DNA from: Bradyrhizobium sp. NP1
GTDB taxonomy: Bacteria; Pseudomonadota; Alphaproteobacteria; Rhizobiales; Xanthobacteraceae
Direction of reading: 5' to 3'
DNA length: 64,000 bases
Assembly (NCBI RefSeq): GCF_030378205.1
Contig: NZ_CP127385.1
Coordinates: forward strand, 3,946,001-4,010,000
A program made the position numbers and the translations under genes. The notes below the pieces were generated by a model, which had not been told where the DNA came from, did no database searches, and saw nothing but the letters and a program-made list of their open reading frames with translations. Shown here piece after piece: positions 1 through 64,000 of this stretch (its first letter is position 1; each line of letters begins with the position of its first letter).

Positions 1-247
1 CTGCCGTCTGCTGCGGCTCGTCCGACAGGCAGAAGGTGTACACATTCTCATAGGTCCGACCGAAGTCGCGGACCAGCACCTGGGTGATCGCCTCGAGCCC
101 CGTGGTGACGGGCGGAAATGAAATCACATCGGACTTGCTCGTCACCTCGAGCCGCGCCGAAGCGGCGAACGCGGCTTTCATCAGGTGCGGCCGGTTTTCG
201 TCCTTGGCGCGCAGATAGGTTTGGATGCTCAGGGCAGGATTTGACAC
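1..247 (-). CDS. NTF2/SnoaL-like hypothetical protein, partial
   Basis: A minus-strand reading frame stays open from a GTG at 245-247 to the left edge, so the C-terminus is missing. The visible protein begins VSNPALSIQTYL and continues through KDENRPHLMKAAF to FGRTYENVYTFCLSDEPQ. The pattern, an N-terminal helix followed by a strand-rich segment, resembles small NTF2/SnoaL-like alpha+beta proteins. No catalytic role can be read from it. The GTG start has no good ribosome-binding site in front of it; an ATG lies about 20 codons inside and could be the true start. The gene is divergent from atpC and separated from it by about 360 bases. Confidence 0.55.
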   Translation of the reverse strand, partial: MSNPALSIQTYLRAKDENRPHLMKAAFAASARLEVTSKSDVISFPPVTTGLEAITQVLVRDFGRTYENVYTFCLSDEPQQTA

Positions 248-528
248 GGGGGGAAGTCTCTGAACGGGTGGGCTCGCTGCCGGAGATCGCCGCCGTTGCA
301 GCGCCGGCGCGACGGATGGTTTCTCGCTTGATGGCTTCGGTCAGGTACTTTCAAAGCTCTTCAAAGTAAAGGGTTGATCCGACGCGTCTTCCGCGCGGCG
401 AATTTGCGGAAGATCCGACATGTCTGTCATGATCCCCCTCTAGGATAGGGATCACCTGATCCCGGGCCAGCAACGCCTGTTTGGCGCGTCGCGTCGGAAA
501 GTAGCTTGAATTCGCAGCAACCGTTCGA
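248..528. other. Intergenic region between the partial gene and the FixK box
   Basis: I see no convincing gene here. One short inverted repeat stands out: GGGATC at 448-453 and GATCCC at 458-463, separated by four bases. It may be an operator or chance. The useful signals lie just downstream, at 529-583. Confidence 0.4.
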
Positions 529-542
529 TTGATCTGGATCAA
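529..542. promoter_or_regulatory. FNR/FixK-type box (perfect palindrome)
   Basis: The sequence is TTGATCTGGATCAA, an exact TTGAT-N4-ATCAA anaerobox as bound by FNR and FixK2 family regulators. Its centre is about 73 bases before the atpC start codon. Class II FixK2 sites usually sit about 40 bases before the transcription start, which would put the start near 576 and leave a short leader. It could equally serve the divergent gene, but that start is about 290 bases away. Confidence 0.75.
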
Positions 543-569
543 GCTGGATTGTGGGATAGCGCGGTCATC

Positions 570-583
570 ATGATCGGGATCAA
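570..583. promoter_or_regulatory. Second, imperfect FNR/FixK-type box
   Basis: ATGATCGGGATCAA differs from TTGAT-N4-ATCAA by one base in the left half-site. It lies 41 bases (about four helical turns) downstream of the perfect box, just before atpC. If the first box activates, this one would overlap the expected transcription start and could modulate or repress. This is inference from position only. Confidence 0.5.
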
Positions 584-608
584 TCGGCGCCATCGGAGAG
601 AGTTCTAG

Positions 609-1019
609 ATGCCGTCCTTCCAGGTGTCGCTGGTGCGTCCGGATGCGCTGGTCTTTTCCGGTCAGGCCGACCAGGTCGACCTTCCCGGCGCCGAGGGCGA
701 TATGGGCGTGCTCGCCGGACATGCGCCGATCGTGACCATGCTGCGTCCCGGCATCGTGAAGGTCTTTGCCAGCTCACGCGACGAGGAGTTCGTCGTGATG
801 GGAGGTGTGGCCGAGTTTGCGCGATCAGACCTCACGATCCTGACCGAAGCCGCCGCGGCCATCGGAGAGTTCGACGTTGCCGGCCTGAAGGCCCAGATCG
901 AGGAGCGGGAGCGAAATCTGCCGACCGTGCCGATCGGCCAGGAGCTCGATCGCGAAATCGCGATGCTCGACCATTACAGGAGTCTGCACCGCTATTTGAC
1001 GGTGACGACCGCTGCCTGA
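609..1019 (+). CDS. atpC: F1Fo ATP synthase epsilon subunit, orphan paralogue
   Basis: The 136-residue product matches the bacterial epsilon subunit in length and layout. The N-terminal beta-sandwich (about 1-85) carries FSGQADQVDLPGAEGDMGVLAGHAP, shortened here: the core is LPGAEGDMGVLAGHAP. The C-terminal helical hairpin (about 88-136) carries GQELDREIAMLDHY. Epsilon sits on the central stalk and can inhibit ATP hydrolysis. Normally atpC follows atpA, atpG and atpD; none of those is adjacent here, so this is probably a second, separate copy. A zeta-subunit gene lies 490 bases downstream, and two FNR/FixK boxes lie upstream, suggesting oxygen-dependent expression. Whether it enters the housekeeping enzyme is unknown. 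Confidence 0.88.
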   Translation: MPSFQVSLVRPDALVFSGQADQVDLPGAEGDMGVLAGHAPIVTMLRPGIVKVFASSRDEEFVVMGGVAEFARSDLTILTEAAAAIGEFDVAGLKAQIEERERNLPTVPIGQELDREIAMLDHYRSLHRYLTVTTAA

Positions 1020-1098
1020 CGTGCCTTGAGCTGGATCAACAAGGGCAGCGACGACCCATGGATTGATGCGACGTAGTGAGCAGCAAAGGTGGTGTGCC

Positions 1099-1464
1099 AT
1101 GAACAGGATATTGCTTGCCGGTGGTATGCTGGTGTCGCTCCTTCCAACCGTCGCATCGGCGCAGCCTGCTAATCTGACGGGCGTCTATCGATGCGTTCAG
1201 ATGTGCCGGTCCGGACAGGTCGGCGGCTTGGCCTATGTCACGCAGAACGGCCCCAACCTGAATGTTCTGGATGAAGCAGGCATGCCGTCGCGGGCGTGGC
1301 CGGACTGGTATGCGCCGGCGACCCGGATCTGGGTCGAGAACCGCGACGAAGGAGCGGTCTATTCGCCAGACGCCATGCTTATTCAATTCGACAGGGGCAC
1401 CATTTGGCATCGTGACCTCGGACCTCCGCCACCGCCGCCAACAGCGGTGCGCCGCAGGCGATAA
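1099..1464 (+). CDS. Small exported hypothetical protein
   Basis: I chose the ATG at 1099 because it follows AAAGGTGG at a good distance and begins a clean signal peptide: MNRILLAGGMLVSLLPTVASA, with cleavage probably before QPA. The frame is also open from 1063. The mature part (about 100 residues) has a Cys pair in CVQMC, which could form a disulfide, several Trp residues, and a Pro-rich/Arg-rich tail. I do not recognise the family. It lies between the epsilon and zeta genes on the same strand, so it may share their transcript. Confidence 0.7.
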   Translation: MNRILLAGGMLVSLLPTVASAQPANLTGVYRCVQMCRSGQVGGLAYVTQNGPNLNVLDEAGMPSRAWPDWYAPATRIWVENRDEGAVYSPDAMLIQFDRGTIWHRDLGPPPPPPTAVRRRR

Positions 1465-1508
1465 GCGTCCGTCGTGACAAAACGTGTGAAGCAGCGGAGC
1501 GTGGCGCC

Positions 1509-1826
1509 ATGACGACCTTCGACAAGCGCGAGCAGGCTTTTGAAGCCCAATTCGTTCACGACGAAGAAGTACGCTTCAAGGCGGTGGCGCGATCCAACAA
1601 GCTGCTCGGCAACTGGGCGGCCGCGCTGCTTGGGCTGACGGGCGAGGCGGCCGCCGCCTATGCCAACGGGCTGGTCACAGCAGAGCTCGAGCATCAAAGC
1701 GGCGAGCAGACCCTGCGCGCGGTTTCCAAGGACCTCGCGGCCAAGGGCATCTCGCAGGCCGAGGTTGCCGCAAAGATGAGCGAGCTGCTGCACGTTGCGC
1801 TGGAGCAGATCAAGGCCGGCAACTGA
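1509..1826 (+). CDS. F1-ATPase inhibitor subunit zeta (DUF1476)
   Basis: The 105-residue protein starts MTTFDKREQAFEAQFVHDEE, which is the hallmark N-terminus of the alphaproteobacterial zeta subunit (formerly DUF1476). In Paracoccus denitrificans this N-terminal segment is the inhibitory region that blocks ATP hydrolysis by F1; a four-helix bundle follows. Length and helix pattern fit. The middle (NWAAALLGLTGEAAAAYANG) and C-terminus are recognisable but looser than the housekeeping zeta I remember. It follows the orphan epsilon gene on the same strand, so two F1 regulatory subunits sit in one locus. A separate housekeeping zeta elsewhere in the genome is likely but not visible here. Confidence 0.85.
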   Translation: MTTFDKREQAFEAQFVHDEEVRFKAVARSNKLLGNWAAALLGLTGEAAAAYANGLVTAELEHQSGEQTLRAVSKDLAAKGISQAEVAAKMSELLHVALEQIKAGN

Positions 1827-2128
1827 CGGAACAGCGCCAGGACGATCCTTTTTGGAACGCCACATCCTCATCCCATGACAGGCCAGGCGGGCTCGTCGAG
1901 CCTTGCTGATCTTTTCTCGTATCTTGTCTTGTATCTTGGCAGTTGCCCATTGCCCGGGCGCTCGCCGCAGCCATCCGACAGACGTGTCTGACACAGCGCG
2001 CCAACATGGGCCGCGACGCCCTCGCGCTTCGTTGAAAGTGCGTGATGAAATATTTCCCGAGGTTCCGCGCACTTGCTCCTAGGGAGTCGAGCTTCCTTTG
2101 GCTTCTGTCACCCATGTGGAGAAAACCA
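1827..2128. other. Intergenic region after the zeta gene
   Basis: No gene is supported. GGCTCG-T-CGAGCC near 1890-1902 is a short hairpin followed by a T-rich stretch, a weak terminator candidate for the zeta transcript. A GTATCTTG repeat occurs twice near 1920-1937. Confidence 0.35.
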
Positions 2129-2332
2129 ATGACCAAATTGACCTTCGTGTCGGCTGCTCTGATCGCGGCAGCCTTATTCACAACTCAGGTCGTGGCTGCC
2201 AGCAGCGATGTCGCGGCACGGCGCGCGACCAAGACCCTTACCATCGCGGATTGTGTGCGGGCTCCAAACGTCGGCGCGTTTGCCTCGGCTCCCTGGACTG
2301 TACCCCCTTGCATGCCCAACACGGCCAAGTGA
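2129..2332 (+). CDS. Small exported hypothetical protein
   Basis: The ATG at 2129 follows a GGAG at about ten bases and starts MTKLTFVSAALIAAALFTTQ, a typical signal peptide with cleavage probable after VVAA. The mature peptide is only about 45 residues. It contains two cysteines (DCVRAPN and PPCMPNTAK) that could form a disulfide, and a Pro/Trp segment (APWTVPP). I do not recognise a family. It stands alone between the zeta gene and the convergent SGNH-like gene. Confidence 0.6.
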   Translation: MTKLTFVSAALIAAALFTTQVVAASSDVAARRATKTLTIADCVRAPNVGAFASAPWTVPPCMPNTAK

Positions 2333-2569
2333 TACGTTCCCATAGCGACGAAGAGTTCGGGCTGGCAGATCTCGCCAGCCCGAACACCGGGGAGGGAACG
2401 CAAAGGCCGGAGCAGAAGTTTTTTCGTCGCGGCATCTCGTCGCCGCCGTCGTCCCTGTCGCCTGGCGATCGGCCGACGCCCCCATCAAATCGGCTTCAGC
2501 AGGTCGTGGACGTGGCCGGGCCGACGTGGATCGGAAGAGCAGCCTAGAACGAACCGAACAGCGAAATGA

Positions 2570-2593
2570 GGCCCCGCCGGTTCCTGGCGGGCC
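2570..2593. terminator. Bidirectional terminator hairpin
   Basis: GGCCCCGCC at 2570-2578 pairs with GGCGGGCC at 2586-2593 with one bulged base; a T-rich run follows on the plus strand and a shorter one on the minus strand. It lies four bases beyond the stop of the minus-strand SGNH-like gene and downstream of the plus-strand gene ending at 2332, so it probably serves both. Confidence 0.6.
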
Positions 2594-2596
2594 TTC

Positions 2597-3508
2597 TTAT
2601 GGATGAACCCTTGCTGGGATGTTCCTCAACGTGGGGGCCTCTGACGGCTCGCCGATAGCCTGCTCGATCGCCCTGGCCGCCAGTACTGCGGATCGTTCAT
2701 CAAAATGCGCTCCATCCGGCCATCGCAACTCACTTTTTGCGATCGTTAGATGGAGCCATTCATGCGGATCGCCGAAACGGCTCAACGCGATGCGCCGCGT
2801 ATCCAGGGCAACCCGCGTTTGATCCAACTGGTCTGGGTAAGGCAACTCAAACAGCAACACCCGCGCGCCCAGGCCTCGAGCGGAAGACACTAATTTGGCA
2901 AGCTGATCGACGTTCTTCTGCAAAAGGACGCTCGCATCCTGGCCGTATGCTTTAGTGAGCCGATCGAGATACACTTGGTTGTCGTATTCCTGTGGCGCCT
3001 CTTTCAGGACCCGGTCAGCATCCGCCATTGAACGGACTCGATTGACCGGGGCGTGATTCCAGTTTTCGTAGGCGGCATGGGCCATCCGAACTGGGCGAAA
3101 AAAGAAATCGTGTCCCTGGGTTGCAAAATTTTCAACAAGGGTCTCGTCCGCGACGTTGGACAGCAAATTTGTTTCGATAAGAATGGTCTTGGGAGGGCTC
3201 TGCGGGGTCAGCAGGATGATCCGCAAACCTGTTAGAGGAGACCCGCCGAGGATCCCGAGGTTCGTTACGCGCAAAGTAGCAAAGTACTGTTCTTTGATTC
3301 GCGCCGTAAGAGAGCTTCCGAGCAGGACAACGTCAGGGTTCGGCTCACTTAGGTATCGATTGAGTGCGAAAAGGGAAGCGTCTCGTACGGTTGTTGGCGG
3401 CGCCTGCACCCTCGGCAGCCAGGGCTTGGCGGCGGCACAGAGTAGCAAAGCCGATGCTGCCGCAAAGGCACATTTCACAAGCCATCGAAGGTTGGACGCA
3501 TTGATCAT
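2597..3508 (-). CDS. Membrane-anchored SGNH/GDSL-like protein
   Basis: The protein (about 303 residues from the ATG at 3508; the frame is open to 3547) has an N-terminal hydrophobic segment around residues 8-27 that would anchor it in the inner membrane. The rest looks like an SGNH-fold domain: DVVLLGSSLTARI supplies the nucleophile block (GSS), and DGAHFDERS near the C-terminus supplies the Asp-x-x-His pair. A Gly-Gly (LGILGGSP) may serve the oxyanion block. The family includes esterases and polysaccharide O-acyl-modifying proteins. No polysaccharide genes are adjacent, so the substrate is open. It is the last host gene before the integrated element. Confidence 0.6.
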   Translation of the reverse strand: MINASNLRWLVKCAFAAASALLLCAAAKPWLPRVQAPPTTVRDASLFALNRYLSEPNPDVVLLGSSLTARIKEQYFATLRVTNLGILGGSPLTGLRIILLTPQSPPKTILIETNLLSNVADETLVENFATQGHDFFFRPVRMAHAAYENWNHAPVNRVRSMADADRVLKEAPQEYDNQVYLDRLTKAYGQDASVLLQKNVDQLAKLVSSARGLGARVLLFELPYPDQLDQTRVALDTRRIALSRFGDPHEWLHLTIAKSELRWPDGAHFDERSAVLAARAIEQAIGEPSEAPTLRNIPARVHP

Positions 3509-3905
3509 GCCGATACTGGAAAACGGCGCCAGGATGACGTCACCCATAATGCGCCGTCGCCAGAGCCGATTTCTGCGCGACGGCTCCCCAGCCCTGTCGT
3601 CGAATGACTATCGCCTTGAGGCCAGGTTAAGTTGTTATTCTTGGCCACGCCATCTGTCGCAGGCCGGCTTGTTGATAGCTGCATGAGCCCGAGCAGTTAG
3701 TGCCGCGCCGAGCAATCTGTAAAGAGCGACTCGACGGAGCCACCGACGCAGGCCCGCGACTCCTCAAGCCCGGCGACCAGCTAGAAGGCGCCAGCAACGA
3801 ACAGCATCACGTCGAAGCAAGTCCAAAACGCAAGTCCAAAACGATTGTGCGTTTGATTGTACGCAGGCTTGAAAACGGCAAAAAGCTTAATGCTTTCAAT
3901 GGTCT
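3509..3905. other. Intergenic region between the SGNH-like gene and tRNA-Ser
   Basis: I see no supported gene in these about 400 bases. The right part is the 3' flank of the minus-strand tRNA gene and presumably holds its terminator, but I could not identify a clear hairpin with a T-run. Confidence 0.35.
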
Positions 3906-3995
3906 TGGCGGAAGGGGTGGGATTCGAACCCACGGTACCCTTGCAGGCACGCCGGTTTTCAAGACCGGTCGATTAAACCACTCTCGCACCCTTCC
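3906..3995 (-). tRNA. tRNA-Ser(TGA), hybrid gene rebuilt at the attL junction
   Basis: On the minus strand the 90-base gene folds as a class II tRNA: acceptor GGAAGGG/CCCTTCC, discriminator G, encoded CCA at 3906-3908, T-arm with GTTCGAATC, a long variable arm, and anticodon loop CTTGAAA (anticodon TGA). The D-stem is CGA/TCG. The displaced copy of the 5' half at 27787-27825 has the usual GCC/GGC D-stem. The 3' half (3906-3969) is therefore host DNA and the 5' half, with its promoter, comes from the element. Pairing is preserved in all stems, so the gene should be functional. Confidence 0.93.
3957..3969. repeat. attL core
   Basis: TTTCAAGACCGGT inside the tRNA-Ser gene is identical to 27787-27799. 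To its left the sequence is the normal tRNA 3' half; to its right it is the element's substitute 5' half. Confidence 0.88.
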
Positions 3996-4050
3996 AACCG
4001 ATTGAAATCGCTATCTTATTGGGTAATGCGCGATTTCTGAAAAGACGCCG

Positions 4051-4073
4051 TTGCTACCCTTTTGCTACCCAAC
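4051..4073. repeat. Arm-type integrase repeats, left end
   Basis: Two tandem copies of TTGCTACCC separated by two or three bases, ending in CAAC, lie about 90 bases inside the left junction and overlap the last codons of the integrase gene. A nearly identical pair lies at 27641-27662 in the same orientation. Tandem short repeats at both element ends are what the N-terminal domain of tyrosine integrases binds. Confidence 0.65.
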
Positions 4074-5231
4074 GTCTTTCGCGCGCTTGTTTATGGCCGT
4101 GCGCAGGGCGTCGTCAACCGCCGTGGCGGCTTCGCCCTGCATGTTCGGCATCAGGTGGCTGTAGATGTCCATCGTGATCGCAATCGAGGAATGGCCAAGC
4201 CGTTCCTGAACGATCTTGGGATGGACCTTCGCGGCGAGCATGTGGCTTGCGTGGCTGTGCCTCAGCTTGTGCAGGGTAACGCCCCATTCCTTTAGGAACG
4301 CCGACATGACGTGCGTCAGGCTCCGCGGCTGGACGGGGTCGCCGTCGGCCTTCGTTACGACGTGCCAACCATCATCAACCCTGACGCCAAGCCGCAGCAG
4401 TTCCTGAGCCTGCGTCAGCCGCCAGCGGCGCAATTCTTCCACGGCAAGGGAGGGAAGGGCGATCGTCCTGATCTTGCCGTTCTTGGCTTCCTTCTCCCGG
4501 ATTTCGCCGGCGTCCGTTTGCTCAGTGCTGGCGACGACCGCCAGCTGGCCGTTGTCCAGATCGATCGCGCGCCAGCGCAGGGCGGTAATCTCGCCCCGGC
4601 GCAGTCCGCACAGGCTTGCCAATACCAACGGGATGAATAGCCGCCGCTCGCGCGCGGCGTCGAAAACGGTCGCCGTGGTCGGCGCGTCGATCGTGACGAC
4701 CGGCTTCCGTTCGATCTTTGGCCGGTCCCGCTTTTCGAGCAGCGCGGCCGGGTTGCGGGCGATCAGCTTCCAGCGCTCCGCTTGCGACAGCGCTTCGTAA
4801 AGCGCCCGATGAATGTGATGCACCGTACGCGGCGCCAAGCCGCCCTTGCCGTCGCGGCGACCGCTTTCCAGCAGCTTGGCGTAAGCCTCGCTGATTTCGA
4901 TCGGTTGCAGTTTCGACAGCAACTTCGCGCCGAGGAACGGCGTGAGGTTTTTGTTCAGCAGATCGCCGTACCGTTCATGCGTGCGGGGGGAGACGTTTGG
5001 CTTGATGTGGTTCAGCCAGCGCCCGAAGAACTGCAACAGGGTAAGCTTGGAAGGTTCGACGTAGGCGCCGCCCTTCATTTCAGAGATTAGACGGGCGCAC
5101 TCGATTTGCGCCTGTCGCTTTGTGCCCTTGTAGGAATGCCATTTCCGCTTCCGCTTGCCTGTCGCCGGATCGCGCTGGTCAAGGATGATCGCCCAATGGC
5201 CCGGTGAGCGTTCACGGATCGAACCCTTCAT
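4065..5231 (-). CDS. Tyrosine recombinase/phage integrase
   Basis: This 388-residue protein has the usual three parts: an N-terminal arm-binding domain (about 1-55, MKGSIRERSPGHWAI), a core-binding domain (about 65-165, LQFFGRWLNHIKPNVS) and a catalytic domain. Catalytic signatures are the first Arg in LCGLRRGEITAL, the second His-x-x-Arg in LHKLRHSHAS, the LGHSSI box, and the nucleophile Tyr in MDIYSHLMP. Its gene lies directly inside the left junction and its 3' end overlaps the left arm repeats. Its start overlaps the stop of the upstream gene by four bases (ATGA), so the two are translationally coupled. It should catalyse integration at the tRNA-Ser anticodon loop. Confidence 0.95.
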   Translation of the reverse strand: MKGSIRERSPGHWAIILDQRDPATGKRKRKWHSYKGTKRQAQIECARLISEMKGGAYVEPSKLTLLQFFGRWLNHIKPNVSPRTHERYGDLLNKNLTPFLGAKLLSKLQPIEISEAYAKLLESGRRDGKGGLAPRTVHHIHRALYEALSQAERWKLIARNPAALLEKRDRPKIERKPVVTIDAPTTATVFDAARERRLFIPLVLASLCGLRRGEITALRWRAIDLDNGQLAVVASTEQTDAGEIREKEAKNGKIRTIALPSLAVEELRRWRLTQAQELLRLGVRVDDGWHVVTKADGDPVQPRSLTHVMSAFLKEWGVTLHKLRHSHASHMLAAKVHPKIVQERLGHSSIAITMDIYSHLMPNMQGEAATAVDDALRTAINKRAKDVG

Positions 5232-5779
5232 GATGATCCCCCATCGCTGAGAAGCAAACGAATTTCTTGTATGGCGCCGTCGGGAAGTTCAGCGCTGACG
5301 AGAAGTCGATCGTCCCGGCCCCGATCGGATGATCGCTTGAATTCGCTCCACCCCTGACCGCGCTTAGGCCACGAGAAAAAGATAGATGCAGCGGGCTCAG
5401 CGCGAGAGACGTGTACCGCGTTGTGGATGACGCGCCCGGGCTTGGAGGTGGGAGCCGCCGGGGACAAAATGAGACTTAATGCATCCTTGAAGACAGTTGC
5501 GCCTGTCCACGGACAGCGATCCTTCTTGCCGTCGATGAAGGGCGCGAGAGCCAGCTTACGAACGCGGTCGTCGTCGGCCTGTCGGTCCGTCGCCATCACT
5601 GCGATCACCAGCAGTGCGACGTTTTCCGGGGTCGCGGGGGCGCCGCTTCCGCGGCCGCGCCCCTGCGGCGTCGGCAGCATGCCCATACGAACCAACGCCT
5701 TTTGCCGTTCGTACAAACTCTTCTCGGTGAGGCCGAATATAGGCGCTAGAGCCGGGATCAGACTATGCAGACTGTTCAT
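5228..5779 (-). CDS. Hypothetical phage protein coupled to the integrase
   Basis: From the ATG at 5779 the product has 183 residues (MNSLHSLIPALAPIFGL); a start at 5794 (MVGPVM) is equally possible, and the frame is open to 5920. The N-terminal part (LTEKSLYERQKALVRMGML) looks like a helical DNA-binding or dimerisation segment; a Gly/Arg-rich linker follows (GRGRGSG). The rest shows no motif I recognise. The gene precedes and overlaps the integrase gene, and its promoter region holds the 21-bp inverted repeat shared with the divergent helix-turn-helix gene. A regulatory or recombination-directing role is plausible but unproven. Confidence 0.6.
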   Translation of the reverse strand: MNSLHSLIPALAPIFGLTEKSLYERQKALVRMGMLPTPQGRGRGSGAPATPENVALLVIAVMATDRQADDDRVRKLALAPFIDGKKDRCPWTGATVFKDALSLILSPAAPTSKPGRVIHNAVHVSRAEPAASIFFSWPKRGQGWSEFKRSSDRGRDDRLLVSAELPDGAIQEIRLLLSDGGSS

Positions 5780-5799
5780 GACAGGACCGACCATACCTT

Positions 5800-5871
5800 T
5801 TTTTTGTAAAATGCAAAATAGAAATTGCCTGCAAGGACCAAATGCCACTATATTTTGCAAATCACAAAAAA
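5800..5871. promoter_or_regulatory. Divergent operator with a 21-bp inverted repeat
   Basis: The left arm at 5800-5820 and the right arm at 5851-5871 are inverted copies matching at 18 of 21 positions; both contain TATTTTGCA followed by an A-rich end. The arms are 30 bases apart and centred between the divergent genes ending their starts at 5779-5794 and 5883. The region is the most AT-rich in the element. It is the expected site for the element's lysogeny or excision switch, perhaps bound by one of the two flanking gene products. Confidence 0.7.
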
Positions 5872-5882
5872 GGCTTTCAGCA

Positions 5883-6086
5883 ATGTCAAAAGAGCAGGGC
5901 AACCTAAACGACGACAGCACGCTTACGATGACCGTTCCGGAGGCTGGCGCGCTGCTCGGGCTAAATCGAAATGCCAGCTACGCCGCGGCCGAGCGGGGCG
6001 AGATACCCACCATGCGGTTCGGCAAGCTCTTGCGCGTGCCGAAAGCGGCGTTCCGCCGGAAGCTTCAGGAAGCTGGCGCCCTTTGA
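5883..6086 (+). CDS. Excisionase/MerR-like helix-turn-helix protein
   Basis: The 67-residue protein has the layout of the excisionase (SinI/MerR-like) helix-turn-helix family: TVPEAGALLGLNRNASYAAA for the recognition helices, then a wing-like RFGKLLRVPKAAFRRKL. Such proteins bind att or operator DNA and direct excision or repress phage promoters. It faces away from the integrase operon across the 21-bp inverted repeat. The ATG at 5883 follows AAAAAGG at a workable distance. Confidence 0.75.
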   Translation: MSKEQGNLNDDSTLTMTVPEAGALLGLNRNASYAAAERGEIPTMRFGKLLRVPKAAFRRKLQEAGAL

Positions 6087-6236
6087 TTTCCTTTGCGCCG
6101 CGCGGTCGCGACAGCCGCCGGCGCCTACGCGCCGCCCGGATGTACGGCGGCGCACCGGCGGCGCGCTGGGGTTTCCGTTCCTTTCCTCGGCGCGCCGCCA
6201 ACCAAACCGCCTCCAATCAGCTGAAGGCCGTGACCA

Positions 6237-6509
6237 ATGACGCACTCCGACGCCGTTCCTTCCGCGCAGATCGTCGCCTTTCCGTCGGCCCGGCATCGCC
6301 GGATTGTTAGCTTCATCGCGACCGAAATGCGGAAGAAGCCCTCTGCCGAAGATGCAGAGGAATACCTGATCGACCACCTTGAAATCGAATGGAGCCGGCT
6401 CGCCGGTCTGGGCGTCGCCGATGATGCAATCGAATTGCACTGCCGCGCCTTTGCGAAGGCGGCTTGGCAGATCGTGTTTAAAGACGTCCAGGCATGGGGG
6501 GTAGCGTGA
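6237..6509 (+). CDS. DUF6074-like small phage protein
   Basis: The 90-residue product has the pattern I associate with DUF6074: a short N-terminal IVAFPSARHRRIV motif, then two helices (EEYLIDHLEIEWSRLAGLGVADDAIE) and a C-terminal helix. No enzyme motif is visible. It starts a run of overlapping plus-strand genes: its stop overlaps the GTG start at 6506. Such proteins are common in Rhizobiales prophages and their function is unknown. Confidence 0.6.
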   Translation: MTHSDAVPSAQIVAFPSARHRRIVSFIATEMRKKPSAEDAEEYLIDHLEIEWSRLAGLGVADDAIELHCRAFAKAAWQIVFKDVQAWGVA

Positions 6510-6868
6510 CAGAAAGATCAGTGGTGTCGCGCGTTGTGCGCGACGCCCGGCGTGAAATGGCGCCGGCCTCTCGAAACGACGATCAACAGCGACTGCACAT
6601 TCAAATCGCCGATCCGAAAGCCAAGGTTATGCTTCTGCCCGGCCGCTTCCGCGGCTCGGATTACATCAAACGCCACGTCGAATACGTTTTGACGCGGGAC
6701 GCTGAACAAGGCGAACAGCACGTTCGCCGAAATCTCGGCGCCATCCGGCGCACACTTGAGGAAATGGGCGTCGATCAAGCGGCGATCGACGCAGAAGTCC
6801 GGTCGATCGAAAGTTCGGTTCGCGCCGAAATCTGGCGGCAGGTCTTGTTGCCCGGCGGTGACCGATGA
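6506..6868 (+). CDS. Hypothetical phage protein, DUF6074-like C-terminus
   Basis: I prefer the GTG at 6506 (VTERSVVSRVV), which overlaps the previous stop as GTGA and follows a G-rich site; an ATG at 6494 in the same frame would add four residues. The C-terminal half (RRNLGAIRRTLEEMGVDQAA, then EIWRQVLLPGGDR) has the same two-helix pattern as the preceding protein, so the two may be distant paralogues. Function unknown. Confidence 0.55.
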   Translation: MTERSVVSRVVRDARREMAPASRNDDQQRLHIQIADPKAKVMLLPGRFRGSDYIKRHVEYVLTRDAEQGEQHVRRNLGAIRRTLEEMGVDQAAIDAEVRSIESSVRAEIWRQVLLPGGDR

Positions 6869-7620
6869 AGACCGCTGCTCACGCGCGCCGGCCTGATCCG
6901 GCGCACGCGCCGAGTGGACCAGAGCGCGTTGCTAGTGCAGCTGCGAAGTTTCGGCCGGACGAACTTCATAGGCTCGCCGTCTTACGGCACCGGCGAACGC
7001 TTCCCCCGGACGATGACGGCAAGCGCTTCGCTGCCAGATATATCGATGCGTGTGCGTTGTCCGGTCGCGCCGGCCGTCTACGCGCTTCCAATTTCTTAGA
7101 ACTTTGGTGCCCTTGGATGCCGCCGGCGGACCGGGCCGAGGCCATAGAAATCGGTTTTAGATCGCCGCGGTTCTGGACACCCTTAGCGCTTGGCAACGAT
7201 CTGAATGTCACCGAAGCCGAACATGCCAAGGCGAGGATCAAGACCTTTCGTGTCGCCGGGATGACCGATGCGGACATGAAAGCGAAGCGTAAGGCAAACG
7301 ATGCCGCGCAGAAGCGGGAGAAGCGACTTCAGGAACGATTGGAAGCAAAGCCAACGGCGTCAAGGCCGGCGCTTCGCGTCGACGCCATCCTTAACGTTCT
7401 GCCGAAAGACGGTTGGTGGAACGTAGGCGCGATTATCAGCCAACTTGAACGGTCGAAGGCGATCGCTTTCGGCACCTTGGACAAAGAAACCGGCAGCCTC
7501 CGTCCGGCGGTCCATCGGGCCATCAAACACGGCGTCAAAGGAGGACGGCTTCAAACGCGCATGGTGCCCGGATCGAAAATGTCCGAGGCGATGGAAATCA
7601 GGCGGGGGCCTTGCGCATGA
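6865..7620 (+). CDS. Hypothetical phage protein with C-terminal winged-helix-like segment
   Basis: The 251-residue product starts with an ATGA overlap on the previous gene. Residues about 45-115 (FAARYIDACALSGRAGRLRA, then WCPWMPPADRAEAI) form a conserved-looking domain. A charged Lys/Arg/Glu helix follows at about 130-165. The last 80 residues (RVDAILNVLPKDGWWNVGAI) look like a winged helix-turn-helix, with LRPAVHRAIKHGVKGG as the recognition region. A replication or regulatory role is possible by position. No catalytic motif is visible. Confidence 0.6.
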   Translation: MKTAAHARRPDPAHAPSGPERVASAAAKFRPDELHRLAVLRHRRTLPPDDDGKRFAARYIDACALSGRAGRLRASNFLELWCPWMPPADRAEAIEIGFRSPRFWTPLALGNDLNVTEAEHAKARIKTFRVAGMTDADMKAKRKANDAAQKREKRLQERLEAKPTASRPALRVDAILNVLPKDGWWNVGAIISQLERSKAIAFGTLDKETGSLRPAVHRAIKHGVKGGRLQTRMVPGSKMSEAMEIRRGPCA

Positions 7621-7641
7621 TCCGGAATATCGCCTTCGCCA

Positions 7642-7742
7642 CAGACTGCCGACGGGATTTTGATACGGTATCAACACGGTATCAAAAACGCGTCGGCAAC
7701 CTGAAAAAGCAGACTGCCGACGCCTTTTTGATACCGTATCAA
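7642..7742. repeat. Three-copy repeat containing a 15-bp palindrome
   Basis: A unit of about 33 bases (CAGACTGCCGACG, three variable bases, then TTTTGATAC) occurs directly at 7642-7674 and 7710-7742. A third copy lies inverted between them at about 7675-7697. Each direct unit ends in TTGATAC-N-GTATCAA, a perfect 15-bp palindrome at 7660-7674 and 7728-7742. The inverted and last copies can also form a long stem-loop. This pattern fits an operator array, an iteron-like origin or a partition site. The weak reading frame through it (ATG at 7617 to 7925) has an unconvincing protein sequence, so I treat the region as non-coding. Confidence 0.75.
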
Positions 7743-7921
7743 GATCGCGTCCGCAGTAATTCTTATAATTCGAAGATATTCCTTCAACTGGACAGAGGAC
7801 AGTCCGACCGCGCGCACGGTGCCCGGATCAGGTCGCAACAGATCGTGCTAGCGCCGGACGCGGCTTCGGCCGCGTCGGCGACGGGCAATCACCCGGGATT
7901 GGTTGATCGGAGAGGCTGGTC

Positions 7922-8227
7922 ATGATCGCGGGCGGCATCGAACTGTTCACCCTGCGTCAACGCCGATCTGCCGCCGGTGACATCTTCTTCACCGGCCGGC
8001 TCGGTAGCGCGCTCGTTGTTCTGATACGTGACGACGTCGAGCGCGACGTGTGGAGAGCGTTCGCCTGCGACCCCAGTCGGGCAAATGACCGTGATGACCG
8101 TGCATTGCGGGCGCGCGCCATAAGCGCGCCCGCAGACGATCACGACGACTGGAACGTAGTCGGTGAAGGCTTCGATGACCTGCCCGTCGATCTTGATAGT
8201 CCGCCAAGCCAACAGGAAGGCCGCTGA
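7922..8227 (+). CDS. Small hypothetical phage protein
   Basis: The 101-residue product follows a GGAG site. The N-terminal part (MIAGGIELFTLRQRRSAAGD, then FTGRLGSALVVLIRDD) looks like a small beta-rich domain, with DVWRAFACDP after it. The C-terminal half is acidic and probably disordered. I recognise the type from Rhizobiales prophages (small proteins beginning with a strand and an FTGRLG-like turn), but no function is known. Confidence 0.6.
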   Translation: MIAGGIELFTLRQRRSAAGDIFFTGRLGSALVVLIRDDVERDVWRAFACDPSRANDRDDRALRARAISAPADDHDDWNVVGEGFDDLPVDLDSPPSQQEGR

Positions 8228-8340
8228 TGCGCGATCGGATCAACGGCACTTCGGGGCGCGGTCTATCGCAGCCAGCGCACAGGCGCGGCCCTCCTCGCAG
8301 CGGCGGACCATCCAAATCAAAACGTCTAGGGACCGTATGA
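8227..8340 (+). CDS. Possible 37-residue basic peptide
   Basis: An ATG at 8227 overlaps the previous stop (TGATG) and opens a 37-codon frame (MRDRINGTSGRGLSQPAHRR) that ends in TGA at 8338-8340. That stop overlaps another ATG at 8337, which opens a 31-codon frame to 8432, just before the next gene at 8435. The unbroken chain of overlaps suggests translational coupling, but the peptides are short, Arg/Pro-rich and unrecognised. Confidence 0.3.
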   Translation: MRDRINGTSGRGLSQPAHRRGPPRSGGPSKSKRLGTV

Positions 8341-8434
8341 CGCGCGCGGATGGGTGCGGCACGAAGCGCCCCGATTTATCACCATATTTGGGCCGGCCGT
8401 TTTCCCGGTTTCCTTGCGGGTTGGGGTCCTGAAA

Positions 8435-8746
8435 ATGCCTGCAACAGCCCGCTTTCGTCTTCCTAGCGGCACAATCGAAGTTGCAGCGCGTTTCGGCTTG
8501 CGCGCGGCGATCCCGCGCGCCTTACGCCGACACGGCCCAATGACCTCGCTCGAATTGGCGAACCTCGCATATTGGCAGCGGACGCCGCGGAACGATCGGA
8601 TGGGCGCGCGATGGTGGGCGAACGCGTCGCAGCGATCGGCGACACGGCGGGCAATCGCTCGGCTAAAGCGTGACGGCGCGGTGAAGATCGCAGGGCGGCG
8701 CGACCGCCGGCTGCTCTACGAGGTCAACAAGCGGGGGAGCATCTGA
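8435..8746 (+). CDS. Hypothetical winged-helix-like phage protein
   Basis: From the ATG at 8435 the product has 103 residues. TSLELANLAYWQRTP followed by SATRRAIARLKRDGAVKIAG and RRLLYEV reads as a winged helix with a C-terminal wing. A DNA-binding role is likely; the target is unknown. It overlaps the next start by one base (TGATG). Confidence 0.55.
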   Translation: MPATARFRLPSGTIEVAARFGLRAAIPRALRRHGPMTSLELANLAYWQRTPRNDRMGARWWANASQRSATRRAIARLKRDGAVKIAGRRDRRLLYEVNKRGSI

Positions 8747-9069
8747 TGACCGACGACGTCGCCGGTATCATTCGCGATCTGGATGCTGTTGTCGCTGCGG
8801 CCGGGGCGCTTGCCGATCGGCTGCGCGCGATCAGCGCGCGCGCCGCTGATCTTGAAACAGGGGCTGGCGCTGAAATGGTTCGCAGCCCGCCGACAGACCT
8901 GATCCCCGCCGCGAAAGCGGCCGAGTTGGCGCGGCGGTCAAAGAAGACCATCGCCCGATGGTGCAAGTCGAACCCTTGGGACGCTCCCGGCGGTTTCGCC
9001 GTCTTTTTGCGCGGCCGGTGGCATGTCTCCCGATCACTGTTTCTAAAATTCCTTGAGGTTCGATCGTGA
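8746..9069 (+). CDS. Helix-turn-helix phage protein
   Basis: The 107-residue product has an N-terminal coiled coil (about 8-40, DLDAVVAAAGALADRLRAIS) and a C-terminal MerR/excisionase-like region: LIPAAKAAELARRSKKTIAR for the helices and FAVFLRGRWHVSRSLFLKFL for the wing. It is probably a small DNA-binding protein. Its place directly before the head-gene remnant suggests a late-gene regulator or small packaging-type protein, but that is inference. Confidence 0.6.
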   Translation: MTDDVAGIIRDLDAVVAAAGALADRLRAISARAADLETGAGAEMVRSPPTDLIPAAKAAELARRSKKTIARWCKSNPWDAPGGFAVFLRGRWHVSRSLFLKFLEVRS

Positions 9070-9157
9070 GACGTTTGGTTGCATGCAGTCGAACCGGCGG
9101 GACGTTTGAGACGCGCGGCACCTTGTCCGCTTCGACGTTGTCGGGCTTGCTTGGCGC

Positions 9158-9760
9158 ATGACAAAACTCGCTCACATTGCCGACCGCGTCCTGAACCGGC
9201 CGCTTATGATCCACCCGGACAAGCTGTCGCTGATCGCATCGGTTCTGGACGGCCGGATCGGGATCGACGCTTCGTCGTTCGCCGACATCGAAGCCGAATA
9301 TCTGAAGCAGGCGCCGGACGCTTCGCGCTTCGTGGGGCAGTTCGAACCGAACGACCCGAACAATCCGGCGGCTGGCCGCAAGCCGTACCGGACGACTGCC
9401 GACGGCGTCGCGGTTATCCCGGTCCTTGGATCGCTAGTGAACCGCGGCGGCTGGATCGGCGCTTATTCGGGGATGACGTCTTACGAAGGGCTGAAGTTTC
9501 AGCTTGCCGCAGCTGCGCGTGACGCTTCGGTTTCGTCGATCATTCTCGACATGGACAGCCCGGGCGGCGAAGCGGTCGGCGCCTTCGAAGCTGGCGACGC
9601 TGTCGCCGCTGCGGCACGGGTCAAGGAAGTCGTCGCGGTCATCAACGGCATGGCGGCCAGCGCGGCCTATGCGATCGCCGCGCGGCACAGGTCGACAGTG
9701 TCGCCTTCGCGAAATGGAGCGCCGAGAACAGCGCGGCCGCGCTTGAAGTCGATCGCTTGA
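9158..9760 (+). pseudogene. Truncated S49 (SppA/ClpP-like) capsid protease
   Basis: Residues 1-about 178 match phage S49 peptidases: DGVAVIPVLGSLVNRGG, LDMDSPGGEAVGAFEAG for the oxyanion and Gly-rich turn, and NGMAASAAYAIAA with the catalytic Ser. Full-length family members continue for another 100-200 residues with a conserved GSIGV segment and the catalytic Lys. Here the similarity stops around 9685, and an unrelated basic tail (RHRSTVSPSRNG) runs to the stop. The open frame of the next gene extends back to this point, so a deletion joined two phage genes out of frame. The product probably has no activity. Confidence 0.8.
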
Positions 9761-10467
9761 CGGGTCTGATTGAGACGAACGAAACCGAAGCGGAGGCCGC
9801 ACGGAAGGCTGAAGCCGACGCCGCCGCGCGGAAGCGTGTTGCTGATGCACGAAAGGACGCCGACGAACTTGCGGCCCGTATCAAGGTCGACGGCCCTCGG
9901 ATCGTGGGCGAACTGCTGAGCCTCGCGAGGGAGTGCGCCAAACAATCGCTGATCGCGAAGGCGCTGAATGCAGAACTGCCGGAGGGCGAGACGCCGGTTC
10001 CGCAGGCTGACATTGTCGCCCGCGATTTCGGCGCCGAACCTCGCAAAGACATCAGGTCGCGCGACGTTGAATTGTGGGTGGTGGCCGACGATGGCCGCAT
10101 CGTTGGTGATCAGGCGGCCGTCACTTCCAGTGACGGCATCACCGGCCATCTCCACGTTGCCGGCGCCGGCCTCCGGTGGCGCTGCGCGCGGAGGAAATTC
10201 AGAGAAGTTGAATTCAATCCGCGAACGTTCACCGACTGGCCTGGAAGCTTTCACGAGTTGATCCGCCTCCCGCGTCTCGACGGTCCCGGCGCCTTGTTCG
10301 ACGGCTCCCTGCTGACTATCGAAGCGGCCGCGGCCCTCGACGTGGCGGCGTCGGTCAAGCCGACGAAGCGGCAGCCTCGGCCGGTGCAGATTGAGTTGAT
10401 CCCCGTCGATCCAACGTGGCCGCCGGCGACGGCCGCAGCGCCGACCGAAGCGGATGCAAATTCGTAA
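9757..10467 (+). CDS. Phage protein fragment with coiled coil, probably lacking its N-terminus
   Basis: A TTG at 9757 overlaps the preceding stop (TTGA), but the same frame is open back to about 9685 and reads coding-like there (QVDSVAFAKWSAENSAAALE). The N-terminus is therefore probably lost at the deletion junction. Visible parts: an Ala/Glu/Lys coiled coil (about 10-50), a middle domain with DVELWVVADDGRIVGDQ, and FNPRTFTDWPGSFHELIRLP. I do not recognise the family; a head-tail or minor tail protein would fit the position before the tape-measure gene. Confidence 0.5.
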   Translation: MTGLIETNETEAEAARKAEADAAARKRVADARKDADELAARIKVDGPRIVGELLSLARECAKQSLIAKALNAELPEGETPVPQADIVARDFGAEPRKDIRSRDVELWVVADDGRIVGDQAAVTSSDGITGHLHVAGAGLRWRCARRKFREVEFNPRTFTDWPGSFHELIRLPRLDGPGALFDGSLLTIEAAAALDVAASVKPTKRQPRPVQIELIPVDPTWPPATAAAPTEADANS

Positions 10468-10570
10468 TGTCCTTCGCGCGCTCCGGGCCTTCTCCGTCGC
10501 TGTCGGAAACGCGCTGGGCCGCGGGTGCGGGGAGGGCGCCCGCGGCCCTCTTCCTTTCACGGAGGCTTTC

Positions 10571-12934
10571 ATGGCTAAGGTAATCGAGGCTGTTGCGCGG
10601 ATCAGCGCCGAAGACAAGACGGGCGCCGTCTTCGACAAGATCGCCAAAAAGATCGAGGGCATCGCCAAATCGGCGAAGTCTTCGGCTGAAGTCGACAAGT
10701 TGTCGAAGGCGCTCGCCCGTGCGCAGCAACAGATGGCCGCCATCGACCGTTTCGGATCGGCGAAGGGCGGCTTCGCTGACGCCAGGACAAAGTTTCGGGA
10801 AGCGCAGGTGGCTGTTGATAGGGCAGCCCGGGCAATGAAGGCCGGGCAAGGCGATGCTGCGGCGCTGGCGCGCGCCTATGAAACAGCGCAAGCTGCGGTC
10901 AGCCGGGCATCGGCAGCGTTCGAACGCCAGAAGGTCGCTGTGATGCAGGCGAAGCACGGCCTTGAACAGCTTGGCATCCCCGCCAATCGCGCGGCGGCGG
11001 CGCAGGACAAGCTGCGCGCGGCCGTAGAGCGGACGAACGCCGCCCTTGAGAAACAGCCCGGCAAGCTCGCCAGGGCCGCAAACGCGGTTGGTCGCGGGAT
11101 CGGCAACGTTCTGCCGTTCGCCGGTCCGGCGATCCTGCACGGCACAAAGGAAGCCGCAAAGGCCGGCGCCGAAGTCCAGTCCGAAGTCGTCAAGATGCGC
11201 GCGGCCGGCGTTCCGGAAGCCGACATCAGGCGCGCCATGGGCGAAAGCGGCGACCTGACCGCGAAATACACGAACGTGAAGCGCGCCGACGCGCTTGAAC
11301 GCTTCAAGGAACTGCGGTCGATCATGCTTCACCCGGAGGAAGCCCACGAATTGCTTCCGCTGGCCGTTCAGGCAACGTCGGCGATGAACGCGGTCGACCG
11401 CACCGGCGAATTGGCGAAGGGGTTGAACTTCGGCTTCCGCGGCGCCGAAATCTTGGGGCTGGGGCAAGACCCCGCGCGCATGCGCGCCTACATCGACAGT
11501 TTCATCAAGGCGCAGCAAGTGATGGGCAAGACCATCACGCCGGAAATGCAATACGAATTCGCGAAGTACGCGAAGGCGTCGGGCGCGACGCTGTCGGATC
11601 GCTTCAAGATGACGACCGGCGTTTCGCTGTCGCAGGAATTGGGCGGCCAGACGACCGGCCAGTCGATAGATCAGTTCGTCAAGCAGATCACCGGCGGCTT
11701 TCAGGGCAACAATCACAGCGCGGCGAAGGAATTCGTCGCGATGGGCATGGTCCCGCAGGACTACTTCGAAACGACGAAGACGGGCGAGATCAAGGGCATG
11801 AAGCCCGGGAAAAAGATGCCCGGCTGGCAAGTCGCGCAAAGCGACCCGGACAAGTACGTCTATGACTATCTTTTGCCGGCATTCCAAAAGCACGGCATCA
11901 ACTCGCAGGACGAGCAGATCGCGCAAATCCGGCGCATGTTCCCCGCCGGCCGCGCCGCGGACCTTGTGACGAAGCTTGTCCAGCAACGCGAAAGCTTCAC
12001 GAACCATGCGAAGCTGTACGGCGAGGCGCAGGGCCTCAACGCGACCGAAGGCAACCAGAAAGACCCGTTCGTCGCGCTGAACTCGCTGACGACGTCGCTG
12101 TCGAACTTCGCCGGCGCGCTGACGTCCCCCGCGATGGAGAACGCGGCAGGCGTCATGTCCAGCATGGCGTCATGGTTCGGCACCTTGGGCAACAGCTTGT
12201 CGAAGTTCAATGAGGACCATCCCGATTTTGCAAAGGTTGCCGGCGGCGCCGCGCTTGCTGGCGGCTTTGCCGGCGGAAGCGTGCTGACATGGAATTTGGC
12301 GAGTGGCTTGCTGACCGGGTTCGGCTTGCCTTCTGCCTCGGTTCAGTTGTCCGGGTCTGCGGCCGCGCTGTCGGCAGCGGCTGCCGAACTGTCGGCTGCG
12401 GCCGGCGTCGGAGCGGCGGCCAAGGGCGCGACTGTGGCGACGGCGGCCGGGGGCGCTGGCATCTGGGCCGCGGGCGCGGCGGCGCTGCCGTGGGTCGCCG
12501 CCGGCGCCGGCGTGGCTGGCGGCCTGTACGCGATGCATAAGCAGGTCGAAGACGCGGGCTATGACGGGCTGACGAGCGGCGAACGGCTGCGTCGGCAGCG
12601 CGGATCGATGCGCGACGTCTATCGCCGGGCGTTCGGATACGACGAACTGTCAGGCCCAGAACTCTCGCCAACGATGACCTACGGAACGGGGGTCGGCGGG
12701 GACAAGCAGGTCACAGCGCAGCTGACGGGCAGCGCCGACGTTCACGGCGAGGCCAAGATTACGGTCGAAGCCAGTTCGACGCTTCTTCAGATTGCAAGGG
12801 ACGCGCAGAACGCCATCCGGCTTGTTGGCACGCTGAACGCAAACGGCCCGGGATCGCTGGGGCATTCGTCGCCGGACGCTATCGCGCCGGCGCCGCGGCC
12901 GTCGCTCGGCCCGCAAGCGCCGATTTCATACTAA
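10571..12934 (+). CDS. Phage tail tape-measure-like protein
   Basis: The ATG at 10571 has a strong GGAGG-type site; the open frame upstream is not needed. The 787-residue product has an N-terminal helical, coiled-coil-rich part (about 1-200) and a middle domain typical of tape-measure proteins, including VKMRAAGVPEADIRRAMG and YVYDYLLPAFQKHGI. A long hydrophobic Ala/Gly segment follows at about 575-700 (GGAALAGGFAGGSVL), and a Pro-rich end. These proteins set tail length and pass into the membrane during DNA entry. Few tail genes remain nearby, so it is probably not in use for virion assembly. Confidence 0.75.
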   Translation: MAKVIEAVARISAEDKTGAVFDKIAKKIEGIAKSAKSSAEVDKLSKALARAQQQMAAIDRFGSAKGGFADARTKFREAQVAVDRAARAMKAGQGDAAALARAYETAQAAVSRASAAFERQKVAVMQAKHGLEQLGIPANRAAAAQDKLRAAVERTNAALEKQPGKLARAANAVGRGIGNVLPFAGPAILHGTKEAAKAGAEVQSEVVKMRAAGVPEADIRRAMGESGDLTAKYTNVKRADALERFKELRSIMLHPEEAHELLPLAVQATSAMNAVDRTGELAKGLNFGFRGAEILGLGQDPARMRAYIDSFIKAQQVMGKTITPEMQYEFAKYAKASGATLSDRFKMTTGVSLSQELGGQTTGQSIDQFVKQITGGFQGNNHSAAKEFVAMGMVPQDYFETTKTGEIKGMKPGKKMPGWQVAQSDPDKYVYDYLLPAFQKHGINSQDEQIAQIRRMFPAGRAADLVTKLVQQRESFTNHAKLYGEAQGLNATEGNQKDPFVALNSLTTSLSNFAGALTSPAMENAAGVMSSMASWFGTLGNSLSKFNEDHPDFAKVAGGAALAGGFAGGSVLTWNLASGLLTGFGLPSASVQLSGSAAALSAAAAELSAAAGVGAAAKGATVATAAGGAGIWAAGAAALPWVAAGAGVAGGLYAMHKQVEDAGYDGLTSGERLRRQRGSMRDVYRRAFGYDELSGPELSPTMTYGTGVGGDKQVTAQLTGSADVHGEAKITVEASSTLLQIARDAQNAIRLVGTLNANGPGSLGHSSPDAIAPAPRPSLGPQAPISY

Positions 12935-12958
12935 GGGGCGCGAGCAGGACTTGGTAGG

Positions 12959-13222
12959 ATGCGCGACTTAGCCAATGAACTCGAACATCTGTTTGCTCGG
13001 CAGGCAGCATTCGAAGCCGTCTTGACGCAGATTGCCGTCCCCTTGCTCGTTGCGGCGGCTCCCGCAATGGCGCTTGAGCTTGTCGAAGCGATGCGGGCTG
13101 ATTTTCACGTGCGCGCGCCGATGCCGAATGATCGTCTTGTGCTGCTGACTGAAGAATACATCGCCGCGCTCGCCGATCAGATCGAACGAAAGGTTCGGAT
13201 GACGATGGGCGCCGATCGATGA
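12959..13222 (+). CDS. Small hypothetical phage protein
   Basis: The 87-residue product is mostly helical (NELEHLFARQAAFEAVLTQI, then MALELVEAMRADF). It follows the tape-measure gene by 24 bases on the same strand. No motif identifies it. Confidence 0.5.
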   Translation: MRDLANELEHLFARQAAFEAVLTQIAVPLLVAAAPAMALELVEAMRADFHVRAPMPNDRLVLLTEEYIAALADQIERKVRMTMGADR

Positions 13223-13300
13223 CGGACCGGGGAAATTCCCGCCACTGTCCCGCCTGCATTCCCCGTTGTGTCCCGGTCGCAACTTCCGCTAGTTGTGAGC

Positions 13301-13332
13301 GGACCGCCGGCAGCGCGAACTGCCGACGGTCC
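13301..13332. terminator. Strong hairpin between phage genes
   Basis: GGACCGCCGGCAG at 13301-13313 pairs with CTGCCGACGGTCC at 13320-13332 with one mismatch and a six-base loop. There is no T-run, so it may be a weak terminator or an RNA structure rather than a classical intrinsic terminator. CTGCCGACG also occurs in the 7642-7742 repeats. Confidence 0.4.
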
Positions 13333-13358
13333 TAACCTGCAACACGATAGGTGACATC

Positions 13359-13736
13359 ATGAAGCAAGCTACCGTTAGCCTACCCCGACTTTTCGAGGAC
13401 TACCAAGCGGTCGCCGCCGAAAAGCGGCGCATCTATGGGTTCGCGGCTCAGGCCGCCGACGCCGACCTTGACGCGGCCGAAGCCGCTTGCGACGCGGCGT
13501 ATGACGCTCTTGAAGCCATCGCTGATGCCATTCTTGCAATTCCAACCGCATCGATTGGCGACCTCGTGATCAAAGCGCAGGTGCTTTTGGCGCGCGGCGC
13601 CGATCCTGCGGACCTGTTCCATTACCGGCCTATAGACCTCTCGCGCTTCGTTCAGGAGGTACAAAGCCTTTCCGTCCTCGGCACGGACATTCCCGGCAGA
13701 AAAATGCCCGCCACGCTGGCAGACGTTGGACGATAG
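13359..13736 (+). CDS. Hypothetical helical phage protein
   Basis: The 125-residue product has an Ala/Asp-rich helical N-terminal half (AADADLDAAEAACDAAYDAL) and a C-terminal part with VLLARGADPADLFHYRPIDL. A GATAGGTGA site precedes the ATG. I do not recognise the family. It begins a plus-strand run of small coupled genes to 14870. Confidence 0.5.
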   Translation: MKQATVSLPRLFEDYQAVAAEKRRIYGFAAQAADADLDAAEAACDAAYDALEAIADAILAIPTASIGDLVIKAQVLLARGADPADLFHYRPIDLSRFVQEVQSLSVLGTDIPGRKMPATLADVGR

Positions 13737-13746
13737 CGATCCCACG

Positions 13747-14091
13747 ATGACGAATGCCGACCGCACCGAACGGATGAGAGCGCTTAGTAAGCTGGCGCTT
13801 GGAATTCTCCGTCGGTGCGGAGAGCGTTGCACACTCGATCGCGCCGACGGCCGCTTTCGCGCATATGACGTCAGCCACAACGAATTTTCTCTTTCGTTTC
13901 GGCGTCGCGTCGACGACGCCGATCGATTGGCGACGTTGGTCGTCAAGTTCGAAGGCGAAATGGTCTTGGCGGCATCTTGGACGGTCGACGGGTTCGTTCG
14001 TCGAACCCTGAAGCCCGGCGCGTGGGAAGATTTGCTTCGTCGATACGATCGCATCCCGGCGCTGGCCGGATGCTTCAAAGCCACAGCATGA
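13747..14091 (+). CDS. Hypothetical phage protein, intact copy of a duplicated gene
   Basis: From the ATG at 13747 the product has 114 residues, beginning MTNADRTERMRALSKLALGI and ending with LKPGAWEDLLRRYDRIPAL. A damaged paralogue lies at 16749-16910, after the fibre-like gene. The stop overlaps the next ATG (ATGA). The fold is unknown; the central FRAYDVSHNEFSLSFRRRV looks beta-rich. Confidence 0.55.
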   Translation: MTNADRTERMRALSKLALGILRRCGERCTLDRADGRFRAYDVSHNEFSLSFRRRVDDADRLATLVVKFEGEMVLAASWTVDGFVRRTLKPGAWEDLLRRYDRIPALAGCFKATA

Positions 14092-14372
14092 CGGATAATC
14101 TTCCATATTGGCCGGCGGCCCTTCGGCTCGATCAGGCGGCCGCCTATTGCGGCCTAAGCGTCCCGACGTTTGCGGCCGTCTGCCCGATCAAGCCGATCGA
14201 ATTCACACAGTCCAGCCGCGGCCATCGCTATTTGCGGGCACGGCTGGATGCATGGCTCGCCTCGCTAGATACGAATGATCCTGAAACCGGCGGCATCCGT
14301 CGGAGCTTCGTCGATATGATCAGCGCCTCCCCAGAACCGATTAGGCGAAGGCGTCGCCGTGAGCAAACCTGA
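14088..14372 (+). CDS. Excisionase-like helix-turn-helix protein
   Basis: The 94-residue product contains ALRLDQAAAYCGLSVPTFAA followed by SRGHRYLRARLDAWLASL, the usual two-part pattern of MerR/excisionase-type helix-turn-helix proteins. The C-terminus is Arg-rich (RRRRRREQT). It overlaps the genes on both sides, so translation is coupled. Confidence 0.6.
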   Translation: MTDNLPYWPAALRLDQAAAYCGLSVPTFAAVCPIKPIEFTQSSRGHRYLRARLDAWLASLDTNDPETGGIRRSFVDMISASPEPIRRRRRREQT

Positions 14373-14730
14373 GCCTAACGATGATCTTCGCAATGAAGCC
14401 GCACGCGGGCAGGCGAAGCGGCCGCGAGCAAAGAGCGAAGCGCGCGACCCAAACGTCACGCTTGACCAACTGCCCTTGTTCGCTGACGAACGAGCACTGA
14501 GCGAGGCTGTTTTGGGACGTGGAAGGTACACGCACTGGCGAGCCGTCGTTCCTTTGCTGGAACGGCGTGGCTTCCCCACAATCGATGGCCTCATGGGCGG
14601 TCGATATACCCCAGCTGTTCGCGCTTTCTTCGATCGCGAATATCACATTCACGGCGTGACCCAAGTATCGGCGCCCCATCAGCGCGCGAAACTTGGCGCA
14701 GCGCATGGAAAGCTCAGGCCGTCGACATGA
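14359..14730 (+). CDS. Hypothetical phage protein
   Basis: A GTG at 14359 gives 123 residues. The N-terminal third is charged and probably disordered. The middle (LPLFADERALSEAVLGRGRY, then VVPLLERRGFPTIDGLMGGR) looks like a compact helical domain that I associate with Rhizobiales prophages. The last residues overlap the next ATG. Confidence 0.5.
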   Translation: MSKPEPNDDLRNEAARGQAKRPRAKSEARDPNVTLDQLPLFADERALSEAVLGRGRYTHWRAVVPLLERRGFPTIDGLMGGRYTPAVRAFFDREYHIHGVTQVSAPHQRAKLGAAHGKLRPST

Positions 14731-14870
14731 TGACGAAACCGCAAGATATCGAACCGCCGCCCAGGCTTGACCCGCTAATCGCCGAGTTCATCGCGGCGCT
14801 CGCGCGTGCCGCTGTCCGGCGAGAACGCCGCAACACGGGCGTGCAGAAGTCACAGCCGACAGACACCTGA
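14727..14870 (+). CDS. Short (47-residue) phage protein
   Basis: An ATG at 14727 overlaps the previous stop (ATGA) and opens a 47-codon frame. Its core, RLDPLIAEFIAALARAAVRR, is an amphipathic helix that recurs in small proteins of alphaproteobacterial prophages. It closes the coupled run before the fibre gene. Confidence 0.55.
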   Translation: MMTKPQDIEPPPRLDPLIAEFIAALARAAVRRERRNTGVQKSQPTDT

Positions 14871-14915
14871 GGCGGCCGACCATCCAGCAAAGAGCGCAAG
14901 AGGGGCAGAGGCATC

Positions 14916-16646
14916 ATGACAAACTTGTACGTCAGTTCGGTCGACTATCTGGCGGTCACAGCATGGGCGGCTAGTTCGGCTGTTACCGCTGGGGCGCTTC
15001 GCCGGCCGAAAACGACGCCAGCCGTTGGCAATGAGCGCGTATACCGCGCGGGAAGCAGCGGGACGACCGCGTCGACAGAACCGACGTGGCCGACGACGAA
15101 GGGCGGAACGGTCACCAGCAATGGCATCGTCTGGACGGAGGTGACCGGACAGGAGGCGTATCAATCTCCCGGCACATGGGCTGCGCCGCATGCGCGCCTC
15201 AACAACGCGATGCTCTGGGCGGCCGAAGGCGATACGATCTATGTCGCCAAGAACCACGCCGAAACGCAGTCGACGCAGCTAAAGCTTCAAATGCCGGGCG
15301 GCGCGTGGCTCACGAACAAGGTGATCTCGGTCGATAACACTGCGACGGGTCATGTCCCGCCGCAGGCCGGCGATTGGGTCGCGGGTGCCTCGGTCTCTAT
15401 GACCAGCACTTCCAGCCAGATCACCTTCAACGATCCCAGCAACAACGTTGCCATGTATTACTATGGTATCACATTCAACAGCGCTTATCAGATGACGAGT
15501 GGTGGCAACGGGGACCACGTTCTCGACACCTGCGCGCTGACCTTGGGATCGTCCGCCGACGCGATGAAGCTTGGCAGCAACGCTCGGTTTCAGTTCGACA
15601 ACTGCACTTGGAAATTCGGAAGCGCGGGCGCGCATGGCAGCTTCCAAGGCGGATCGATGCATATCAGCGGAGGCGCGTTCGACGGTGCGTCGTCGATCCC
15701 GACGCGCTTCTTCAATCTTGCATCCGCCGGCGGCGGCGAATTTTTTATCCGCAATTTCGACCTTTCGCCGCTCGGTTCATCGTATGTCGTCAATCTCGGA
15801 TTGGGCGGGAAGGCCTACATCGAAAACTGCAAGCTGGCTTCGAATGCCAACGTCTGCTCGATCGACGGCAGCGACGGATGGATGTCGCCGACATGGGCCT
15901 GCTACGTGGTTCGCTGTTCGTCGTCCGCCGACGACAACATGAACGCCATCTATAGGCCGACGGGAAATCTGACGACTAGCCGGGCGCTGGTTAGGACTGG
16001 CGGCGCGTCGGATGACACCGGAGCATTCGGTCACGTCGTCAACACGTTTCAGAACCCGAACGTAGGTTCCTACACATCGTTCTATTATCCGTTTGAAGGC
16101 TTCCCGCTTGCGATCTGGAACAGCGTCGCGGGCGCTAACGTCACGGTCACGCTCTACGGCGTTTCCAGCGGCTCAGCGATGCCGGACAACAGCAAAGTGT
16201 GGATGGACGCTGCCTATCCGGGATCAGCTTCGTCGCCGCAGGGCTCCAAGGCGTCGACCCGCGCCGCCAACATCGCCGCCGCCGCAACATCGCTAACGGC
16301 CGACACCTCGGCATGGGATAGCCTCGCGCCGGCTCGCGTGAACAGCGCTTCGCACGCGCCGGGCGACATCTTCGCGGTGTCGTCAGCGCCGGGGCAGCTT
16401 TTTCGGGTCGAAACTGGCACGGGCAACTTTGCGGCTTCGTTGCCCGCGGGTTACGTGACCTGTGCTGACGGCGGCACCGTCACCGATGGCGCCTGCACCG
16501 TTCGCGCTATGTGGCGCTGGAAGCTTACGCTGACGCTTTCGTCGCCCCAGCCCCAACTAGCCGGGCCGATCGAAGTCACGCCGAAGACCGCGTTCGGATC
16601 GATCGCGAACACCACCATCATCGATCCGCACCCGGTTCTGAGCTGA
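14916..16646 (+). CDS. Phage tail-fibre/appendage-like beta-helix protein
   Basis: The 576-residue product has an N-terminal region of about 80 residues like those that attach appendages to the virion (YRAGSSGTTASTEPTWPTTK). A long Gly/Ser/Asn-rich region follows with short repeated strands (DTCALTLGSSADAMKLGSNA; FDNCTWKFGSAGAHGSFQGG), typical of right-handed beta-helices. The C-terminal part (from about 400) looks like a separate beta-sandwich. It is probably a surface-binding appendage or fibre. Flanking copies of a duplicated small gene suggest it was exchanged as a cassette. Confidence 0.65.
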   Translation: MTNLYVSSVDYLAVTAWAASSAVTAGALRRPKTTPAVGNERVYRAGSSGTTASTEPTWPTTKGGTVTSNGIVWTEVTGQEAYQSPGTWAAPHARLNNAMLWAAEGDTIYVAKNHAETQSTQLKLQMPGGAWLTNKVISVDNTATGHVPPQAGDWVAGASVSMTSTSSQITFNDPSNNVAMYYYGITFNSAYQMTSGGNGDHVLDTCALTLGSSADAMKLGSNARFQFDNCTWKFGSAGAHGSFQGGSMHISGGAFDGASSIPTRFFNLASAGGGEFFIRNFDLSPLGSSYVVNLGLGGKAYIENCKLASNANVCSIDGSDGWMSPTWACYVVRCSSSADDNMNAIYRPTGNLTTSRALVRTGGASDDTGAFGHVVNTFQNPNVGSYTSFYYPFEGFPLAIWNSVAGANVTVTLYGVSSGSAMPDNSKVWMDAAYPGSASSPQGSKASTRAANIAAAATSLTADTSAWDSLAPARVNSASHAPGDIFAVSSAPGQLFRVETGTGNFAASLPAGYVTCADGGTVTDGACTVRAMWRWKLTLTLSSPQPQLAGPIEVTPKTAFGSIANTTIIDPHPVLS

Positions 16647-16748
16647 GATAAACGGCGACGCATAGGCGGCGGTCACTGAAGCGATCGTCTCTTCAGTAGC
16701 CAGCTTCGTGCGTCCCTGGGTGTTAGCGATCGGCCCCGTCGAAGCCAG

Positions 16749-16910
16749 ATGACCAACGCTGACCGCAACGAACGGATCAGGGCGCTTACAAGCTTGCGCT
16801 CGGCATCGTCCGCCGGTGCGGGGAGCGTTGCTGCATCGGCTTATCAGCCCGGGGCTTGGGAAGCGATGTTGCTGAGATACGATCGAACGCGGGCGCTGGT
16901 GGGGCATCAG
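16749..16910 (+). pseudogene. Degraded copy of the gene at 13747
   Basis: The start reads MTNADRNERIRAL, nearly the same as MTNADRTERMRAL at 13747. After about 13 codons the matching sequence (LALGIVRRCGERC) is in another frame, about 45 codons of the middle are absent, and then YQPGAWEAMLLRYDRTRAL matches the C-terminus of the intact copy in the original frame. It is a decayed duplicate with a frameshift and an internal deletion. Confidence 0.75.
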
Positions 16911-16935
16911 CCCAACCCCGCGCATCGGGGCGGGA

Positions 16936-17397
16936 CTAACTCATCATGCTCCGCAGCTTTTCGTCGAGGGGAGGCAGTGCCTGACCACGTTTAACAGCTA
17001 ACTCGATGGATTGAAAAACGGTCGGTATGTCAGGCGTGGAAAACCACGTCACGCTGTCAACCCAAAGCGCCTCGCGACCTTCGCCAAAAACAAAGCCGAT
17101 GCGGGTTGCCCAAGTCCGTCGAAAGAGAGAAGTCGAAAAGCGCCAAGTGTCTATACTGATCAGAAACTTCGAAAATTCGGGGATGCGGTCCCAAGCGCTG
17201 CCCTGCGCTCCGGTCGTCACCCCGATCGCGCCGAGTATCATGAGCAACTGATTTTGCGAAATCGGTAGCCATCCGTACAGGCCGCCGCTTGAATTGAGTT
17301 CGGCGCTAGTCCGACCGCTTCCATACCCGCCTGGAAAACTCGCGAGGCCTAATGCCCAGTTGCGAAAATCGGATGGACTAACTCGCAAAGGGGTCAT
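16936..17397 (-). CDS. Hypothetical protein, last gene of the sigma-like array
   Basis: The 153-residue product begins MTPLRVSPSDFRNWALGLAS; its ATG overlaps the stop of the gene upstream. A Gly/Ser-rich region precedes LPISQNQLLMILGAIGVTTG, a possible hydrophobic helix. The second half has many aromatic residues (IDTWRFSTSLFRRTWATRIG). I recognise no family. By overlap it belongs to the minus-strand array that starts at 20213. Confidence 0.5.
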   Translation of the reverse strand: MTPLRVSPSDFRNWALGLASFPGGYGSGRTSAELNSSGGLYGWLPISQNQLLMILGAIGVTTGAQGSAWDRIPEFSKFLISIDTWRFSTSLFRRTWATRIGFVFGEGREALWVDSVTWFSTPDIPTVFQSIELAVKRGQALPPLDEKLRSMMS

Positions 17398-17639
17398 CGA
17401 ACCACTCCATGCTGGTCGTTCCGCCCGAACTGCGTATCAGCGCTAAAGCGGTCCGTAGCTTCGCCAACGTGGCGAAGCTTTGACCGCCCCTTGCCGGCCG
17501 CCCCGTTCTTCGTCTCCGGCTGAACAGCTTCATAAGCCGCCTTCCGCTTCGCGATCAACTTCGCGCGCTGCGCCGGCGTCAGGTCGCGGCGGATCAGGTT
17601 TTCTGATATCGTTGGAAGGCTATGTTCGTTGCGTGACAA
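17394..17639 (-). CDS. ParB-like fragment
   Basis: The 81-residue product contains ISENLIRRDLTPAQRAKLIA followed by RKAAYEAVQPETKNG. These are the end of the ParB/Srx N-terminal domain and the linker typical of phage and plasmid ParB-like proteins. The conserved start of that domain and the helix-turn-helix that should follow are both missing. It overlaps its neighbours on both sides. It may be a relic kept within the array or a small protein with a new role. Confidence 0.5.
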   Translation of the reverse strand: MSRNEHSLPTISENLIRRDLTPAQRAKLIAKRKAAYEAVQPETKNGAAGKGRSKLRHVGEATDRFSADTQFGRNDQHGVVR

Positions 17640-17877
17640 TCGCGAAGCCTTGCCGAAGTGCTTGTTCGAAGACAGGCTTCAGCCCCGGGTCCGCAAGTAT
17701 CGCATCGCCGATGCTGAAATCGGTCACGGCAGACCATTTAAGGCCGTCGTTTGGTTCGGGCAGCTTGTTCGCATCGAGCACATAAGCGGTACGCCCGGGT
17801 CCTTCTCCGAAGGAGCCTAGCTCGATGAATTTCTGAAGGCGGTTCACTTTCATTGCTCCTGCAAATGTGCTCGTCAT
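17620..17877 (-). CDS. Small hypothetical protein
   Basis: The ATG at 17877 overlaps the stop of the upstream gene (ATGA) and gives 85 residues; an internal ATG at 17853 (MKVNRLQKFIELG) would give 77. GEGPGRTAYVLDANKLPEPN and FEQALRQGFAIVTQ look like a compact alpha/beta domain. Not recognised. It overlaps the ParB-like fragment by 20 bases. Confidence 0.5.
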   Translation of the reverse strand: MTSTFAGAMKVNRLQKFIELGSFGEGPGRTAYVLDANKLPEPNDGLKWSAVTDFSIGDAILADPGLKPVFEQALRQGFAIVTQRT

Positions 17878-18440
17878 GTAACGAAGGTGCGGGGAAGTGA
17901 CTTAATCCGTTCCGTGCACATTTCCAGCGACGAAAGTTCGTCATCGTCATCGAGAGGCCCGAACGCTAAATCATGTGCCCGATATAGAACCGCCGCGAAT
18001 TCGGTCGCTAGGTTGGCGAACCGCTGCAACTGGTCGACAGAAATTGCTTCTGCGCGCGCACGCTGGCGGTCTACGTGCTTGCCCTCAATTAAGAGCCCGT
18101 CGAACGTGAACTCTCCGTGTGCCAGCTTGTTGCGAAAGGAATTGTATTTAATAACGACGTCCATTGCAGCCTTGATGAACGCCTCTTCATCATGGTCCGT
18201 CCGGACACCGTCCAATGCGGCGCGGAGCAGATCGAGCCGGGATTTGAAATTTGTGGCCGAGTAATAAATCGGCTTTGCCTGCCGCATGTCGAAGACCGTG
18301 ATGTGTTCAAACCATGCATAGAAGCCAACCTCAATCCGCGCCCAAGCCGCCATGGCCCTTCCGAATGCGAGAAGCGTTCGGTCGGTGTTGGAAAGCGTCA
18401 GCGGCCCGTCACCCTCCGTTTTTCGTCGCGCCTTTCTCAT
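17874..18440 (-). CDS. HEPN-like hypothetical protein
   Basis: I chose the ATG at 18440 because it follows GAGGAA at a suitable distance; the frame is open to 18491. The 188-residue product is all-helical. YNSFRNKLAHGEFTFDG contains an R-x4-H motif (RNKLAH) like the active site of HEPN RNases and HEPN-like helper domains, including RNase toxins. Similar FRNxLAHG motifs also occur in harmless structural HEPN-like proteins, so nuclease activity is unproven. It lies 37 bases after the ImmA/IrrE gene in the same array. Confidence 0.55.
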   Translation of the reverse strand: MRKARRKTEGDGPLTLSNTDRTLLAFGRAMAAWARIEVGFYAWFEHITVFDMRQAKPIYYSATNFKSRLDLLRAALDGVRTDHDEEAFIKAAMDVVIKYNSFRNKLAHGEFTFDGLLIEGKHVDRQRARAEAISVDQLQRFANLATEFAAVLYRAHDLAFGPLDDDDELSSLEMCTERIKSLPRTFVT

Positions 18441-18477
18441 AAAACCCAATTCCTCAATGATTGGCGCGGAACGCCGA

Positions 18478-19236
18478 TTAGCGCTCTGCAAGCATTCGCC
18501 TGTCGTCGAATACGACTAAACTGATAGTTTCATCACGTGTGACGCGAACTGTTTGCTCGAGAACCGTAAACTGCGCTGCTCCGTTACATTCAAACCACGC
18601 ATCTGCCCCGACTTTCCGGACGCTGCCGTCGTCGGAACGGCCGCCGAACTGAACGCCGAAGGCAGAGCTTTTCGGGTCAAGCTCGTCGCGTGGGAACCAA
18701 TGACGCGGCACGGTCGGTGCCCGCGCGAACCATCGGCGCCCGTTTGAACCGTGGCAGACTATAAACGCCGGGATATGGTCGAGGTCGACCAAGCGGATGG
18801 CGGTTGCGGTGAGGCTTGTCCTAAAGGCGGTGCCAAGAGCTTCGATCACCCCAAAGCTCAGCTTGCCAAGCGTGCGGGCATGCGGCTGAAACAAGTAGCG
18901 AGGCATCAGAAGGTCCGCAGCATAAGCGTCCGCGACTTTTTCCGGCGATTGCATATCGCGAGGACGATACTCGTCGACACGGCAGACGAGCCTCTTGCCG
19001 CGGTGATAACGCCAGTGTCCCAATTCGTGAGCTATGGAGAAGCGCTTCCGGCGACCCGAACTGTCACTTTTGACCGTGATGACGGCGGCGCCATTGCAAC
19101 CGATGATATGAGCTTCGCAACCACAAAGCATGCGGAAGCGAACGCGAGCACCGACGTGAAAGGCGATGGCCTCCAGGTCGATCTCGTCCGGCTGGGTAAC
19201 TCCTAATTCTTGGAGGAGCGCTTCCGCTGGTGTCAC
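18478..19236 (-). CDS. ImmA/IrrE-family metallopeptidase
   Basis: The 252-residue product has RFSIAHELGHWRYHRG, the HExxH zinc motif of ImmA/IrrE peptidases, then SPEKVADAYAADLLMPRYLF, the usual third-ligand and LLMP block. ImmA of ICEBs1 cleaves an immunity repressor, and IrrE of Deinococcus cleaves DdrO after DNA damage, so the family relieves repression by proteolysis. The C-terminal 120 residues (PAFIVCHGSNGRRWFA onward) form a sensor-like domain seen in longer members. It lies 9 bases after the 136-residue gene. A helix-turn-helix repressor substrate is not next to it; the sigma-like protein or its partner is a possible target. Confidence 0.85.
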   Translation of the reverse strand: MTPAEALLQELGVTQPDEIDLEAIAFHVGARVRFRMLCGCEAHIIGCNGAAVITVKSDSSGRRKRFSIAHELGHWRYHRGKRLVCRVDEYRPRDMQSPEKVADAYAADLLMPRYLFQPHARTLGKLSFGVIEALGTAFRTSLTATAIRLVDLDHIPAFIVCHGSNGRRWFARAPTVPRHWFPRDELDPKSSAFGVQFGGRSDDGSVRKVGADAWFECNGAAQFTVLEQTVRVTRDETISLVVFDDRRMLAER

Positions 19237-19245
19237 GAGGCGCCC

Positions 19246-19656
19246 TTAATCTCGTTTGAGCAAGCCAAGCTCGTTAATGGCTGCAAGTAGTTCCATAACG
19301 TCGGCATCGGTCAACTCGCTCTCCTTGCGGGCTGCGAGCGTAAACGTCGTGTCGTTGGCGTGGGCGGCCATAACCTCACGCAAGCGCTCGCGCGCCTCGG
19401 CGATTGGAATGGCGGGCACCGGCTCGAAGAGGCCGCGCTCGGCGGCGCCGGCACGCGCGGCACGAAGCCGATCTTTGTTGACGAGCAACACGGCTCCCTC
19501 GAAACGGGCGCGCATACGTGCAGCGTTAGCCTCGGGCGAACCGAAATCCTCAGTGAACTGAGCCAGAATTTCTTCGTCGGATGCATTCAGAATGTCGTCG
19601 ACCATCGCCTGCTTGAGGCGATCGAGACCGGCTTTTTTGTTCTCAGGTTCGGTCAT
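19246..19656 (-). CDS. Hypothetical partner between sigma-like and ImmA/IrrE genes
   Basis: The 136-residue product is acidic and helical: LDRLKQAMVDDILNASDEEI at the N-terminus, AARMRARFEGAVLLVNKDRL in the middle, and a C-terminal DADVMELLAAINELGLLK. There is no membrane segment, so it is not a typical membrane anti-sigma factor. Its ATG overlaps the sigma-like stop (ATGA), so both are made together. Position and size make it a candidate anti-sigma or adaptor and a candidate peptidase substrate; this is inference. Confidence 0.6.
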   Translation of the reverse strand: MTEPENKKAGLDRLKQAMVDDILNASDEEILAQFTEDFGSPEANAARMRARFEGAVLLVNKDRLRAARAGAAERGLFEPVPAIPIAEARERLREVMAAHANDTTFTLAARKESELTDADVMELLAAINELGLLKRD

Positions 19657-20213
19657 CGTTCCGTCTCTCGGGAGAAATGCTTTAGCAGCCGACGTCGGAC
19701 CAGCGTTCGTTTGCTGTCATAGGTCGTCCCGTTCAGACCCGTAAGTTGTTTGAGCTCGTCGGTATCAAAACCAGCGATAATACCGTCGACCATTTCGCGC
19801 GCTTTCTCGTCGTCGTCAAACAGGGAAAGCAACTCTTCGCGACCGTCCTTGAACACTAGGTCCTCTTCCGCGGACCAATCCGGGGAGGGTGGATCGACCA
19901 CTTCGAGCGCGGCACCGGCCATAATTGAGACGTGCGGCAACTTATTCGGCGCCTTGTCACGCTCCGCGTCAGCAATGCTGCTCATCGTGTCGATCAGGTG
20001 CTTCATCACATCGACCTCCATCGGACAATTGCGCGTTCCACGAAGCGTGCGTAGCTGGGCCTCCTGTAACAAATCCTCGAAATCCCAATCGGTGCCTTTG
20101 GCGAATACCTTGCCGATTTTGTGCAAGCGCGCCCAGTCCGCGATCGTGAAGCCGCGGATAGCGGCCTCCACGCCGGCGCGTGGTCGATGCTGCTTTTCAG
20201 TCTCAGTAGGCAA
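19653..20213 (-). CDS. Sigma-70/ECF-like protein
   Basis: The 186-residue product has a region 2-like segment (DWDFEDLLQEAQLRTLRGTR, matching the DLxQE pattern of sigma region 2). A linker follows, then a region 4-like helix-turn-helix (DTDELKQLTGLNGTTYDSKR, then TLVRRRLLKHF). Length fits a short ECF-type sigma factor. The region between, EEDLVFKDGREELLSLFDDD, is acidic. It heads the minus-strand array; upstream at 20214-20361 is the divergent intergenic region with an AT-rich palindrome (AAAAATATTTTT near 20273-20284). It could be a true promoter-selecting sigma or a repurposed DNA-binding protein. Confidence 0.65.
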   Translation of the reverse strand: MPTETEKQHRPRAGVEAAIRGFTIADWARLHKIGKVFAKGTDWDFEDLLQEAQLRTLRGTRNCPMEVDVMKHLIDTMSSIADAERDKAPNKLPHVSIMAGAALEVVDPPSPDWSAEEDLVFKDGREELLSLFDDDEKAREMVDGIIAGFDTDELKQLTGLNGTTYDSKRTLVRRRLLKHFSRETER

Positions 20214-20361
20214 ACATACGCCCCCTCAGACGCTTATGCGGTAATTCCCCCCGGCGCTGGACACACGCCCAAAAAATATTTTTCCAATGTCGGCGGGGGC
20301 CGATCGGCCCAGCATAGGTCATTAGCGCACAATTATGTGCCGCAACCCAGAAGGGAATTCA

Positions 20362-20646
20362 ATGGCCGACGTTCTTGTAACTTGCATCACGAAACCGCAC
20401 CCGAACAGCCCGCACGAGCACATCACGGAGCTGGGCAACCCGCGCGCAAACTGGAAATGGAGCCGCGAGCGGGTCATCGCGAGCATCGATGCGAAGGAGA
20501 ATACCTTCTACACGCTCGATCCGCGAACCGGAAAGCGCGCCAGCGTCGGCGTCGTCCGCCCCGCCGGCCGGCCGCCTTACGTCAGGACCTACGCCGACGG
20601 CGTCTGGAATGACAATTTGTTGGCGATGGACCAGTGCCCCCTCTGA
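20362..20646 (+). CDS. DUF3892 protein
   Basis: The 94-residue product matches DUF3892 in full: ADVLVTCITKPHPNSPHEHI, then WKWSRERVIASIDA, TFYTLDPRTGKRASVGVV, and PPYVRTYADGVWNDNLLAM. Its function is unknown; members occur in many bacteria and mobile elements. It follows AAGGGAATTC at a proper distance. A DUF2188 gene follows 24 bases later. Confidence 0.85.
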   Translation: MADVLVTCITKPHPNSPHEHITELGNPRANWKWSRERVIASIDAKENTFYTLDPRTGKRASVGVVRPAGRPPYVRTYADGVWNDNLLAMDQCPL

Positions 20647-20670
20647 AGGAACGGAAAAGCAGAGATTTCC

Positions 20671-20877
20671 ATGAGCAAGAAGCAACTGTTCGTCGAACGT
20701 CGCCCCCAGGGCGATTACGCGGTGCGTCGTGGTGGCGCTGATCGCGCGAGCGATGTTCTGCCGACGCAGCGAGAAGCCATTGAGCGGGCTCGTGAACTCA
20801 ATCCGGGACATGAGCCGCTGGTTGAACGGGTACGTCACACCAACGTCGGCGATCCGGATAAGTGGCGTAAGCCTTAA
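20671..20877 (+). CDS. DUF2188 protein
   Basis: The 68-residue product fits DUF2188: QLFVERRPQGDYAVRRGGAD, then VLPTQREAIERARELNPGHE and a C-terminal VERVRHTNVGDPDKWRKP. These small alpha/beta proteins are of unknown function. Together with the DUF3892 gene it forms a two-gene plus-strand unit between two long minus-strand arrays. Confidence 0.8.
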   Translation: MSKKQLFVERRPQGDYAVRRGGADRASDVLPTQREAIERARELNPGHEPLVERVRHTNVGDPDKWRKP

Positions 20878-20879
20878 AC

Positions 20880-21545
20880 CTACGCAGCCGCGCGATCTTC
20901 CTTTTCCTCGCCGCGCATGACGATCTTGAGCGCGTCGTCGGGCAACGGCCGTTGGAGCGCCTTGGCCTCATCCCACGGCGCGCGCATCCACACGTCGCGC
21001 TCTTCCTCGGTCGTCAGGATTACCGGCATCGCCTTCGGGTGGATCGGCGCGACCACGGCGTTCGGCTCGGTCGTCAGGAAACCATAGACGAGATGCGGCC
21101 CGGGGATCGGCTTCGATTTCGTGCCACGCTCGCCGTTGAAGGTGGTCCAGATGCCGGCGAAAGTGAACAGCGGCCGGCTCTCAGCAAGCGCGAACCAAAC
21201 GACGTCTTTCTTCTTCGTCATGGGGTTCGGCTCCGGCGCGTACTCGGCAAACGAGTTCGCCGGGACTAGGCAGCGGTTCTCCGGCTTGAGCCAGCCGCGC
21301 CAGTGCGGCGACGACGTGTTGCGGATGTTGGTGACGGGCGGCCCGCCATTGCGCGGTGGCGGCGGCATGCCCCAGCGCATCATGACCAGCTCCTGCGCGT
21401 CGACGTCAGCGTTGCGGATGACGGGCGCCGGGAAATCCGGGAAGACGCCGGGCATCGGCTCCAAATTGCCCACGTAGCGGTTCATACGCCGGAAGAGGGC
21501 GGCGATGGCCGCCTGGTTGGTGGTGATGCTGTACAGGTTGCACAT
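20880..21545 (-). CDS. SRAP (YedK/HMCES) family protein
   Basis: The ATG at 21545 gives an N-terminal [10 protein letters not shown]; the Cys at position 2 becomes the catalytic N-terminal residue that crosslinks to abasic sites in single-stranded DNA. Also seen: [16 protein letters not shown], which holds the catalytic Glu region, and [10 protein letters not shown], the His block. The usual NARSE segment reads VTNIRNTSS here, as in a divergent subfamily. The role is to protect or process abasic sites during replication. It ends a minus-strand run of small genes; phages and islands often carry such proteins. Confidence 0.88.
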
Positions 21546-21563
21546 AGGATTGCCCCGGGGCAA

Positions 21564-21737
21564 CTATCGTCGGGTCTGCCGGTATTGTCGAACGGCCTCA
21601 TTGACCCTCTCGCGGCTATGCCAGTCATCTTCGGGCACGAGCGACGTCATGACGAAGTGGAGGTCCGACGGGATGGTGAGATCGCTGTCGAGCGGCTTGT
21701 TCGCCCATTCCCACCACTGGTCAAAAGCATCTTTCAT
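21564..21737 (-). CDS. Small hypothetical protein
   Basis: From the ATG at 21737, which overlaps the stop of the upstream gene (ATGA), the product has 57 residues: MKDAFDQWWEWANKPLDSDL, then a helical tail with VNEAVRQYRQTRR. It lies 18 bases before the SRAP gene. Not recognised. Confidence 0.5.
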   Translation of the reverse strand: MKDAFDQWWEWANKPLDSDLTIPSDLHFVMTSLVPEDDWHSRERVNEAVRQYRQTRR

Positions 21738-22015
21738 CGGACGACCTTGAATTTCTTGGCTGGCTTGCGGCGAGGCTGATGGATCGGCTTCTCGTGGCGA
21801 TTGATGGCCTGCATCATGCCGACGCGGGCCAGCATCATCGAGCCGCCGTTCTCCGCGGCTTGCGTTACGCAAAGCGCCGCCGCCTGCACAGGCGGAAGCT
21901 TGTGCTCGCGGGCAGGGATGGATTTTGCCAGATAGGCGATCGCGTCACGCAGGGTGACGATCTTCGTTCCATCCGGCAAGGTGATGGGATCTTCGAACTT
22001 TCGCGACCAGGACAA
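21734..22015 (-). CDS. Small hypothetical protein
   Basis: The 93-residue product contains ITLPDGTKIVTLRDAIAYLA, a beta-hairpin followed by a helix, and a basic C-terminus (RRKPAKKFKVVR). The pattern is common among unassigned Rhizobiales proteins. It is three bases from the upstream gene and overlaps the next. Confidence 0.55.
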   Translation of the reverse strand: MSWSRKFEDPITLPDGTKIVTLRDAIAYLAKSIPAREHKLPPVQAAALCVTQAAENGGSMMLARVGMMQAINRHEKPIHQPRRKPAKKFKVVR

Positions 22016-22018
22016 CGC

Positions 22019-22309
22019 TCAACAAATGCCCTTGTTGAAATTGATTACTTCACACCAATCGAGGCGGGTGTCGACATAGCCGACCGTCCCGCACTTCGTG
22101 CATTTAAGGTGGGCGGAAATGTCCCGCCAGTCCCAATCCGGGAGATCGGCAAGGTTTAATCTGCCGACATGGTGACACCGGCTGTGGTAGCCGTTCGGCA
22201 TCTTCTCCGGACCGACGCAATAGACGAGCACCGTCTTGAAGCCCTGGTCCCGCTTTACCGGGCCGGACCAGTATCGGAGGAAGGTGCGGGGCTTTCGGCG
22301 CCAAGGCAT
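22019..22309 (-). CDS. Small zinc-ribbon-like protein
   Basis: The 96-residue product has Cys and His spacing suitable for a zinc site: a CxxC in LKCTKCGTVGYVDTRLDW, plus CHH in YHSRCHHVGRL and two more Cys. The N-terminal 20 residues are basic and may not be translated. Function unknown. Confidence 0.5.
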   Translation of the reverse strand: MPWRRKPRTFLRYWSGPVKRDQGFKTVLVYCVGPEKMPNGYHSRCHHVGRLNLADLPDWDWRDISAHLKCTKCGTVGYVDTRLDWCEVINFNKGIC

Positions 22310-22408
22310 CGGCGCATTGAAGCGCCGCCGTCAACACCCCGCAAATTATCAATCCTTGGGGGATCGGAACACGGTCGAGGCACCGCTACTCGTAGGGGGG
22401 CGGGAACG

Positions 22409-22963
22409 TCAGGGACGAGCAGGATCGTCGGAGCAGGCTGCGGGCCTGCCGTTCGCGGCCCTGCAGGTTCGGTAGCGCCAAGGTTCGACGAAACTGCCCG
22501 CCCATATGCCCAGCGCGCCGCTTTCGGCGCCGCGCTGGGCTGCGGCATAGTGGCCGCCCGAGTATCGAGGCCAGTCCAGGGCGAGGCCTCGGCCGACGAG
22601 CCATTCCCCGATATCCGTGTCGCCGATGACGCACGTCGCAACGATGCGGCCGTAGCGGTCAATATCCCTCTGTCGACAATGCACCGGACGCCGGTCGATG
22701 AATGCGTCGAGCTTGTTCGCCGCCGTGGCGCCGCACCGGTAGGGCAAGCTGTCATCACCACGGCACAGTTGATCGCTCTCCGGGGCATCGATGCCCCAAA
22801 GGCGAACGCGAGTGCCATGGATATCCAGCGTATCCCCGTCGATGACGCTGGCTTGGCCCGCGATGTCACCCGCGGCTGCAGACGCCGCGGGGAGGGCCAC
22901 GGCCATCGTGGCGCCAGCGGCGGCGAGGCACCGCGAAAGAGCGCTGAGGCGCGATACGATCAA
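22409..22963 (-). CDS. Exported SNase-type thermonuclease
   Basis: The 184-residue product has a signal-peptide-like N-terminus (about 1-31, ending ASAAAG) and a staphylococcal-nuclease domain: QASVIDGDTLDIHGTRVRLW, GIDAPESDQLC (catalytic Arg and Glu region) and DRYGRIVATC (second catalytic Arg). Five or more Cys suggest disulfides, fitting a periplasmic or secreted nuclease. Its ATG overlaps the stop of the upstream small gene. Within a phage element it could degrade DNA outside the cytoplasm. Confidence 0.85.
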   Translation of the reverse strand: MIVSRLSALSRCLAAAGATMAVALPAASAAAGDIAGQASVIDGDTLDIHGTRVRLWGIDAPESDQLCRGDDSLPYRCGATAANKLDAFIDRRPVHCRQRDIDRYGRIVATCVIGDTDIGEWLVGRGLALDWPRYSGGHYAAAQRGAESGALGIWAGSFVEPWRYRTCRAANGRPAACSDDPARP

Positions 22964-23148
22964 CGGTCGCGCTTGGTATGGGCGCCAAGCGGCGCTCTGC
23001 CGCGCTGAACCACGACGCCGCCCTTCACGACAGTGGCGCGATCCAACGTTTCATCGGTGATCTCAGGCGCGTCGTCGGGGTCGACCCAATCGGGCTTTCG
23101 CCCCCTAGATGCCGAAGCGGCTCCGGATTTTGCGTTCTTCCTTGGCAT
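22960..23148 (-). CDS. Short BrnA-like N-terminal fragment
   Basis: From the ATG at 23148 the product has 62 residues. KPDWVDPDDAPEITDETLDR followed by GRAPLG resembles the part of BrnA-type antitoxins just before their ribbon-helix-helix DNA-binding domain. That domain is missing because the frame ends and the nuclease gene begins. No BrnT toxin is adjacent. It could be a relic or a short protein that only resembles BrnA. Confidence 0.35.
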   Translation of the reverse strand: MPRKNAKSGAASASRGRKPDWVDPDDAPEITDETLDRATVVKGGVVVQRGRAPLGAHTKRDR

Positions 23149-23176
23149 GGCAGTGCCCTCATTTGAGATGGCGCCA

Positions 23177-23821
23177 TTAACATTTCGAGAGGTCGAGATC
23201 CTCGGCGCGCAGGCCGATCGGCTCGTCAAGCTGTTTTTTTGTCGTGCGGCCGAAGGCGCACGCCAGCACGACCGGGCTGTCCTCGTCATGCAGAAGGGAG
23301 TGAGCAGCAGCCAGATGTCCGCCTGTGGTGCAGACGTCGTCGAACAAGATGATCGGCCCCTTCGGTCGTTCGAGCACCTTGTATGCTTTCAAGAAATGAG
23401 AGGCTTGCCGTGGCCCTCCCTCCCGCGATTTTTTCTGCGGCTCGTGAAATACCAGGGCTTGGGAAACCTTGAACTGGCCTCCGCTCTGCTCCGCGATCTT
23501 CTGGGCGAACTCAAGCGTCTTGAAATTCGGCGTCGTGGCCGATGTCACATGGGAATTCGGTATCGGAACGATCGTCGCCGCACCCTCGTGGTGGCGTAGG
23601 ATGTTCTTTGCGAGCGCGGGCGGAATTCGCGATACAAAGTCCTGCACGTTATTTTGATCGTAGACGCGGCGCTGACCGCCGACGTAGCTATGAAACCAGC
23701 CCTTGATCGGGTCACCTTTGACGGCCTTGACCATCTTGGTCGCGCGGTGATCCTCAGCGCGCCATTCCGCCTCGCTGTCGGTTAGATACGCGCAGATGCT
23801 GATTAGTTTAAGGTTGGCCAA
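23177..23821 (-). CDS. Phosphoribosyltransferase-like protein (ShosT-like)
   Basis: The 214-residue product has the PRPP-binding motif of type I phosphoribosyltransferases (GPIILFDDVCTTGGHLAAA) and AATIVPIPNSHVTSATTPNF, a ComFC-like element. The start is a TTG at 23821 that overlaps the DprA-like gene by 14 bases; an ATG about 30 codons inside is an alternative. A PRTase next to a DprA-like protein is the arrangement of ShosTA, in which the PRTase protein is the toxin and the DprA-like protein its antitoxin. That system was reported in phage and satellite defence hotspots of enterobacteria. Confidence 0.8.
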   Translation of the reverse strand: MANLKLISICAYLTDSEAEWRAEDHRATKMVKAVKGDPIKGWFHSYVGGQRRVYDQNNVQDFVSRIPPALAKNILRHHEGAATIVPIPNSHVTSATTPNFKTLEFAQKIAEQSGGQFKVSQALVFHEPQKKSREGGPRQASHFLKAYKVLERPKGPIILFDDVCTTGGHLAAAHSLLHDEDSPVVLACAFGRTTKKQLDEPIGLRAEDLDLSKC

Positions 23822-24563
23822 TTGCGCTGATGATGTCGGAGGTCGACGAAAGCACGCTCACCTTCGGCTGCCCCAGAAAGCGCGCGGGCCACGTGAGGGA
23901 CGGATCATCAACCACGGATTTCGCAATGAAGAGCCATCGACCGAGGCGAACGCATTCAGCGGCCTGGTGAAGCGTGCCCGACGTGTCCGATGCCTCGATG
24001 ATCGCGGTGGCATCGCTGATCGCCGCCATGACCCTGTTCCGCGTCGGGAAGTTTGAGCGGAAAACGCGCTCTCCAACTCCAAATGGCGTCATCAGGAGAT
24101 GACTGGAATAGATCTCTTGCTGGAGGCTCGCATTCTCTGCGGGGTATGCCTTGTCGAGCGGCGTGCCAATCACCGCAGCCACGCGACCGCCATTTTCCAT
24201 CGCGCTTTTCAGCGCCGCGGTATCCACGCCTTTTGCCAATCCGCTGACCACTGTCACGCCGGCTTTGACGAGGTCGCGCGCCAACTGCGATGCGCGGCGC
24301 CAACCGGCATCGGACACCTCACGCGTTCCGACGATCGAGACCGTCGGCGCATCTAAAATGTCGAGATTGCCGGCATAGAAGACCTTGGCCTCCCGGCGCG
24401 GAGAGGCGTCTCGCAGGAAGTCCAGTTGTCGCTCGTCGAGCGCTGCACGACCGATCCTGACCAAGAGGTCCGGAAGAGAGTAGCTGTGCGCATCAGTCGG
24501 CGGGACATAGGCGGCGCGGCGCCGCGGAGGCTCGTTCGTGTGGCTAGCTGCCGGTAGCGGCAT
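23808..24563 (-). CDS. DprA/Smf-like protein (ShosA-like)
   Basis: The ATG at 24563 follows AAGGA and gives 251 residues: essentially one Rossmann-like DprA core without the extra domains of competence DprA. Motifs: VSIVGTREVSDAGWRRASQL, then VTVVSGLAKGVDTAALKSAM, and FRSNFPTRNRVMAAISDAT. True DprA loads RecA on single-stranded DNA. As a short form fused by overlap to a phosphoribosyltransferase gene, it fits the antitoxin half of a ShosTA-like pair. The frame is open far upstream, but that part is low-complexity and lacks a ribosome-binding site. Confidence 0.82.
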   Translation of the reverse strand: MPLPAASHTNEPPRRRAAYVPPTDAHSYSLPDLLVRIGRAALDERQLDFLRDASPRREAKVFYAGNLDILDAPTVSIVGTREVSDAGWRRASQLARDLVKAGVTVVSGLAKGVDTAALKSAMENGGRVAAVIGTPLDKAYPAENASLQQEIYSSHLLMTPFGVGERVFRSNFPTRNRVMAAISDATAIIEASDTSGTLHQAAECVRLGRWLFIAKSVVDDPSLTWPARFLGQPKVSVLSSTSDIISAIGQP

Positions 24564-24996
24564 GCGGCGAATCCTTCGATGGCGGGCCAGTTTAGAGGCC
24601 CAGGCAAGGAGCGTCACGGGGTTTTCCCCAGTGCCAGCCCCTCGGAAGGTAAATCCGCGGGCGTGATCCGGGTTTCTACTTTCGTGGTCGGGGAGAGACC
24701 CCCAGACACGCAACTGCGTGTGGCGGCCCCTGGGCGCCTTTTCAAGGGGCCGGCGAACCTTCTTCTCGCGCTCAGTCCGTCCAGTTTTTGCTCGGATACG
24801 GCTGGTTTGGGTCCAAATTTGGGTGTCCCGACGGCCCCCCAGGGCGTATTTCAAGACCGGACGTCGACGCTCGACGTCCGGTGTTGCGGACCGCTTGCCG
24901 GCCCGGAGCATGGGAAGCGGTTCTGCTTCGGTACGATCGGGCGCCGGCGAGACACTAGTCGTGGGAAGGGTGCAAGATGGCTCTTTCCCGGATGGC
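24564..24996. other. Intergenic region upstream of the DprA-like gene
   Basis: I see no gene in these about 430 bases. It should hold the promoter of the DprA/PRTase pair. It contains a strong hairpin at 24856-24882 and, at 24849-24860, a 12-base copy of the att core (TTTCAAGACCGG). Confidence 0.45.
24856..24882. terminator. Perfect 12-bp hairpin
   Basis: ACCGGACGTCGA at 24856-24867 pairs perfectly with TCGACGTCCGGT at 24871-24882 across a CGC loop. There is no T-run. It lies downstream of the minus-strand gene ending at 24997 and may stop its transcript, or act as a structured RNA or operator. Confidence 0.5.
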
Positions 24997-25455
24997 TCAC
25001 CTTGCGTGAATTATTGGGGCGAGGGCTCGTTTGTCCCCCTGACAACCAATTCGATATACGTCCAGTGCGCTCACCGGAAAAGCACTTCCATCAGCAAGCA
25101 AGACGGCAACTTCGGAAGAAGGCAAGTAGAAAAATGGCTTCAGGCCAACATAGCCGCCGTACATGTTCTTAGCATTTACCGATCCGCAGATGATCGGTTT
25201 ACCTGGGACACCGGCCCCTCTGAAGACTTCGCCAAATTGGGCTGAGTATGGGTCCTTTAATGTTGCGGCGATTGCTCGCTTCGCCTTCTCAATATCATCC
25301 AGAGCCGCATTTTTCGGCTTAGAAGCAGTGCTTGTCGAAAGCGCGTCGAAACAGGCAAGACGCGCGGCAGGATCGGAAATGGCCTTGCAATCAGCGGCGT
25401 GAGCGACAGATGCGGCCATCGCCGCGATGAACGCCGAAATGCGGATAACGCTCAT
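24997..25455 (-). CDS. Exported hypothetical protein
   Basis: The 152-residue product starts with a signal peptide (MSVIRISAFIAAMAASVAHA, cleaved before ADCK). The mature part begins CKAISDPAARLACFDAL, a Cys-pair motif common in small exported proteins of proteobacteria. A second domain, KDPYSAQFGEVFRGAGVP, continues to SVNAKNMYGGYVGLKPFFYL with its own Cys. Function unknown. Confidence 0.65.
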   Translation of the reverse strand: MSVIRISAFIAAMAASVAHAADCKAISDPAARLACFDALSTSTASKPKNAALDDIEKAKRAIAATLKDPYSAQFGEVFRGAGVPGKPIICGSVNAKNMYGGYVGLKPFFYLPSSEVAVLLADGSAFPVSALDVYRIGCQGDKRALAPIIHAR

Positions 25456-25625
25456 TCAAGCAGTCCCCCTAAAACTCCCTAAGCTTAAAGCCGGTAAAAA
25501 AACTCGCGTCGCGTCTCGTATGGCGCGCCTGATTTCTGATCCAGTGGGCTGCTTTCGATACGATCGCGTGCCGGTGCCGGCGGATCGCTGGCGCAATATC
25601 GAAGCCCACTGTTGAACTTACGGTG

Positions 25626-25955
25626 TCAGTTTATTGGGACGCCCCTCGCGTTCATGCATTTCTTGAACACGTAAAGCGCTCTCTGATCCCCGGCTCTATA
25701 GGCGTTGTTTTCGACGCGCTCGCTGGCCAAGTTAAAGAAAGCATCGAACTTCTCGAAAAAGATTTTAAGATCAGGTTCACTTTTGTCGGCGTGCACTTGG
25801 TCGACGCACTGTTTGACAGTGTTAGCTATGATCGACTTGTCCGCCTCAGTGAGCTTCGGCTGAGGTGACGCAACGGTCGGTGGTACAGTTTGACAGAACG
25901 CGGAGGCGCAGAACGCCAACGGCCAAATTGCGACGACCCAGAAAACTTTAGACAT
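25626..25955 (-). CDS. Exported hypothetical protein
   Basis: The ATG at 25955 starts MSKVFWVVAIWPLAFCASAF, a signal peptide ending near CQTVPP. The mature 85 residues are helical, with two Cys (VKQCVDQ and FKKCMNARG) that may pair. It is one of several small exported proteins near the right end of the element. Confidence 0.55.
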   Translation of the reverse strand: MSKVFWVVAIWPLAFCASAFCQTVPPTVASPQPKLTEADKSIIANTVKQCVDQVHADKSEPDLKIFFEKFDAFFNLASERVENNAYRAGDQRALYVFKKCMNARGVPIN

Positions 25956-26050
25956 CGGCCCCCTCAAAAAAGTAGTCCACCCATCTAGCACGGGCTTCGA
26001 TTTCGTGCCGCGGTCGGCAAAAATAGTTGTGATGATACCTAGCCCAAGCG

Positions 26051-26281
26051 TCATACTTCTGATGCCCCGGGTCTCGCCGCGAGAAGCTTGCGGGCGATCG
26101 GCTCCACGTCTTCGCGCCAATAGTCGTCCTCGTTCGAAAGAAGGCTGCCCAGCATGGCCGGAGAGACATAGGCCGGCCCCGGCCGGCCCGAGTAAGCGGT
26201 CCAGCGCATATTGGTAGGGATGTGCGTGACCTCGTTTTCTTCGACCCTGAACTGATCTTCAGTGACCCGCGTGCGCGCCAT
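26051..26281 (-). CDS. Small hypothetical protein
   Basis: From the ATG at 26281 the product has 76 residues: MARTRVTEDQFRVEENEVTH, then IPTNMRWTAYSGRPGPAYVS and a helical C-terminus. The frame is open to 26446 but the added part looks non-coding. Not recognised beyond similar small proteins in Rhizobiales prophages. Confidence 0.5.
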   Translation of the reverse strand: MARTRVTEDQFRVEENEVTHIPTNMRWTAYSGRPGPAYVSPAMLGSLLSNEDDYWREDVEPIARKLLAARPGASEV

Positions 26282-26466
26282 AGTTCCCCCCGGTCGTGCG
26301 GGCGGACAGTACACTTCCCCGTCCGGTGCCGGGTATGCTCCCGGTCCGTTTTCCACGTCAAACTCAGCCGCCGGCGGCACTTTGAGACTGCGTCTGGTCG
26401 CCCTACTGGTGTTGGCTGTATCAGGCCGCCTTAGGCCGGCATCCATGTCGGCGCATCTGCCAACGA

Positions 26467-26910
26467 TCAGAAGTTATCTAGATTTGCCAAAAACCAAGTT
26501 TTGAAGTCCTCCATTTTCGGTGTCCACAATTCGAGCTTGGACGCCGCCCTTGCGATCATCAGGGCGGCGTCGAAGCATTCGATTTGCATTTCATCGTCGC
26601 CGCCGTGCTTCAGCCAATCGCGCTCTCGATTAAGCAGAGTGATCCAATCTTTCTTGTCGTCGAACCTCTCTTTGACGTGGGGATCGTCGCGCAGTCCGAC
26701 GAATAGATGGTGGCCGTCACGCTTCAACATGCCTTCGGCTGCGCCGGCGAGGGTAAGCGCGACGTCGAAGGTGCCGCGCTCCAATGCGTCGATGGCAGCG
26801 TCGACCTGTCGGGTAGCGCCCTCCGCCAACGTCAGTTTGATCGGATCAGCAGGCAGTCGGAGGCCGCGGTAGCGGCGTTCGGGCTTGCGTCTAGATTTTT
26901 TCCGCTGCAT
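26467..26910 (-). CDS. Small helical, HEPN-like protein
   Basis: The 147-residue product has a basic N-terminus (MQRKKSRRKPERRYRGLRLP) and then helices: VDAAIDALERGTFDVALTLA, and LLNRERDWLKHGGDDEMQ. The R-D-W-L-K-H stretch fits an R-x4-H HEPN-like motif. The end (FKTWFLANLDNF) is aromatic. HEPN assignment is tentative because the motif is short. Confidence 0.45.
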   Translation of the reverse strand: MQRKKSRRKPERRYRGLRLPADPIKLTLAEGATRQVDAAIDALERGTFDVALTLAGAAEGMLKRDGHHLFVGLRDDPHVKERFDDKKDWITLLNRERDWLKHGGDDEMQIECFDAALMIARAASKLELWTPKMEDFKTWFLANLDNF

Positions 26911-26985
26911 CTCGCGACGATCTGTTCGAAATAACGGTCGATTTCCATGCTGATCCTACCGCCCGGCGCCGTCTGGGAGGTGGCT

Positions 26986-27501
26986 TCAATGCCAGTGGGC
27001 TTCGATCAGGAGTTGCCCGGCCTCAATGAAGAAGCGGTAGTCCATCAAAACGACGCTAGTGTTGTTCATCCGGGCCGTTGCTGCGCACCTCGCTTCAGTC
27101 GGCGTTTTGCTCACTTCCTTGATGTCCGTCAGCGTGACGATCGATAGCCCGGCAGCTTTGCCCGCCGGCGAATTGGCGACGACGTTCTTCAGGTCGGATT
27201 GCGCGAAGTAGTTGTCGCAGGCTGGTATCGTTGCGGGCGCCGAAACGACCTGAATTCCGATAATTCCCGCGACGGCTAAGAACGAAATGGTCGCCAATGG
27301 CAGCATTCCAGCGGGCGGCTGTTCGCCGGGCTGCCGTTTCGGCTTCGTCAAGAACAGCCACGGCAGGGCGACTATGGGGATCAGCCCGCCAAGTGTGAGC
27401 CACGGTAGGAGGCTATGTCCGCGACGATAGGCGAGGGCGGCTGTTCCAAGCGCCATGAACACAATAACGCCGGCCCCAAACGCGGAATTTGCCATGGTCA
27501 T
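26986..27501 (-). CDS. Inner-membrane hypothetical protein
   Basis: The 171-residue product has three hydrophobic segments, at about 7-24, 32-50 (WLTLGGLIPIVALPWLFL) and 67-85 (LPLATISFLAVAGIIGIQVV), then a soluble domain outside or inside the membrane. That domain includes IPACDNYFAQSDLKNVVANS and MNNTSVVLMDYRFFIEAGQL, with two Cys. I associate the C-terminal domain with Bradyrhizobium prophage proteins. It is the last element gene before the right end. Confidence 0.6.
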   Translation of the reverse strand: MTMANSAFGAGVIVFMALGTAALAYRRGHSLLPWLTLGGLIPIVALPWLFLTKPKRQPGEQPPAGMLPLATISFLAVAGIIGIQVVSAPATIPACDNYFAQSDLKNVVANSPAGKAAGLSIVTLTDIKEVSKTPTEARCAATARMNNTSVVLMDYRFFIEAGQLLIEAHWH

Positions 27502-27640
27502 CTTGGTTCGTCCGAGGGGGATTTCTAGGGTCGGGAAATAGGCGCCACGTCGCCTCGGTTGTGTCGGTTGACATTACACGCGCGGTCGCGCCCGGGTATG
27601 CTCCCGCGGCCGTTTTCCCCAGAACAGCGTAGGAACGTGC

Positions 27641-27662
27641 TGCTACCGCTTTGCTACCCAAC
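27641..27662. repeat. Arm-type integrase repeats, right end
   Basis: TGCTACCG and TTGCTACCC in tandem, ending in CAAC, match 4051-4073 almost base for base in the same orientation. They lie about 125 bases inside the right junction and probably bind the integrase N-terminal domain. Confidence 0.65.
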
Positions 27663-27786
27663 TGACCGGTACGGCCGGTGACAGCGACCAGCAGAACAGG
27701 CAGGGCAGACAGAAAACGGGGGGAAATCGCCACGAAACGGGACTATTCGGGATGGGGCGATACGTGAACGCGACGTCGATCCCGAA

Positions 27787-27825
27787 TTTCAAGACCGGTG
27801 CCTTAAACCACTCGGCCACCCTTCC
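27787..27825 (-). pseudogene. Displaced 5' half of the original tRNA-Ser, with attR core
   Basis: On the minus strand this reads GGAAGGGTGGCCGAGTGGTT and continues to the anticodon loop CTTGAAA, then stops matching at 27787. It has the standard serine D-stem GCC/GGC. It starts with the 13-bp core shared with the left junction and is followed by host sequence. It is the original 5' half cut off by integration, next to its original promoter. Confidence 0.9.
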
Positions 27826-28029
27826 GGATCAGGAATTTCAATCGCTTATCGCACGAACCTCGCGAACGCAATGCGAGCGTACGGGGAAAGGCACCCAGCC
27901 CGGCCCAGCCTGGAATTTCCGGGCAAAACCTCGCCGCCGCGGCCGTCCGCGCAAGCGCATGCAGCGCTGCTGCGATGGTGGAACGAAGTCGATTGCAGCT
28001 CGGTTGAGATGCCGACCAGGAGGTTCGCC

Positions 28030-28377
28030 ATGTCCCAAAAAGGCGTCTTGGCTGTGGCCGCCGTGATAGCAATGCTTCTTCCGGGCTTGCCCGCGCTGGC
28101 CCAGGCTGCGGAAATGGGCGGTGTGGTGGCTCCGCCCACGACAAATTCTCCGGGCACTCCGCCGCCGCCAGTCGTAGGACAGTCCGAACCCGACCGCGTC
28201 CCGGATACCGTGAGGGGTGTTACGGCAGAGCCGCCGCCGTCGACAGTGGGGCTCGCCAAGCCATCGCGGGATGGTGTTGGCACGGTTATCGTGCCCGCCC
28301 GTCCCTGCGGTGCAGCGGCTCGCGAGACAGACGGAACGACGACCTGCGTGGGCGTACCTGCGCGCCCGACAAGGTAG
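28030..28377 (+). CDS. Small exported Pro-rich protein
   Basis: The ATG at 28030 follows AGGAGG and starts a signal peptide (MSQKGVLAVAAVIAMLLPGL, cleaved near ALAQA). The mature part is Pro/Thr/Ser-rich (PTTNSPGTPPPPVVGQSEPD) and ends with two Cys (RPCGAAARETDGTTTCVGVP). It is the first host gene after the element. Function unknown. Confidence 0.65.
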   Translation: MSQKGVLAVAAVIAMLLPGLPALAQAAEMGGVVAPPTTNSPGTPPPPVVGQSEPDRVPDTVRGVTAEPPPSTVGLAKPSRDGVGTVIVPARPCGAAARETDGTTTCVGVPARPTR

Positions 28378-28809
28378 GTCCGTCGATTTCAGCGGCGCCG
28401 CGCGGCAATGGATATGAAGCTCCGCAACGAACGCCCGTCGTCGCTGCATGTTGGCTAAGAGGCGAGCGAGGCCATTGCCAGCACATCCCTTCGAGCGCTG
28501 CCGGGCGCGACGTCGATGACGTGACCTGATGCCTGGCAGCTATTTCCGCTCGGGAAGCTTCACCGGAACGTGCGGAGAGGTACTGACAACCCGGGGGCTA
28601 CCGTCTGCCTGCTCGCGGTTCTGCAGCAGATTTTCGAGATAGAGAAAGAATTTTTCGGCCAACATGGCGTTCGCCTCGATGATCACTTCTCTCCATTGGT
28701 CGCGATGCAACCGCGGGAATTCGATCAACTTGGCGAGAGTAGCCCCAGCGGGGACGACTTTGTTGCACCGCAGTGGGTAGCCGGATAGCCGGCCGCACGC
28801 GTGAAGCAG
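28378..28809. other. Intergenic region after the Pro-rich protein
   Basis: I see no well-supported gene here. A minus-strand frame at 28540-28728 is described separately as doubtful. Confidence 0.35.
28540..28728 (-). CDS. Doubtful 62-residue frame
   Basis: A TTG at 28728 opens MIEFPRLHRDQWREVIIEAN, then MLAEKFFLYLENLLQN. The sequence reads more like a real protein than its surroundings and the frame continues upstream without a better start. It may be a short gene or the remains of one. Confidence 0.3.
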   Translation of the reverse strand: MIEFPRLHRDQWREVIIEANAMLAEKFFLYLENLLQNREQADGSPRVVSTSPHVPVKLPERK

Positions 28810-28908
28810 CTAGGCGAAGGCGAACGCGAGCAAGCTTGAGCAGAGCAGCACGAAGCCCGCCGCGGTCACCGCCAGAAATCCGTCAGATAAGAGGTCGTGG
28901 TTGCGCAT
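28810..28908 (-). CDS. Small single-span membrane peptide
   Basis: The ATG at 28908 opens 32 codons: MRNHDLLSDGFLAVTAAGFV, then a hydrophobic run LLCSSLLAFAFA to the stop. It has one membrane span and an AGG-type site in front. A similar peptide gene follows the same layout at 29002-29091. Confidence 0.5.
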   Translation of the reverse strand: MRNHDLLSDGFLAVTAAGFVLLCSSLLAFAFA

Positions 28909-29001
28909 GGTACACCTGCCACTCCCGATGCTCGTCCGAATTTATTAAAGCTTTCATAACGTGTGCCGTCCGAGGCTGGCGTTGCCGTTGCCTCGGGTCG
29001 C

Positions 29002-29091
29002 CTACGACCAGAACCGGACTCCATCGAAAGCGTGAGCCAAAAACACGCCCGCGCTGATCAAGCCCATGACTGCAGTGACCGTCTCAAACAT
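29002..29091 (-). CDS. Small single-span membrane peptide
   Basis: The ATG at 29091 follows AAAGGAA at a good distance and opens 29 codons: MFETVTAVMGLISAGVFLAH, then AFDGVRFWS. One membrane span with a short charged tail. I recall closely similar peptides in other Bradyrhizobium genomes, but no function. It is too short for standard gene callers. Confidence 0.6.
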   Translation of the reverse strand: MFETVTAVMGLISAGVFLAHAFDGVRFWS

Positions 29092-29412
29092 CGCAAAAAT
29101 TCCTTTTGCGCCCCACGTGCGAGCAAACGACGCGGCTCCCCGCACAGTCAAAAAGATTCCGGGGAGGGTTCGAAAGTTCGGACCAGGTGAGGATTCGGCG
29201 CAACAGGTTCGAGGCAGAAAGGCGGCTTACATCCCGTAACGGCACGGGTTTTCGCGACAACCATTGATTTACCAAGCGGGACGCCTCCCCATTTCCGCCG
29301 TGTTCCAGTTGCGATATTTTCACCCTCTCATGCGGAGGTGGGCCGCAGCGAGAAAACGGATCGGAAGCCGCCTGTGATGGGCGCGCGACCGGCAGAGTGG
29401 TATTTGGGGCGA
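29092..29412. other. Intergenic region upstream of rlpA
   Basis: About 320 bases between the divergent small peptide gene and rlpA. I see no gene and no clear promoter; a GTG at 29338 opens the rlpA frame early. Confidence 0.35.
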
Positions 29413-30345
29413 ATGGGAATACGACGGTCAGATTCGGGGAGCCTGGCGGTGCGGGGTGCTGTGGTCGCGGCCACCTGCCTGATGCTGGCCAACTGCGCCT
29501 CGTCCAACAAGTTCGCGAGCCGCGTCGATCCCAAATACGGCGTTTCCTCCAGTCCGCGCGTGGTGGCCTTTGGCGAGCCCGTGCCGAAGGGCGGGGGGAC
29601 CTATCGCGTCGGCAAGCCCTATGTCGTGGGGGGCCGGATGTACGTGCCGGAGGAGGACGCCAACTACCGCGAGGAGGGCGTGGCCTCCTGGTATGGCGAT
29701 GACTTCCACGGCCGGCTGACCGCCAATGGCGAGGTGTTCGACATGGCCTCGCTGACCGCGGCCCATACGACCCTGCCGATGCCGTGTTATGCGCGGGTGA
29801 CCAACCTCGCCAACGGCAAGTCGCTGATCGTTCGCGTCAACGACCGCGGGCCGTATCACGGCAACCGCCTCATCGACGTCTCCAACAAGGCCGCCGAACT
29901 TCTTGAATTCAAGGGCAACGGCACCGCGCGGGTGCGGGTCGAATATGTCGGCCGCGCGCCGCTGGAAGGCTCCGACGACCGCCTGTTGATGGCGACCTTG
30001 CGGACCGGCACGCCGGCACCGTCGCCCACATTGGTGCGGGTTGCCTCCGCAAAACCGTTCGTGCCTGACATGTCGGCGCATGGCGGCCGGCCGATCCGCG
30101 GCGAGGTCCCGATGCCAGAGGGGCGTCCCTTCAACCTCGGCAACACCCAGGCCGACTATGCCTCGATCAACGCGACCTCCGAGATGTCGGCGTCCAGCCG
30201 CTCGCGCGGCCGCGGGCGCGAAAATCCGCGTGCGGTCTCCTATGAGGACGATGCGAGCTATGTCGCGCCAAGCGCGGTCTCGGCCTACGCGCCGGTCGAT
30301 CCGAACGGTCCGCGCGAACTTTTGAGCGGCCGCGGCCTTTATTGA
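29413..30345 (+). CDS. rlpA: RlpA septal-ring lipoprotein/lytic transglycosylase
   Basis: The ATG at 29413 gives 310 residues with a lipoprotein signal ending in CLMLANCAS (lipobox LANC); the in-frame GTG at 29338 would place the lipobox too far from the N-terminus. The double-psi beta-barrel domain follows: GVASWYGDDFHGRLTANGEV, then SLTAAHTTLPMPCYARVTNL and RVNDRGPYHGNRLIDVS. RlpA cleaves naked glycan strands at the division site. The C-terminal SPOR domain of E. coli RlpA is absent; instead there is a long low-complexity tail. Confidence 0.92.
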   Translation: MGIRRSDSGSLAVRGAVVAATCLMLANCASSNKFASRVDPKYGVSSSPRVVAFGEPVPKGGGTYRVGKPYVVGGRMYVPEEDANYREEGVASWYGDDFHGRLTANGEVFDMASLTAAHTTLPMPCYARVTNLANGKSLIVRVNDRGPYHGNRLIDVSNKAAELLEFKGNGTARVRVEYVGRAPLEGSDDRLLMATLRTGTPAPSPTLVRVASAKPFVPDMSAHGGRPIRGEVPMPEGRPFNLGNTQADYASINATSEMSASSRSRGRGRENPRAVSYEDDASYVAPSAVSAYAPVDPNGPRELLSGRGLY

Positions 30346-30375
30346 CCGCGCCGCACGATCGCCGGCGCGGCCCGA

Positions 30376-31329
30376 TCAGGTCGCACACTCCTTCAGGAAG
30401 GCGATCAGCGCTGCGTTGACCTCGTCGGGGCGTTCCTGCTGAATCCAGTGCCCGGCATCCGCGATGATCAGCTTGCGCTTCAATTGCGGCAGCACCCGCT
30501 CCATTTCCTTGACGCGCTTGTTGCCGATCAGCCCGGTGATGACGGCGTCCTTTTCGCCTGCGATGAACAGCGAAGGCTGATGGATCTGTGCGCCCTGCCA
30601 GGGCGCAGTCAGCTCCCAGTTGCGATCGATGTTGCGATACCAGTTGAGCCCGCCGCGGAAGCCGGATTGTTTGTAGGCCTGGCTGAAGATGGCGAGGTCG
30701 TTCTCGTCGAGCCATGGCGGCAGCGGGTGGTCGGCGCATGCGTTGCCGCCGAGGAAGCCCTTGTTGTCCTGCACGAACAGCGACAGCGCCGGATCGGAAA
30801 AGCCGCGGGCAAGCAGCGTGCGCATGGTGAGGTCGATGTCGCGCTCGAACTCGGCCTCTGCGACGCCTTCCTTCTGGAAATACTGCCAGTAGAAATTGGT
30901 GATGCCGCCTTCACGCAGGGTGTCGAGCGGCCGGCCGCGGCCGCGGAACGGCGGCGGCACACTCAAGCCGGCGACCGCGGTGAACACGTCGGGCCGGAAC
31001 TGCGCCGCATGCCAGGCGACCGGTGCGCCCCAGTCGTGGCCGATGATCGCCGCGCGCGTCGCACCGAGGGCTGAGACCAGCGCGACCATGTCGCCGACGG
31101 TATCGAAGATGCTGTAGGCGCCGACCTCGGCCGGCGCGCTGCTGCGGCCGAAGCCGCGCATATCGGGGGCCGCGACGCGGAAGCCGGCCTGGGCGAGTGC
31201 CGGAATCTGATATCGCCAGGAGTAGGATAGTTCCGGCCAGCCGTGGCAGAGCAAGACCAACGGGCCTTCGCCCGCCTCGCGCACCGAAAGTTCGATCCCG
31301 TTGGCGGAAATGCTGCGCAAGGATGCCAT
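30376..31329 (-). CDS. Epoxide-hydrolase-like alpha/beta hydrolase
   Basis: From the ATG at 31329 the product has about 317 residues. Motifs fit the epoxide hydrolase/haloalkane dehalogenase branch of alpha/beta hydrolases: HGWPELSYSWRYQIPAL for the oxyanion hole, GHDWGAPVAWHAA with the nucleophile Asp, and DAGHWIQQERPDEV with the catalytic His. A cap region lies between about 140 and 230. Substrate unknown. It converges with rlpA, with 30 bases between the stops. Confidence 0.85.
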   Translation of the reverse strand: MASLRSISANGIELSVREAGEGPLVLLCHGWPELSYSWRYQIPALAQAGFRVAAPDMRGFGRSSAPAEVGAYSIFDTVGDMVALVSALGATRAAIIGHDWGAPVAWHAAQFRPDVFTAVAGLSVPPPFRGRGRPLDTLREGGITNFYWQYFQKEGVAEAEFERDIDLTMRTLLARGFSDPALSLFVQDNKGFLGGNACADHPLPPWLDENDLAIFSQAYKQSGFRGGLNWYRNIDRNWELTAPWQGAQIHQPSLFIAGEKDAVITGLIGNKRVKEMERVLPQLKRKLIIADAGHWIQQERPDEVNAALIAFLKECAT

Positions 31330-31492
31330 CGAGTTTCCGCCTTGTTTGCCGGGTTTCATCACGGGCGCTTCGCTCCACACGATAAGGTTGTTTGCCTATA
31401 GTCGCAATCGGTGAGGTGGCGGCGCGACGATGGTTCGCAAAGCTGTGTTGTTTGCGATACTTCCACCTGTTAGAACGCCGTGCGTACAGCGC
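31330..31492. other. Promoter region of the hydrolase gene
   Basis: Short region before the palindromic repeats; no further gene is visible. Confidence 0.3.
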
Positions 31493-31570
31493 CTAGTGGA
31501 GTGGATTTGACATTCGCTCACCACTGGCCGCAAATTCGCGAAGCGAATGTCAAATCCAAAACTCCACTAG
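31493..31570. repeat. Long palindromic repeat, copy 1
   Basis: CTAGTGGAGTGGATTTGACA at the left (arm to 31516) pairs with the right arm at 31543-31570, which ends ACTCCACTAG. The arms match over about 25 bases with a three-base AAA bulge in the right arm. It resembles a mobile or extragenic palindromic element. Confidence 0.7.
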
Positions 31571-31583
31571 AATCCTGGATTTG

Positions 31584-31658
31584 CTAGTGGTCCTTTGATT
31601 CTAACATTCGCAAAAGTGCCTCCCAATGTGGGGAGCGAATGTCAGAATCGGACCACTG
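31584..31658. repeat. Long palindromic repeat, copy 2, overlapping the dac start
   Basis: The left arm (about 31586-31611, AGTGGTCC-TTTGATTCTAAC) pairs with the right arm at 31634-31656 (GCGAATGTCAGAATCGGACC, then ACT), again with an AAA bulge. Inner arm ends GCGAATGT are shared with copy 1, so the two are related. The right arm contains the start codon at 31639. Confidence 0.65.
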
Positions 31659-32922
31659 GCCGATGGCAGCAGAACGACCGCGTTTCCGCCGATTCCGAGC
31701 CTCGTCCGGGCGAATCGGACGCCTGCTCGCTGCAAGCCTTGTGCTCGCCGCCTTCGCCTGGGGCGGCGTGCTCTATGCCGCCAACCAGAGCGTGCAGGGC
31801 GCCAAGAAGGAAGAGGGCGGGTTTGACGGCGACGCACCGACCGCGATCCTGATCGAGGCGACAAGCGGCAGCGTGCTGTTCGAGAAGAACGCCGACGAGT
31901 TGCGCGCGCCGTCCAGCATGATGAAGCTGGTGACGGCCGAGGTTGTGTTCCACGCCATCCAGGAAGGCAAGGTCAAGCTGACGGACGAATACCGGATCAG
32001 CGAGAATGCCTGGCGGCGCGGCGGCGCTCCTTCTGGCGGCTCGACGATGTTCGCCGCGATCAACAGCAAGGTCTCGGTCGACGATCTCCTGCACGGCGCG
32101 ATCATCCAGAGCGGCAATGACGCGTGCATTGCGCTTGCCGAAGGCATGGCCGGCAACGAAAAAATCTTCGCGGCGGATTTCATGACCCCGCGCGCCCGCG
32201 AGCTAGGGCTCGTCAAATCGACCTTCGCCAATTCCAACGGCCTGCCGGACCCCGGCAACAAGATGACGGTGCGGGAGCTTTCGATGCTCGCGCGCTACAT
32301 CATGCAGACCTATCCCGAATTCTATAAGCTGTTCGGCGAGAAGGAATTCACCTGGAACAAGATCCGCCAGCAGAACCGCAATCCGCTGTTGAATGCGCTG
32401 GAGGGCGCCGACGGGCTGAAGACCGGCTACACCAAGGAGGGCGGCTACGGCATGGTCGGCTCCGCCGTGCAGAACGGCGTCCGCCTGATCGTGGTGGTCA
32501 ACGGCCTGGAAGATCCGGATGATCGCGCCACTGAAGCCAAGAAGATGCTGGAATGGGGTTTTCGCAATTTCGAGTTCCGCACTCTGATCGCGGCCGACCA
32601 GACCATCGGCTACGCAAAGGTGTTTGGCGGCGACAGCCGCTCCGTAAAACTTTCGACGCCCGAGCCGGTCAAGGTGATGGTGTCCAAGAACGGCAATGAA
32701 AGGCTGATCGCGCGCATTGTCTATAGCGGACCGGTGCGGGCACCGATCACGACGGGCCAGAAGATCGGCGTCGTCAAGGTCTGGCGCGGCGCCAACATCG
32801 CGGTCGAGCAGCCGGTCTATGCGGCGGAATCGATCGGCACCGGCTCGACCGTGCGCCGCGCGCTCGATGGCGCCAGCGAGCTCGTGATCGGCATGTTCCG
32901 CGCCGGCGCCGAGAAGCTTTGA
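31639..32922 (+). CDS. D-alanyl-D-alanine carboxypeptidase (PBP5/6-type, S11)
   Basis: The 427-residue product has an N-terminal export signal (hydrophobic about 27-45) and the S11 peptidase domain: PSSMMKLVTAEVVF (SxxK), IIQSGNDACIALAEG (SGN) and GADGLKTGYTKEGGYG (KTG). A C-terminal PBP5-type domain follows (from about 300). It trims peptidoglycan pentapeptides. The ATG at 31639 follows GGGGAG but lies in the arm of a palindromic repeat; the next ATG at 31663 would shorten the N-terminus without losing the signal. It begins the dac-tmk-holB-metG run. Confidence 0.92.
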   Translation: MSESDHWPMAAERPRFRRFRASSGRIGRLLAASLVLAAFAWGGVLYAANQSVQGAKKEEGGFDGDAPTAILIEATSGSVLFEKNADELRAPSSMMKLVTAEVVFHAIQEGKVKLTDEYRISENAWRRGGAPSGGSTMFAAINSKVSVDDLLHGAIIQSGNDACIALAEGMAGNEKIFAADFMTPRARELGLVKSTFANSNGLPDPGNKMTVRELSMLARYIMQTYPEFYKLFGEKEFTWNKIRQQNRNPLLNALEGADGLKTGYTKEGGYGMVGSAVQNGVRLIVVVNGLEDPDDRATEAKKMLEWGFRNFEFRTLIAADQTIGYAKVFGGDSRSVKLSTPEPVKVMVSKNGNERLIARIVYSGPVRAPITTGQKIGVVKVWRGANIAVEQPVYAAESIGTGSTVRRALDGASELVIGMFRAGAEKL

Positions 32923-32923
32923 C

Positions 32924-33610
32924 ATGGTTGAAATGACCACCAAACGGCCTTCGGGACGCGGCCGGTTCATCTCCTTTGAAGGCGGGGAGGGTTCCGGCAA
33001 GTCGACCCAGATCAAGAAGGTTGCCGAGCGGCTTGCGGCTGCGAAACTGCGCGCCATTGTCACGCGCGAGCCCGGCGGCTCACCCGGCGCCGAGATCATC
33101 CGCCATCTCGTGCTGTCCGGGATGGGCAAGCTGCTCGGTCCTGATGCGGAGACGCTGTTGTTTGCCGCCGCGCGCGACGATCATGTCCGCACCGTGATCC
33201 AGCCGGCGCTCAACCAGGGCACATGGGTGTTGTGCGACCGCTTCATCGATTCGACGCGCGTCTATCAGGGCCGGCTCGGCCATGTCTCGCCGACCATGCT
33301 GAACGCCATTGACCGCGTCACCATCGGCGATCTCAAGCCCGATCTCACCATCATCTTGGATGTGCCGGTCGAGATCGGGATGAAGCGGGCGGCCGCGCGC
33401 CGGGGTACCGCGGCGCCCGACCGCTTCGAAGCCGAGGACGTCCATTTCCACCAGGAGCTGCGCGACGCCTACCGGCAGATCGCTGCCGAAGATCCGCAGC
33501 GCTGCGTGCTGATCGATGCGACGCCGGATCCCGACATGGTCGCGGCCGACGTGTGGACCGCCTTGCGCGATCATCTGTTCGCCCAGCCGAGCGCAGCCGG
33601 TTCGCCATGA
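32924..33610 (+). CDS. tmk: Thymidylate kinase
   Basis: The 228-residue product has the P-loop ISFEGGEGSGKSTQIKK, the TREPGGSPGAE dTMP-binding block, and CDRFIDSTRVYQG. It phosphorylates dTMP to dTDP. The start follows the dac stop by one base; ATGs at codons 1 and 4 are both possible. Its 3' end overlaps holB by four bases, the usual alphaproteobacterial order. Confidence 0.95.
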   Translation: MVEMTTKRPSGRGRFISFEGGEGSGKSTQIKKVAERLAAAKLRAIVTREPGGSPGAEIIRHLVLSGMGKLLGPDAETLLFAAARDDHVRTVIQPALNQGTWVLCDRFIDSTRVYQGRLGHVSPTMLNAIDRVTIGDLKPDLTIILDVPVEIGMKRAAARRGTAAPDRFEAEDVHFHQELRDAYRQIAAEDPQRCVLIDATPDPDMVAADVWTALRDHLFAQPSAAGSP

Positions 33611-34650
33611 GCGCGCGCAAGGTCGAGCAGGAGATCGCGGTCCCCCATCCGCGCGAAACCAATGTCCTGTTCGGGCATGGTGACGCGGAGGCGGCGCTGC
33701 TCAACGCCTACCGCAGCGGCCGCATCGCGCACGCCTGGCTGATCGGGGGTGCGCAGGGCATCGGCAAGGCGACGCTCGCCTATCGCATGGCGCGCTTCGT
33801 CCTGCGGCACGGCGATCCGCTGTCGCCGGCCGTTCAACGGGCGACTTCGCTCGCCATAGATCCGTCCGATCCGGTCGCGCGCCAGGTCGCGGTCGGCTCA
33901 CATGGCGGGCTGCTCACGCTGGAGCGCACGCTGAACGATCGCGGCGTGATGCGCACCGTGATCACGGTCGACGAGACACGCGAGACGATTTCGTTCTTCG
34001 GCTCGACCGCAACGGCAGAGGGCTGGCGCGTCTGCGTCGTCGATACCGTCGACGAGCTCAATCCGAACGCGGCCAATGCGCTGCTGAAGATTCTCGAGGA
34101 GCCGCCGCAGCATTCGCTGTTCCTGCTGGTCAGCCACGCGCCGGCACGGGTGCTGCCGACCATCCAGTCACGTTGCCGCAAGCTGACGTTGCGGCCGCTT
34201 GCAGTCACCGAGGTGATCGCGGCCACGGCGCAGGCGACCGGAAGCACGCCCGGTGATCCCGCGCTCGCAGAGGCTGCGCAAGCCGCCGAGGGCAGTGTCG
34301 CGCGCGCGCTGACGCTGCTTGGCGGCGACGCGCTGAAACTGCAGCAGCGGACGGCAACCCTGCTCGCCGCGCTGCCGAGTGTCGATCCGCGCGAGCTTCA
34401 TGCGCTGGGCGACGCGCTCGGGACCAGCGATCGCGTCGCGCTCGCCGCCTTCATCGACAGCGTCGATCGCTGGATCGCCGAACGGCTCGAGGCCGACGGC
34501 AACAGCAATGCAAACCTGCCCCGCCTTGCACGGCTCGCCGAGGTGTGGGAAAAGATCGTCCGCGCCGCGCGCGACACCCAAGACTATAATCTTGAACGGA
34601 AGCCGCTGGTTTTCTCGGTGTTCGGAATGCTTGCGGAAGCAACGCGGTAA
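33607..34650 (+). CDS. holB: DNA polymerase III delta' subunit
   Basis: The 347-residue product starts in an ATGA overlap with tmk. AAA+ elements: [20 protein letters not shown] (modified P-loop, as usual for delta'), then [38 protein letters not shown] and [16 protein letters not shown] (SRC motif). It is the stator of the clamp loader. The C-terminal collar domain follows from about 230. Confidence 0.94.
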
Positions 34651-34705
34651 GCGCCCGAAAGACAATCCGACATTCTCGTTCGAGCCAGGATTTAAGGAAT
34701 TAGCT

Positions 34706-36634
34706 GTGGCCGCCAAAAAGAAATCTTCGAAGCGGAAGGCTGCGAAGAAAGCAAAGACCAGCAAGCGCGTGGGCAAGGCCGCGGCGGCTTCCTCACGCGC
34801 CAAGAGCAAGGGCGCGAAAAAGCGCCTCGCCAAGAAGACAGCCAGGAAGCCCGCGAAAGCAACGAAAGCGGCAGGAAAAAGAGCGACGAAAAAGTCGGCG
34901 AAGAAGGCAGCCGCCAAGGGCAGGGCGGCATCCGGCAAAACGGCGCGCAAGCCGTCTGCGACGGCCGCGAAGGCGCCGCCCGCGCCGACGCCCGAGAAGC
35001 CGAAACGGCCGAAGCCCGCGGCGAAGCCTAACCGCGCCGTCGACACGAGACCGGCGCCGACAGCCACCGTTTCCGCACCATCGCGCAGCAACCGCTTCTA
35101 TATCACGACTGCGATCGCCTACCCGAACGGCACCCCGCATATCGGCCACGCCTATGAGGCGATCGCAACCGATGCGCTGGCGCGCTTCCAACGGCTTGAC
35201 GGCAAGGACGTGTTCTTCCTGACCGGCACCGATGAGCACGGCCTGAAAATGGTTCAGACCGCCCAGAATGAAGGCCTGCCGACGGCGGATCTCGCGGCCC
35301 GCAACGCCGGCCGCTTCAAGGCGATGGACGAGCGGCTCGACGTCTCGTTCGACCGCTTCATCCGCACTACCGAAGCGCAGCACCACCGATCGAGCCAGGA
35401 AATCTGGCGCCGGATGCAGGAGAATGGCGACATCTACATCGACGCCTATGCCGGCTGGTATTCGGTGCGCGACGAGGCCTATTACGCCGAGGACGAGACC
35501 ACGGTCGGCGAGGACAGTGTGCGCCGCGGGCCGCAGGGCACGCCGGTCGAATGGGTCGAGGAGAAGAGCTATTTCTTCCGGCTCTCGGCCTATCAGGACA
35601 GGCTGCTCGCGCTCTATGAGAGCCAGCCCGATTTCATCGGGCCGGACGCGCGCCGCAATGAGGTGATGAGCTTCGTCAGGCGCGGCCTGAAGGATCTCTC
35701 GATCTCGCGCACCACCTTCGATTGGGGCGTCAAGGTGCCCAACGACCCCGAGCATGTGATGTATGTCTGGGTCGATGCACTCACCAACTACATCACCGGC
35801 GTCGGTTTTCCCGACGAGGGCGATCCGAACTGGCATTACTGGCCGGCCGATCTGCACATCATCGGCAAGGACATCATCCGCTTCCACGCCGTGTTCTGGC
35901 CGGCCTTCCTGATGTCGGCAGGCATCGCGCTGCCGAAGCGCGTCTACGCCCACGGCTTCCTGTTCAACCGCGGCGAGAAGATGTCGAAGTCGGTCGGCAA
36001 TGTCGTCGATCCCTTCAATCTCGCCGATCAGTACGGCGTCGACCAGATCCGCTATTTCTTCCTGCGCGAGGTGGCGTTCGGCCAGGACGGCAGCTACAAC
36101 CACGAGGCCATCGTCGCCCGCATCAATGCCGACCTCGCCAACGACCTCGGCAACCTCGCGCAACGCTCGCTGTCGATGATCGCGAAGCAGTTCGGCGGCG
36201 TGCTGCCGGAGCCCGGCGCGTTCTCGGACAATGACAAGACGATCCTCGCGCAGGCCGACGGCATGATCGCGATCGCCCGCGAGGCGATGGCGACGCAGCA
36301 GATCCATCAATGGCTGAACGCGGTATGGGCCGTGGTGGCGGAAGCCAATCGATACTTCGCGGGCGAGGCACCCTGGGCGCTCGCCAAGACCGACCCGCCG
36401 CGACAGAAGACGGTGCTCTACGTGACGGCCGAGGTCATCAGGCAGATCGCGATCCTGGCCCAGCCGGCGATGCCGGCGGCGGCGGCGAAGCTGCTCGACG
36501 CACTCGGCATTGAGGAGGGCGCGGCACGGCAGTTCGACCAGCTCGGCGGCGCGGGGCGGATTGCGCCGGGCACCGTGCTGCCGGCGCCGCAGGCGGTATT
36601 TCCGCGCTATATCGAGCCGACCGCGGCCGAGTGA
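34706..36634 (+). CDS. metG: Methionyl-tRNA synthetase with Lys/Ala-rich N-terminal extension
   Basis: I chose the GTG at 34706, eight bases after AAGGA, although the frame is open much further upstream. Residues 1-about 110 are a Lys/Ala-rich low-complexity segment ([20 protein letters not shown]). The catalytic domain begins at [20 protein letters not shown] (HIGH motif), with [13 protein letters not shown] and [13 protein letters not shown] (KMSKS). The anticodon-binding helical domain ends the protein; no C-terminal EMAP-like domain. It aminoacylates initiator and elongator tRNA-Met. The basic tail may bind RNA or DNA. Confidence 0.94.
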
Positions 36635-36644
36635 GCCGACGACC

Positions 36645-37430
36645 ATGCTTGTCGACAGTCACTGCCATCTGGATTTTCCCGATTTCGCCGCCGATATCGA
36701 CGGCGTCGTGGCACGGGCGGCGGCCGCAGGCGTCGATCGTCTCGTGACGATCTCGACGCGGGTCAAGCGGCTCGGAGAATTGCTTGCGATCGCCGAGCGC
36801 TTTCCGAACGTCTATTGCTCGGTCGGCACCCATCCGCATCACGCCGACGAAGAGGATGGCATCTCGCCCGACGAGCTGATCGCCCTGACGAAGCATCCGA
36901 AGGTCGTGGCGCTGGGCGAGGCCGGGCTTGACTATTTCTACGACAACGGTTCGCCGCAGGCCCAGGCGCGCGGTTTTCGGGCGCATATCGCAGCCGCACG
37001 GGCGACCGGCCTGCCGCTCGTGATCCATACCCGCGAGGCCGATGAGGATTGCGGCCGCATCCTCGAGGAGGAGGTGGCGAAGGGGGCATTCCGCGCCGTG
37101 CTGCATTGCTACACCGGCGGGCGCGAGCTGGCGATGAAGGCGATCGATCTCGGGCTGTCGATCTCGTTCACCGGCATCCTGACCTTCAAGAAGTCGGAGG
37201 CGCTGCGGGCGCTGGCGGCAGAGCTGCCGGGCGATCGCATCATGGTGGAGACCGACGCGCCGTATCTTGCGCCGGGCAAGTTCCGGGGCAAGCGAAACGA
37301 GCCGGCCTATGTGGTCGAGGTTGCCAAGGTGCTGGCGGACGCGCGCGGTGTTTCGCTGGAGGAGATTTCGCGCCAGACCACGGAAAACTTCTTCCGCCTG
37401 TTCTCCAAAGTGCCGGTGGCGAAGGCCTGA
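36645..37430 (+). CDS. tatD: TatD-family metal-dependent DNase
   Basis: The 261-residue product has VDSHCHLDFPDF (metal-binding HxH), VGTHPHHADEED, VALGEAGLDYFYDN, VIHTREADED, VLHCYTGGRE and VETDAPYLAPGKFRGK, the standard TatD/YcfH signatures. Family members are 3'-5' exonucleases. The ATG at 36645 follows the metG stop by ten bases. Confidence 0.93.
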   Translation: MLVDSHCHLDFPDFAADIDGVVARAAAAGVDRLVTISTRVKRLGELLAIAERFPNVYCSVGTHPHHADEEDGISPDELIALTKHPKVVALGEAGLDYFYDNGSPQAQARGFRAHIAAARATGLPLVIHTREADEDCGRILEEEVAKGAFRAVLHCYTGGRELAMKAIDLGLSISFTGILTFKKSEALRALAAELPGDRIMVETDAPYLAPGKFRGKRNEPAYVVEVAKVLADARGVSLEEISRQTTENFFRLFSKVPVAKA

Positions 37431-38227
37431 TGACGCTGACCCTGACCATCCTGGGGTGTGGCTCCTCGGCCGGCGTGCCGCGCCCCGCGCTGGGCTGGGG
37501 CAGGTGCGATCCCGCCAACCCGAGGAACCGGCGGCGGCGCTGTTCGCTGCTGGTCGAGCGCACCTCGGAGCACGGCACCACGCGCGTGGTGATCGACACC
37601 TCGCCCGACCTGCGCGAGCAGCTCATCGACGCCGATGTCGACCATATCGACGCGGTGTTCCTCACCCATGAGCATGCCGACCAGACCCACGGGATCGACG
37701 ATCTGCGTTCGGTGGTGCTGCATCAGCGGCGCCGGATTCCGACCTATTTCAACCAGTCGACGGCCAAGGACATGATGGCGCGGTTCTCCTACTGCTTCAT
37801 CTCGCCTGAGGGCAGCGACTATCCGCCGATCCTGACCCGGCATGGGATCGAGGCCGGCGAGAGCCACACGATCGAAGGCAAGGGCGGCGCGGTGACGCTG
37901 AAGGCGTTCATCATGCAGCACGGCAAGATTCCCGCGCTCGGCTACCGGATCGCTGATGCGGCCTATACGCCCGATGTCAGCGACATCCCGCCCGAAAGCT
38001 GGCCGGCGTTGGAAAATCTCGATCTCTGGATCATCGATGGCTTGCGCTACGCGGCGCATTCCAGCCATTTCAGCGTCGATGACGCGCTGTCCTGGATCGA
38101 TCGCTTCAAGCCGAAGCGCGCCGTCATCACCAACATGCATTCCGACCTCGACTATGAGGTGCTGCGGCAGAGCCTGCCCGAGGGCGTCGTGCCGGCCTAT
38201 GACGGCATGCGGCTCGTGGTAGGGTAG
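37430..38227 (+). CDS. PhnP-like metallo-beta-lactamase-fold phosphodiesterase
   Basis: The 265-residue product begins LTILGCGSSAGVPRPALGWG and has the metal motif FLTHEHADQTHGIDDLR, typical of PhnP-type cyclic phosphodiesterases. IDTSPDLREQL and VITNMHSDLDYEVL (end metal ligands) also fit. The start overlaps the tatD stop by one base, an order common in alphaproteobacteria. It probably cleaves phosphodiesters of small molecules. Confidence 0.9.
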   Translation: MTLTLTILGCGSSAGVPRPALGWGRCDPANPRNRRRRCSLLVERTSEHGTTRVVIDTSPDLREQLIDADVDHIDAVFLTHEHADQTHGIDDLRSVVLHQRRRIPTYFNQSTAKDMMARFSYCFISPEGSDYPPILTRHGIEAGESHTIEGKGGAVTLKAFIMQHGKIPALGYRIADAAYTPDVSDIPPESWPALENLDLWIIDGLRYAAHSSHFSVDDALSWIDRFKPKRAVITNMHSDLDYEVLRQSLPEGVVPAYDGMRLVVG

Positions 38228-38271
38228 GCGGGTCAGATATCGCTGGAAGGGAACACGGAGCCGGTTCGATG

Positions 38272-38898
38272 ATGTCCTTGTTCTTCGAAGTCGAGATCCG
38301 CCCGGGACGCAAGGATCAGTATCTGAATCTTGCGGCGTCGCTGAAGCCGTCGCTGGAAGCGATGGGCGGCTGCCTGTTCCTCGATCGCTTCAGGAGTCTT
38401 TCGCGGGACAATTTGATCCTGTCCTACCAGATCTGGCAGGACGACGGCGCCATGACGGCCTGGCGCGTCGATGGAAAGCATCACGATGTCCAGACGCTTG
38501 GCCGGACCAAGGTCTTCTCCGACTACCGTCTGCGCATCGCGCAGGTGATCTGCGAAATGAAGCCGGGCCAGCCGGTCTGGCGCGCCGAGCAGCGCTCGTC
38601 CTACAACGATCCCGCGCGGCGGCCGCCGACCTATGTGCTGGTCACGGAATCCAGGCGCGCGCAGCTTGCCGTGCCAACGGAATGGCGAAGCGACGCGTTC
38701 GAAAGCGTCTATCGCGAAGGCCAGTTCGCGCATCTGGTCGACCTGCCGGACGATCGGTCCGGGCTTGCCTTCGGCGAGCGGCTGTTGGCCGAGCCGACCA
38801 CCGAATACGTCAGGATCGTCGAGGTCGTCCGCGACTACGGCATGTATGACCGGACCGAAGCGCCGCAATATTACCCGCCGGTGAGCAGAGACCCGTAG
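38272..38898 (+). CDS. Antibiotic-biosynthesis-monooxygenase-like dimeric ferredoxin-fold protein
   Basis: From the second ATG the product has 208 residues. The first half (LFFEVEIRPGRKDQYLNLAA, then FRSLSRDNLILSYQIWQDDG) is an ABM-type domain, found in heme-degrading and small-molecule-modifying proteins and in sensors. The second half (RRPPTYVLVTESRRAQLAVP onward) may be a second, degenerate copy of the fold. No catalytic residue is evident. Confidence 0.6.
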   Translation: MSLFFEVEIRPGRKDQYLNLAASLKPSLEAMGGCLFLDRFRSLSRDNLILSYQIWQDDGAMTAWRVDGKHHDVQTLGRTKVFSDYRLRIAQVICEMKPGQPVWRAEQRSSYNDPARRPPTYVLVTESRRAQLAVPTEWRSDAFESVYREGQFAHLVDLPDDRSGLAFGERLLAEPTTEYVRIVEVVRDYGMYDRTEAPQYYPPVSRDP

Positions 38899-38918
38899 CC
38901 ACCGCGATAACGGAGTGC

Positions 38919-40880
38919 CTAGAACTCCGCATGAAAGCGACCCGCGACGACCGACACCGGTCCACGGTCGGCGTTGTAGGCGGGGTTGGTGATGAGCTGG
39001 TAGTCGAGCGTGAACGTCGTCCATTGGTTCAGGCTGTAGGCATAGTAGGCCTCGAACACCTTCTCGTTCGCATAGTTGAGCTTGCCGTCCCCGATCAGGA
39101 TGCCGAGGCCGCCGGCGGCGAAATAGGCGCGCGCCTGCGCCGACAGGCCTTCGATCACCCCGCCGATCCCGATCCGGTCGTCGGGACGGCCCCATGAGGT
39201 CCCCCGCAGCACGGCGCCGAGCGACAGGCTCGCGTCGCAATCGGTCCAGCCGATCTTCTCGGTCTGGCCGGCGTCCCAGCTCGCCCGGGAAAACATGCCG
39301 AGATCTTCGGTGATGGCCTGTTCGAGATTGACGACGAATCCGTAGTTGGTGCGCCCCTTGCGCGTAAGGGTGATATCGGGAGCGCTCGCCGAGGACTGCG
39401 CCAGCGCGACCGCTTCGGCATAGCTGCCGGCATTGGCGCGGTTCGCCCATCCCATCAGGCGCAGCTTGCCCGGCTGCGAGAGCAGCGCATAGCGCAGCTC
39501 GACCTCGCCGATATATTCGCCGCGGTCGGGGATGCGGGTGTCGAAGGTGTTGACGTTAGACTCGGTCGGAACCAGGAAGTAGCCGAAGCGGACCGCCCAG
39601 TGCTTCTGGTTGAGCTCGGCCAGCGCGCCCCAGGTGTAGCTGATCTTGTCCATCGTGAAGTCGTACGAGCCGCAGCAATACATGTTCCAGTTCAGGAAAT
39701 CGCGGCGCGGATCGTGCGCGTAGGCGTTGCCGTCGAAGAAATCGATCACCGACAATTTGCCGGCGGTGACGGTGATACGCGAGATGTCCTGCTTGCCGCC
39801 GAGCTGGTTCGGACCGTCCGCAATCGCCTCCTGTTCGCCGCCGAGACCGAAGGTCTGCCGCACATAGGCGCGCGCAATGTTGACCCGCGGAATCGGGAAA
39901 TCCGATTTCTGCGCCTCGCCGTTCGGAAAGCCCGCGACGCCATAGGTGTCGGCCAGGCCAAAGCCCTGCATCAGCTCCGGATTGACGTAGATCTCGCCGC
40001 CTTCCCACGGCCGGACGCCGACGAAGGCGGTCGCGCTCGTCGTGTTCTTCAACTGGCTCGCGCCGGAAAGGCTCTGTGGACCTTCATAGGGCGAGCGAAA
40101 CGACGGATAGCCCTGGCCGATCAGGGTGAACTGCCCATGGACGTTCCAGTCGTTCGACGCGATCGGCCAGCGATCGGCAGAAGCAACCCTGGCGCCTGAC
40201 AGCTCGCGCCCGCCATGGTCCAGCTTGTAGTTGAGCCCGAGGCGCAGCAGGTGCAAGTCAACCGCCGCACTGTGGCGCGTGCCGGAAGGAAAGGCGGCGC
40301 TCACGCTGCCGAAGCGATCGTAGAGATATTCGAGCCGCGCCGTCCAATCCGGCGCAAGCGCGACCTCGCTCCCGATGCCGGCGACCCAGCCGATGCGGCT
40401 CGGCAGAGCCTTGTCCTGGTCGGCGCCGATGCCTGGTGACTCCGTCAGACGCGCCAGCGACCATGCCCATCCGCCGGTGCCATAGACCATCCAGCGATTG
40501 AAGGCGTAGCCGATGCGGCCGCGAAAGCTGGCGACATGCTCGATCCGATCGGCGACGGACGTGCCCCTCACAGTTGCGCGCTGTGCGGCGAGCCCATCTT
40601 CCAGAAAGTTGGGGAAGGAAACGTCCGCCTCCGCACCCAGCAGCAGCCGTGAGGGGAGGAGGTAGTTGTAGCCGGCCTGCAGGCCGGCTGAGAGGCTGCC
40701 GAAGGAGTTTCCGGTTGGCCGAAAACCATCGAGCGTGCCTGTGAGACTCCCGCGCCCGTAGGCGAGGTGCCCTCCGACATAGGCTCCCGACCAGTCGAAA
40801 GCAGAAACTTCCGCCGCAGCCGCCGGCATGCCGATCGTCCCCCAGAACAAGCCCGAAACAAGCACCCCCAGCAAACGCAC
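38919..40880 (-). CDS. Fused outer-membrane protein: Omp25/31-type barrel plus OprB-type porin
   Basis: The 653-residue product has a signal peptide (MRLLGVLVSGLFWGTIGMPA, cleaved after AAA). Residues about 28-220 resemble the 8-stranded Omp25/31 family (FDWSGAYVGGHLAYGRGSLT and LNYKLDHGG as the last strand). Residues about 235-653 match OprB-type carbohydrate porins: NVHGQFTLIGQGYPSFRSPY, then YVNPELMQGFGLADTYGVAG and a C-terminal strand ending VVAGRFHAEF. Two barrels in one chain are unusual but reported for Bradyrhizobium-type proteins. It probably takes up sugars across the outer membrane. Confidence 0.82.
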   Translation of the reverse strand: MRLLGVLVSGLFWGTIGMPAAAAEVSAFDWSGAYVGGHLAYGRGSLTGTLDGFRPTGNSFGSLSAGLQAGYNYLLPSRLLLGAEADVSFPNFLEDGLAAQRATVRGTSVADRIEHVASFRGRIGYAFNRWMVYGTGGWAWSLARLTESPGIGADQDKALPSRIGWVAGIGSEVALAPDWTARLEYLYDRFGSVSAAFPSGTRHSAAVDLHLLRLGLNYKLDHGGRELSGARVASADRWPIASNDWNVHGQFTLIGQGYPSFRSPYEGPQSLSGASQLKNTTSATAFVGVRPWEGGEIYVNPELMQGFGLADTYGVAGFPNGEAQKSDFPIPRVNIARAYVRQTFGLGGEQEAIADGPNQLGGKQDISRITVTAGKLSVIDFFDGNAYAHDPRRDFLNWNMYCCGSYDFTMDKISYTWGALAELNQKHWAVRFGYFLVPTESNVNTFDTRIPDRGEYIGEVELRYALLSQPGKLRLMGWANRANAGSYAEAVALAQSSASAPDITLTRKGRTNYGFVVNLEQAITEDLGMFSRASWDAGQTEKIGWTDCDASLSLGAVLRGTSWGRPDDRIGIGGVIEGLSAQARAYFAAGGLGILIGDGKLNYANEKVFEAYYAYSLNQWTTFTLDYQLITNPAYNADRGPVSVVAGRFHAEF

Positions 40881-41057
40881 GCCGTCGCCCCCATGAAATC
40901 AATCGCGAAATCAATCGCGCCATCTGGGTGACCTTATGCAAATGCAAATCATTCGCAACAGACCAATGGTCGCAGCCCCGGGCGGGTCAGGGGATGGGGC
41001 CTCCTGAATTTCGTGAAACCGAGCTGCGCTTCGCCACAGGCCTCGGCGATGCACGAG

Positions 41058-41645
41058 CTAGGCCGGGCAGCGCGGGATTTCGTCGACGATCGCGCGTCCC
41101 GGCACCAGCGAGCGCAGATCGACGTCGCGGGTGAGGGCGACGTAGTCGCCGGTCTCAGCGGTTCGCAGATAGGTGGTCAGGTAGACCGGACCATCGGCGA
41201 GGTCGGCGGTCTTGCAGCCACGGGTGTGAACCGCGATCGAGATCGATCCGCCGGGGCTGCCTGCGCCTTTCCTCGCGATCAGTTCGGAGCGGAAAGCGAG
41301 CAGGCGCGGCAGATCGGCTTCATCGATGCGGTAGGCGAAGACATGCGTGCCGGCGCCGGCTTCGGACGCCAACTCCGGGGGCGTCGGCAGTTCGCGCAGC
41401 ATGAATTCGCGCATGTCTTCCGGGGAGCGACCGACCTTCACGGCGATCCGCAGCACCACGCCTTGCGGCAGTGGCTTGACGGCAAGCGGCAATTTCACCG
41501 CGGCGCGCAATTGCGCGGGATCGGTGCTCTCGAAATCGACACGCGCGAGTTTTGCCAGCGACATCACCGGCATATGACCGCATCCTGCGGCGAGCAAGCA
41601 GAGCGCGAGCCACAGCGCGCGCGAGGACAGGAGAGGGGACCGCAT
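41058..41645 (-). CDS. Lipoprotein, hypothetical
   Basis: The 195-residue product has a lipoprotein signal (LWLALCLLAAGCGHMP, lipobox LAAGC). The mature domain (AVKLPLAVKPLPQGVVLRIA to VALTRDVDLRSLVPG) is beta-rich, with a possible disulfide between GCKTADL and the C-terminal PRCPA. Function unknown. It diverges from the DUF2975 gene. Confidence 0.7.
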   Translation of the reverse strand: MRSPLLSSRALWLALCLLAAGCGHMPVMSLAKLARVDFESTDPAQLRAAVKLPLAVKPLPQGVVLRIAVKVGRSPEDMREFMLRELPTPPELASEAGAGTHVFAYRIDEADLPRLLAFRSELIARKGAGSPGGSISIAVHTRGCKTADLADGPVYLTTYLRTAETGDYVALTRDVDLRSLVPGRAIVDEIPRCPA

Positions 41646-41673
41646 CGGGTGAATGGATATTGACGATGATTAT

Positions 41674-41690
41674 TTATCGTATTACGATAA
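41674..41690. promoter_or_regulatory. Palindromic operator upstream of the DUF2975/XRE pair
   Basis: TTATCGTA-T-TACGATAA is a perfect 17-bp palindrome about a central base, in an AT-rich patch 29 bases before the DUF2975 gene. It is the expected binding site of the XRE repressor encoded two genes on, or of a regulator of the divergent lipoprotein. Confidence 0.65.
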
Positions 41691-41718
41691 TTAAATCTTG
41701 TGTCAATAGGATCTTCCC

Positions 41719-42264
41719 ATGACCGCTCCCAATCCGTCGATCCGCCTGCGCCGCCTCTGCCGCGCGATGAAGACCCTCACCACGTCCGGCATGCTGTTCA
41801 TCGCCATCGGCATGGTCGCGATCTTCTGTGTTCCCGACTGGACGCGGAATCTGCTGGTGGCCCGGCTCGGGCTCATGGGTGACGTGCTGCCGCTCGCGCC
41901 CGCGCGCGTGATTGCTGGTGCTGCGATCGCCGCGGTGCCGGTCGGCGTGCTGCTCTATGGCCTGTGGCAGGCACGGCAATTGTTCGCCGATTTCGCTGAC
42001 GGCTTCGTGTTCATGTCGAGCAGCGCCCGGCGCTTGCGCGATTTTGCGCTGGCGATCCTGGCACAGGCTGTGCTGCAGCCGATCGCGGCGACCGCCATGC
42101 TGCTGGTTTTCACCTACGACAACCCGCCGGGCAACCGGCAGCTCGTCATCGCGCTGTCGTCCAACGACTATCTCGCGCTCATCATTGGCGGCATGCTGCT
42201 GGCGATCGCCTGGGTGCTGGTCGAGGCAACCCGCATCGCGGACGAACATGCAAGCTTCGTCTGA
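41719..42264 (+). CDS. DUF2975 membrane protein
   Basis: The 181-residue product has four membrane segments, at about 22-42, 62-84, 108-130 and 150-170, and the DUF2975 pattern (LFADFADGFVFMSSSARRLR between spans 2 and 3). DUF2975 proteins usually come with a small XRE regulator, as here. Role unknown. Confidence 0.82.
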   Translation: MTAPNPSIRLRRLCRAMKTLTTSGMLFIAIGMVAIFCVPDWTRNLLVARLGLMGDVLPLAPARVIAGAAIAAVPVGVLLYGLWQARQLFADFADGFVFMSSSARRLRDFALAILAQAVLQPIAATAMLLVFTYDNPPGNRQLVIALSSNDYLALIIGGMLLAIAWVLVEATRIADEHASFV

Positions 42265-42276
42265 GGGGAGGCGGGC

Positions 42277-42516
42277 ATGCCAATCATCGTCAACCTCGAC
42301 GTCATGCTGGCGCGGCGCAAGATGCGCTCAAAGGAGCTTGCCGAGCGCATCGGCATCACCGAGCAGAACGTCTCGCTACTGAAATCCGGCAAGGTGAAGG
42401 GCGTGCGCTTCGACACGCTGGCCCTCATCTGCGAGACACTCGCCTGCCAGCCCGGCGATATCCTCGAATATCGCCCCGACGTCGAGGCGATCCCGCTGCG
42501 CCGAGCGCGCGCTTAG
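42277..42516 (+). CDS. XRE-family regulator (YozG-like)
   Basis: The 79-residue product is almost only a helix-turn-helix: LAERIGITEQNVSLLKSGKV, then FDTLALICETLACQPGDILE. It follows the DUF2975 gene by 12 bases. It probably represses its own operon through the TTATCGTA palindrome at 41674-41690. Confidence 0.88.
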   Translation: MPIIVNLDVMLARRKMRSKELAERIGITEQNVSLLKSGKVKGVRFDTLALICETLACQPGDILEYRPDVEAIPLRRARA

Positions 42517-42519
42517 CGT

Positions 42520-44169
42520 CTATGCCGAGATCGCCTTCGCCGATTCCACCTGGTTGCGCAGCAGGAACTTCTGGATCTTGCCGGTCGAGGTCTTCGGGAT
42601 CGGCCCGAACACGACAGCTTTGGGCGTCTTGAAGCCGGACATGTGGCTGCGGCAGAAGCTGATGATGTCGGCCTCGGTCGCCTGCGCGCCGTCCTTCAAT
42701 TCGATGAACGCGCAGGGCACTTCGCCCCATTTCTTGTCGGGCTTTGCCACCACGGCCGCGAACAGCACGGCCGGATGCTTGTAGAGGATGTCCTCGACCT
42801 CGACGGAGGAGATGTTCTCGCCACCGGAGATGATGATGTCCTTGGAGCGGTCCTTGATAATGACATAGCCATGCTCGTCGAGCACGCCGAGATCGCCGGT
42901 GTGGAACCAGCCACCTTCGAAGGCCTCCTTCGTCGCCTTCTCGTTCTTCAGATAACCCTTCATCACGATGTTGCCGCGGAACATCACTTCGCCGATCGTC
43001 TCGCCGTCGCGCGGTACCTCGCGCATCGTCTCGGGATCCATCACGGTGATGGCTTCCTCGAGTGGGTAGGACACGCCTTGGCGGCGCTTCATCTGCGCGC
43101 GCTGGTCGGCCGGCAGATCGCTCCAGCCCGGCTGCTCCGCACAGACGGAGGCGGGGCCGTAGGTCTCGGTCAAGCCGTAGACATGGGTCAGCCGGATGCC
43201 GATGCTCTCCGCGCCTTCGAGCACGGCGACCGGGGGTGCCGCGCCCGCGATCAACCCCACCACGCTCCGCGCCGCCTTGCCTTTGGGCGCATCGGGCGCG
43301 TTGATCAGGGTGTTGTAGACGATCGGCGCGCCGCACATGTGGGTAACGCCGTGCTCCGCAATCAACGCGAAGATCTTGGCGGGATCGACCTTGCGCAGGC
43401 AGACATTGACGCCTGCGGCCGCGGCCATGGTCCAGGGGAAGCACCAGCCGTTGCAGTGGAACATCGGCAACGTCCAGAGATAGACCGGATGCTGGCCGAG
43501 CCCACCGGCAAGGATGTTGCTGACGGCGTTGAGGTAGGCGCCGCGGTGATGGGTCACCACGCCCTTCGGATTGCCCGTCGTTCCCGACGTGTAGGAGAGC
43601 GCGATCGCATCCCACTCGTCCGCGGGCTTCTTCGGCACGAAGGCCGGATCGCCTTGCGCCACCGCAGCCTCATATTCGATCGTGCCGATCCGTTTTCCCC
43701 CGGCGAACGCGGCATCATCGACATCGAGCACGTCGGGCTTCGGCCCCTGCATCAGGGTGAGTGCTTCCGCAATTACGCCGGAAAATTCCGGATCGACCAG
43801 GATGATGCGGGCGGCGCCGTGGTCGAGCTGAAAGGCGATGGAAGCCGCATCGAGGCGGATATTCAGCGTGTTCAGCACGGCGCCCGCCATCGGCACGGCG
43901 AAATGCAACTCGTTCATCGCGGGCACGTTGGGCAGCATCGCCGCCACCGTGTTGCCTTCGCCGATGCCCCGGCCTGCCAGATAGGACGCAAAGCGCCGGC
44001 AGCGCGCATAGGTTTCCGACCAGGTGAAGCGGCGGCCCTCATAGACCGCGCTGACATGATCCGGATAGACCGCGGCGGTGCGCGTGATGAAGCTCACCGG
44101 CGTCAACGGCACGTAATTGGCGCCCGTCTTGTCCAGACCGAGATCGTATTGATTCTGCTTGCCACTCAT
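42520..44169 (-). CDS. Acyl-CoA synthetase (AMP-binding)
   Basis: The 549-residue product has the adenylate-forming signatures: ALSYTSGTTGNPKGVVTHHR (P-loop), HVYGLTETYGPASVC (A5), WFHTGDLGVLDEHGYVIIKD (A7) and PKTSTGKIQKFLLR (A10 Lys). WTLPMFHCNGWCFPW is typical of the medium-chain/3-methylmercaptopropionate-type subgroup. It activates a carboxylic acid to its CoA ester. A TRAP transporter for organic acids follows upstream on the same strand, 13 bases away; together they could import and activate a substrate. Confidence 0.9.
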   Translation of the reverse strand: MSGKQNQYDLGLDKTGANYVPLTPVSFITRTAAVYPDHVSAVYEGRRFTWSETYARCRRFASYLAGRGIGEGNTVAAMLPNVPAMNELHFAVPMAGAVLNTLNIRLDAASIAFQLDHGAARIILVDPEFSGVIAEALTLMQGPKPDVLDVDDAAFAGGKRIGTIEYEAAVAQGDPAFVPKKPADEWDAIALSYTSGTTGNPKGVVTHHRGAYLNAVSNILAGGLGQHPVYLWTLPMFHCNGWCFPWTMAAAAGVNVCLRKVDPAKIFALIAEHGVTHMCGAPIVYNTLINAPDAPKGKAARSVVGLIAGAAPPVAVLEGAESIGIRLTHVYGLTETYGPASVCAEQPGWSDLPADQRAQMKRRQGVSYPLEEAITVMDPETMREVPRDGETIGEVMFRGNIVMKGYLKNEKATKEAFEGGWFHTGDLGVLDEHGYVIIKDRSKDIIISGGENISSVEVEDILYKHPAVLFAAVVAKPDKKWGEVPCAFIELKDGAQATEADIISFCRSHMSGFKTPKAVVFGPIPKTSTGKIQKFLLRNQVESAKAISA

Positions 44170-44182
44170 CGGTCATCTCCCG

Positions 44183-46072
44183 TCAAAGGAACCCGATCGA
44201 GATCCATGGAAATATCGCAACGATAATCAATCCGATCAGAAGCGCCAGCATATAGCCCCAGATCGGCCGGATCCCTTGCGCCGGATCAACCCGGCCGATG
44301 GCGCAGGCGGCGTAATAGCCGACCCCGAATGGCGGGGCGAACAGGCCGATGCCCATGGCGAGGATGATGATCATCGCATAGTGCACCTCGTGGACGCCGA
44401 CGGCGCGCGCGATCGGGAACAGAAGCGGCCCGAACAGCACGATCGCCGGAATCCCTTCGAGCACGCTGCCGAGGATCGTGAAGGCCGCGATCGAGACCGC
44501 GATGAAGGCGGCGCGGCCGCCGGGCAGGCCGGTCATGGCGGTGGCGAGCGCCCGGGAAAAGCCCGACTGCGTCAGCCCCCAGGCCATCCCGGTGGCGGTG
44601 CCGATGATCAAGAGGATCGCCCCCGACAGGCAGGCGGTCTCGATCAGCATCGGCATCAGCCGCCGCCAGTCGAAGCGGCGATAGATCAAAAGCCCCACGA
44701 TCAGGCTGTAGACGATGCCGATGGTGGAGACCTCGGTCGCGGTGGCGATGCCTTCGACCACGGCGTAGCGGATCACGAAGGGCAGGGCGAGCGCGGGCAG
44801 GGCGATGACGAAGGCGCGGGCAATCTCGCCGGCATCGGCCCGCTGCACGTCGCTGAGGTCCTCGCGCCGGTAGCGCCACCACACCAGCGCCGACAGCGTG
44901 ATCGCGAGCACGACGCCGGGCAGCAGCCCGCCGGTGAACAGCGCCGAGATCGACACGCCCGTCACCGAGCCGATCGTGATCAGCACCAGGCTCGGCGGGA
45001 TGGTTTCGGTCTGCGCGCCGGTGGCCGCGAGCAGGGCGACGAGATCGCCCGGCTTGGCGCCGCGCTGCTTCATCTCCGGAAACAATACCGGGGCGACGGC
45101 GGCCATGTCGGCCGCCTTCGAGCCCGAGATGCCCGACACCAGGTACATGGCGCCGACCAGCACATAGTGCAGCCCGCCCCTGACATGGCCAAGCAGGCTC
45201 GCCAGGAAACCCACCATGGCCCGCGCCATGCCGGTCATTTCAATCAGGAGCCCCAGGAACACGAACAGCGGCACCGAGAGCAGGATCAGATGGCTCATGC
45301 CCTCGTCCATGCGGCCGACCAGCACCATCAGCGGCGTGCGCGTGGTCAGCGCGAGGTAGCCGAAGATGGCCAATCCGAAGCCGAATGCGATCGGCACGCC
45401 CGCGAACACGCAGAAGCCGGCGACGCCGACGAAGAAGATCACGAGGTTGAGGTTGCCGAGCGGCCTGAGCCACGGCTGCGCCAGCCAGAACAGGGCGATC
45501 ACGAGGGCCACGGAGGCCGCCGCGGCCAGCACCGTGCGCATGTCGCCGAAACGGATCAGCCGCAGCACCGCGAACAGCGCCATCAGGCAGACCCCGACCG
45601 GCAGCGCGGCGGCGCGCCAAGTATTGGAGATCTGCAGCGCCGGCGTGGTGATGAAGCTCTCCTCATAGGCGTATTCGTAGGATGGCTTCACCACGAGCAC
45701 GAGGAAGGCCAGCGCCGCGCAGGTCGCGACCAGGTCGAGATAGGCGCGCGTCCGGGCCTGCGCGCCCGCCACCACCGCCGTCATCCGCATGTGCTCGGAG
45801 CGCCGGAATGCCACCGCGGCGCCCAGCATCGCGAGCCACAGGAACAGCATCGACGCCAGCTCGTCCGACCAGATCAGCGGCGAATGCAGCCCGTAGCGCG
45901 ACACCACGCCGGCAAACAGGATCACGATTTCGGCGACGACCAGGATCGCCGCCGGAATCTCGACCAGCATGCCGAGGCCCGCTTCGAGCGCCTCGACCAG
46001 GGAGCGGCGGCGAGGGGGCTCGACCGCCCCCTGCACCACCTCGACCACCGTCACCTCTGTTATGTGAGCCAT
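44183..46072 (-). CDS. TRAP transporter fused small and large membrane subunits (DctQM)
   Basis: The 629-residue product begins with a DctQ-type part (about 25-185: VVSRYGLHSPLIWSDELASM, then FRRSEHMRM) and continues as DctM (about 200-629). DctM features include VPIAFGFGLAIFGYLAL, LLSVPLFVFLGLLIEMTGMA, ATGAQTETIPPSLVLITIG and FAPPFGVGYYAACAIG. Fusion of the two subunits is known in part of the family. It is energised by an ion gradient and works with the DctP protein encoded next to it. Confidence 0.9.
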   Translation of the reverse strand: MAHITEVTVVEVVQGAVEPPRRRSLVEALEAGLGMLVEIPAAILVVAEIVILFAGVVSRYGLHSPLIWSDELASMLFLWLAMLGAAVAFRRSEHMRMTAVVAGAQARTRAYLDLVATCAALAFLVLVVKPSYEYAYEESFITTPALQISNTWRAAALPVGVCLMALFAVLRLIRFGDMRTVLAAAASVALVIALFWLAQPWLRPLGNLNLVIFFVGVAGFCVFAGVPIAFGFGLAIFGYLALTTRTPLMVLVGRMDEGMSHLILLSVPLFVFLGLLIEMTGMARAMVGFLASLLGHVRGGLHYVLVGAMYLVSGISGSKAADMAAVAPVLFPEMKQRGAKPGDLVALLAATGAQTETIPPSLVLITIGSVTGVSISALFTGGLLPGVVLAITLSALVWWRYRREDLSDVQRADAGEIARAFVIALPALALPFVIRYAVVEGIATATEVSTIGIVYSLIVGLLIYRRFDWRRLMPMLIETACLSGAILLIIGTATGMAWGLTQSGFSRALATAMTGLPGGRAAFIAVSIAAFTILGSVLEGIPAIVLFGPLLFPIARAVGVHEVHYAMIIILAMGIGLFAPPFGVGYYAACAIGRVDPAQGIRPIWGYMLALLIGLIIVAIFPWISIGFL

Positions 46073-46102
46073 GACGGCCCTCTGCGCTTGAGGCTTTGTG
46101 CG

Positions 46103-47122
46103 CTACGACAGCTTGCCGACAGCCTTCTCGAGCAGCTCCCAGGCGTGCTCGCCGTACTTGCCCTTCCATTCGGCATAGAAGCCCGCCGCGCGCAGCTTCT
46201 CGCGGAACGGCGCCACGTCGGGCTGGTTGAAGATCAGCCCCTTGCCGGCGAGTTCCTCCTTCACGGTGGCGTTAAGCTTTTCGGTGTCGGCGCGCTCCTT
46301 GACCGCTGCGGCATTGATGTTCTTCGCGACGATCGTGCGGATATCGTCCGGCAGCGCGGCCCAGGCGCGGCGGTTCATCAGGAACCAGAAGCCGTCCCAC
46401 ATGTGGTTGGTCATCGAGCAGTATTTCTGCACCTCGTAGAGCTTGGCTGCCGAGATCAGCGCCAGCGGATTTTCCTGGCCCTCGACCACCTTGGTCTGAA
46501 GCGCGGAATAGACCTCGCTGAAATTGATCGAGGCGGGCGAGGCGTCGAAGGCCTTGAACATCGAGGTCCACAGCGGCGACACCGGCACGCGGATCTTGAA
46601 GCCCTTGAAGTCGTCGGGTCCGTTGATCGGCTTGGTCGACGACGTGGTCTGGCGAAAGCCGTTGTCCCAGATCTTATCCAGGACCTCGAGGCCAGCCTTG
46701 TTGATCTCGCCGCGCACATAGGCGCCGAGTTCGCCGTCCATGGTCTTCCAGACCGTCGGGTAATCAGGGAATGCGAAGCCGATGCCGTTGATCGAGGCCG
46801 CCGGCACCAGGGTTGCCAGGATCAGCCCGGACAGCGTGAAGAACTCGACGCCGCCCGAACGCACCTGGCTCAGCATATCCGTATCGGAACCGAGCTGGCT
46901 GTTCGGAAAGATCTGCAGGTCGAAGCGGCCATTGGTTTCGGTCTTGATCGCGGCCGCCATTTCCCGGGCGCGCGCGACAAACGGATGCGATTCCGGAAGG
47001 TTATTGGCAAACTTGTAGGTAAATTCCGCACTCTGCGCACGTGCCACATGCGGCGCGCCGATGCCGCCCAGAACCGCCGATGCAGCGGAAGCCTTCAACA
47101 GCGCGCGTCGGGAAAAATGCAT
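46103..47122 (-). CDS. TRAP transporter substrate-binding protein (DctP)
   Basis: From the ATG at 47122, after GGAG, the product has 339 residues. MHFSRRALLKASAASAVLGG looks like a Tat signal. DctP features: FANNLPESHPFVARAREMAA, FPNSQLGSDTDMLSQVRSGG, then KPINGPDDFKGFKIRVPVSP with the conserved Arg that binds the carboxylate. Typical substrates are C4-dicarboxylates, keto acids and other organic acids. Confidence 0.92.
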   Translation of the reverse strand: MHFSRRALLKASAASAVLGGIGAPHVARAQSAEFTYKFANNLPESHPFVARAREMAAAIKTETNGRFDLQIFPNSQLGSDTDMLSQVRSGGVEFFTLSGLILATLVPAASINGIGFAFPDYPTVWKTMDGELGAYVRGEINKAGLEVLDKIWDNGFRQTTSSTKPINGPDDFKGFKIRVPVSPLWTSMFKAFDASPASINFSEVYSALQTKVVEGQENPLALISAAKLYEVQKYCSMTNHMWDGFWFLMNRRAWAALPDDIRTIVAKNINAAAVKERADTEKLNATVKEELAGKGLIFNQPDVAPFREKLRAAGFYAEWKGKYGEHAWELLEKAVGKLS

Positions 47123-47494
47123 TCGATCTTCTCCTTGGGTTCTTCTTGTTGTCGGCCGCAATCCTATACGGACCGGACGGCGCCCGGTCATCTACGATCT
47201 CGCGCGCAACGCTGCTTATGGCAGCGCCGATGGAGGGCCGGCAATATCGGCTTTCGGACAGCAGGTAGCGGGACCGCGACAGCCGGTCTTGGTGCCATTC
47301 CCAAGCCGGCTCACGAAAGACCGCTCAGCGCCTTTGCTAAGGCCGTGCAGCAGGAATTTGCGCTAAATATCTGATCTAACTGTACATATAGATATTCCAT
47401 AATATACCTTATGCGAATCACAGATAGCCGGATAAGGGATGCCGCTGGTGTCTCGGCCGAGCTGCCTGCACCCCAGCAAGCCCTGCAGCGAACC
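47123..47494. other. Intergenic region upstream of dctP
   Basis: No gene is visible. The AT-rich segment at 47366-47410 holds an inverted pair ATATCT (47367-47372) and AGATAT (47390-47395), a possible operator for the TRAP operon. Confidence 0.4.
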
Positions 47495-47941
47495 CTACCC
47501 GTTGCGCGCAATCAGCTTGTCGAGGACGGCGCCCAGGCTGACAGCCTCGCGGTCGGTGATTGCGCCGCCGACCGCCTCATTGATCACGCGCGCATAGACC
47601 GGCCACATGCGCTTACGCAGCGCGCGGCCCTTGTCGGTGATGACGATGAGCTGGCCGCGGCCGTCTTCCTCACGGGCACGCCTGATGACGCAGCCCGCCT
47701 CCTCCAGGCGGTCGATCAATCTGGAGATGTTCGACTGCGCGATCAGCATCCGCTGCTGGATCTCGCCCGGCTTCAGGCCCGCATCGCCCACCTGGTCGAG
47801 CTCCCACAGCGCGTCGTACCAGGTGTAAGGCGGCAGCTCCGCCTCACGCAGCGCCCGCTCGACCTTGAGCAGCGCGGCCTGCTGGGCTCGGACCAGCCGG
47901 ATCCAGGCGCCGACGATGGGCTTGCTCGGTTCGTTCTGCAT
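47495..47941 (-). CDS. MarR-family regulator
   Basis: The 148-residue product has the winged helix of the MarR family: LKPGEIQQRMLIAQSNISRL, then LIDRLEEAGCVIRRAREEDG and RGQLIVITDKGRAL. Its Cys in EEAGCVIR could serve redox or electrophile sensing. It is divergent from the azoreductase gene, with three palindromes between them, so it probably represses both. Confidence 0.9.
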   Translation of the reverse strand: MQNEPSKPIVGAWIRLVRAQQAALLKVERALREAELPPYTWYDALWELDQVGDAGLKPGEIQQRMLIAQSNISRLIDRLEEAGCVIRRAREEDGRGQLIVITDKGRALRKRMWPVYARVINEAVGGAITDREAVSLGAVLDKLIARNG

Positions 47942-47961
47942 GCCGCCACGACATCACATCC

Positions 47962-48024
47962 ATGCGATCGCATCAAGTCTTGACGCAAAAATATGCGATC
48001 GCATATAAATACATGCGAACGCAT
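47962..48024. promoter_or_regulatory. Three MarR-type operator palindromes over the azoreductase promoter
   Basis: ATGCGATCGCAT at 47962-47973 and 47993-48004 is a perfect 12-bp palindrome; ATGCGAACGCAT at 48013-48024 differs in the centre. Between them lies a promoter candidate: TTGACG at 47979-47984 and CATATA at 48002-48007. The second and third sites cover the -10 and the start region, so bound repressor should block transcription. Confidence 0.8.
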
Positions 48025-48042
48025 GAAATGGAGGTTTCGGTC

Positions 48043-48690
48043 ATGGCAAGGCTCCTGGTTGTGGAGGCATCACCCCGCCGCTCAGGCTCACGGTCGACGG
48101 ACGGCTGCCAGGTGTTTTTGGACGCACTGGCGCGCCAGCGCAGCGACCTCGTGATCGACTGGCTCGACCTTTGGGCGGCTGGTCTGCCCGAATTCGAGCA
48201 CGCCACCATCGCGGCGAAATATGCCAGGCTCGCCGGCCGCCCCTTCGATGCGGCAGAAGAGAAAGCCTGGGACACGATCGGCGCCATCGTCGGTCAGCTC
48301 AAGGCAGCCGACGCGGTCGTGATCGCGACCCCGATGTGGAATTTTGGCATTCCCTACAAGCTGAAGCACTGGATCGACCTGATCACCCAGCCCGGCCTCA
48401 CCTTCTCGTTCTCGCCCGACATCGGCTACCGGCCGCTGCTGTCAGCCAGGCCGACGCTCGTCATTCTGGCCAGCGCCGGCGATTATTCTGATGGCCCGAG
48501 TTTTGGGCGGCCGGATCTCGCGACGCCATACCTGAAGGCCGCGCTCGGCTTCATCGGCTTGGCCGATCCGATCTTTGTACCTATTGGCCCGACCATCGGC
48601 GCGGCCGACAAAGTCGAGGCCGGTCGCGAACGCGCCTTGGCGCCTCTCGCAGCGCTGGCGCAGACCTTCATGGGCCGGCGTGCGGCATGA
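48043..48690 (+). CDS. FMN-dependent NADH-azoreductase (AzoR-like)
   Basis: From the ATG at 48043, after GGAGG, the product has 215 residues of flavodoxin-like fold: LLVVEASPRRSGSRSTDGCQ (FMN phosphate site), MWNFGIPYKLKHWIDL (matching the P-M-x-N-F-x-I-P motif) and ILASAGDYSDGPSF. It reduces azo dyes or quinones with NADH. It is the first gene of an operon with the SMR gene and is probably controlled by the divergent MarR. Confidence 0.88.
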   Translation: MARLLVVEASPRRSGSRSTDGCQVFLDALARQRSDLVIDWLDLWAAGLPEFEHATIAAKYARLAGRPFDAAEEKAWDTIGAIVGQLKAADAVVIATPMWNFGIPYKLKHWIDLITQPGLTFSFSPDIGYRPLLSARPTLVILASAGDYSDGPSFGRPDLATPYLKAALGFIGLADPIFVPIGPTIGAADKVEAGRERALAPLAALAQTFMGRRAA

Positions 48691-49010
48691 GCGCAACGCT
48701 GGGATGGCTGTGCCTGGTGGCCTCGGGCCTGACCGACGTCGCCTGGGCGATCGCGATGAAGAAGGCGGCGGGCTCGGCCCATCATGGCTGGACGTTCGCC
48801 TCGCTGGTGCTGCTGGCGCTCTTTGTGCTGTTGCTGACGAAAGCGCTGCAGGTGCTGCCGCTCGGCACCGCCTATGCCGTCTGGACCGGGATCGGCGCCA
48901 TCGGCACGGTCGGCGCCGGCATCATCCTGTTCGGCGAGCCGGCGACTGCCGCGCGGCTCTGCTTCATCGGCCTCGTGCTCGCGGGGATCGTCGGCCTGAA
49001 GCTGACCTGA
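48687..49010 (+). CDS. SMR-family transporter (Gdx/SugE-like) with Asp in place of the key Glu
   Basis: The 107-residue product has four membrane helices and the SugE/Gdx signature LPLGTAYAVWTGIGAIGT. In Gdx proteins the proton/substrate-coupling Glu lies in AGLLEVVWA; here the aligned stretch is ASGLTDVAWA, so the residue is Asp (position 17). The start overlaps the azoreductase stop by four bases. It may export guanidinium or another cation, or a product of the azoreductase. Confidence 0.85.
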   Translation: MSATLGWLCLVASGLTDVAWAIAMKKAAGSAHHGWTFASLVLLALFVLLLTKALQVLPLGTAYAVWTGIGAIGTVGAGIILFGEPATAARLCFIGLVLAGIVGLKLT

Positions 49011-49013
49011 CCG

Positions 49014-53162
<4,149 letters not shown>

Positions 53163-53166
<4 letters not shown>

Positions 53167-54437
53167 CGGGAACCCTCCCGAGTGAGAGAAAAGGGATTGC
53201 CGACCAGCCCCTCGATGGTGGCGACCGCGACATGGAAATTCTGCTGCGCTTCCTGCTCGCGCAGCCGCGCTTGCGCGACACTGGCCTGCGCGTCCAGCAC
53301 CTCGAGCAGCGAAAAGCGCCCCTGCCCGTAACCCTCAGCGATCGCATCCGCCGCCTGGCGTGATTTCGGAATTGCCTGCTCGCGCAGAACCTTGAGTTCG
53401 CGCAGCGAACCCTGCAGCGCGTCATAGGCGCGGCCCGCGAGCACGATCAGCGCATTGCGGTTCGTCTCGCGTTCGGCGCGCGTCCTGGCGAGGCTTTCCT
53501 GTGCGGCGGCTATATTGCCCTGGTTCTGGTCGAAGATCGGGATTGGCACCGAGACCGACAGCCGCACGGCATCGTCGCGCGTCTCGCTGAAATGCCGCCA
53601 TCCGGCGCCGATCCTCACGTCCGGATAGGGTTTCAGCCGCGCCAGCAGCAGTTCGGCATTGCGCTGGGCATAGACCGCGGTCCAGCGCGCGAGTTGCGGA
53701 TTGGCGTCGATCGCAGCCACCACGGTTGCGAACGAGGACGGACGCCCGGTCGCATCGAGCAGTCCGCCGACGGAAGCGAATTTCGGCTGCGCGTCGCCCA
53801 TCAGCACCGCGAGCTCGCGCCGCGCGCTGGCGAGCGCCGCGCGGCTGCGTTCGAGGTCCGCCTTCACCAGCGCCGAGGCCACCTCGGCCCGTCCGGTCTC
53901 GGCGGGCGACGACGCGCCGGCATCGACACGCCGCTGCAACAGCGGCGTCAGGCGATCGATGGCGGCGACCTGCTCCTCCAGGATCTGGATCCGCCGCTGC
54001 GTGCCGAGCACGCCGACGAAGGCGATGGCGGTTTCCGACAGCACTTCGAGCCGCACCGCCTGGCGCTGGATCGCGGCCGCCTCGACACCGGCTTCGCCGG
54101 CCGCAATTCGCGCGTCGCGCTTGCCGAACAGCTCGACCACCTGGCTGATCTGCAGTGTGGTCTCGGCCGCGCGGGTGCCGCGATGGATGCCGGAGCCGAA
54201 GGAATTGTCCTGTTCGTATGATAGTTCGGGGTTGATGAGCGCGCCGGCCTGCCGGCGTTGGCCGGACGCGACGCCGATATCGCGCTCGGCGGCGCTAAGC
54301 CGCGGGCTGGCCGCGAGCGCGCGCGTGAGCGCCGTTTTCAGCGTCAGGGTTTGCGCATGCGAGGTACCCGCCATGTGCGGGGCCGCCAGCACGGCCAGCA
54401 CGCACGCCATGCGCGCGGCAAAGCCTTTGACAGTCAT
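53163..54437 (-). CDS. TolC-like outer-membrane channel (CzcC-type)
   Basis: The 424-residue product has a signal peptide (ending TSHAQTL) and two repeats of the TolC helical/strand domain: LINPELSYEQDNSFGSG and GRAYDALQGSLRELKVL. It completes the tripartite CzcCBA pump; the four-base overlap with the adaptor gene (ATGA) shows co-translation. Confidence 0.9.
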
Positions 54438-54490
54438 GATGGACCTGAAGTTCGAAAGCGTTCGGGCGCATTCGCGCCCGGCGGATCAAA

Positions 54491-54853
54491 TCAGGTCAGG
54501 TGTTTTGGCGGGGGCGTATCGATCCCCACCGCATGCTCGCCCTGTTGCGCGCGCGGCTGCGGCAGCATCACTGCGTCAGGCTCGACCAGGGCCGCTGCCA
54601 CAACCGGCGCCGGCATCGTCACCTGGAAGCAGCCGTGACAGTGATGCTCGGCGGCCAGCCCCCTGGCGCCATGGTCCGCATCCTTGACGGGTGACATTGC
54701 TACCGCGGCGCTGCCCAACGGACTGCTTACGTCGATCTCGCAGACGCCATGCAGCGCGCCGGCGAAAAGATACATGACCATCACGAATCCAGCCGCAATC
54801 CGGCGCAATGGGCGCAGGTGGCGGGCGCGGAATATGGTGGCGAACGGCGTCAC
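54491..54853 (-). CDS. His/Cys-rich small protein preceding the efflux operon
   Basis: The 120-residue product has one hydrophobic segment (about 18-36, IAAGFVMVMYLFAGALHGVC) and then a periplasmic part with AEHHCHGCFQVTMPAP, a likely metal-binding cluster, and a C-terminal Pro/His end. It resembles DUF2946-type proteins found next to copper and other metal efflux genes. It starts 416 bases before the czcC start, on the same strand, so it is probably the first gene of the operon. Confidence 0.65.
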   Translation of the reverse strand: MTPFATIFRARHLRPLRRIAAGFVMVMYLFAGALHGVCEIDVSSPLGSAAVAMSPVKDADHGARGLAAEHHCHGCFQVTMPAPVVAAALVEPDAVMLPQPRAQQGEHAVGIDTPPPKHLT

Positions 54854-54971
54854 GACGGCCCGACTAGCATGGTCCGGCGCCGCAAGTCGATGCGCAATAA
54901 TGTAACATCAACAGGCCACTACAGCGTGGTGGCACTAAGTCGAATCGCTATCGCGCTTTAGCTCGTTGTTT

Positions 54972-55020
54972 GCGCATGATCTTTTCGGAAAGCCGCTGCG
55001 CACTTTTCCGGATCATGCGC
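54972..55020. repeat. Bradyrhizobium-type extragenic palindrome
   Basis: GCGCATGATC at 54972-54981 pairs with GATCATGCGC at 55011-55020, and inner CGGAAA with TTTCCG. I recall this palindrome (GCATGATC...GATCATGC) in many copies in Bradyrhizobium genomes. It overlaps the crotonase stop codon by one base and probably acts as its terminator. Confidence 0.75.
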
Positions 55021-55826
55021 TAGCGTCCCCTGAAGCGCGCCTTGCGCTTGCCGAGAAAGGCTTCCACGGCTTCCCTGTGATCATCGGTCTGGCTTGCGAG
55101 TGCGAACTGATCGACATCCATGTGGCTGGCCAGATCGTCGAGCGCGTGCGCGATCCGGTTGACGGTCAACTTCGTCATCGCGACCGAGATCGGCGGCTGT
55201 CGCGCCACCTTTTCCGCCAGCAGCATCGCCGCCGCGAAGGCCCCGCCGGGTTCCGCGACTTCCTCGACCAGGCCCCAGTCATGAGCCTGCTCGGCCGAAA
55301 TGCGCTCATCGGCGAGGATGACCGCCTGTTTCGTCCGCGCCGGTCCCATCAAGTGCAGCATGCGCGGCACGCTCTGCCAGCTCATGTTCATGCCGAGCCC
55401 GATCTCGGGCACGCGCAAATGTGCGTTGCGCGCCATCACGCGGAAATCGAGCGCGACCGCAAGCGCGACGCCACCGCCGATGCAGAAGCCCTCGATCGCG
55501 CCGATCGTGACCTGCTCCATCTCCTGCCAGGCTCGCGTCAGCCGCGGCCCGAGCTTCAAATGCCGGCGCAAGGAGCCGATATCCATGGTCCGGCGCGAGC
55601 GGCCCTCGGGGTCCTTCAGGTCGAAGCCGGCGGAAAACGCCTTGGCGTTGCCGGCGAGCACGACCACCGAGGTGTCGCCGTCATCCTCGAAGCTGCGCGC
55701 GGCCGTGGTGAGCTGCCGCATCGCCTCCGGCGACAGCGCGTTGATGCCGTCGCCGCGGTCGAACCGCGCCACCGCGATCCGTCCCTCCGGGCCAAGCCCC
55801 TTTTCGATCGTCACGAAATCCGGCAT
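55020..55826 (-). CDS. Enoyl-CoA hydratase/isomerase family protein
   Basis: From the ATG at 55826, after GGAGG, the product has 268 residues. Crotonase motifs: AFSAGFDLKDPEGRS (first oxyanion Gly region), then IEGFCIGGGVALAVALDFRV (second oxyanion) and PEIGLGMNMSWQSVPRM. The second catalytic Glu of true hydratases is not obvious, so an isomerase or dehalogenase-type reaction is possible. The gene is divergent from the nitrile hydratase operon. Confidence 0.87.
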   Translation of the reverse strand: MPDFVTIEKGLGPEGRIAVARFDRGDGINALSPEAMRQLTTAARSFEDDGDTSVVVLAGNAKAFSAGFDLKDPEGRSRRTMDIGSLRRHLKLGPRLTRAWQEMEQVTIGAIEGFCIGGGVALAVALDFRVMARNAHLRVPEIGLGMNMSWQSVPRMLHLMGPARTKQAVILADERISAEQAHDWGLVEEVAEPGGAFAAAMLLAEKVARQPPISVAMTKLTVNRIAHALDDLASHMDVDQFALASQTDDHREAVEAFLGKRKARFRGR

Positions 55827-55945
55827 CGGCCGCCTCCCCTGCTTTTTTCGAACGTTAGCGCACAAAGCCCGTCGCGAACATGTGTCGTGCCATGCATGGA
55901 GCGCGCCTCGACATCAGCCTGCCGTTCCGCCTATTCTTTCCAGCC

Positions 55946-56575
55946 ATGACCGGGCACGACCACGACCATCACCACCACGACCATTCCGAACTGTCGGAGA
56001 CCGAGCTTCGCGTGCGCGCGCTGGAAAGCGTGCTCACCGAAAAGGGCTATGTCGATCCGGCCTCGCTCGATCTTCTGATCGAGCTCTACGAGAAGAAGAT
56101 CGGCCCGCGCAATGGCATCCGTGTCGTTGCAAAAGCCTGGTCCGATCCGGCCTATCAGGCGCGTCTCCTCAAGGACGCCACGGCCGCGATGGCCGAGCTC
56201 GACTATGCCGGCCGCCAGGGCGAGCACATGGTCGTGGTCGAGAATACGCCCGAGGTGCACAACATGGTCGTGTGCACGCTGTGCTCCTGCTATCCGCATC
56301 CGGTGCTGGGGCTGCCGCCGGTCTGGTACAAATCCGCGCCCTACCGTTCGCGCGCCGTGTCCGATCCGCGCGGCGTGCTGAAGGATTTTGGCGTGACCCT
56401 GCCCGCGACGACGAAAATCCGCGTCTGGGATTCCACCGCCGAAGTCCGCTACCTCGTGCTGCCGATGCGCCCGAACGGCACGGAAGGCTGGACCGCCGAA
56501 CAGCTCGCCGAGCTCGTCACGCGCGACAGCATGATCGGCACGGGCTTGCCGAAACAGCCGGGCGAGGTCAGCTAG
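55946..56575 (+). CDS. nthA: Nitrile hydratase alpha subunit, cobalt type
   Basis: The ATG at 55946 gives 209 residues. The metal-binding motif [17 protein letters not shown] carries Thr between the cysteines (CTLCSC), the mark of cobalt-type enzymes; iron types have Ser. The N-terminus, [15 protein letters not shown], is His/Asp-rich and probably binds metal. The rest, [20 protein letters not shown] to [14 protein letters not shown], is the standard alpha subunit. It hydrates nitriles to amides together with the beta subunit. Three genes overlap or abut: alpha, beta, accessory. Confidence 0.95.
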
Positions 56576-57235
56576 ATGGACGGCGCGCATGACATGGGCG
56601 GCGTCAAGGGTTTTGGCCCCGTCGTGCCCGAGCCGAATGAGCCGGTGTTCCATGCCGATTGGGAACGCCGTGCCTTCGCGCTGACGGTCGCGATGGCGCG
56701 TCCCGGCGGCTGGAATATCGACATGTCGCGCTTTGCGCGCGAGAACCGGCCGCCCGCGGATTATCTCGGCAAGAGCTATTACGAGATCTGGCTCGCGGGG
56801 CTGGAGACCCTGACGCTCGAGCGTGGCCTCGTGACGCGTGAGGAGATCGAGGCCGGCAAGGTATTGGTGGCCGCAAAGTCCGGTGTGAAACCGATCGCGC
56901 CGCAGGAAGTTTCGCCGGCAATCCGCAAGGGCGGCCCGACCGAGCGCGCGCCGGGCGCCCCTGCCCTGTTTGCGGTCGGCGACACCGTGCGGATGAAGGA
57001 TATCCACCCGAAGACGCACACCCGCCTGCCGCATTATGTCCGCGGCCACCTCGGGACCATCGAGCACAATCACGGCTGCCATGTGTTTCCCGATCTCAAT
57101 TCGCAGGGCAAGGGCGAGAACCCGCAATGGCTCTACACCGTGCGCTTCGATGGGCCGGAGCTGTGGGGGGCGGACAGCGATCCGACGCTGAGCGTCTCGG
57201 TCGATGCCTGGGAATCCTACCTGGAGCGTCCCTGA
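56576..57235 (+). CDS. nthB: Nitrile hydratase beta subunit
   Basis: The 219-residue product starts directly after the alpha stop. MDGAHDMGGVKGFGPVVPEP is the typical beta N-terminus. The C-terminal SH3-like barrel reads FAVGDTVRMKDIHPKTHTRL, then YVRGHLGTIEHNHGCHVFPD and LYTVRFDGPELWG. It completes the active site of the alpha subunit. Confidence 0.95.
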   Translation: MDGAHDMGGVKGFGPVVPEPNEPVFHADWERRAFALTVAMARPGGWNIDMSRFARENRPPADYLGKSYYEIWLAGLETLTLERGLVTREEIEAGKVLVAAKSGVKPIAPQEVSPAIRKGGPTERAPGAPALFAVGDTVRMKDIHPKTHTRLPHYVRGHLGTIEHNHGCHVFPDLNSQGKGENPQWLYTVRFDGPELWGADSDPTLSVSVDAWESYLERP

Positions 57236-57621
57236 TGGCTCTCACGCCGCAACAGGCGATGCGCGCCGCCGTCGCGGTGCCCGGCGTGCCGCGCGACGCC
57301 GACGGCCCCGTGTTCAGAGAACCGTGGGAGGCACGCGCCTTTGCGATGGCGCTCACGCTGCATGAAGCGGGCGTTTTCACGTGGAAGGAATGGGCCGAGG
57401 CGCTCGGCGCTGAGATCAAGCGCGCGCAGGCCGGGGGCGACCCCGACACCGGCGAGACCTATTACAGCCATTGGCTCGCGACACTGGAGCGGCTGGTTGC
57501 GGCCAAGGGCGTCGCGACCTCTGACATCCTGCACCGCTACCGCGATGCCTGGGATCATGCCGCCGACCGCACGCCGCATGGCCAGCCGATCGAGCTGACG
57601 CCAGACGATTTTGGTTATTGA
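57235..57621 (+). CDS. Nitrile hydratase accessory (activator) protein
   Basis: The 128-residue product starts in a TGATG overlap with the beta gene. [20 protein letters not shown], then [14 protein letters not shown] and [16 protein letters not shown] match the small activator of cobalt-type enzymes, which is related to the N-terminal half of the beta subunit. It helps deliver cobalt to the alpha subunit by subunit swapping. Confidence 0.9.
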
Positions 57622-58331
57622 CTGCTGGCAAGGTATTCCCGCCAACCCTTGGCGCGCAGGCTGCAGGCCGGACATTCACCGCAGCCAAAACCCCAGTCAT
57701 GCTGCGCCCCGCGCTCGCCGAGATAACAGGTGTGCGAATGCTCTCGGATGAGACCAACGAGCCCCTCCCCGCCGAGATCATGCGCGAGCTTCCAGGTCGC
57801 GGCCTTGTCGATCCACATCAACGGCGTGTGCAGCTCGAATTGTCTGGCCATGCCGAGGCTGAGCGCGCTCTCAAGCGCGCGCATGGTATCATTGCGACAA
57901 TCGGGATAGCCGGAATAGTCCGTCTCGCACATGCCGCCGACCAGATGGCGGATGCCGCGGCGGTAGGCGAGCGCCGCCGCAAAGGTCAGGAACACGAGGT
58001 TGCGGCCAGGCACGAAGGTGTTCGGCAGGCCGTCCTTGCCCATCTCGATCGCGACGTCGCGCGTCAGCGCGGTGTCGGAGACTTCGGCAAGCGTCGGGAT
58101 CGCGAGCGTGTGGCCGTCGCCCAGCCTGGCCGCCCAGTCCGGCCGCAGCGCGCGGATGCCGGCAATGAGCCGCGCGCGGCAGTCGAGCTCGATCGCATGG
58201 CGCTGGCCATAGTCGAAACCGATGGTCTCGACGCGGGCAAAGCGCTCAAGCGCCCAGGCCAGGCAGGTGGTGGAATCCTGGCCGCCGGAAAACAGGACGA
58301 GCGCGGTTTCGGACTTGGCTTGATCGGTCAT
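57615..58331 (-). CDS. queC: 7-cyano-7-deazaguanine synthase
   Basis: The 238-residue product has the PP-loop [20 protein letters not shown] and the zinc-binding Cys cluster [17 protein letters not shown]. It converts CDG to preQ0 in queuosine synthesis. [20 protein letters not shown] and [19 protein letters not shown] also fit. Its 3' end overlaps that of the nitrile hydratase accessory gene by seven bases (convergent). Confidence 0.96.
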
Positions 58332-58458
58332 GGCAAGCGTTTAGCACCCCCCCGACGATCAGGCCAAGCGGTGGAAATCGCGTGAGCCGTGCGCGTTGCG
58401 CTGGGCTCGATGCGCGCGATGCGGCATAACAGGGAAAATCCCGACAAACGGTAATGGC

Positions 58459-59304
58459 ATGAAACCTTCCCGCGACATTTCAGGGCTGATCGAGGTGATG
58501 GCGGCGCTGCGCACGCCTGTGACCGGCTGCCCATGGGACCTCGAACAGGATTTTTCGAGCATCGCTCCCTACACCATCGAGGAAGCTTACGAGGTGGCGG
58601 ACGCGATCGCACGCGGCGACCTCGACGACCTCAAGGACGAGCTCGGCGATCTCCTGCTCCAGGTGGTCTATCACGCCCGCATGGCGGAGGAGGAAAAGGC
58701 TTTCGACTTCGGCGACGTGGTCGAGTCCATCACGCGGAAAATGATCCGGCGCCATCCGCATGTGTTCGGCGACGAGAACGGCGCGGTGACGTCACAGCAC
58801 GTCGCCTCCAACTGGCAGCGCATCAAGGCCGAGGAAAAGGCCGAGCGCGCCGCGCGACGACCAGCGGAAGAGAGCACGCACACCTCGCTGCTGGCGAGCG
58901 TCAAGGCGGGCCAGCCGGCGCTTGCGCGTGCGCTGGAGCTGCAGCGCAAGGCCTCCACCGTCGGCTTCGACTGGAACGACCCGCGTGCGGTGCTGGCGAA
59001 GATCCGCGAGGAAGCCGACGAGATCGAGGCTGCTCTCGACCGCAATGACAAGGCCGAGATGTTCGAGGAGACCGGCGATCTCCTGTTCGTGCTGGTTAAC
59101 CTCGCGCGACATGTCGGCGCCAATCCCGAAATGGCGCTGCGCGCGGCGAATGCGAAGTTCGAACGGCGCTTCGCCTATATCGAGCGTGCGCTGGCGGCAA
59201 AGGGACGGACGCTCGAGGGCGCGACGCTGGAGGAAATGGATGCGCTCTGGAACGAGGCAAAGGGGAAGGAAGCTCCCTCGTCGTCCGGGCCAGGCGAGCG
59301 ATAG
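58459..59304 (+). CDS. mazG: Nucleoside triphosphate pyrophosphohydrolase
   Basis: From the ATG at 58459 the product has 281 residues: TPVTGCPWDLEQDFSSIAPY, then ELGDLLLQVVYHARMAEEE (metal-binding EExxD-type pattern), repeated as FEETGDLLFVLVNLARH. This is the two-domain MazG that hydrolyses non-canonical and excess NTPs. Confidence 0.95.
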   Translation: MKPSRDISGLIEVMAALRTPVTGCPWDLEQDFSSIAPYTIEEAYEVADAIARGDLDDLKDELGDLLLQVVYHARMAEEEKAFDFGDVVESITRKMIRRHPHVFGDENGAVTSQHVASNWQRIKAEEKAERAARRPAEESTHTSLLASVKAGQPALARALELQRKASTVGFDWNDPRAVLAKIREEADEIEAALDRNDKAEMFEETGDLLFVLVNLARHVGANPEMALRAANAKFERRFAYIERALAAKGRTLEGATLEEMDALWNEAKGKEAPSSSGPGER

Positions 59305-59331
59305 CGAGCGCCGAGCCGAGGCGACAATTCT

Positions 59332-60711
59332 TCACGTCCCGTGCGGGACGGCATCAAACCGGCTGACCACGATGTCGCGCTTGGTCTCGTCGACCCGCAC
59401 CGTCATGTCGAAGCGGCCGTCCTTGAGCTTCTTGTCGAGCACCTCGGCGTTGCGATGCAGCCAGGAGATGCCGGCGCCGTCGGAGGCATCGATCGAGAGC
59501 GCAAGTGTTGCGCGCGTGGCGGCGAGCCGGTCCTCGATCGCCTGGAGCAATTCGTCGATCCCCTCCCCGGTCGCGGCTGACGCCAGGAGGCATGGCCGCT
59601 CCGGCGGCCGGCGCGCGGCGATGTTGCGCAAATTCTCGCGCTCCTCGGGCGAGAAGCGGTCGATCTTGTTCCAGACCTCGATGATGCGCGATCCGGCATC
59701 GGGATCGATGCCGAGCTGGCGCAGCACCGCCTCGACGTCGTGTTCCTGCGCCTCCGCATCCTCATGCGAGATATCACGGACATGCAGGATCAGGTCGGCC
59801 TCCAGCACCTCTTCCAGGGTGGCGCGGAAGGCGGCGACGAGCTGCGTCGGCAGGTTCGAGATGAAACCGACCGTATCCGACAGCATGGCCTTGCCGCCAT
59901 GCGGCAGGCTCAGCGCGCGCAGCGTCGGATCAAGCGTTGCGAACAACATGTCGGCCGCCTGCACATCCGCGCGCGTCAGGCGGTTGAACAGCGTCGACTT
60001 GCCGGCATTGGTGTAGCCGACCAGCGCCACGACGCGGTACGGCACGCGCTGGCGGCCGGCGCGGTGCAGGCGCCGCGTCGCCTGAACCTTTTTCAACTCG
60101 TTTTCCAGCCGCGTGATGCGATCGCCGATCAGGCGTCGGTCAGCCTCGATCTGGGTTTCGCCGGGACCGCCCATGAAGCCGAAGCCGCCGCGCTGGCGTT
60201 CGAGGTGGGTCCATGACCGCACCAGGCGGCTGCGTTGATAGTTGAGATGCGCGAGCTCGACCTGCAGCGCGCCCTCCTTGGTCTTGGCGCGGCGGCCGAA
60301 GATTTCCAGGATCAGGCCGGTGCGGTCGAGAACCTTGGTATTCCAGGCCTTCTCCAGATTGCGTTGCTGGATCGGCGAGAGCGCGCAATCCATCACCACG
60401 AGCTCGACGCCGTGGCCGGCGACAAGCCCGGTGATCTCCTCGACCTTGCCTTTGCCGAGGTAGGTGGCAGGCCTGATCTGGCTGATGGGCGCAACCAGCG
60501 CATCGACCACCGCTAGATCGATGGCGCGCGCAAGCCCGACCGCTTCGTCAAGCCGGGCCTCCGCATTACGCTGGACATGGGCTTCCGTTTGCGTCTCGGC
60601 GTCGCGCGAGCGCATCCGCAAGTAAGGGCCGATGACGATCACCCGCCCGGTGTCCTTGACCCCCGCCGACCGCGGACGGTCGGCTTCCCCTTCGAAATTA
60701 CGGGGTTCCAA
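59332..60711 (-). CDS. hflX: Ribosome-associated GTPase HflX
   Basis: The 459-residue product has the HflX N-terminal domain (ELVVMDCALSPIQQRNLEKA, then GGPGETQIEADRRLIGDRI) and a GTPase domain: VALVGYTNAGKSTLFNRLTR (P-loop), SDTVGFISNLPTQLVAAF (G3 with the Val typical of HflX) and VWNKIDRF. It splits stalled ribosomes under stress. It follows hfq by 12 bases in the same operon. Confidence 0.96.
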   Translation of the reverse strand: MEPRNFEGEADRPRSAGVKDTGRVIVIGPYLRMRSRDAETQTEAHVQRNAEARLDEAVGLARAIDLAVVDALVAPISQIRPATYLGKGKVEEITGLVAGHGVELVVMDCALSPIQQRNLEKAWNTKVLDRTGLILEIFGRRAKTKEGALQVELAHLNYQRSRLVRSWTHLERQRGGFGFMGGPGETQIEADRRLIGDRITRLENELKKVQATRRLHRAGRQRVPYRVVALVGYTNAGKSTLFNRLTRADVQAADMLFATLDPTLRALSLPHGGKAMLSDTVGFISNLPTQLVAAFRATLEEVLEADLILHVRDISHEDAEAQEHDVEAVLRQLGIDPDAGSRIIEVWNKIDRFSPEERENLRNIAARRPPERPCLLASAATGEGIDELLQAIEDRLAATRATLALSIDASDGAGISWLHRNAEVLDKKLKDGRFDMTVRVDETKRDIVVSRFDAVPHGT

Positions 60712-60723
60712 TCAGCTCACTCT

Positions 60724-60972
60724 TCAGGCCTGGGCGTCCTCGCCACTTTCGAACAACTGGATCGGAGCGCCCGGCATGATCGTCGAAATCGCATGCTTGT
60801 AGACAAGCTGCGAATGGCCGTCGCGCCGCAGCAGCAAACAGAAATTGTCGAACCAGGTGACAATCCCCTGCAATTTTACTCCGTTGACCAGAAAAATCGT
60901 CAGTGGCGTTTTGGTTTTACGAACGTGATTAAGGAAGGTGTCTTGTAAGTTCTGTGCGCGGTCTGCCGCCAT
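60724..60972 (-). CDS. hfq: RNA chaperone Hfq
   Basis: The 82-residue product has the Sm1 motif [20 protein letters not shown] and the Sm2 motif [13 protein letters not shown] (YKHA box), with a short C-terminal tail as in other alphaproteobacteria. It pairs small RNAs with mRNAs; in rhizobia it is needed for nif/fix regulation. Confidence 0.97.
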
Positions 60973-61195
60973 TGTTGTTGTCCCGCTGTGATTCTTATTA
61001 TTTGGAAACCGGTTCCTGCCCTTTCGCGGAGCCTGCCCCGATTGCCTGCCTCCCTTGAGATCCCCCTCCGGGAGTTCCAGACGGAACGATTAGAAGGCAG
61101 GCGCGTATATTAGGCAAGCCGCTTCGCGCCTCAGCTCGGGTAAAGAGGTCCGTGATTCTACGGAAAACGCCGGAAAGAGATCAAATTTCTCCTCG
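60973..61195. other. Intergenic region between ntrX and hfq
   Basis: The region between the two minus-strand genes holds an inverted repeat GCCTGCCT (61044-61051) and AGGCAGGC (61095-61102), a candidate terminator for ntrX. The hfq promoter must also lie here. Confidence 0.4.
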
Positions 61196-62566
61196 TTAAC
61201 CGACCCCCAACGCCTTGAGCTTGCGGTGGAGGGCCGAGCGCTCCATGCCGACAAATTCCGCCGTGCGAGAGATGTTGCCCGAGAAGCGGCTGATCTGGGC
61301 GATCAGATAGTCGCGCTCGAATACCTCCCGCGCCTCGCGCAACGGCAGGCCCATGATGTGCTCGCCGTTGTTTGAGGTGGGCATCGCCGGCACCATGGAA
61401 CCTACGTCCTGCGGCAACATGTCGGCGGTGATGATGACCTCGGGGCCGCCGGCGGCGAGAATCATCACGCGTTCGACATTGTTGCGGAGCTGGCGGACGT
61501 TGCCAGGCCAGACGTGGGACTGCAGCACCGCCATGGCATCCTGGCCGATCTGTCGCTTCGGCAGGCCGGTCGCCGCCGAAATCTGGTCCATGAAATAGTC
61601 GATCAGCTCGGGGATGTCCTCGCGCCGTTCTGACAGCGGGGGCACGCGAATCGGCACCACGGAAAGCCGGTGATAGAGATCCTCGCGGAAGCGGCCCGCG
61701 GCGATCTCCTCCTCGAGATTGCGCGCGGTCGAAGAAATGATGCGCACGTCGACCTGCACCTTGGCGGTGCCGCCCTGGCGCTGGAACGTCTGATCAACCA
61801 GCACGCGCAGGATCTTGTTCTGGGTCTCACGCGGCATGTCGCCGATCTCGTCGACGAACAGCGTGCCGCCATGAGCCTCCTCCAGCGCGCCGGCCTTGCG
61901 CGGCTGCTCGCCGTTGGTCTGCTCGACGCCGAACAGCTCGACCTCCATGCGCTCCGGGGTGATCGCGGCGGCGTTGATGACCACGAACGGTCCGTCGGCG
62001 CGGTTGGAGGCGGCATGCAGCGTGCGCGCCACCAGCTCCTTGCCGGCCCCGGCAGGGCCGACGATCAGGATGCGGCTGTTGGCCTTGGCGGCGCGCTCGA
62101 TGGTCTGGCGCAGCTGGTTCATGCAGGGCGAGCGGCCCGTCAACGTGCTCGCGGTCGGCGCGAGCTGCTTCAGCTCCTTCACCTCGCGCTTGAGCCGCGA
62201 GGTCTCCAGCGCCCGCGTCGCCACCAGGATCAGGCGGTCGGACTTGAACGGCTTCTCGATGAAGTCGTAGGCGCCGCGCTTGATCGCCGCGACCGCGGTC
62301 TCGATGTTGCCGTGACCCGAGATCATGACGACCGGAAGGTCGGCATTGTCGCGCTTGATCTGCTCCAGGAGCTGCAGGCCGTCGAGCTTGCTCCCCTGCA
62401 GCCAGATGTCGAGGAACACCAGATGCGGCCGACGATTAGCGATCTCGGCCAGCGCCGAATCGCTGTCGCGCGCCGTGCGCGTGGCAAAGCCTTCGTCGTC
62501 CAGGATGCCGGCGACCAGGTCGCGAATATCGGCCTCGTCGTCGACGATCAGAATCTCACTCGCCAT
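61196..62566 (-). CDS. ntrX: Response regulator NtrX
   Basis: The 456-residue product has a receiver domain (1-about 120, phospho-Asp in LVFLDIWLQGSKLDG), an AAA+ domain (ILIVGPAGAGKELVARTLHA as P-loop, GTLFVDEIGDMPRETQNKIL as Walker B) and a Fis-type helix-turn-helix (GNISRTAEFVGMERSALHRK). The GAFTGA loop that contacts sigma-54 is missing; the sequence there reads FGVEQTNGEQPRKAGALEE, as in other alphaproteobacterial NtrX. It acts with NtrY on nitrogen and redox signals. Confidence 0.96.
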   Translation of the reverse strand: MASEILIVDDEADIRDLVAGILDDEGFATRTARDSDSALAEIANRRPHLVFLDIWLQGSKLDGLQLLEQIKRDNADLPVVMISGHGNIETAVAAIKRGAYDFIEKPFKSDRLILVATRALETSRLKREVKELKQLAPTASTLTGRSPCMNQLRQTIERAAKANSRILIVGPAGAGKELVARTLHAASNRADGPFVVINAAAITPERMEVELFGVEQTNGEQPRKAGALEEAHGGTLFVDEIGDMPRETQNKILRVLVDQTFQRQGGTAKVQVDVRIISSTARNLEEEIAAGRFREDLYHRLSVVPIRVPPLSERREDIPELIDYFMDQISAATGLPKRQIGQDAMAVLQSHVWPGNVRQLRNNVERVMILAAGGPEVIITADMLPQDVGSMVPAMPTSNNGEHIMGLPLREAREVFERDYLIAQISRFSGNISRTAEFVGMERSALHRKLKALGVG

Positions 62567-62583
62567 GGGTCCCGTCTGCCTCG

Positions 62584-64000
62584 TCAGTTGCCTGTTGCGG
62601 CTTGAATTTTTGTTTCACCATTGGTCGTCTCAACCTGCCCCGCGGTTTCAGCCGCAGGCTGATTTGTCGCTTCCGGCTTTGCCGAATCCTCTTTTCCGGG
62701 TTCCTTGGGCCCCTGCTCCTTCGCCTCGACCTTGGCGGCGTGGCCGGAAACCGCAAAGCGCAGGCGCATCCAGGCCCCGCGCTGGCCGGGCCGGAAATCG
62801 GCGGCATCCTTCAGCTCGATGCGGCCGCCATGGTCCTCGAGCACGCGACCGACGATCGCAAGCCCAAGGCCGGTGCCCTTGGCCCGCGTCGTCACATAGG
62901 GCTCAAGCAGGCGCGCGCGCGCCACCTTGGGCAGGCCGATGCCATTGTCGATCACGTCGATCACGATATCGTCGTTCTCGCGCGCGGCGATGACATCGAT
63001 GCGACCCTTGCCGAGTTCATCGGGCGGCACCTGCTCGATGGCCTCGGTCGCGTTCTTGATGATGTTGGTCAGCGCCTGAGAGATCAGGCGACGGTCGAAC
63101 TGCGCCTTCAACGGATCCTGCTTGATGTCCGCCTCGATATCGAGGTCGGGATGGCCAACCTTCATCAGGAACACGGCCTGCCGCACGGTATCGGCGACGT
63201 CCTCGCCTTCCATCACCGGCTTCGGCATCCGCGCAAAGCGCGAGAATTCGTCGACCATGCGCCTGATGTCGTCGACCTGCCGCACGATGGTATCCGTGCA
63301 TTGGTCGAACACCGCCTTGTCCTCGGTGATGACCTTGCCGAATTTGCGGCGGATGCGCTCGGCCGACAATTGAATCGGTGTCAGCGGATTCTTGATCTCG
63401 TGCGCAATGCGGCGTGCGACGTCGCCCCAGGCCGAGGTGCGCTGCGCCGAAACCAGTTCCGTGATGTCGTCGAGCACGATGATGTAGCTGTCGCGTGCCT
63501 GGCTGGTCTTCTCGGCGGAAACGCGGACCGACAAATTGTGCTCCTGGCCGTCGCGGGTGATGGTGATCTGGCCCTGGACCAGGCGCTGGGTGCCGTCGCG
63601 CGCGGTCTTCATCAGTTCGTCAAGCTCGGGCAGCACATCCGACAAGGGATGGTCGAGCGTCTCCGATTCCGCGTGCCCGATCAGTTTTTCCGCCGAGCGG
63701 TTGAGGATGCCGACGCTGCCGGAGGCATCGACGCCGATGATGCCGGCGCTGGCGGAGGACAGGACCGCCTCGATGAAGCGGCGGCGGCTGTCGATCAGGT
63801 CGGAAGCGCTGACGAGCTCGTCGCGCTGGGTGCGCAGCTCCTGCGTCATCTTGTTGAAGGTTTCCGCCAACTGCGCAAGATCACCTTCAGACTTGTTGAC
63901 GGGCACCTGCACATGCAGGTCGCCGGTCGAGACGACGTTGGCCGCGCCCATCAGGCGGCGGATCGGCGCCACCAGCCAGTTCGCGAAACTCAGCCCGGTG
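62584..64000 (-). CDS. ntrY: Sensor kinase NtrY, 5' part outside the window
   Basis: The visible 472 or so residues are the C-terminal part. A HAMP domain (VPVNKSEGDLAQLAETFNKM), a PAS domain (about 100 residues after FIEAVLSSASAGIIGVDASG), the H-box RRIAHEIKNPLTPIQLS, and N/G boxes (ALTNIIKNATEAIEQ, then TRAKGTGLGLAIVGRVLEDH) are all present. The start codon and the membrane sensor part lie beyond position 64000. It ends 17 bases before ntrX. Confidence 0.95.
   Translation of the reverse strand, partial: TGLSFANWLVAPIRRLMGAANVVSTGDLHVQVPVNKSEGDLAQLAETFNKMTQELRTQRDELVSASDLIDSRRRFIEAVLSSASAGIIGVDASGSVGILNRSAEKLIGHAESETLDHPLSDVLPELDELMKTARDGTQRLVQGQITITRDGQEHNLSVRVSAEKTSQARDSYIIVLDDITELVSAQRTSAWGDVARRIAHEIKNPLTPIQLSAERIRRKFGKVITEDKAVFDQCTDTIVRQVDDIRRMVDEFSRFARMPKPVMEGEDVADTVRQAVFLMKVGHPDLDIEADIKQDPLKAQFDRRLISQALTNIIKNATEAIEQVPPDELGKGRIDVIAARENDDIVIDVIDNGIGLPKVARARLLEPYVTTRAKGTGLGLAIVGRVLEDHGGRIELKDAADFRPGQRGAWMRLRFAVSGHAAKVEAKEQGPKEPGKEDSAKPEATNQPAAETAGQVETTNGETKIQAATGN

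Follow-up and report, generated by a model that had tools for sequence, protein, structure and literature searches.

The window analyzed here, a 64,000-nucleotide stretch of the Bradyrhizobium sp. NP1 genome, carries a seven-gene array on the minus strand between positions 16936 and 20213. A preliminary description of this DNA read the array as overlapping genes for a sigma-like protein, a partner, a peptidase, a HEPN-like protein, and three more; all seven open reading frames exist, but the overlap between the HEPN-like and peptidase genes is probably a start codon artifact. Because several aligned relatives begin near the methionine at 18440 and the database record is 188 aa long, the HEPN-like gene probably starts there rather than at 18491, and it therefore would not overlap the peptidase gene. 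The first three genes do form the tight unit that had been described, with a 4-base overlap between the sigma factor and partner genes, a 9-base gap between the partner and peptidase genes, and a HELGH motif in the peptidase (Table 1). The divergent DUF3892 and DUF2188 genes and the paired promoter-like elements were absent from that description. No recognized defense system is found among these divergent genes; a DUF3892 relative occupies the equivalent place in loci L030 and L035, and DUF2188 neighbors it in L035 too. The stretch also carries an integrase adjoining a tRNA-Ser gene. The window showed no second copy of the 3' end of tRNA-Ser, so the far edge of the island was not located.

Table 1. 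Features of the trio locus in the Bradyrhizobium sp. NP1 window
Feature	Positions	Strand	Basis
ECF-type sigma factor, 186 aa, TTG start	19653..20213	-	Family Pfam, AF2, Foldseek
136-aa partner, proposed anti-sigma factor with cleavable tail	19246..19656	-	Conserved trio position, fusions
T106-L-A-A-R110 codons, proposed CapP recognition/cleavage motif	19327..19341	-	Motif conservation
CapP-type ImmA/IrrE zinc peptidase, 252 aa, H70-E-L-G-H74	18478..19236	-	PADLOC, Pfam, HExxH
HEPN-like protein with RNKLAH	17874..18440	-	R-x4-H motif; among first-set loci, found with trio at window locus only
Promoter-like element TGTCCA-N18-GCATAAG, faces trio	20233..20263	-	Pattern match; weak, rank 20 in 20 kb, clade-left-out matrix
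Promoter-like element TGTCGG-N18-GCATAGG, faces DUF3892	20288..20318	+	Pattern match; rank 1 in 20 kb, clade-left-out matrix
DUF3892 protein, 94 aa, divergent gene, proposed target	20362..20646	+	Pfam E 8.4e-14
DUF2188 protein, 68 aa, second divergent gene	20671..20877	+	Pfam E 1.2e-9

An ECF-type sigma factor, the 136-residue partner, and an ImmA/IrrE peptidase of the CapP type make up the conserved unit. All three genes are intact in 26 of the 31 loci of a first set, defined by a match to the partner family, and in 4 of the 18 loci of a later set. The five nonintact loci were left out: the sigma factor and peptidase are broken in L045, L028 lies at a contig end, the peptidase of L007 is cut by a contig end and no sigma match is present, L010 retains the peptidase and a partner remnant, and L033, on a viral contig, resembles the partner in its N-terminal part only. 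Phage records searched for the sigma factor and the partner yielded nothing. Gene calls and start codons come from our own script, and with these start choices the sigma factor and partner genes overlap by 4 to 32 bases in all 26 intact trios. Some loci are near-copies of one another (L041/L043, L046 to L049, and L036/L037).

The sigma-70 nature assigned to the first gene holds at the family level. The window protein alone gave 0 Pfam matches; 29 of 46 family members match Sigma70_r2 at an E value of ≤1 (best, 2.1e-6), and a separate Pfam match to region 4 was not seen. Regions 2 and 4 are both present by fold: the AF2 model (pLDDT 84) has two helical domains connected by a flexible linker, both of which align to sigma factors, and the best Foldseek matches are sigma factors, mostly of the ECF type, in RNA polymerase complexes (best E value, 2.8e-3). 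PADLOC capP matches the peptidase over its full length (E value, 8.2e-58; residues 3 to 243), Pfam assigns it to Peptidase_M78 (E value, 3.1e-12), and HExxH is found in 26 of 26 peptidases of intact trios. Partner and peptidase form a single protein in L040 and L042, and the fold of a fused relative resembles that of CapP (7t5t; Foldseek E value, 1.3e-11).

The remainder of the array has a different distribution. The fourth gene had been called HEPN-like on account of its R-x4-H motif, and all 16 of the 16 proteins aligned indeed carry an invariant RNKLAH, but Pfam gave no match to HEPN. This invariance, together with the common strand and short gaps, would fit a reading of the whole array as one defense system with the HEPN-like protein as its effector. 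However, among the first-set loci the HEPN-like gene and genes 5 to 7 accompany the trio at the window locus only; genes 5 to 7 have no relative in the other first-set loci, and gene 6 is similar to part of a ParB-like protein (PHROG 3264; E value, 9.6e-7). Of 265 genomes of the genus, 4 have a HEPN relative, NP1 included, and the other three lie outside the 19 genomes with a partner match. On this distribution the seven-gene array was rejected as the conserved unit, and we regard the single-system reading as extremely improbable. The HEPN-like gene is perhaps cotranscribed with the trio, yet it is specific to the window locus.

The partner carries a tail that follows the presence of the peptidase. 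The motif xAAR[KN] occurs in 120 of 120 partner-family proteins examined and in all 26 first-set trio loci. The xAAR tail is found in 30 of 30 trios with CapP but in none of the 13 readable partners that lack CapP, of which 11 were read by script with the pattern [LMIVF]AAR[KNS] and two (L062 and L063, where the aligned place is AYG) by eye; L077 has no recognized partner. KAAR does occur within some short CapP-less partners (L068, L070, L072, and L076), in a segment that is variable among sisters. In the fused protein, the AAR motif is predicted to be the sole strand of the partner part. No convincing Pfam match for the partner was found (weak HTH_IclR in 3 of 25; best E value, 0.0085), and a PDB sequence search returned eight weak, unrelated matches only. 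No anti-sigma family is among the partner's structure-comparison matches, an absence that carries no weight. The partner is best modeled as an anti-sigma factor, and all trio parts look soluble, judged from sequence.

The region separating the divergent operons contains two copies of TGTCCG-N17/18-GCATAGG that point outward, their boxes placed as in −35 and −10 elements. The spacing within a copy is nearly fixed (gap between boxes, mostly 14 to 15), while the distance between the halves varies from 7 to 31, with clusters near 7 to 11, 20 to 23, and 26 to 31. A matrix was built from 21 of 24 upstream regions: L037, L043, and L046 were dropped because they are near-copies, no region was extracted for L048 and L049, and the right half of L005 was left out because its chosen start codon is probably wrong. 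With the clade of each locus left out of the matrix, both halves are the top two hits on both strands of 16 to 20 kb in 13 of 21 loci, and at least one half ranks first in 20 of 21 (9 to 20 kb). The element also lies upstream of related sigma factors that have no peptidase: at 14 such loci without CapP, all outside the matrix, the right-hand half ranks first or second in 10. In most loci the bipartite elements appear to point towards the sigma gene. A regulon beyond the locus was considered and rejected, as a genome-wide pattern search returned 3 matches, including both members of the known pair, versus 4 control matches.

What lies behind the second element varies. Recognizable immune genes (CBASS, ubiquitin-like, 6A-MBL, or GmrSD) are divergent from the trio in 18 of 26 intact loci, the window not among them; 7 loci have no recognized immune genes and one has an HNH gene only. 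In the laboratory strain Cereibacter sphaeroides 2.4.1, for example, the trio adjoins a CBASS operon on plasmid pDE. Cargo labels of L037, L038, L043, L046, and L048 and the L044 cyclase were assigned by clustering with scanned proteins, and the label of L049 was assigned from its patatin only. The CD-NTases of L046 to L048 look truncated. The kind of cargo switches while the trio and elements persist; on both of two trees the label changes nine times. In related bacteria, the trio probably turns on several kinds of adjoining antivirus operons.

The preliminary description proposed that the partner holds the sigma factor, that the peptidase frees it, and that the sigma factor then drives transcription. 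This core is the best-supported model on computational grounds: gene co-occurrence, promoter-like pairs, an AAR tail that covaries with CapP, and two fusions. From the gene conservation, paired elements, motif covariation, and fold classes computed here, we infer that the trio is an autoregulated, self-contained sigma switch controlling immune operons, a reading in which we have fairly good confidence. At rest, the N-terminal helical part of the partner would bind the ECF sigma factor and keep it inactive. If CapP and PprI are a guide, the signal may be single-stranded DNA produced by damage or during phage replication; it would activate the CapP-type peptidase, which would take the T-x-A-A-R tail of the partner into its active site as a β strand and cut most likely at AA|R. 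The sigma factor would then be released, perhaps once ClpXP removes the fragment ending in xAA, and RNA polymerase with the free sigma factor would start at the two back-to-back promoters, one serving the trio as feedback and the other the divergent cargo, which elsewhere comprises CBASS, ubiquitin-like, 6A-MBL, or GmrSD genes and in the window the DUF3892-DUF2188 pair. In the published work on Deinococcus, PprI cleaves DdrO between a Leu and an Arg residue (PMC4374696), the substrate loop is modeled as a β strand, and an R118A substrate mutant is uncut even with single-stranded DNA (PMC10904395). The most specific version of the model, in which CapP activated by single-stranded DNA cleaves the soluble anti-sigma factor at [LMI]AA|R, the C terminus so exposed acts as an ssrA-like degron for ClpXP, and the dedicated ECF sigma factor drives whichever immune operon sits at the second promoter, is held tentatively, at somewhat under an even chance, slightly lowered by the fact that DdrO R109A is still cut.

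Two other readings account for part of these data. The trio could be a split CapH repressor, with the sigma-like protein binding DNA, the partner dimerizing it, and CapP cleavage relieving repression of both divergent promoters. CapH+CapP and PprI-DdrO act by derepression (PMC13373217 and PMC10904395), and the elements form an inverted pair whose clustered half-to-half distances could reflect a single spanning complex. However, each half consists of two boxes at a sigma-like spacing of 17 to 18 bases, the half-to-half distance varies, the family shows sigma regions 2 and 4 by fold, and the element is kept where the partner is short and CapP is absent. CapH membership of the partner was considered because of weak PADLOC capH profile matches in 25 of 25 partners; it was set aside, as the profile is unspecific (matching 14 of 14 control genomes and 306 of 349 genomes at an E value of ≤1e-4) and the partner family shows no similarity (hhalign probability, 0.2) to 18 proteins beside classical capP, an imperfect comparison because about four of these, picked by position and length, look noncoding. 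We consider a split repressor unlikely. Even less probable, in our estimate, is that the trio is a maintenance or stress module of mobile elements, ImmR/ImmA-like or toxin-antitoxin-like, with immune genes nearby only through defense islands. The trio does occur on plasmids (9 records, 3 examined), the window trio shares its stretch with an integrase, and some loci lack recognized immune genes; yet the cargo sits behind the second outward-facing element and is not merely close, and it changes in kind while the trio and elements stay.

The earlier statement that no named system has this composition needs qualification: the combination of sigma factor, partner, and CapP appears undescribed, and no description of a sigma factor with CapP, CBASS, or an M78 peptidase was found in the openly licensed literature, but the peptidase matches CapP, and the trio varies a scheme already known from CapH+CapP and from CalpL/CalpT/CalpS. 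Like CapH+CapP, the trio has a small partner adjoining a CapP-type peptidase, and its relatives appear to sit at promoters of CBASS and ubiquitin-like operons; unlike it, the trio has a sigma factor and an AAR-tailed partner in place of an XRE-type helix-turn-helix (HTH) CapH, and its proposed output is activation rather than derepression. RseA belongs to an ECF sigma/anti-sigma pair activated by proteolysis that resembles the proposed switch, with coupled genes, autoregulation, and an XAA degron after the cut. RsgI likewise has coupled sigma/anti-sigma genes, autoregulation, and an XAA degron after the cut (PMC12203970), but RseA and RsgI are membrane bound and cut by membrane proteases, whereas the trio parts look soluble. 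CalpL/CalpT/CalpS also joins a defense-linked protease, an anti-sigma factor, and an ECF sigma factor (PMC11417357), which the trio gene order fits if the partner is an anti-sigma factor; however, CalpL is a Lon-SAVED protease sensing cA4 in type III CRISPR rather than an IrrE/CapP-type metallopeptidase, and the trio cargo consists of CBASS-like and other operons (CRISPR loci were outside the search). PprI(IrrE)-DdrO shares the peptidase family, the modeled β-strand substrate loop, and an Arg right after the cut (PMC10904395 and PMC4374696), but DdrO is an HTH repressor and no sigma factor is involved; a Pfam search of the partner recognized no HTH repressor in the trio. CapK+CapS and CapW/BrxR are exchangeable, DNA damage-responsive regulators at the promoters of diverse immune operons (PMC13373217), but they are kinase/STAS or WYL repressors unrelated to the trio proteins.

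An immune operon that kills or injures its cell must be tightly controlled. CapW, CapH+CapP, and CapK+CapS are all repressors (PMC13373217); if our model is true, the trio, with its own sigma factor, would place CBASS-like operons under an activator as well and would unite the damage-sensing peptidase of CapP with the sigma/anti-sigma release of CalpL/CalpT/CalpS. The model gives exact predictions for the promoter boxes, the cleavage residue, and the degron, and it marks the small DUF3892 and DUF2188 proteins as candidate stress or defense genes. If the degron reading is also true, the trio would be a portable, positively acting immunity sigma switch whose promoter pair travels with the sigma factor.

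The ECF-type sigma factor, its 136-aa partner (a proposed anti-sigma factor) and the CapP-type peptidase form a real, conserved regulatory unit. All seven minus-strand ORFs that the preliminary description assigned to the array are present in the sequence, and its ImmA/IrrE metallopeptidase is borne out by Pfam (M78) and by a full-length match to PADLOC capP (E 8.2e-58). We searched protein and genome collections, plasmid records and viral contigs for the partner family and found 155 relatives among proteins at E≤0.001 (120 of them listed), 8 loci in genome contigs, 9 plasmid records and 1 viral contig, with representatives in 19/265 genomes of the genus and 2/385 of the class, the window's genome included. 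Co-occurrence of this 136-residue family with sigma-like and ImmA/IrrE genes, named as a check in the earlier description, held: an intact trio with the same gene order was present in 26 of the 31 examined loci with a partner-family match. Hosts include Aquabacter, Sphingomonas, a Hyphomonadaceae MAG and Bradyrhizobium; the trio also occurs on plasmids from Bradyrhizobium barranii, Cereibacter sphaeroides 2.4.1 and Fuscovulum ytuae. Gene order is thus kept across deep divergence, because the sigma factor shares as little as ~21% identity with its window counterpart and the partner as little as ~24%; sigma-factor and peptidase distances correlate with an r of 0.90 (26 loci, near-copies included). 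A profile search found the sigma factor in 77/265 genus genomes, and 18 further sigma-factor loci yielded the trio in 4 and a sigma factor without CapP in 14. In the 7.7-Mb source genome the array is probably on an integrated element; a tRNA-Ser adjoins a tyrosine integrase, and a second copy of the tRNA-Ser end was not found within the window. The HEPN-like gene that follows the trio may be an extra passenger of this locus.

Features of the window and of compared loci, with positions in each
Locus	Feature	Position	Strand	Remark
Window	Sigma-like gene	19653-20213	minus	trio gene 1
Window	Partner gene	19246-19656	minus	trio gene 2
Window	Peptidase gene	18478-19236	minus	trio gene 3
Window	HEPN-like gene	start probably 18440	minus	would then lie ~37 bases beyond the peptidase gene
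Window	Array gene 6	17394-17639	minus	similar to a segment of a ParB-like protein (PHROG 3264); perhaps a remnant
Window	DUF3892 gene	20362-20646	plus	divergent from trio
Window	DUF2188 gene	20671-20877	plus	divergent, beside DUF3892
Window	SRAP (SOS response-associated peptidase) gene	20880-21563		converges on the DUF3892-DUF2188 pair
Window	ORFs	23177-24911		apparently a ComF-like phosphoribosyltransferase and a DprA-like protein
Window	tRNA-Ser and tyrosine integrase	3906-5231		integrase of 388 aa
L030	Mobile mystery proteins A and B	11806-12839		annotated; Bradyrhizobium plasmid
L035	Mobile mystery proteins A and B	11438-12477		assigned by clustering; related chromosome
L040	Partner-peptidase fusion	8829-10040		natural fusion
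L042	Partner-peptidase fusion	9023-10231		natural fusion
L033	95-aa ORF	7935-8222		viral contig
L117	CapP-type peptidase	1474-2163		elsewhere in the phylum

We rejected the partner as a classical CapH, which is an XRE-type HTH protein in most of the loci that the PADLOC capH profile brought up; that profile matches 25/25 partners weakly (best E 1.8e-4) and is unspecific, with matches in 306/349 genomes and 14/14 controls. Among 30 capP loci across the phylum, only the window has a sigma factor and partner of the trio type beside capP, and other CapP proteins match the trio peptidase profile only at ~1e-8 to 1e-22. These matches mark the trio peptidase, on sequence grounds, as a side branch of CapP. 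The exception is the L117 peptidase, which falls near the trio clade (E 2e-86) and has no recognised sigma factor or partner within ~1.5 kb.

Inspection of the sequence upstream of 24 trios showed that most contain two outward-facing copies of TGTCCG-N17/18-GCATAGG between the divergent genes. After removal of near-copies (21 loci), the gap between the 9- and 8-base boxes is mostly 14 or 15 (13-17 overall) and the two -35 boxes lie 7 to 31 bases apart, the value of -91 for L005 being an artefact of a mis-set gene start. With a clade-left-out matrix, applied to sites that had been chosen with the full matrix, 13/21 loci have both halves among the two best-ranked sites on both strands of 16-20 kb, and 20/21 have at least one half in first place (9-20 kb), L042 failing; the left half does not exceed chance in L039, L042, L047 and L050 (40 shuffles). 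For the window pair, rank 1 goes to the half that reads towards DUF3892, and the half reading towards the trio comes only 20th. The site-derived pattern with one mismatch allowed matches the window at just these two sites, and two or more matches occurred in 5/100 shuffles. Across the genome there are three exact matches, two of them the window pair, against four for the reversed control, and we therefore claim no wider regulon. Such an element could be a promoter read by the sigma factor or a site bound by a repressor. In the 14 sigma-factor loci without CapP, which are largely one clade and lay outside the matrix, 10 have the right-hand half at rank 1 or 2 (17-18 kb, both strands), so the element tracks the sigma factor and not CapP; mainly for this reason we prefer a putative sigma promoter over a repressor site. 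Over the trio loci and L060-L077, the -35 box distances fall, a few outliers apart, into clusters of 7-11, 19-23 and 26-31 bases, and the first two clusters are near helical-turn steps.

The C-terminal part of the partner carries xAAR[KN] in all 120 listed of the 155 family proteins, preceded by L in 118, I in 1 and F in 1. An xAAR tail is present in 26/26 trios, where M before AAR is found too, and reads MAARK or LAARS in the later 4. The CapP-less sigma branch (L062-L070, L072, L074-L077) has the same promoter-like element and mostly a short, N-terminal-only partner: 11/14 loci encode one that has retained the N-terminal motif (E 2e-3 to 2e-5), and in these 11 [LMIVF]AAR[KNS] is absent. L062 and L063 keep the C-terminal part, with AYG at the AAR position (by eye), and no partner was recognised in L077. 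The N-terminal part thus accompanies the sigma factor, and the AAR tail, present with CapP and missing without it, accompanies CapP. The viral ORF of L033 resembles the partner only in the N-terminal segment, which presumably binds the sigma factor, has no AAR tail, and could encode a decoy resistant to cleavage or merely carry a widespread motif. In the predicted fold of the fused L042 protein (pLDDT 87, pTM 0.81), residues 108-112, TMAAR, are the sole strand in the partner half, in blocks with pLDDT 71-76; because a strand needs a neighbour, its pairing strand presumably lies in the peptidase.

Published modelling of PprI-DdrO has the substrate loop lying against the peptidase in the form of an antiparallel strand, and DdrO R118A was left uncut even with ssDNA (PMC10904395); DdrO is cut between Leu108 and Arg109, and R109A is still cut while R109E is not (PMC4374696). 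By likeness to DdrO, the partner would be cut at AA|R to leave a fragment ending in xAA, which could act as a degron cleared by ClpXP. ssrA tags end in LAA or similar, and the tag of this host was read as ANDNYAPVAQAA. RsgI fragments ending in VAA, IAA and SAA are degraded by ClpXP and one ending in FAA is not (PMC12203970); the trio-type ends LAA and MAA differ from these four. CalpT, too, is cleaved, with ClpX/P as the presumed route of its clearance (PMC11417357).

The genes divergent from the trio vary. CBASS cyclases and effectors occupy this position in 12 loci, among which L046-L048 have apparently truncated cyclases and L049 owes its label to its patatin only. Other cargo comprises ubiquitin-like systems (multiubiquitin, DUF6791-ThiF and DUF6527 in L008; JAB and a BilD-like E1 in L051), a 6A-MBL system (L036-L038), a GmrSD/NsnA gene (L006) and an HNH_5 gene (L034); in seven loci, the window among them, no recognisable immune gene is divergent from the trio. 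The first divergent gene is often small and encodes DUF3892 (window, L030 and L035) or a protein of 92-100 aa that has no family match and that we take to be Cas2-like. In L030 and L035, the mobile mystery proteins lie beyond the trio and a conserved gene encoding 189 aa. The cargo label requires nine changes on each of two trees, in which several forks are unresolved, and the trio therefore looks like a portable controller. Its putative sensing part resembles CapH+CapP and its putative output part, sigma release, resembles CalpL/T/S. Function is something we infer throughout, and on the reading we favour the trio is a sigma/anti-sigma switch that CapP triggers and that controls immune operons, a new combination of CapH+CapP-like sensing with CalpL/T/S-like output.
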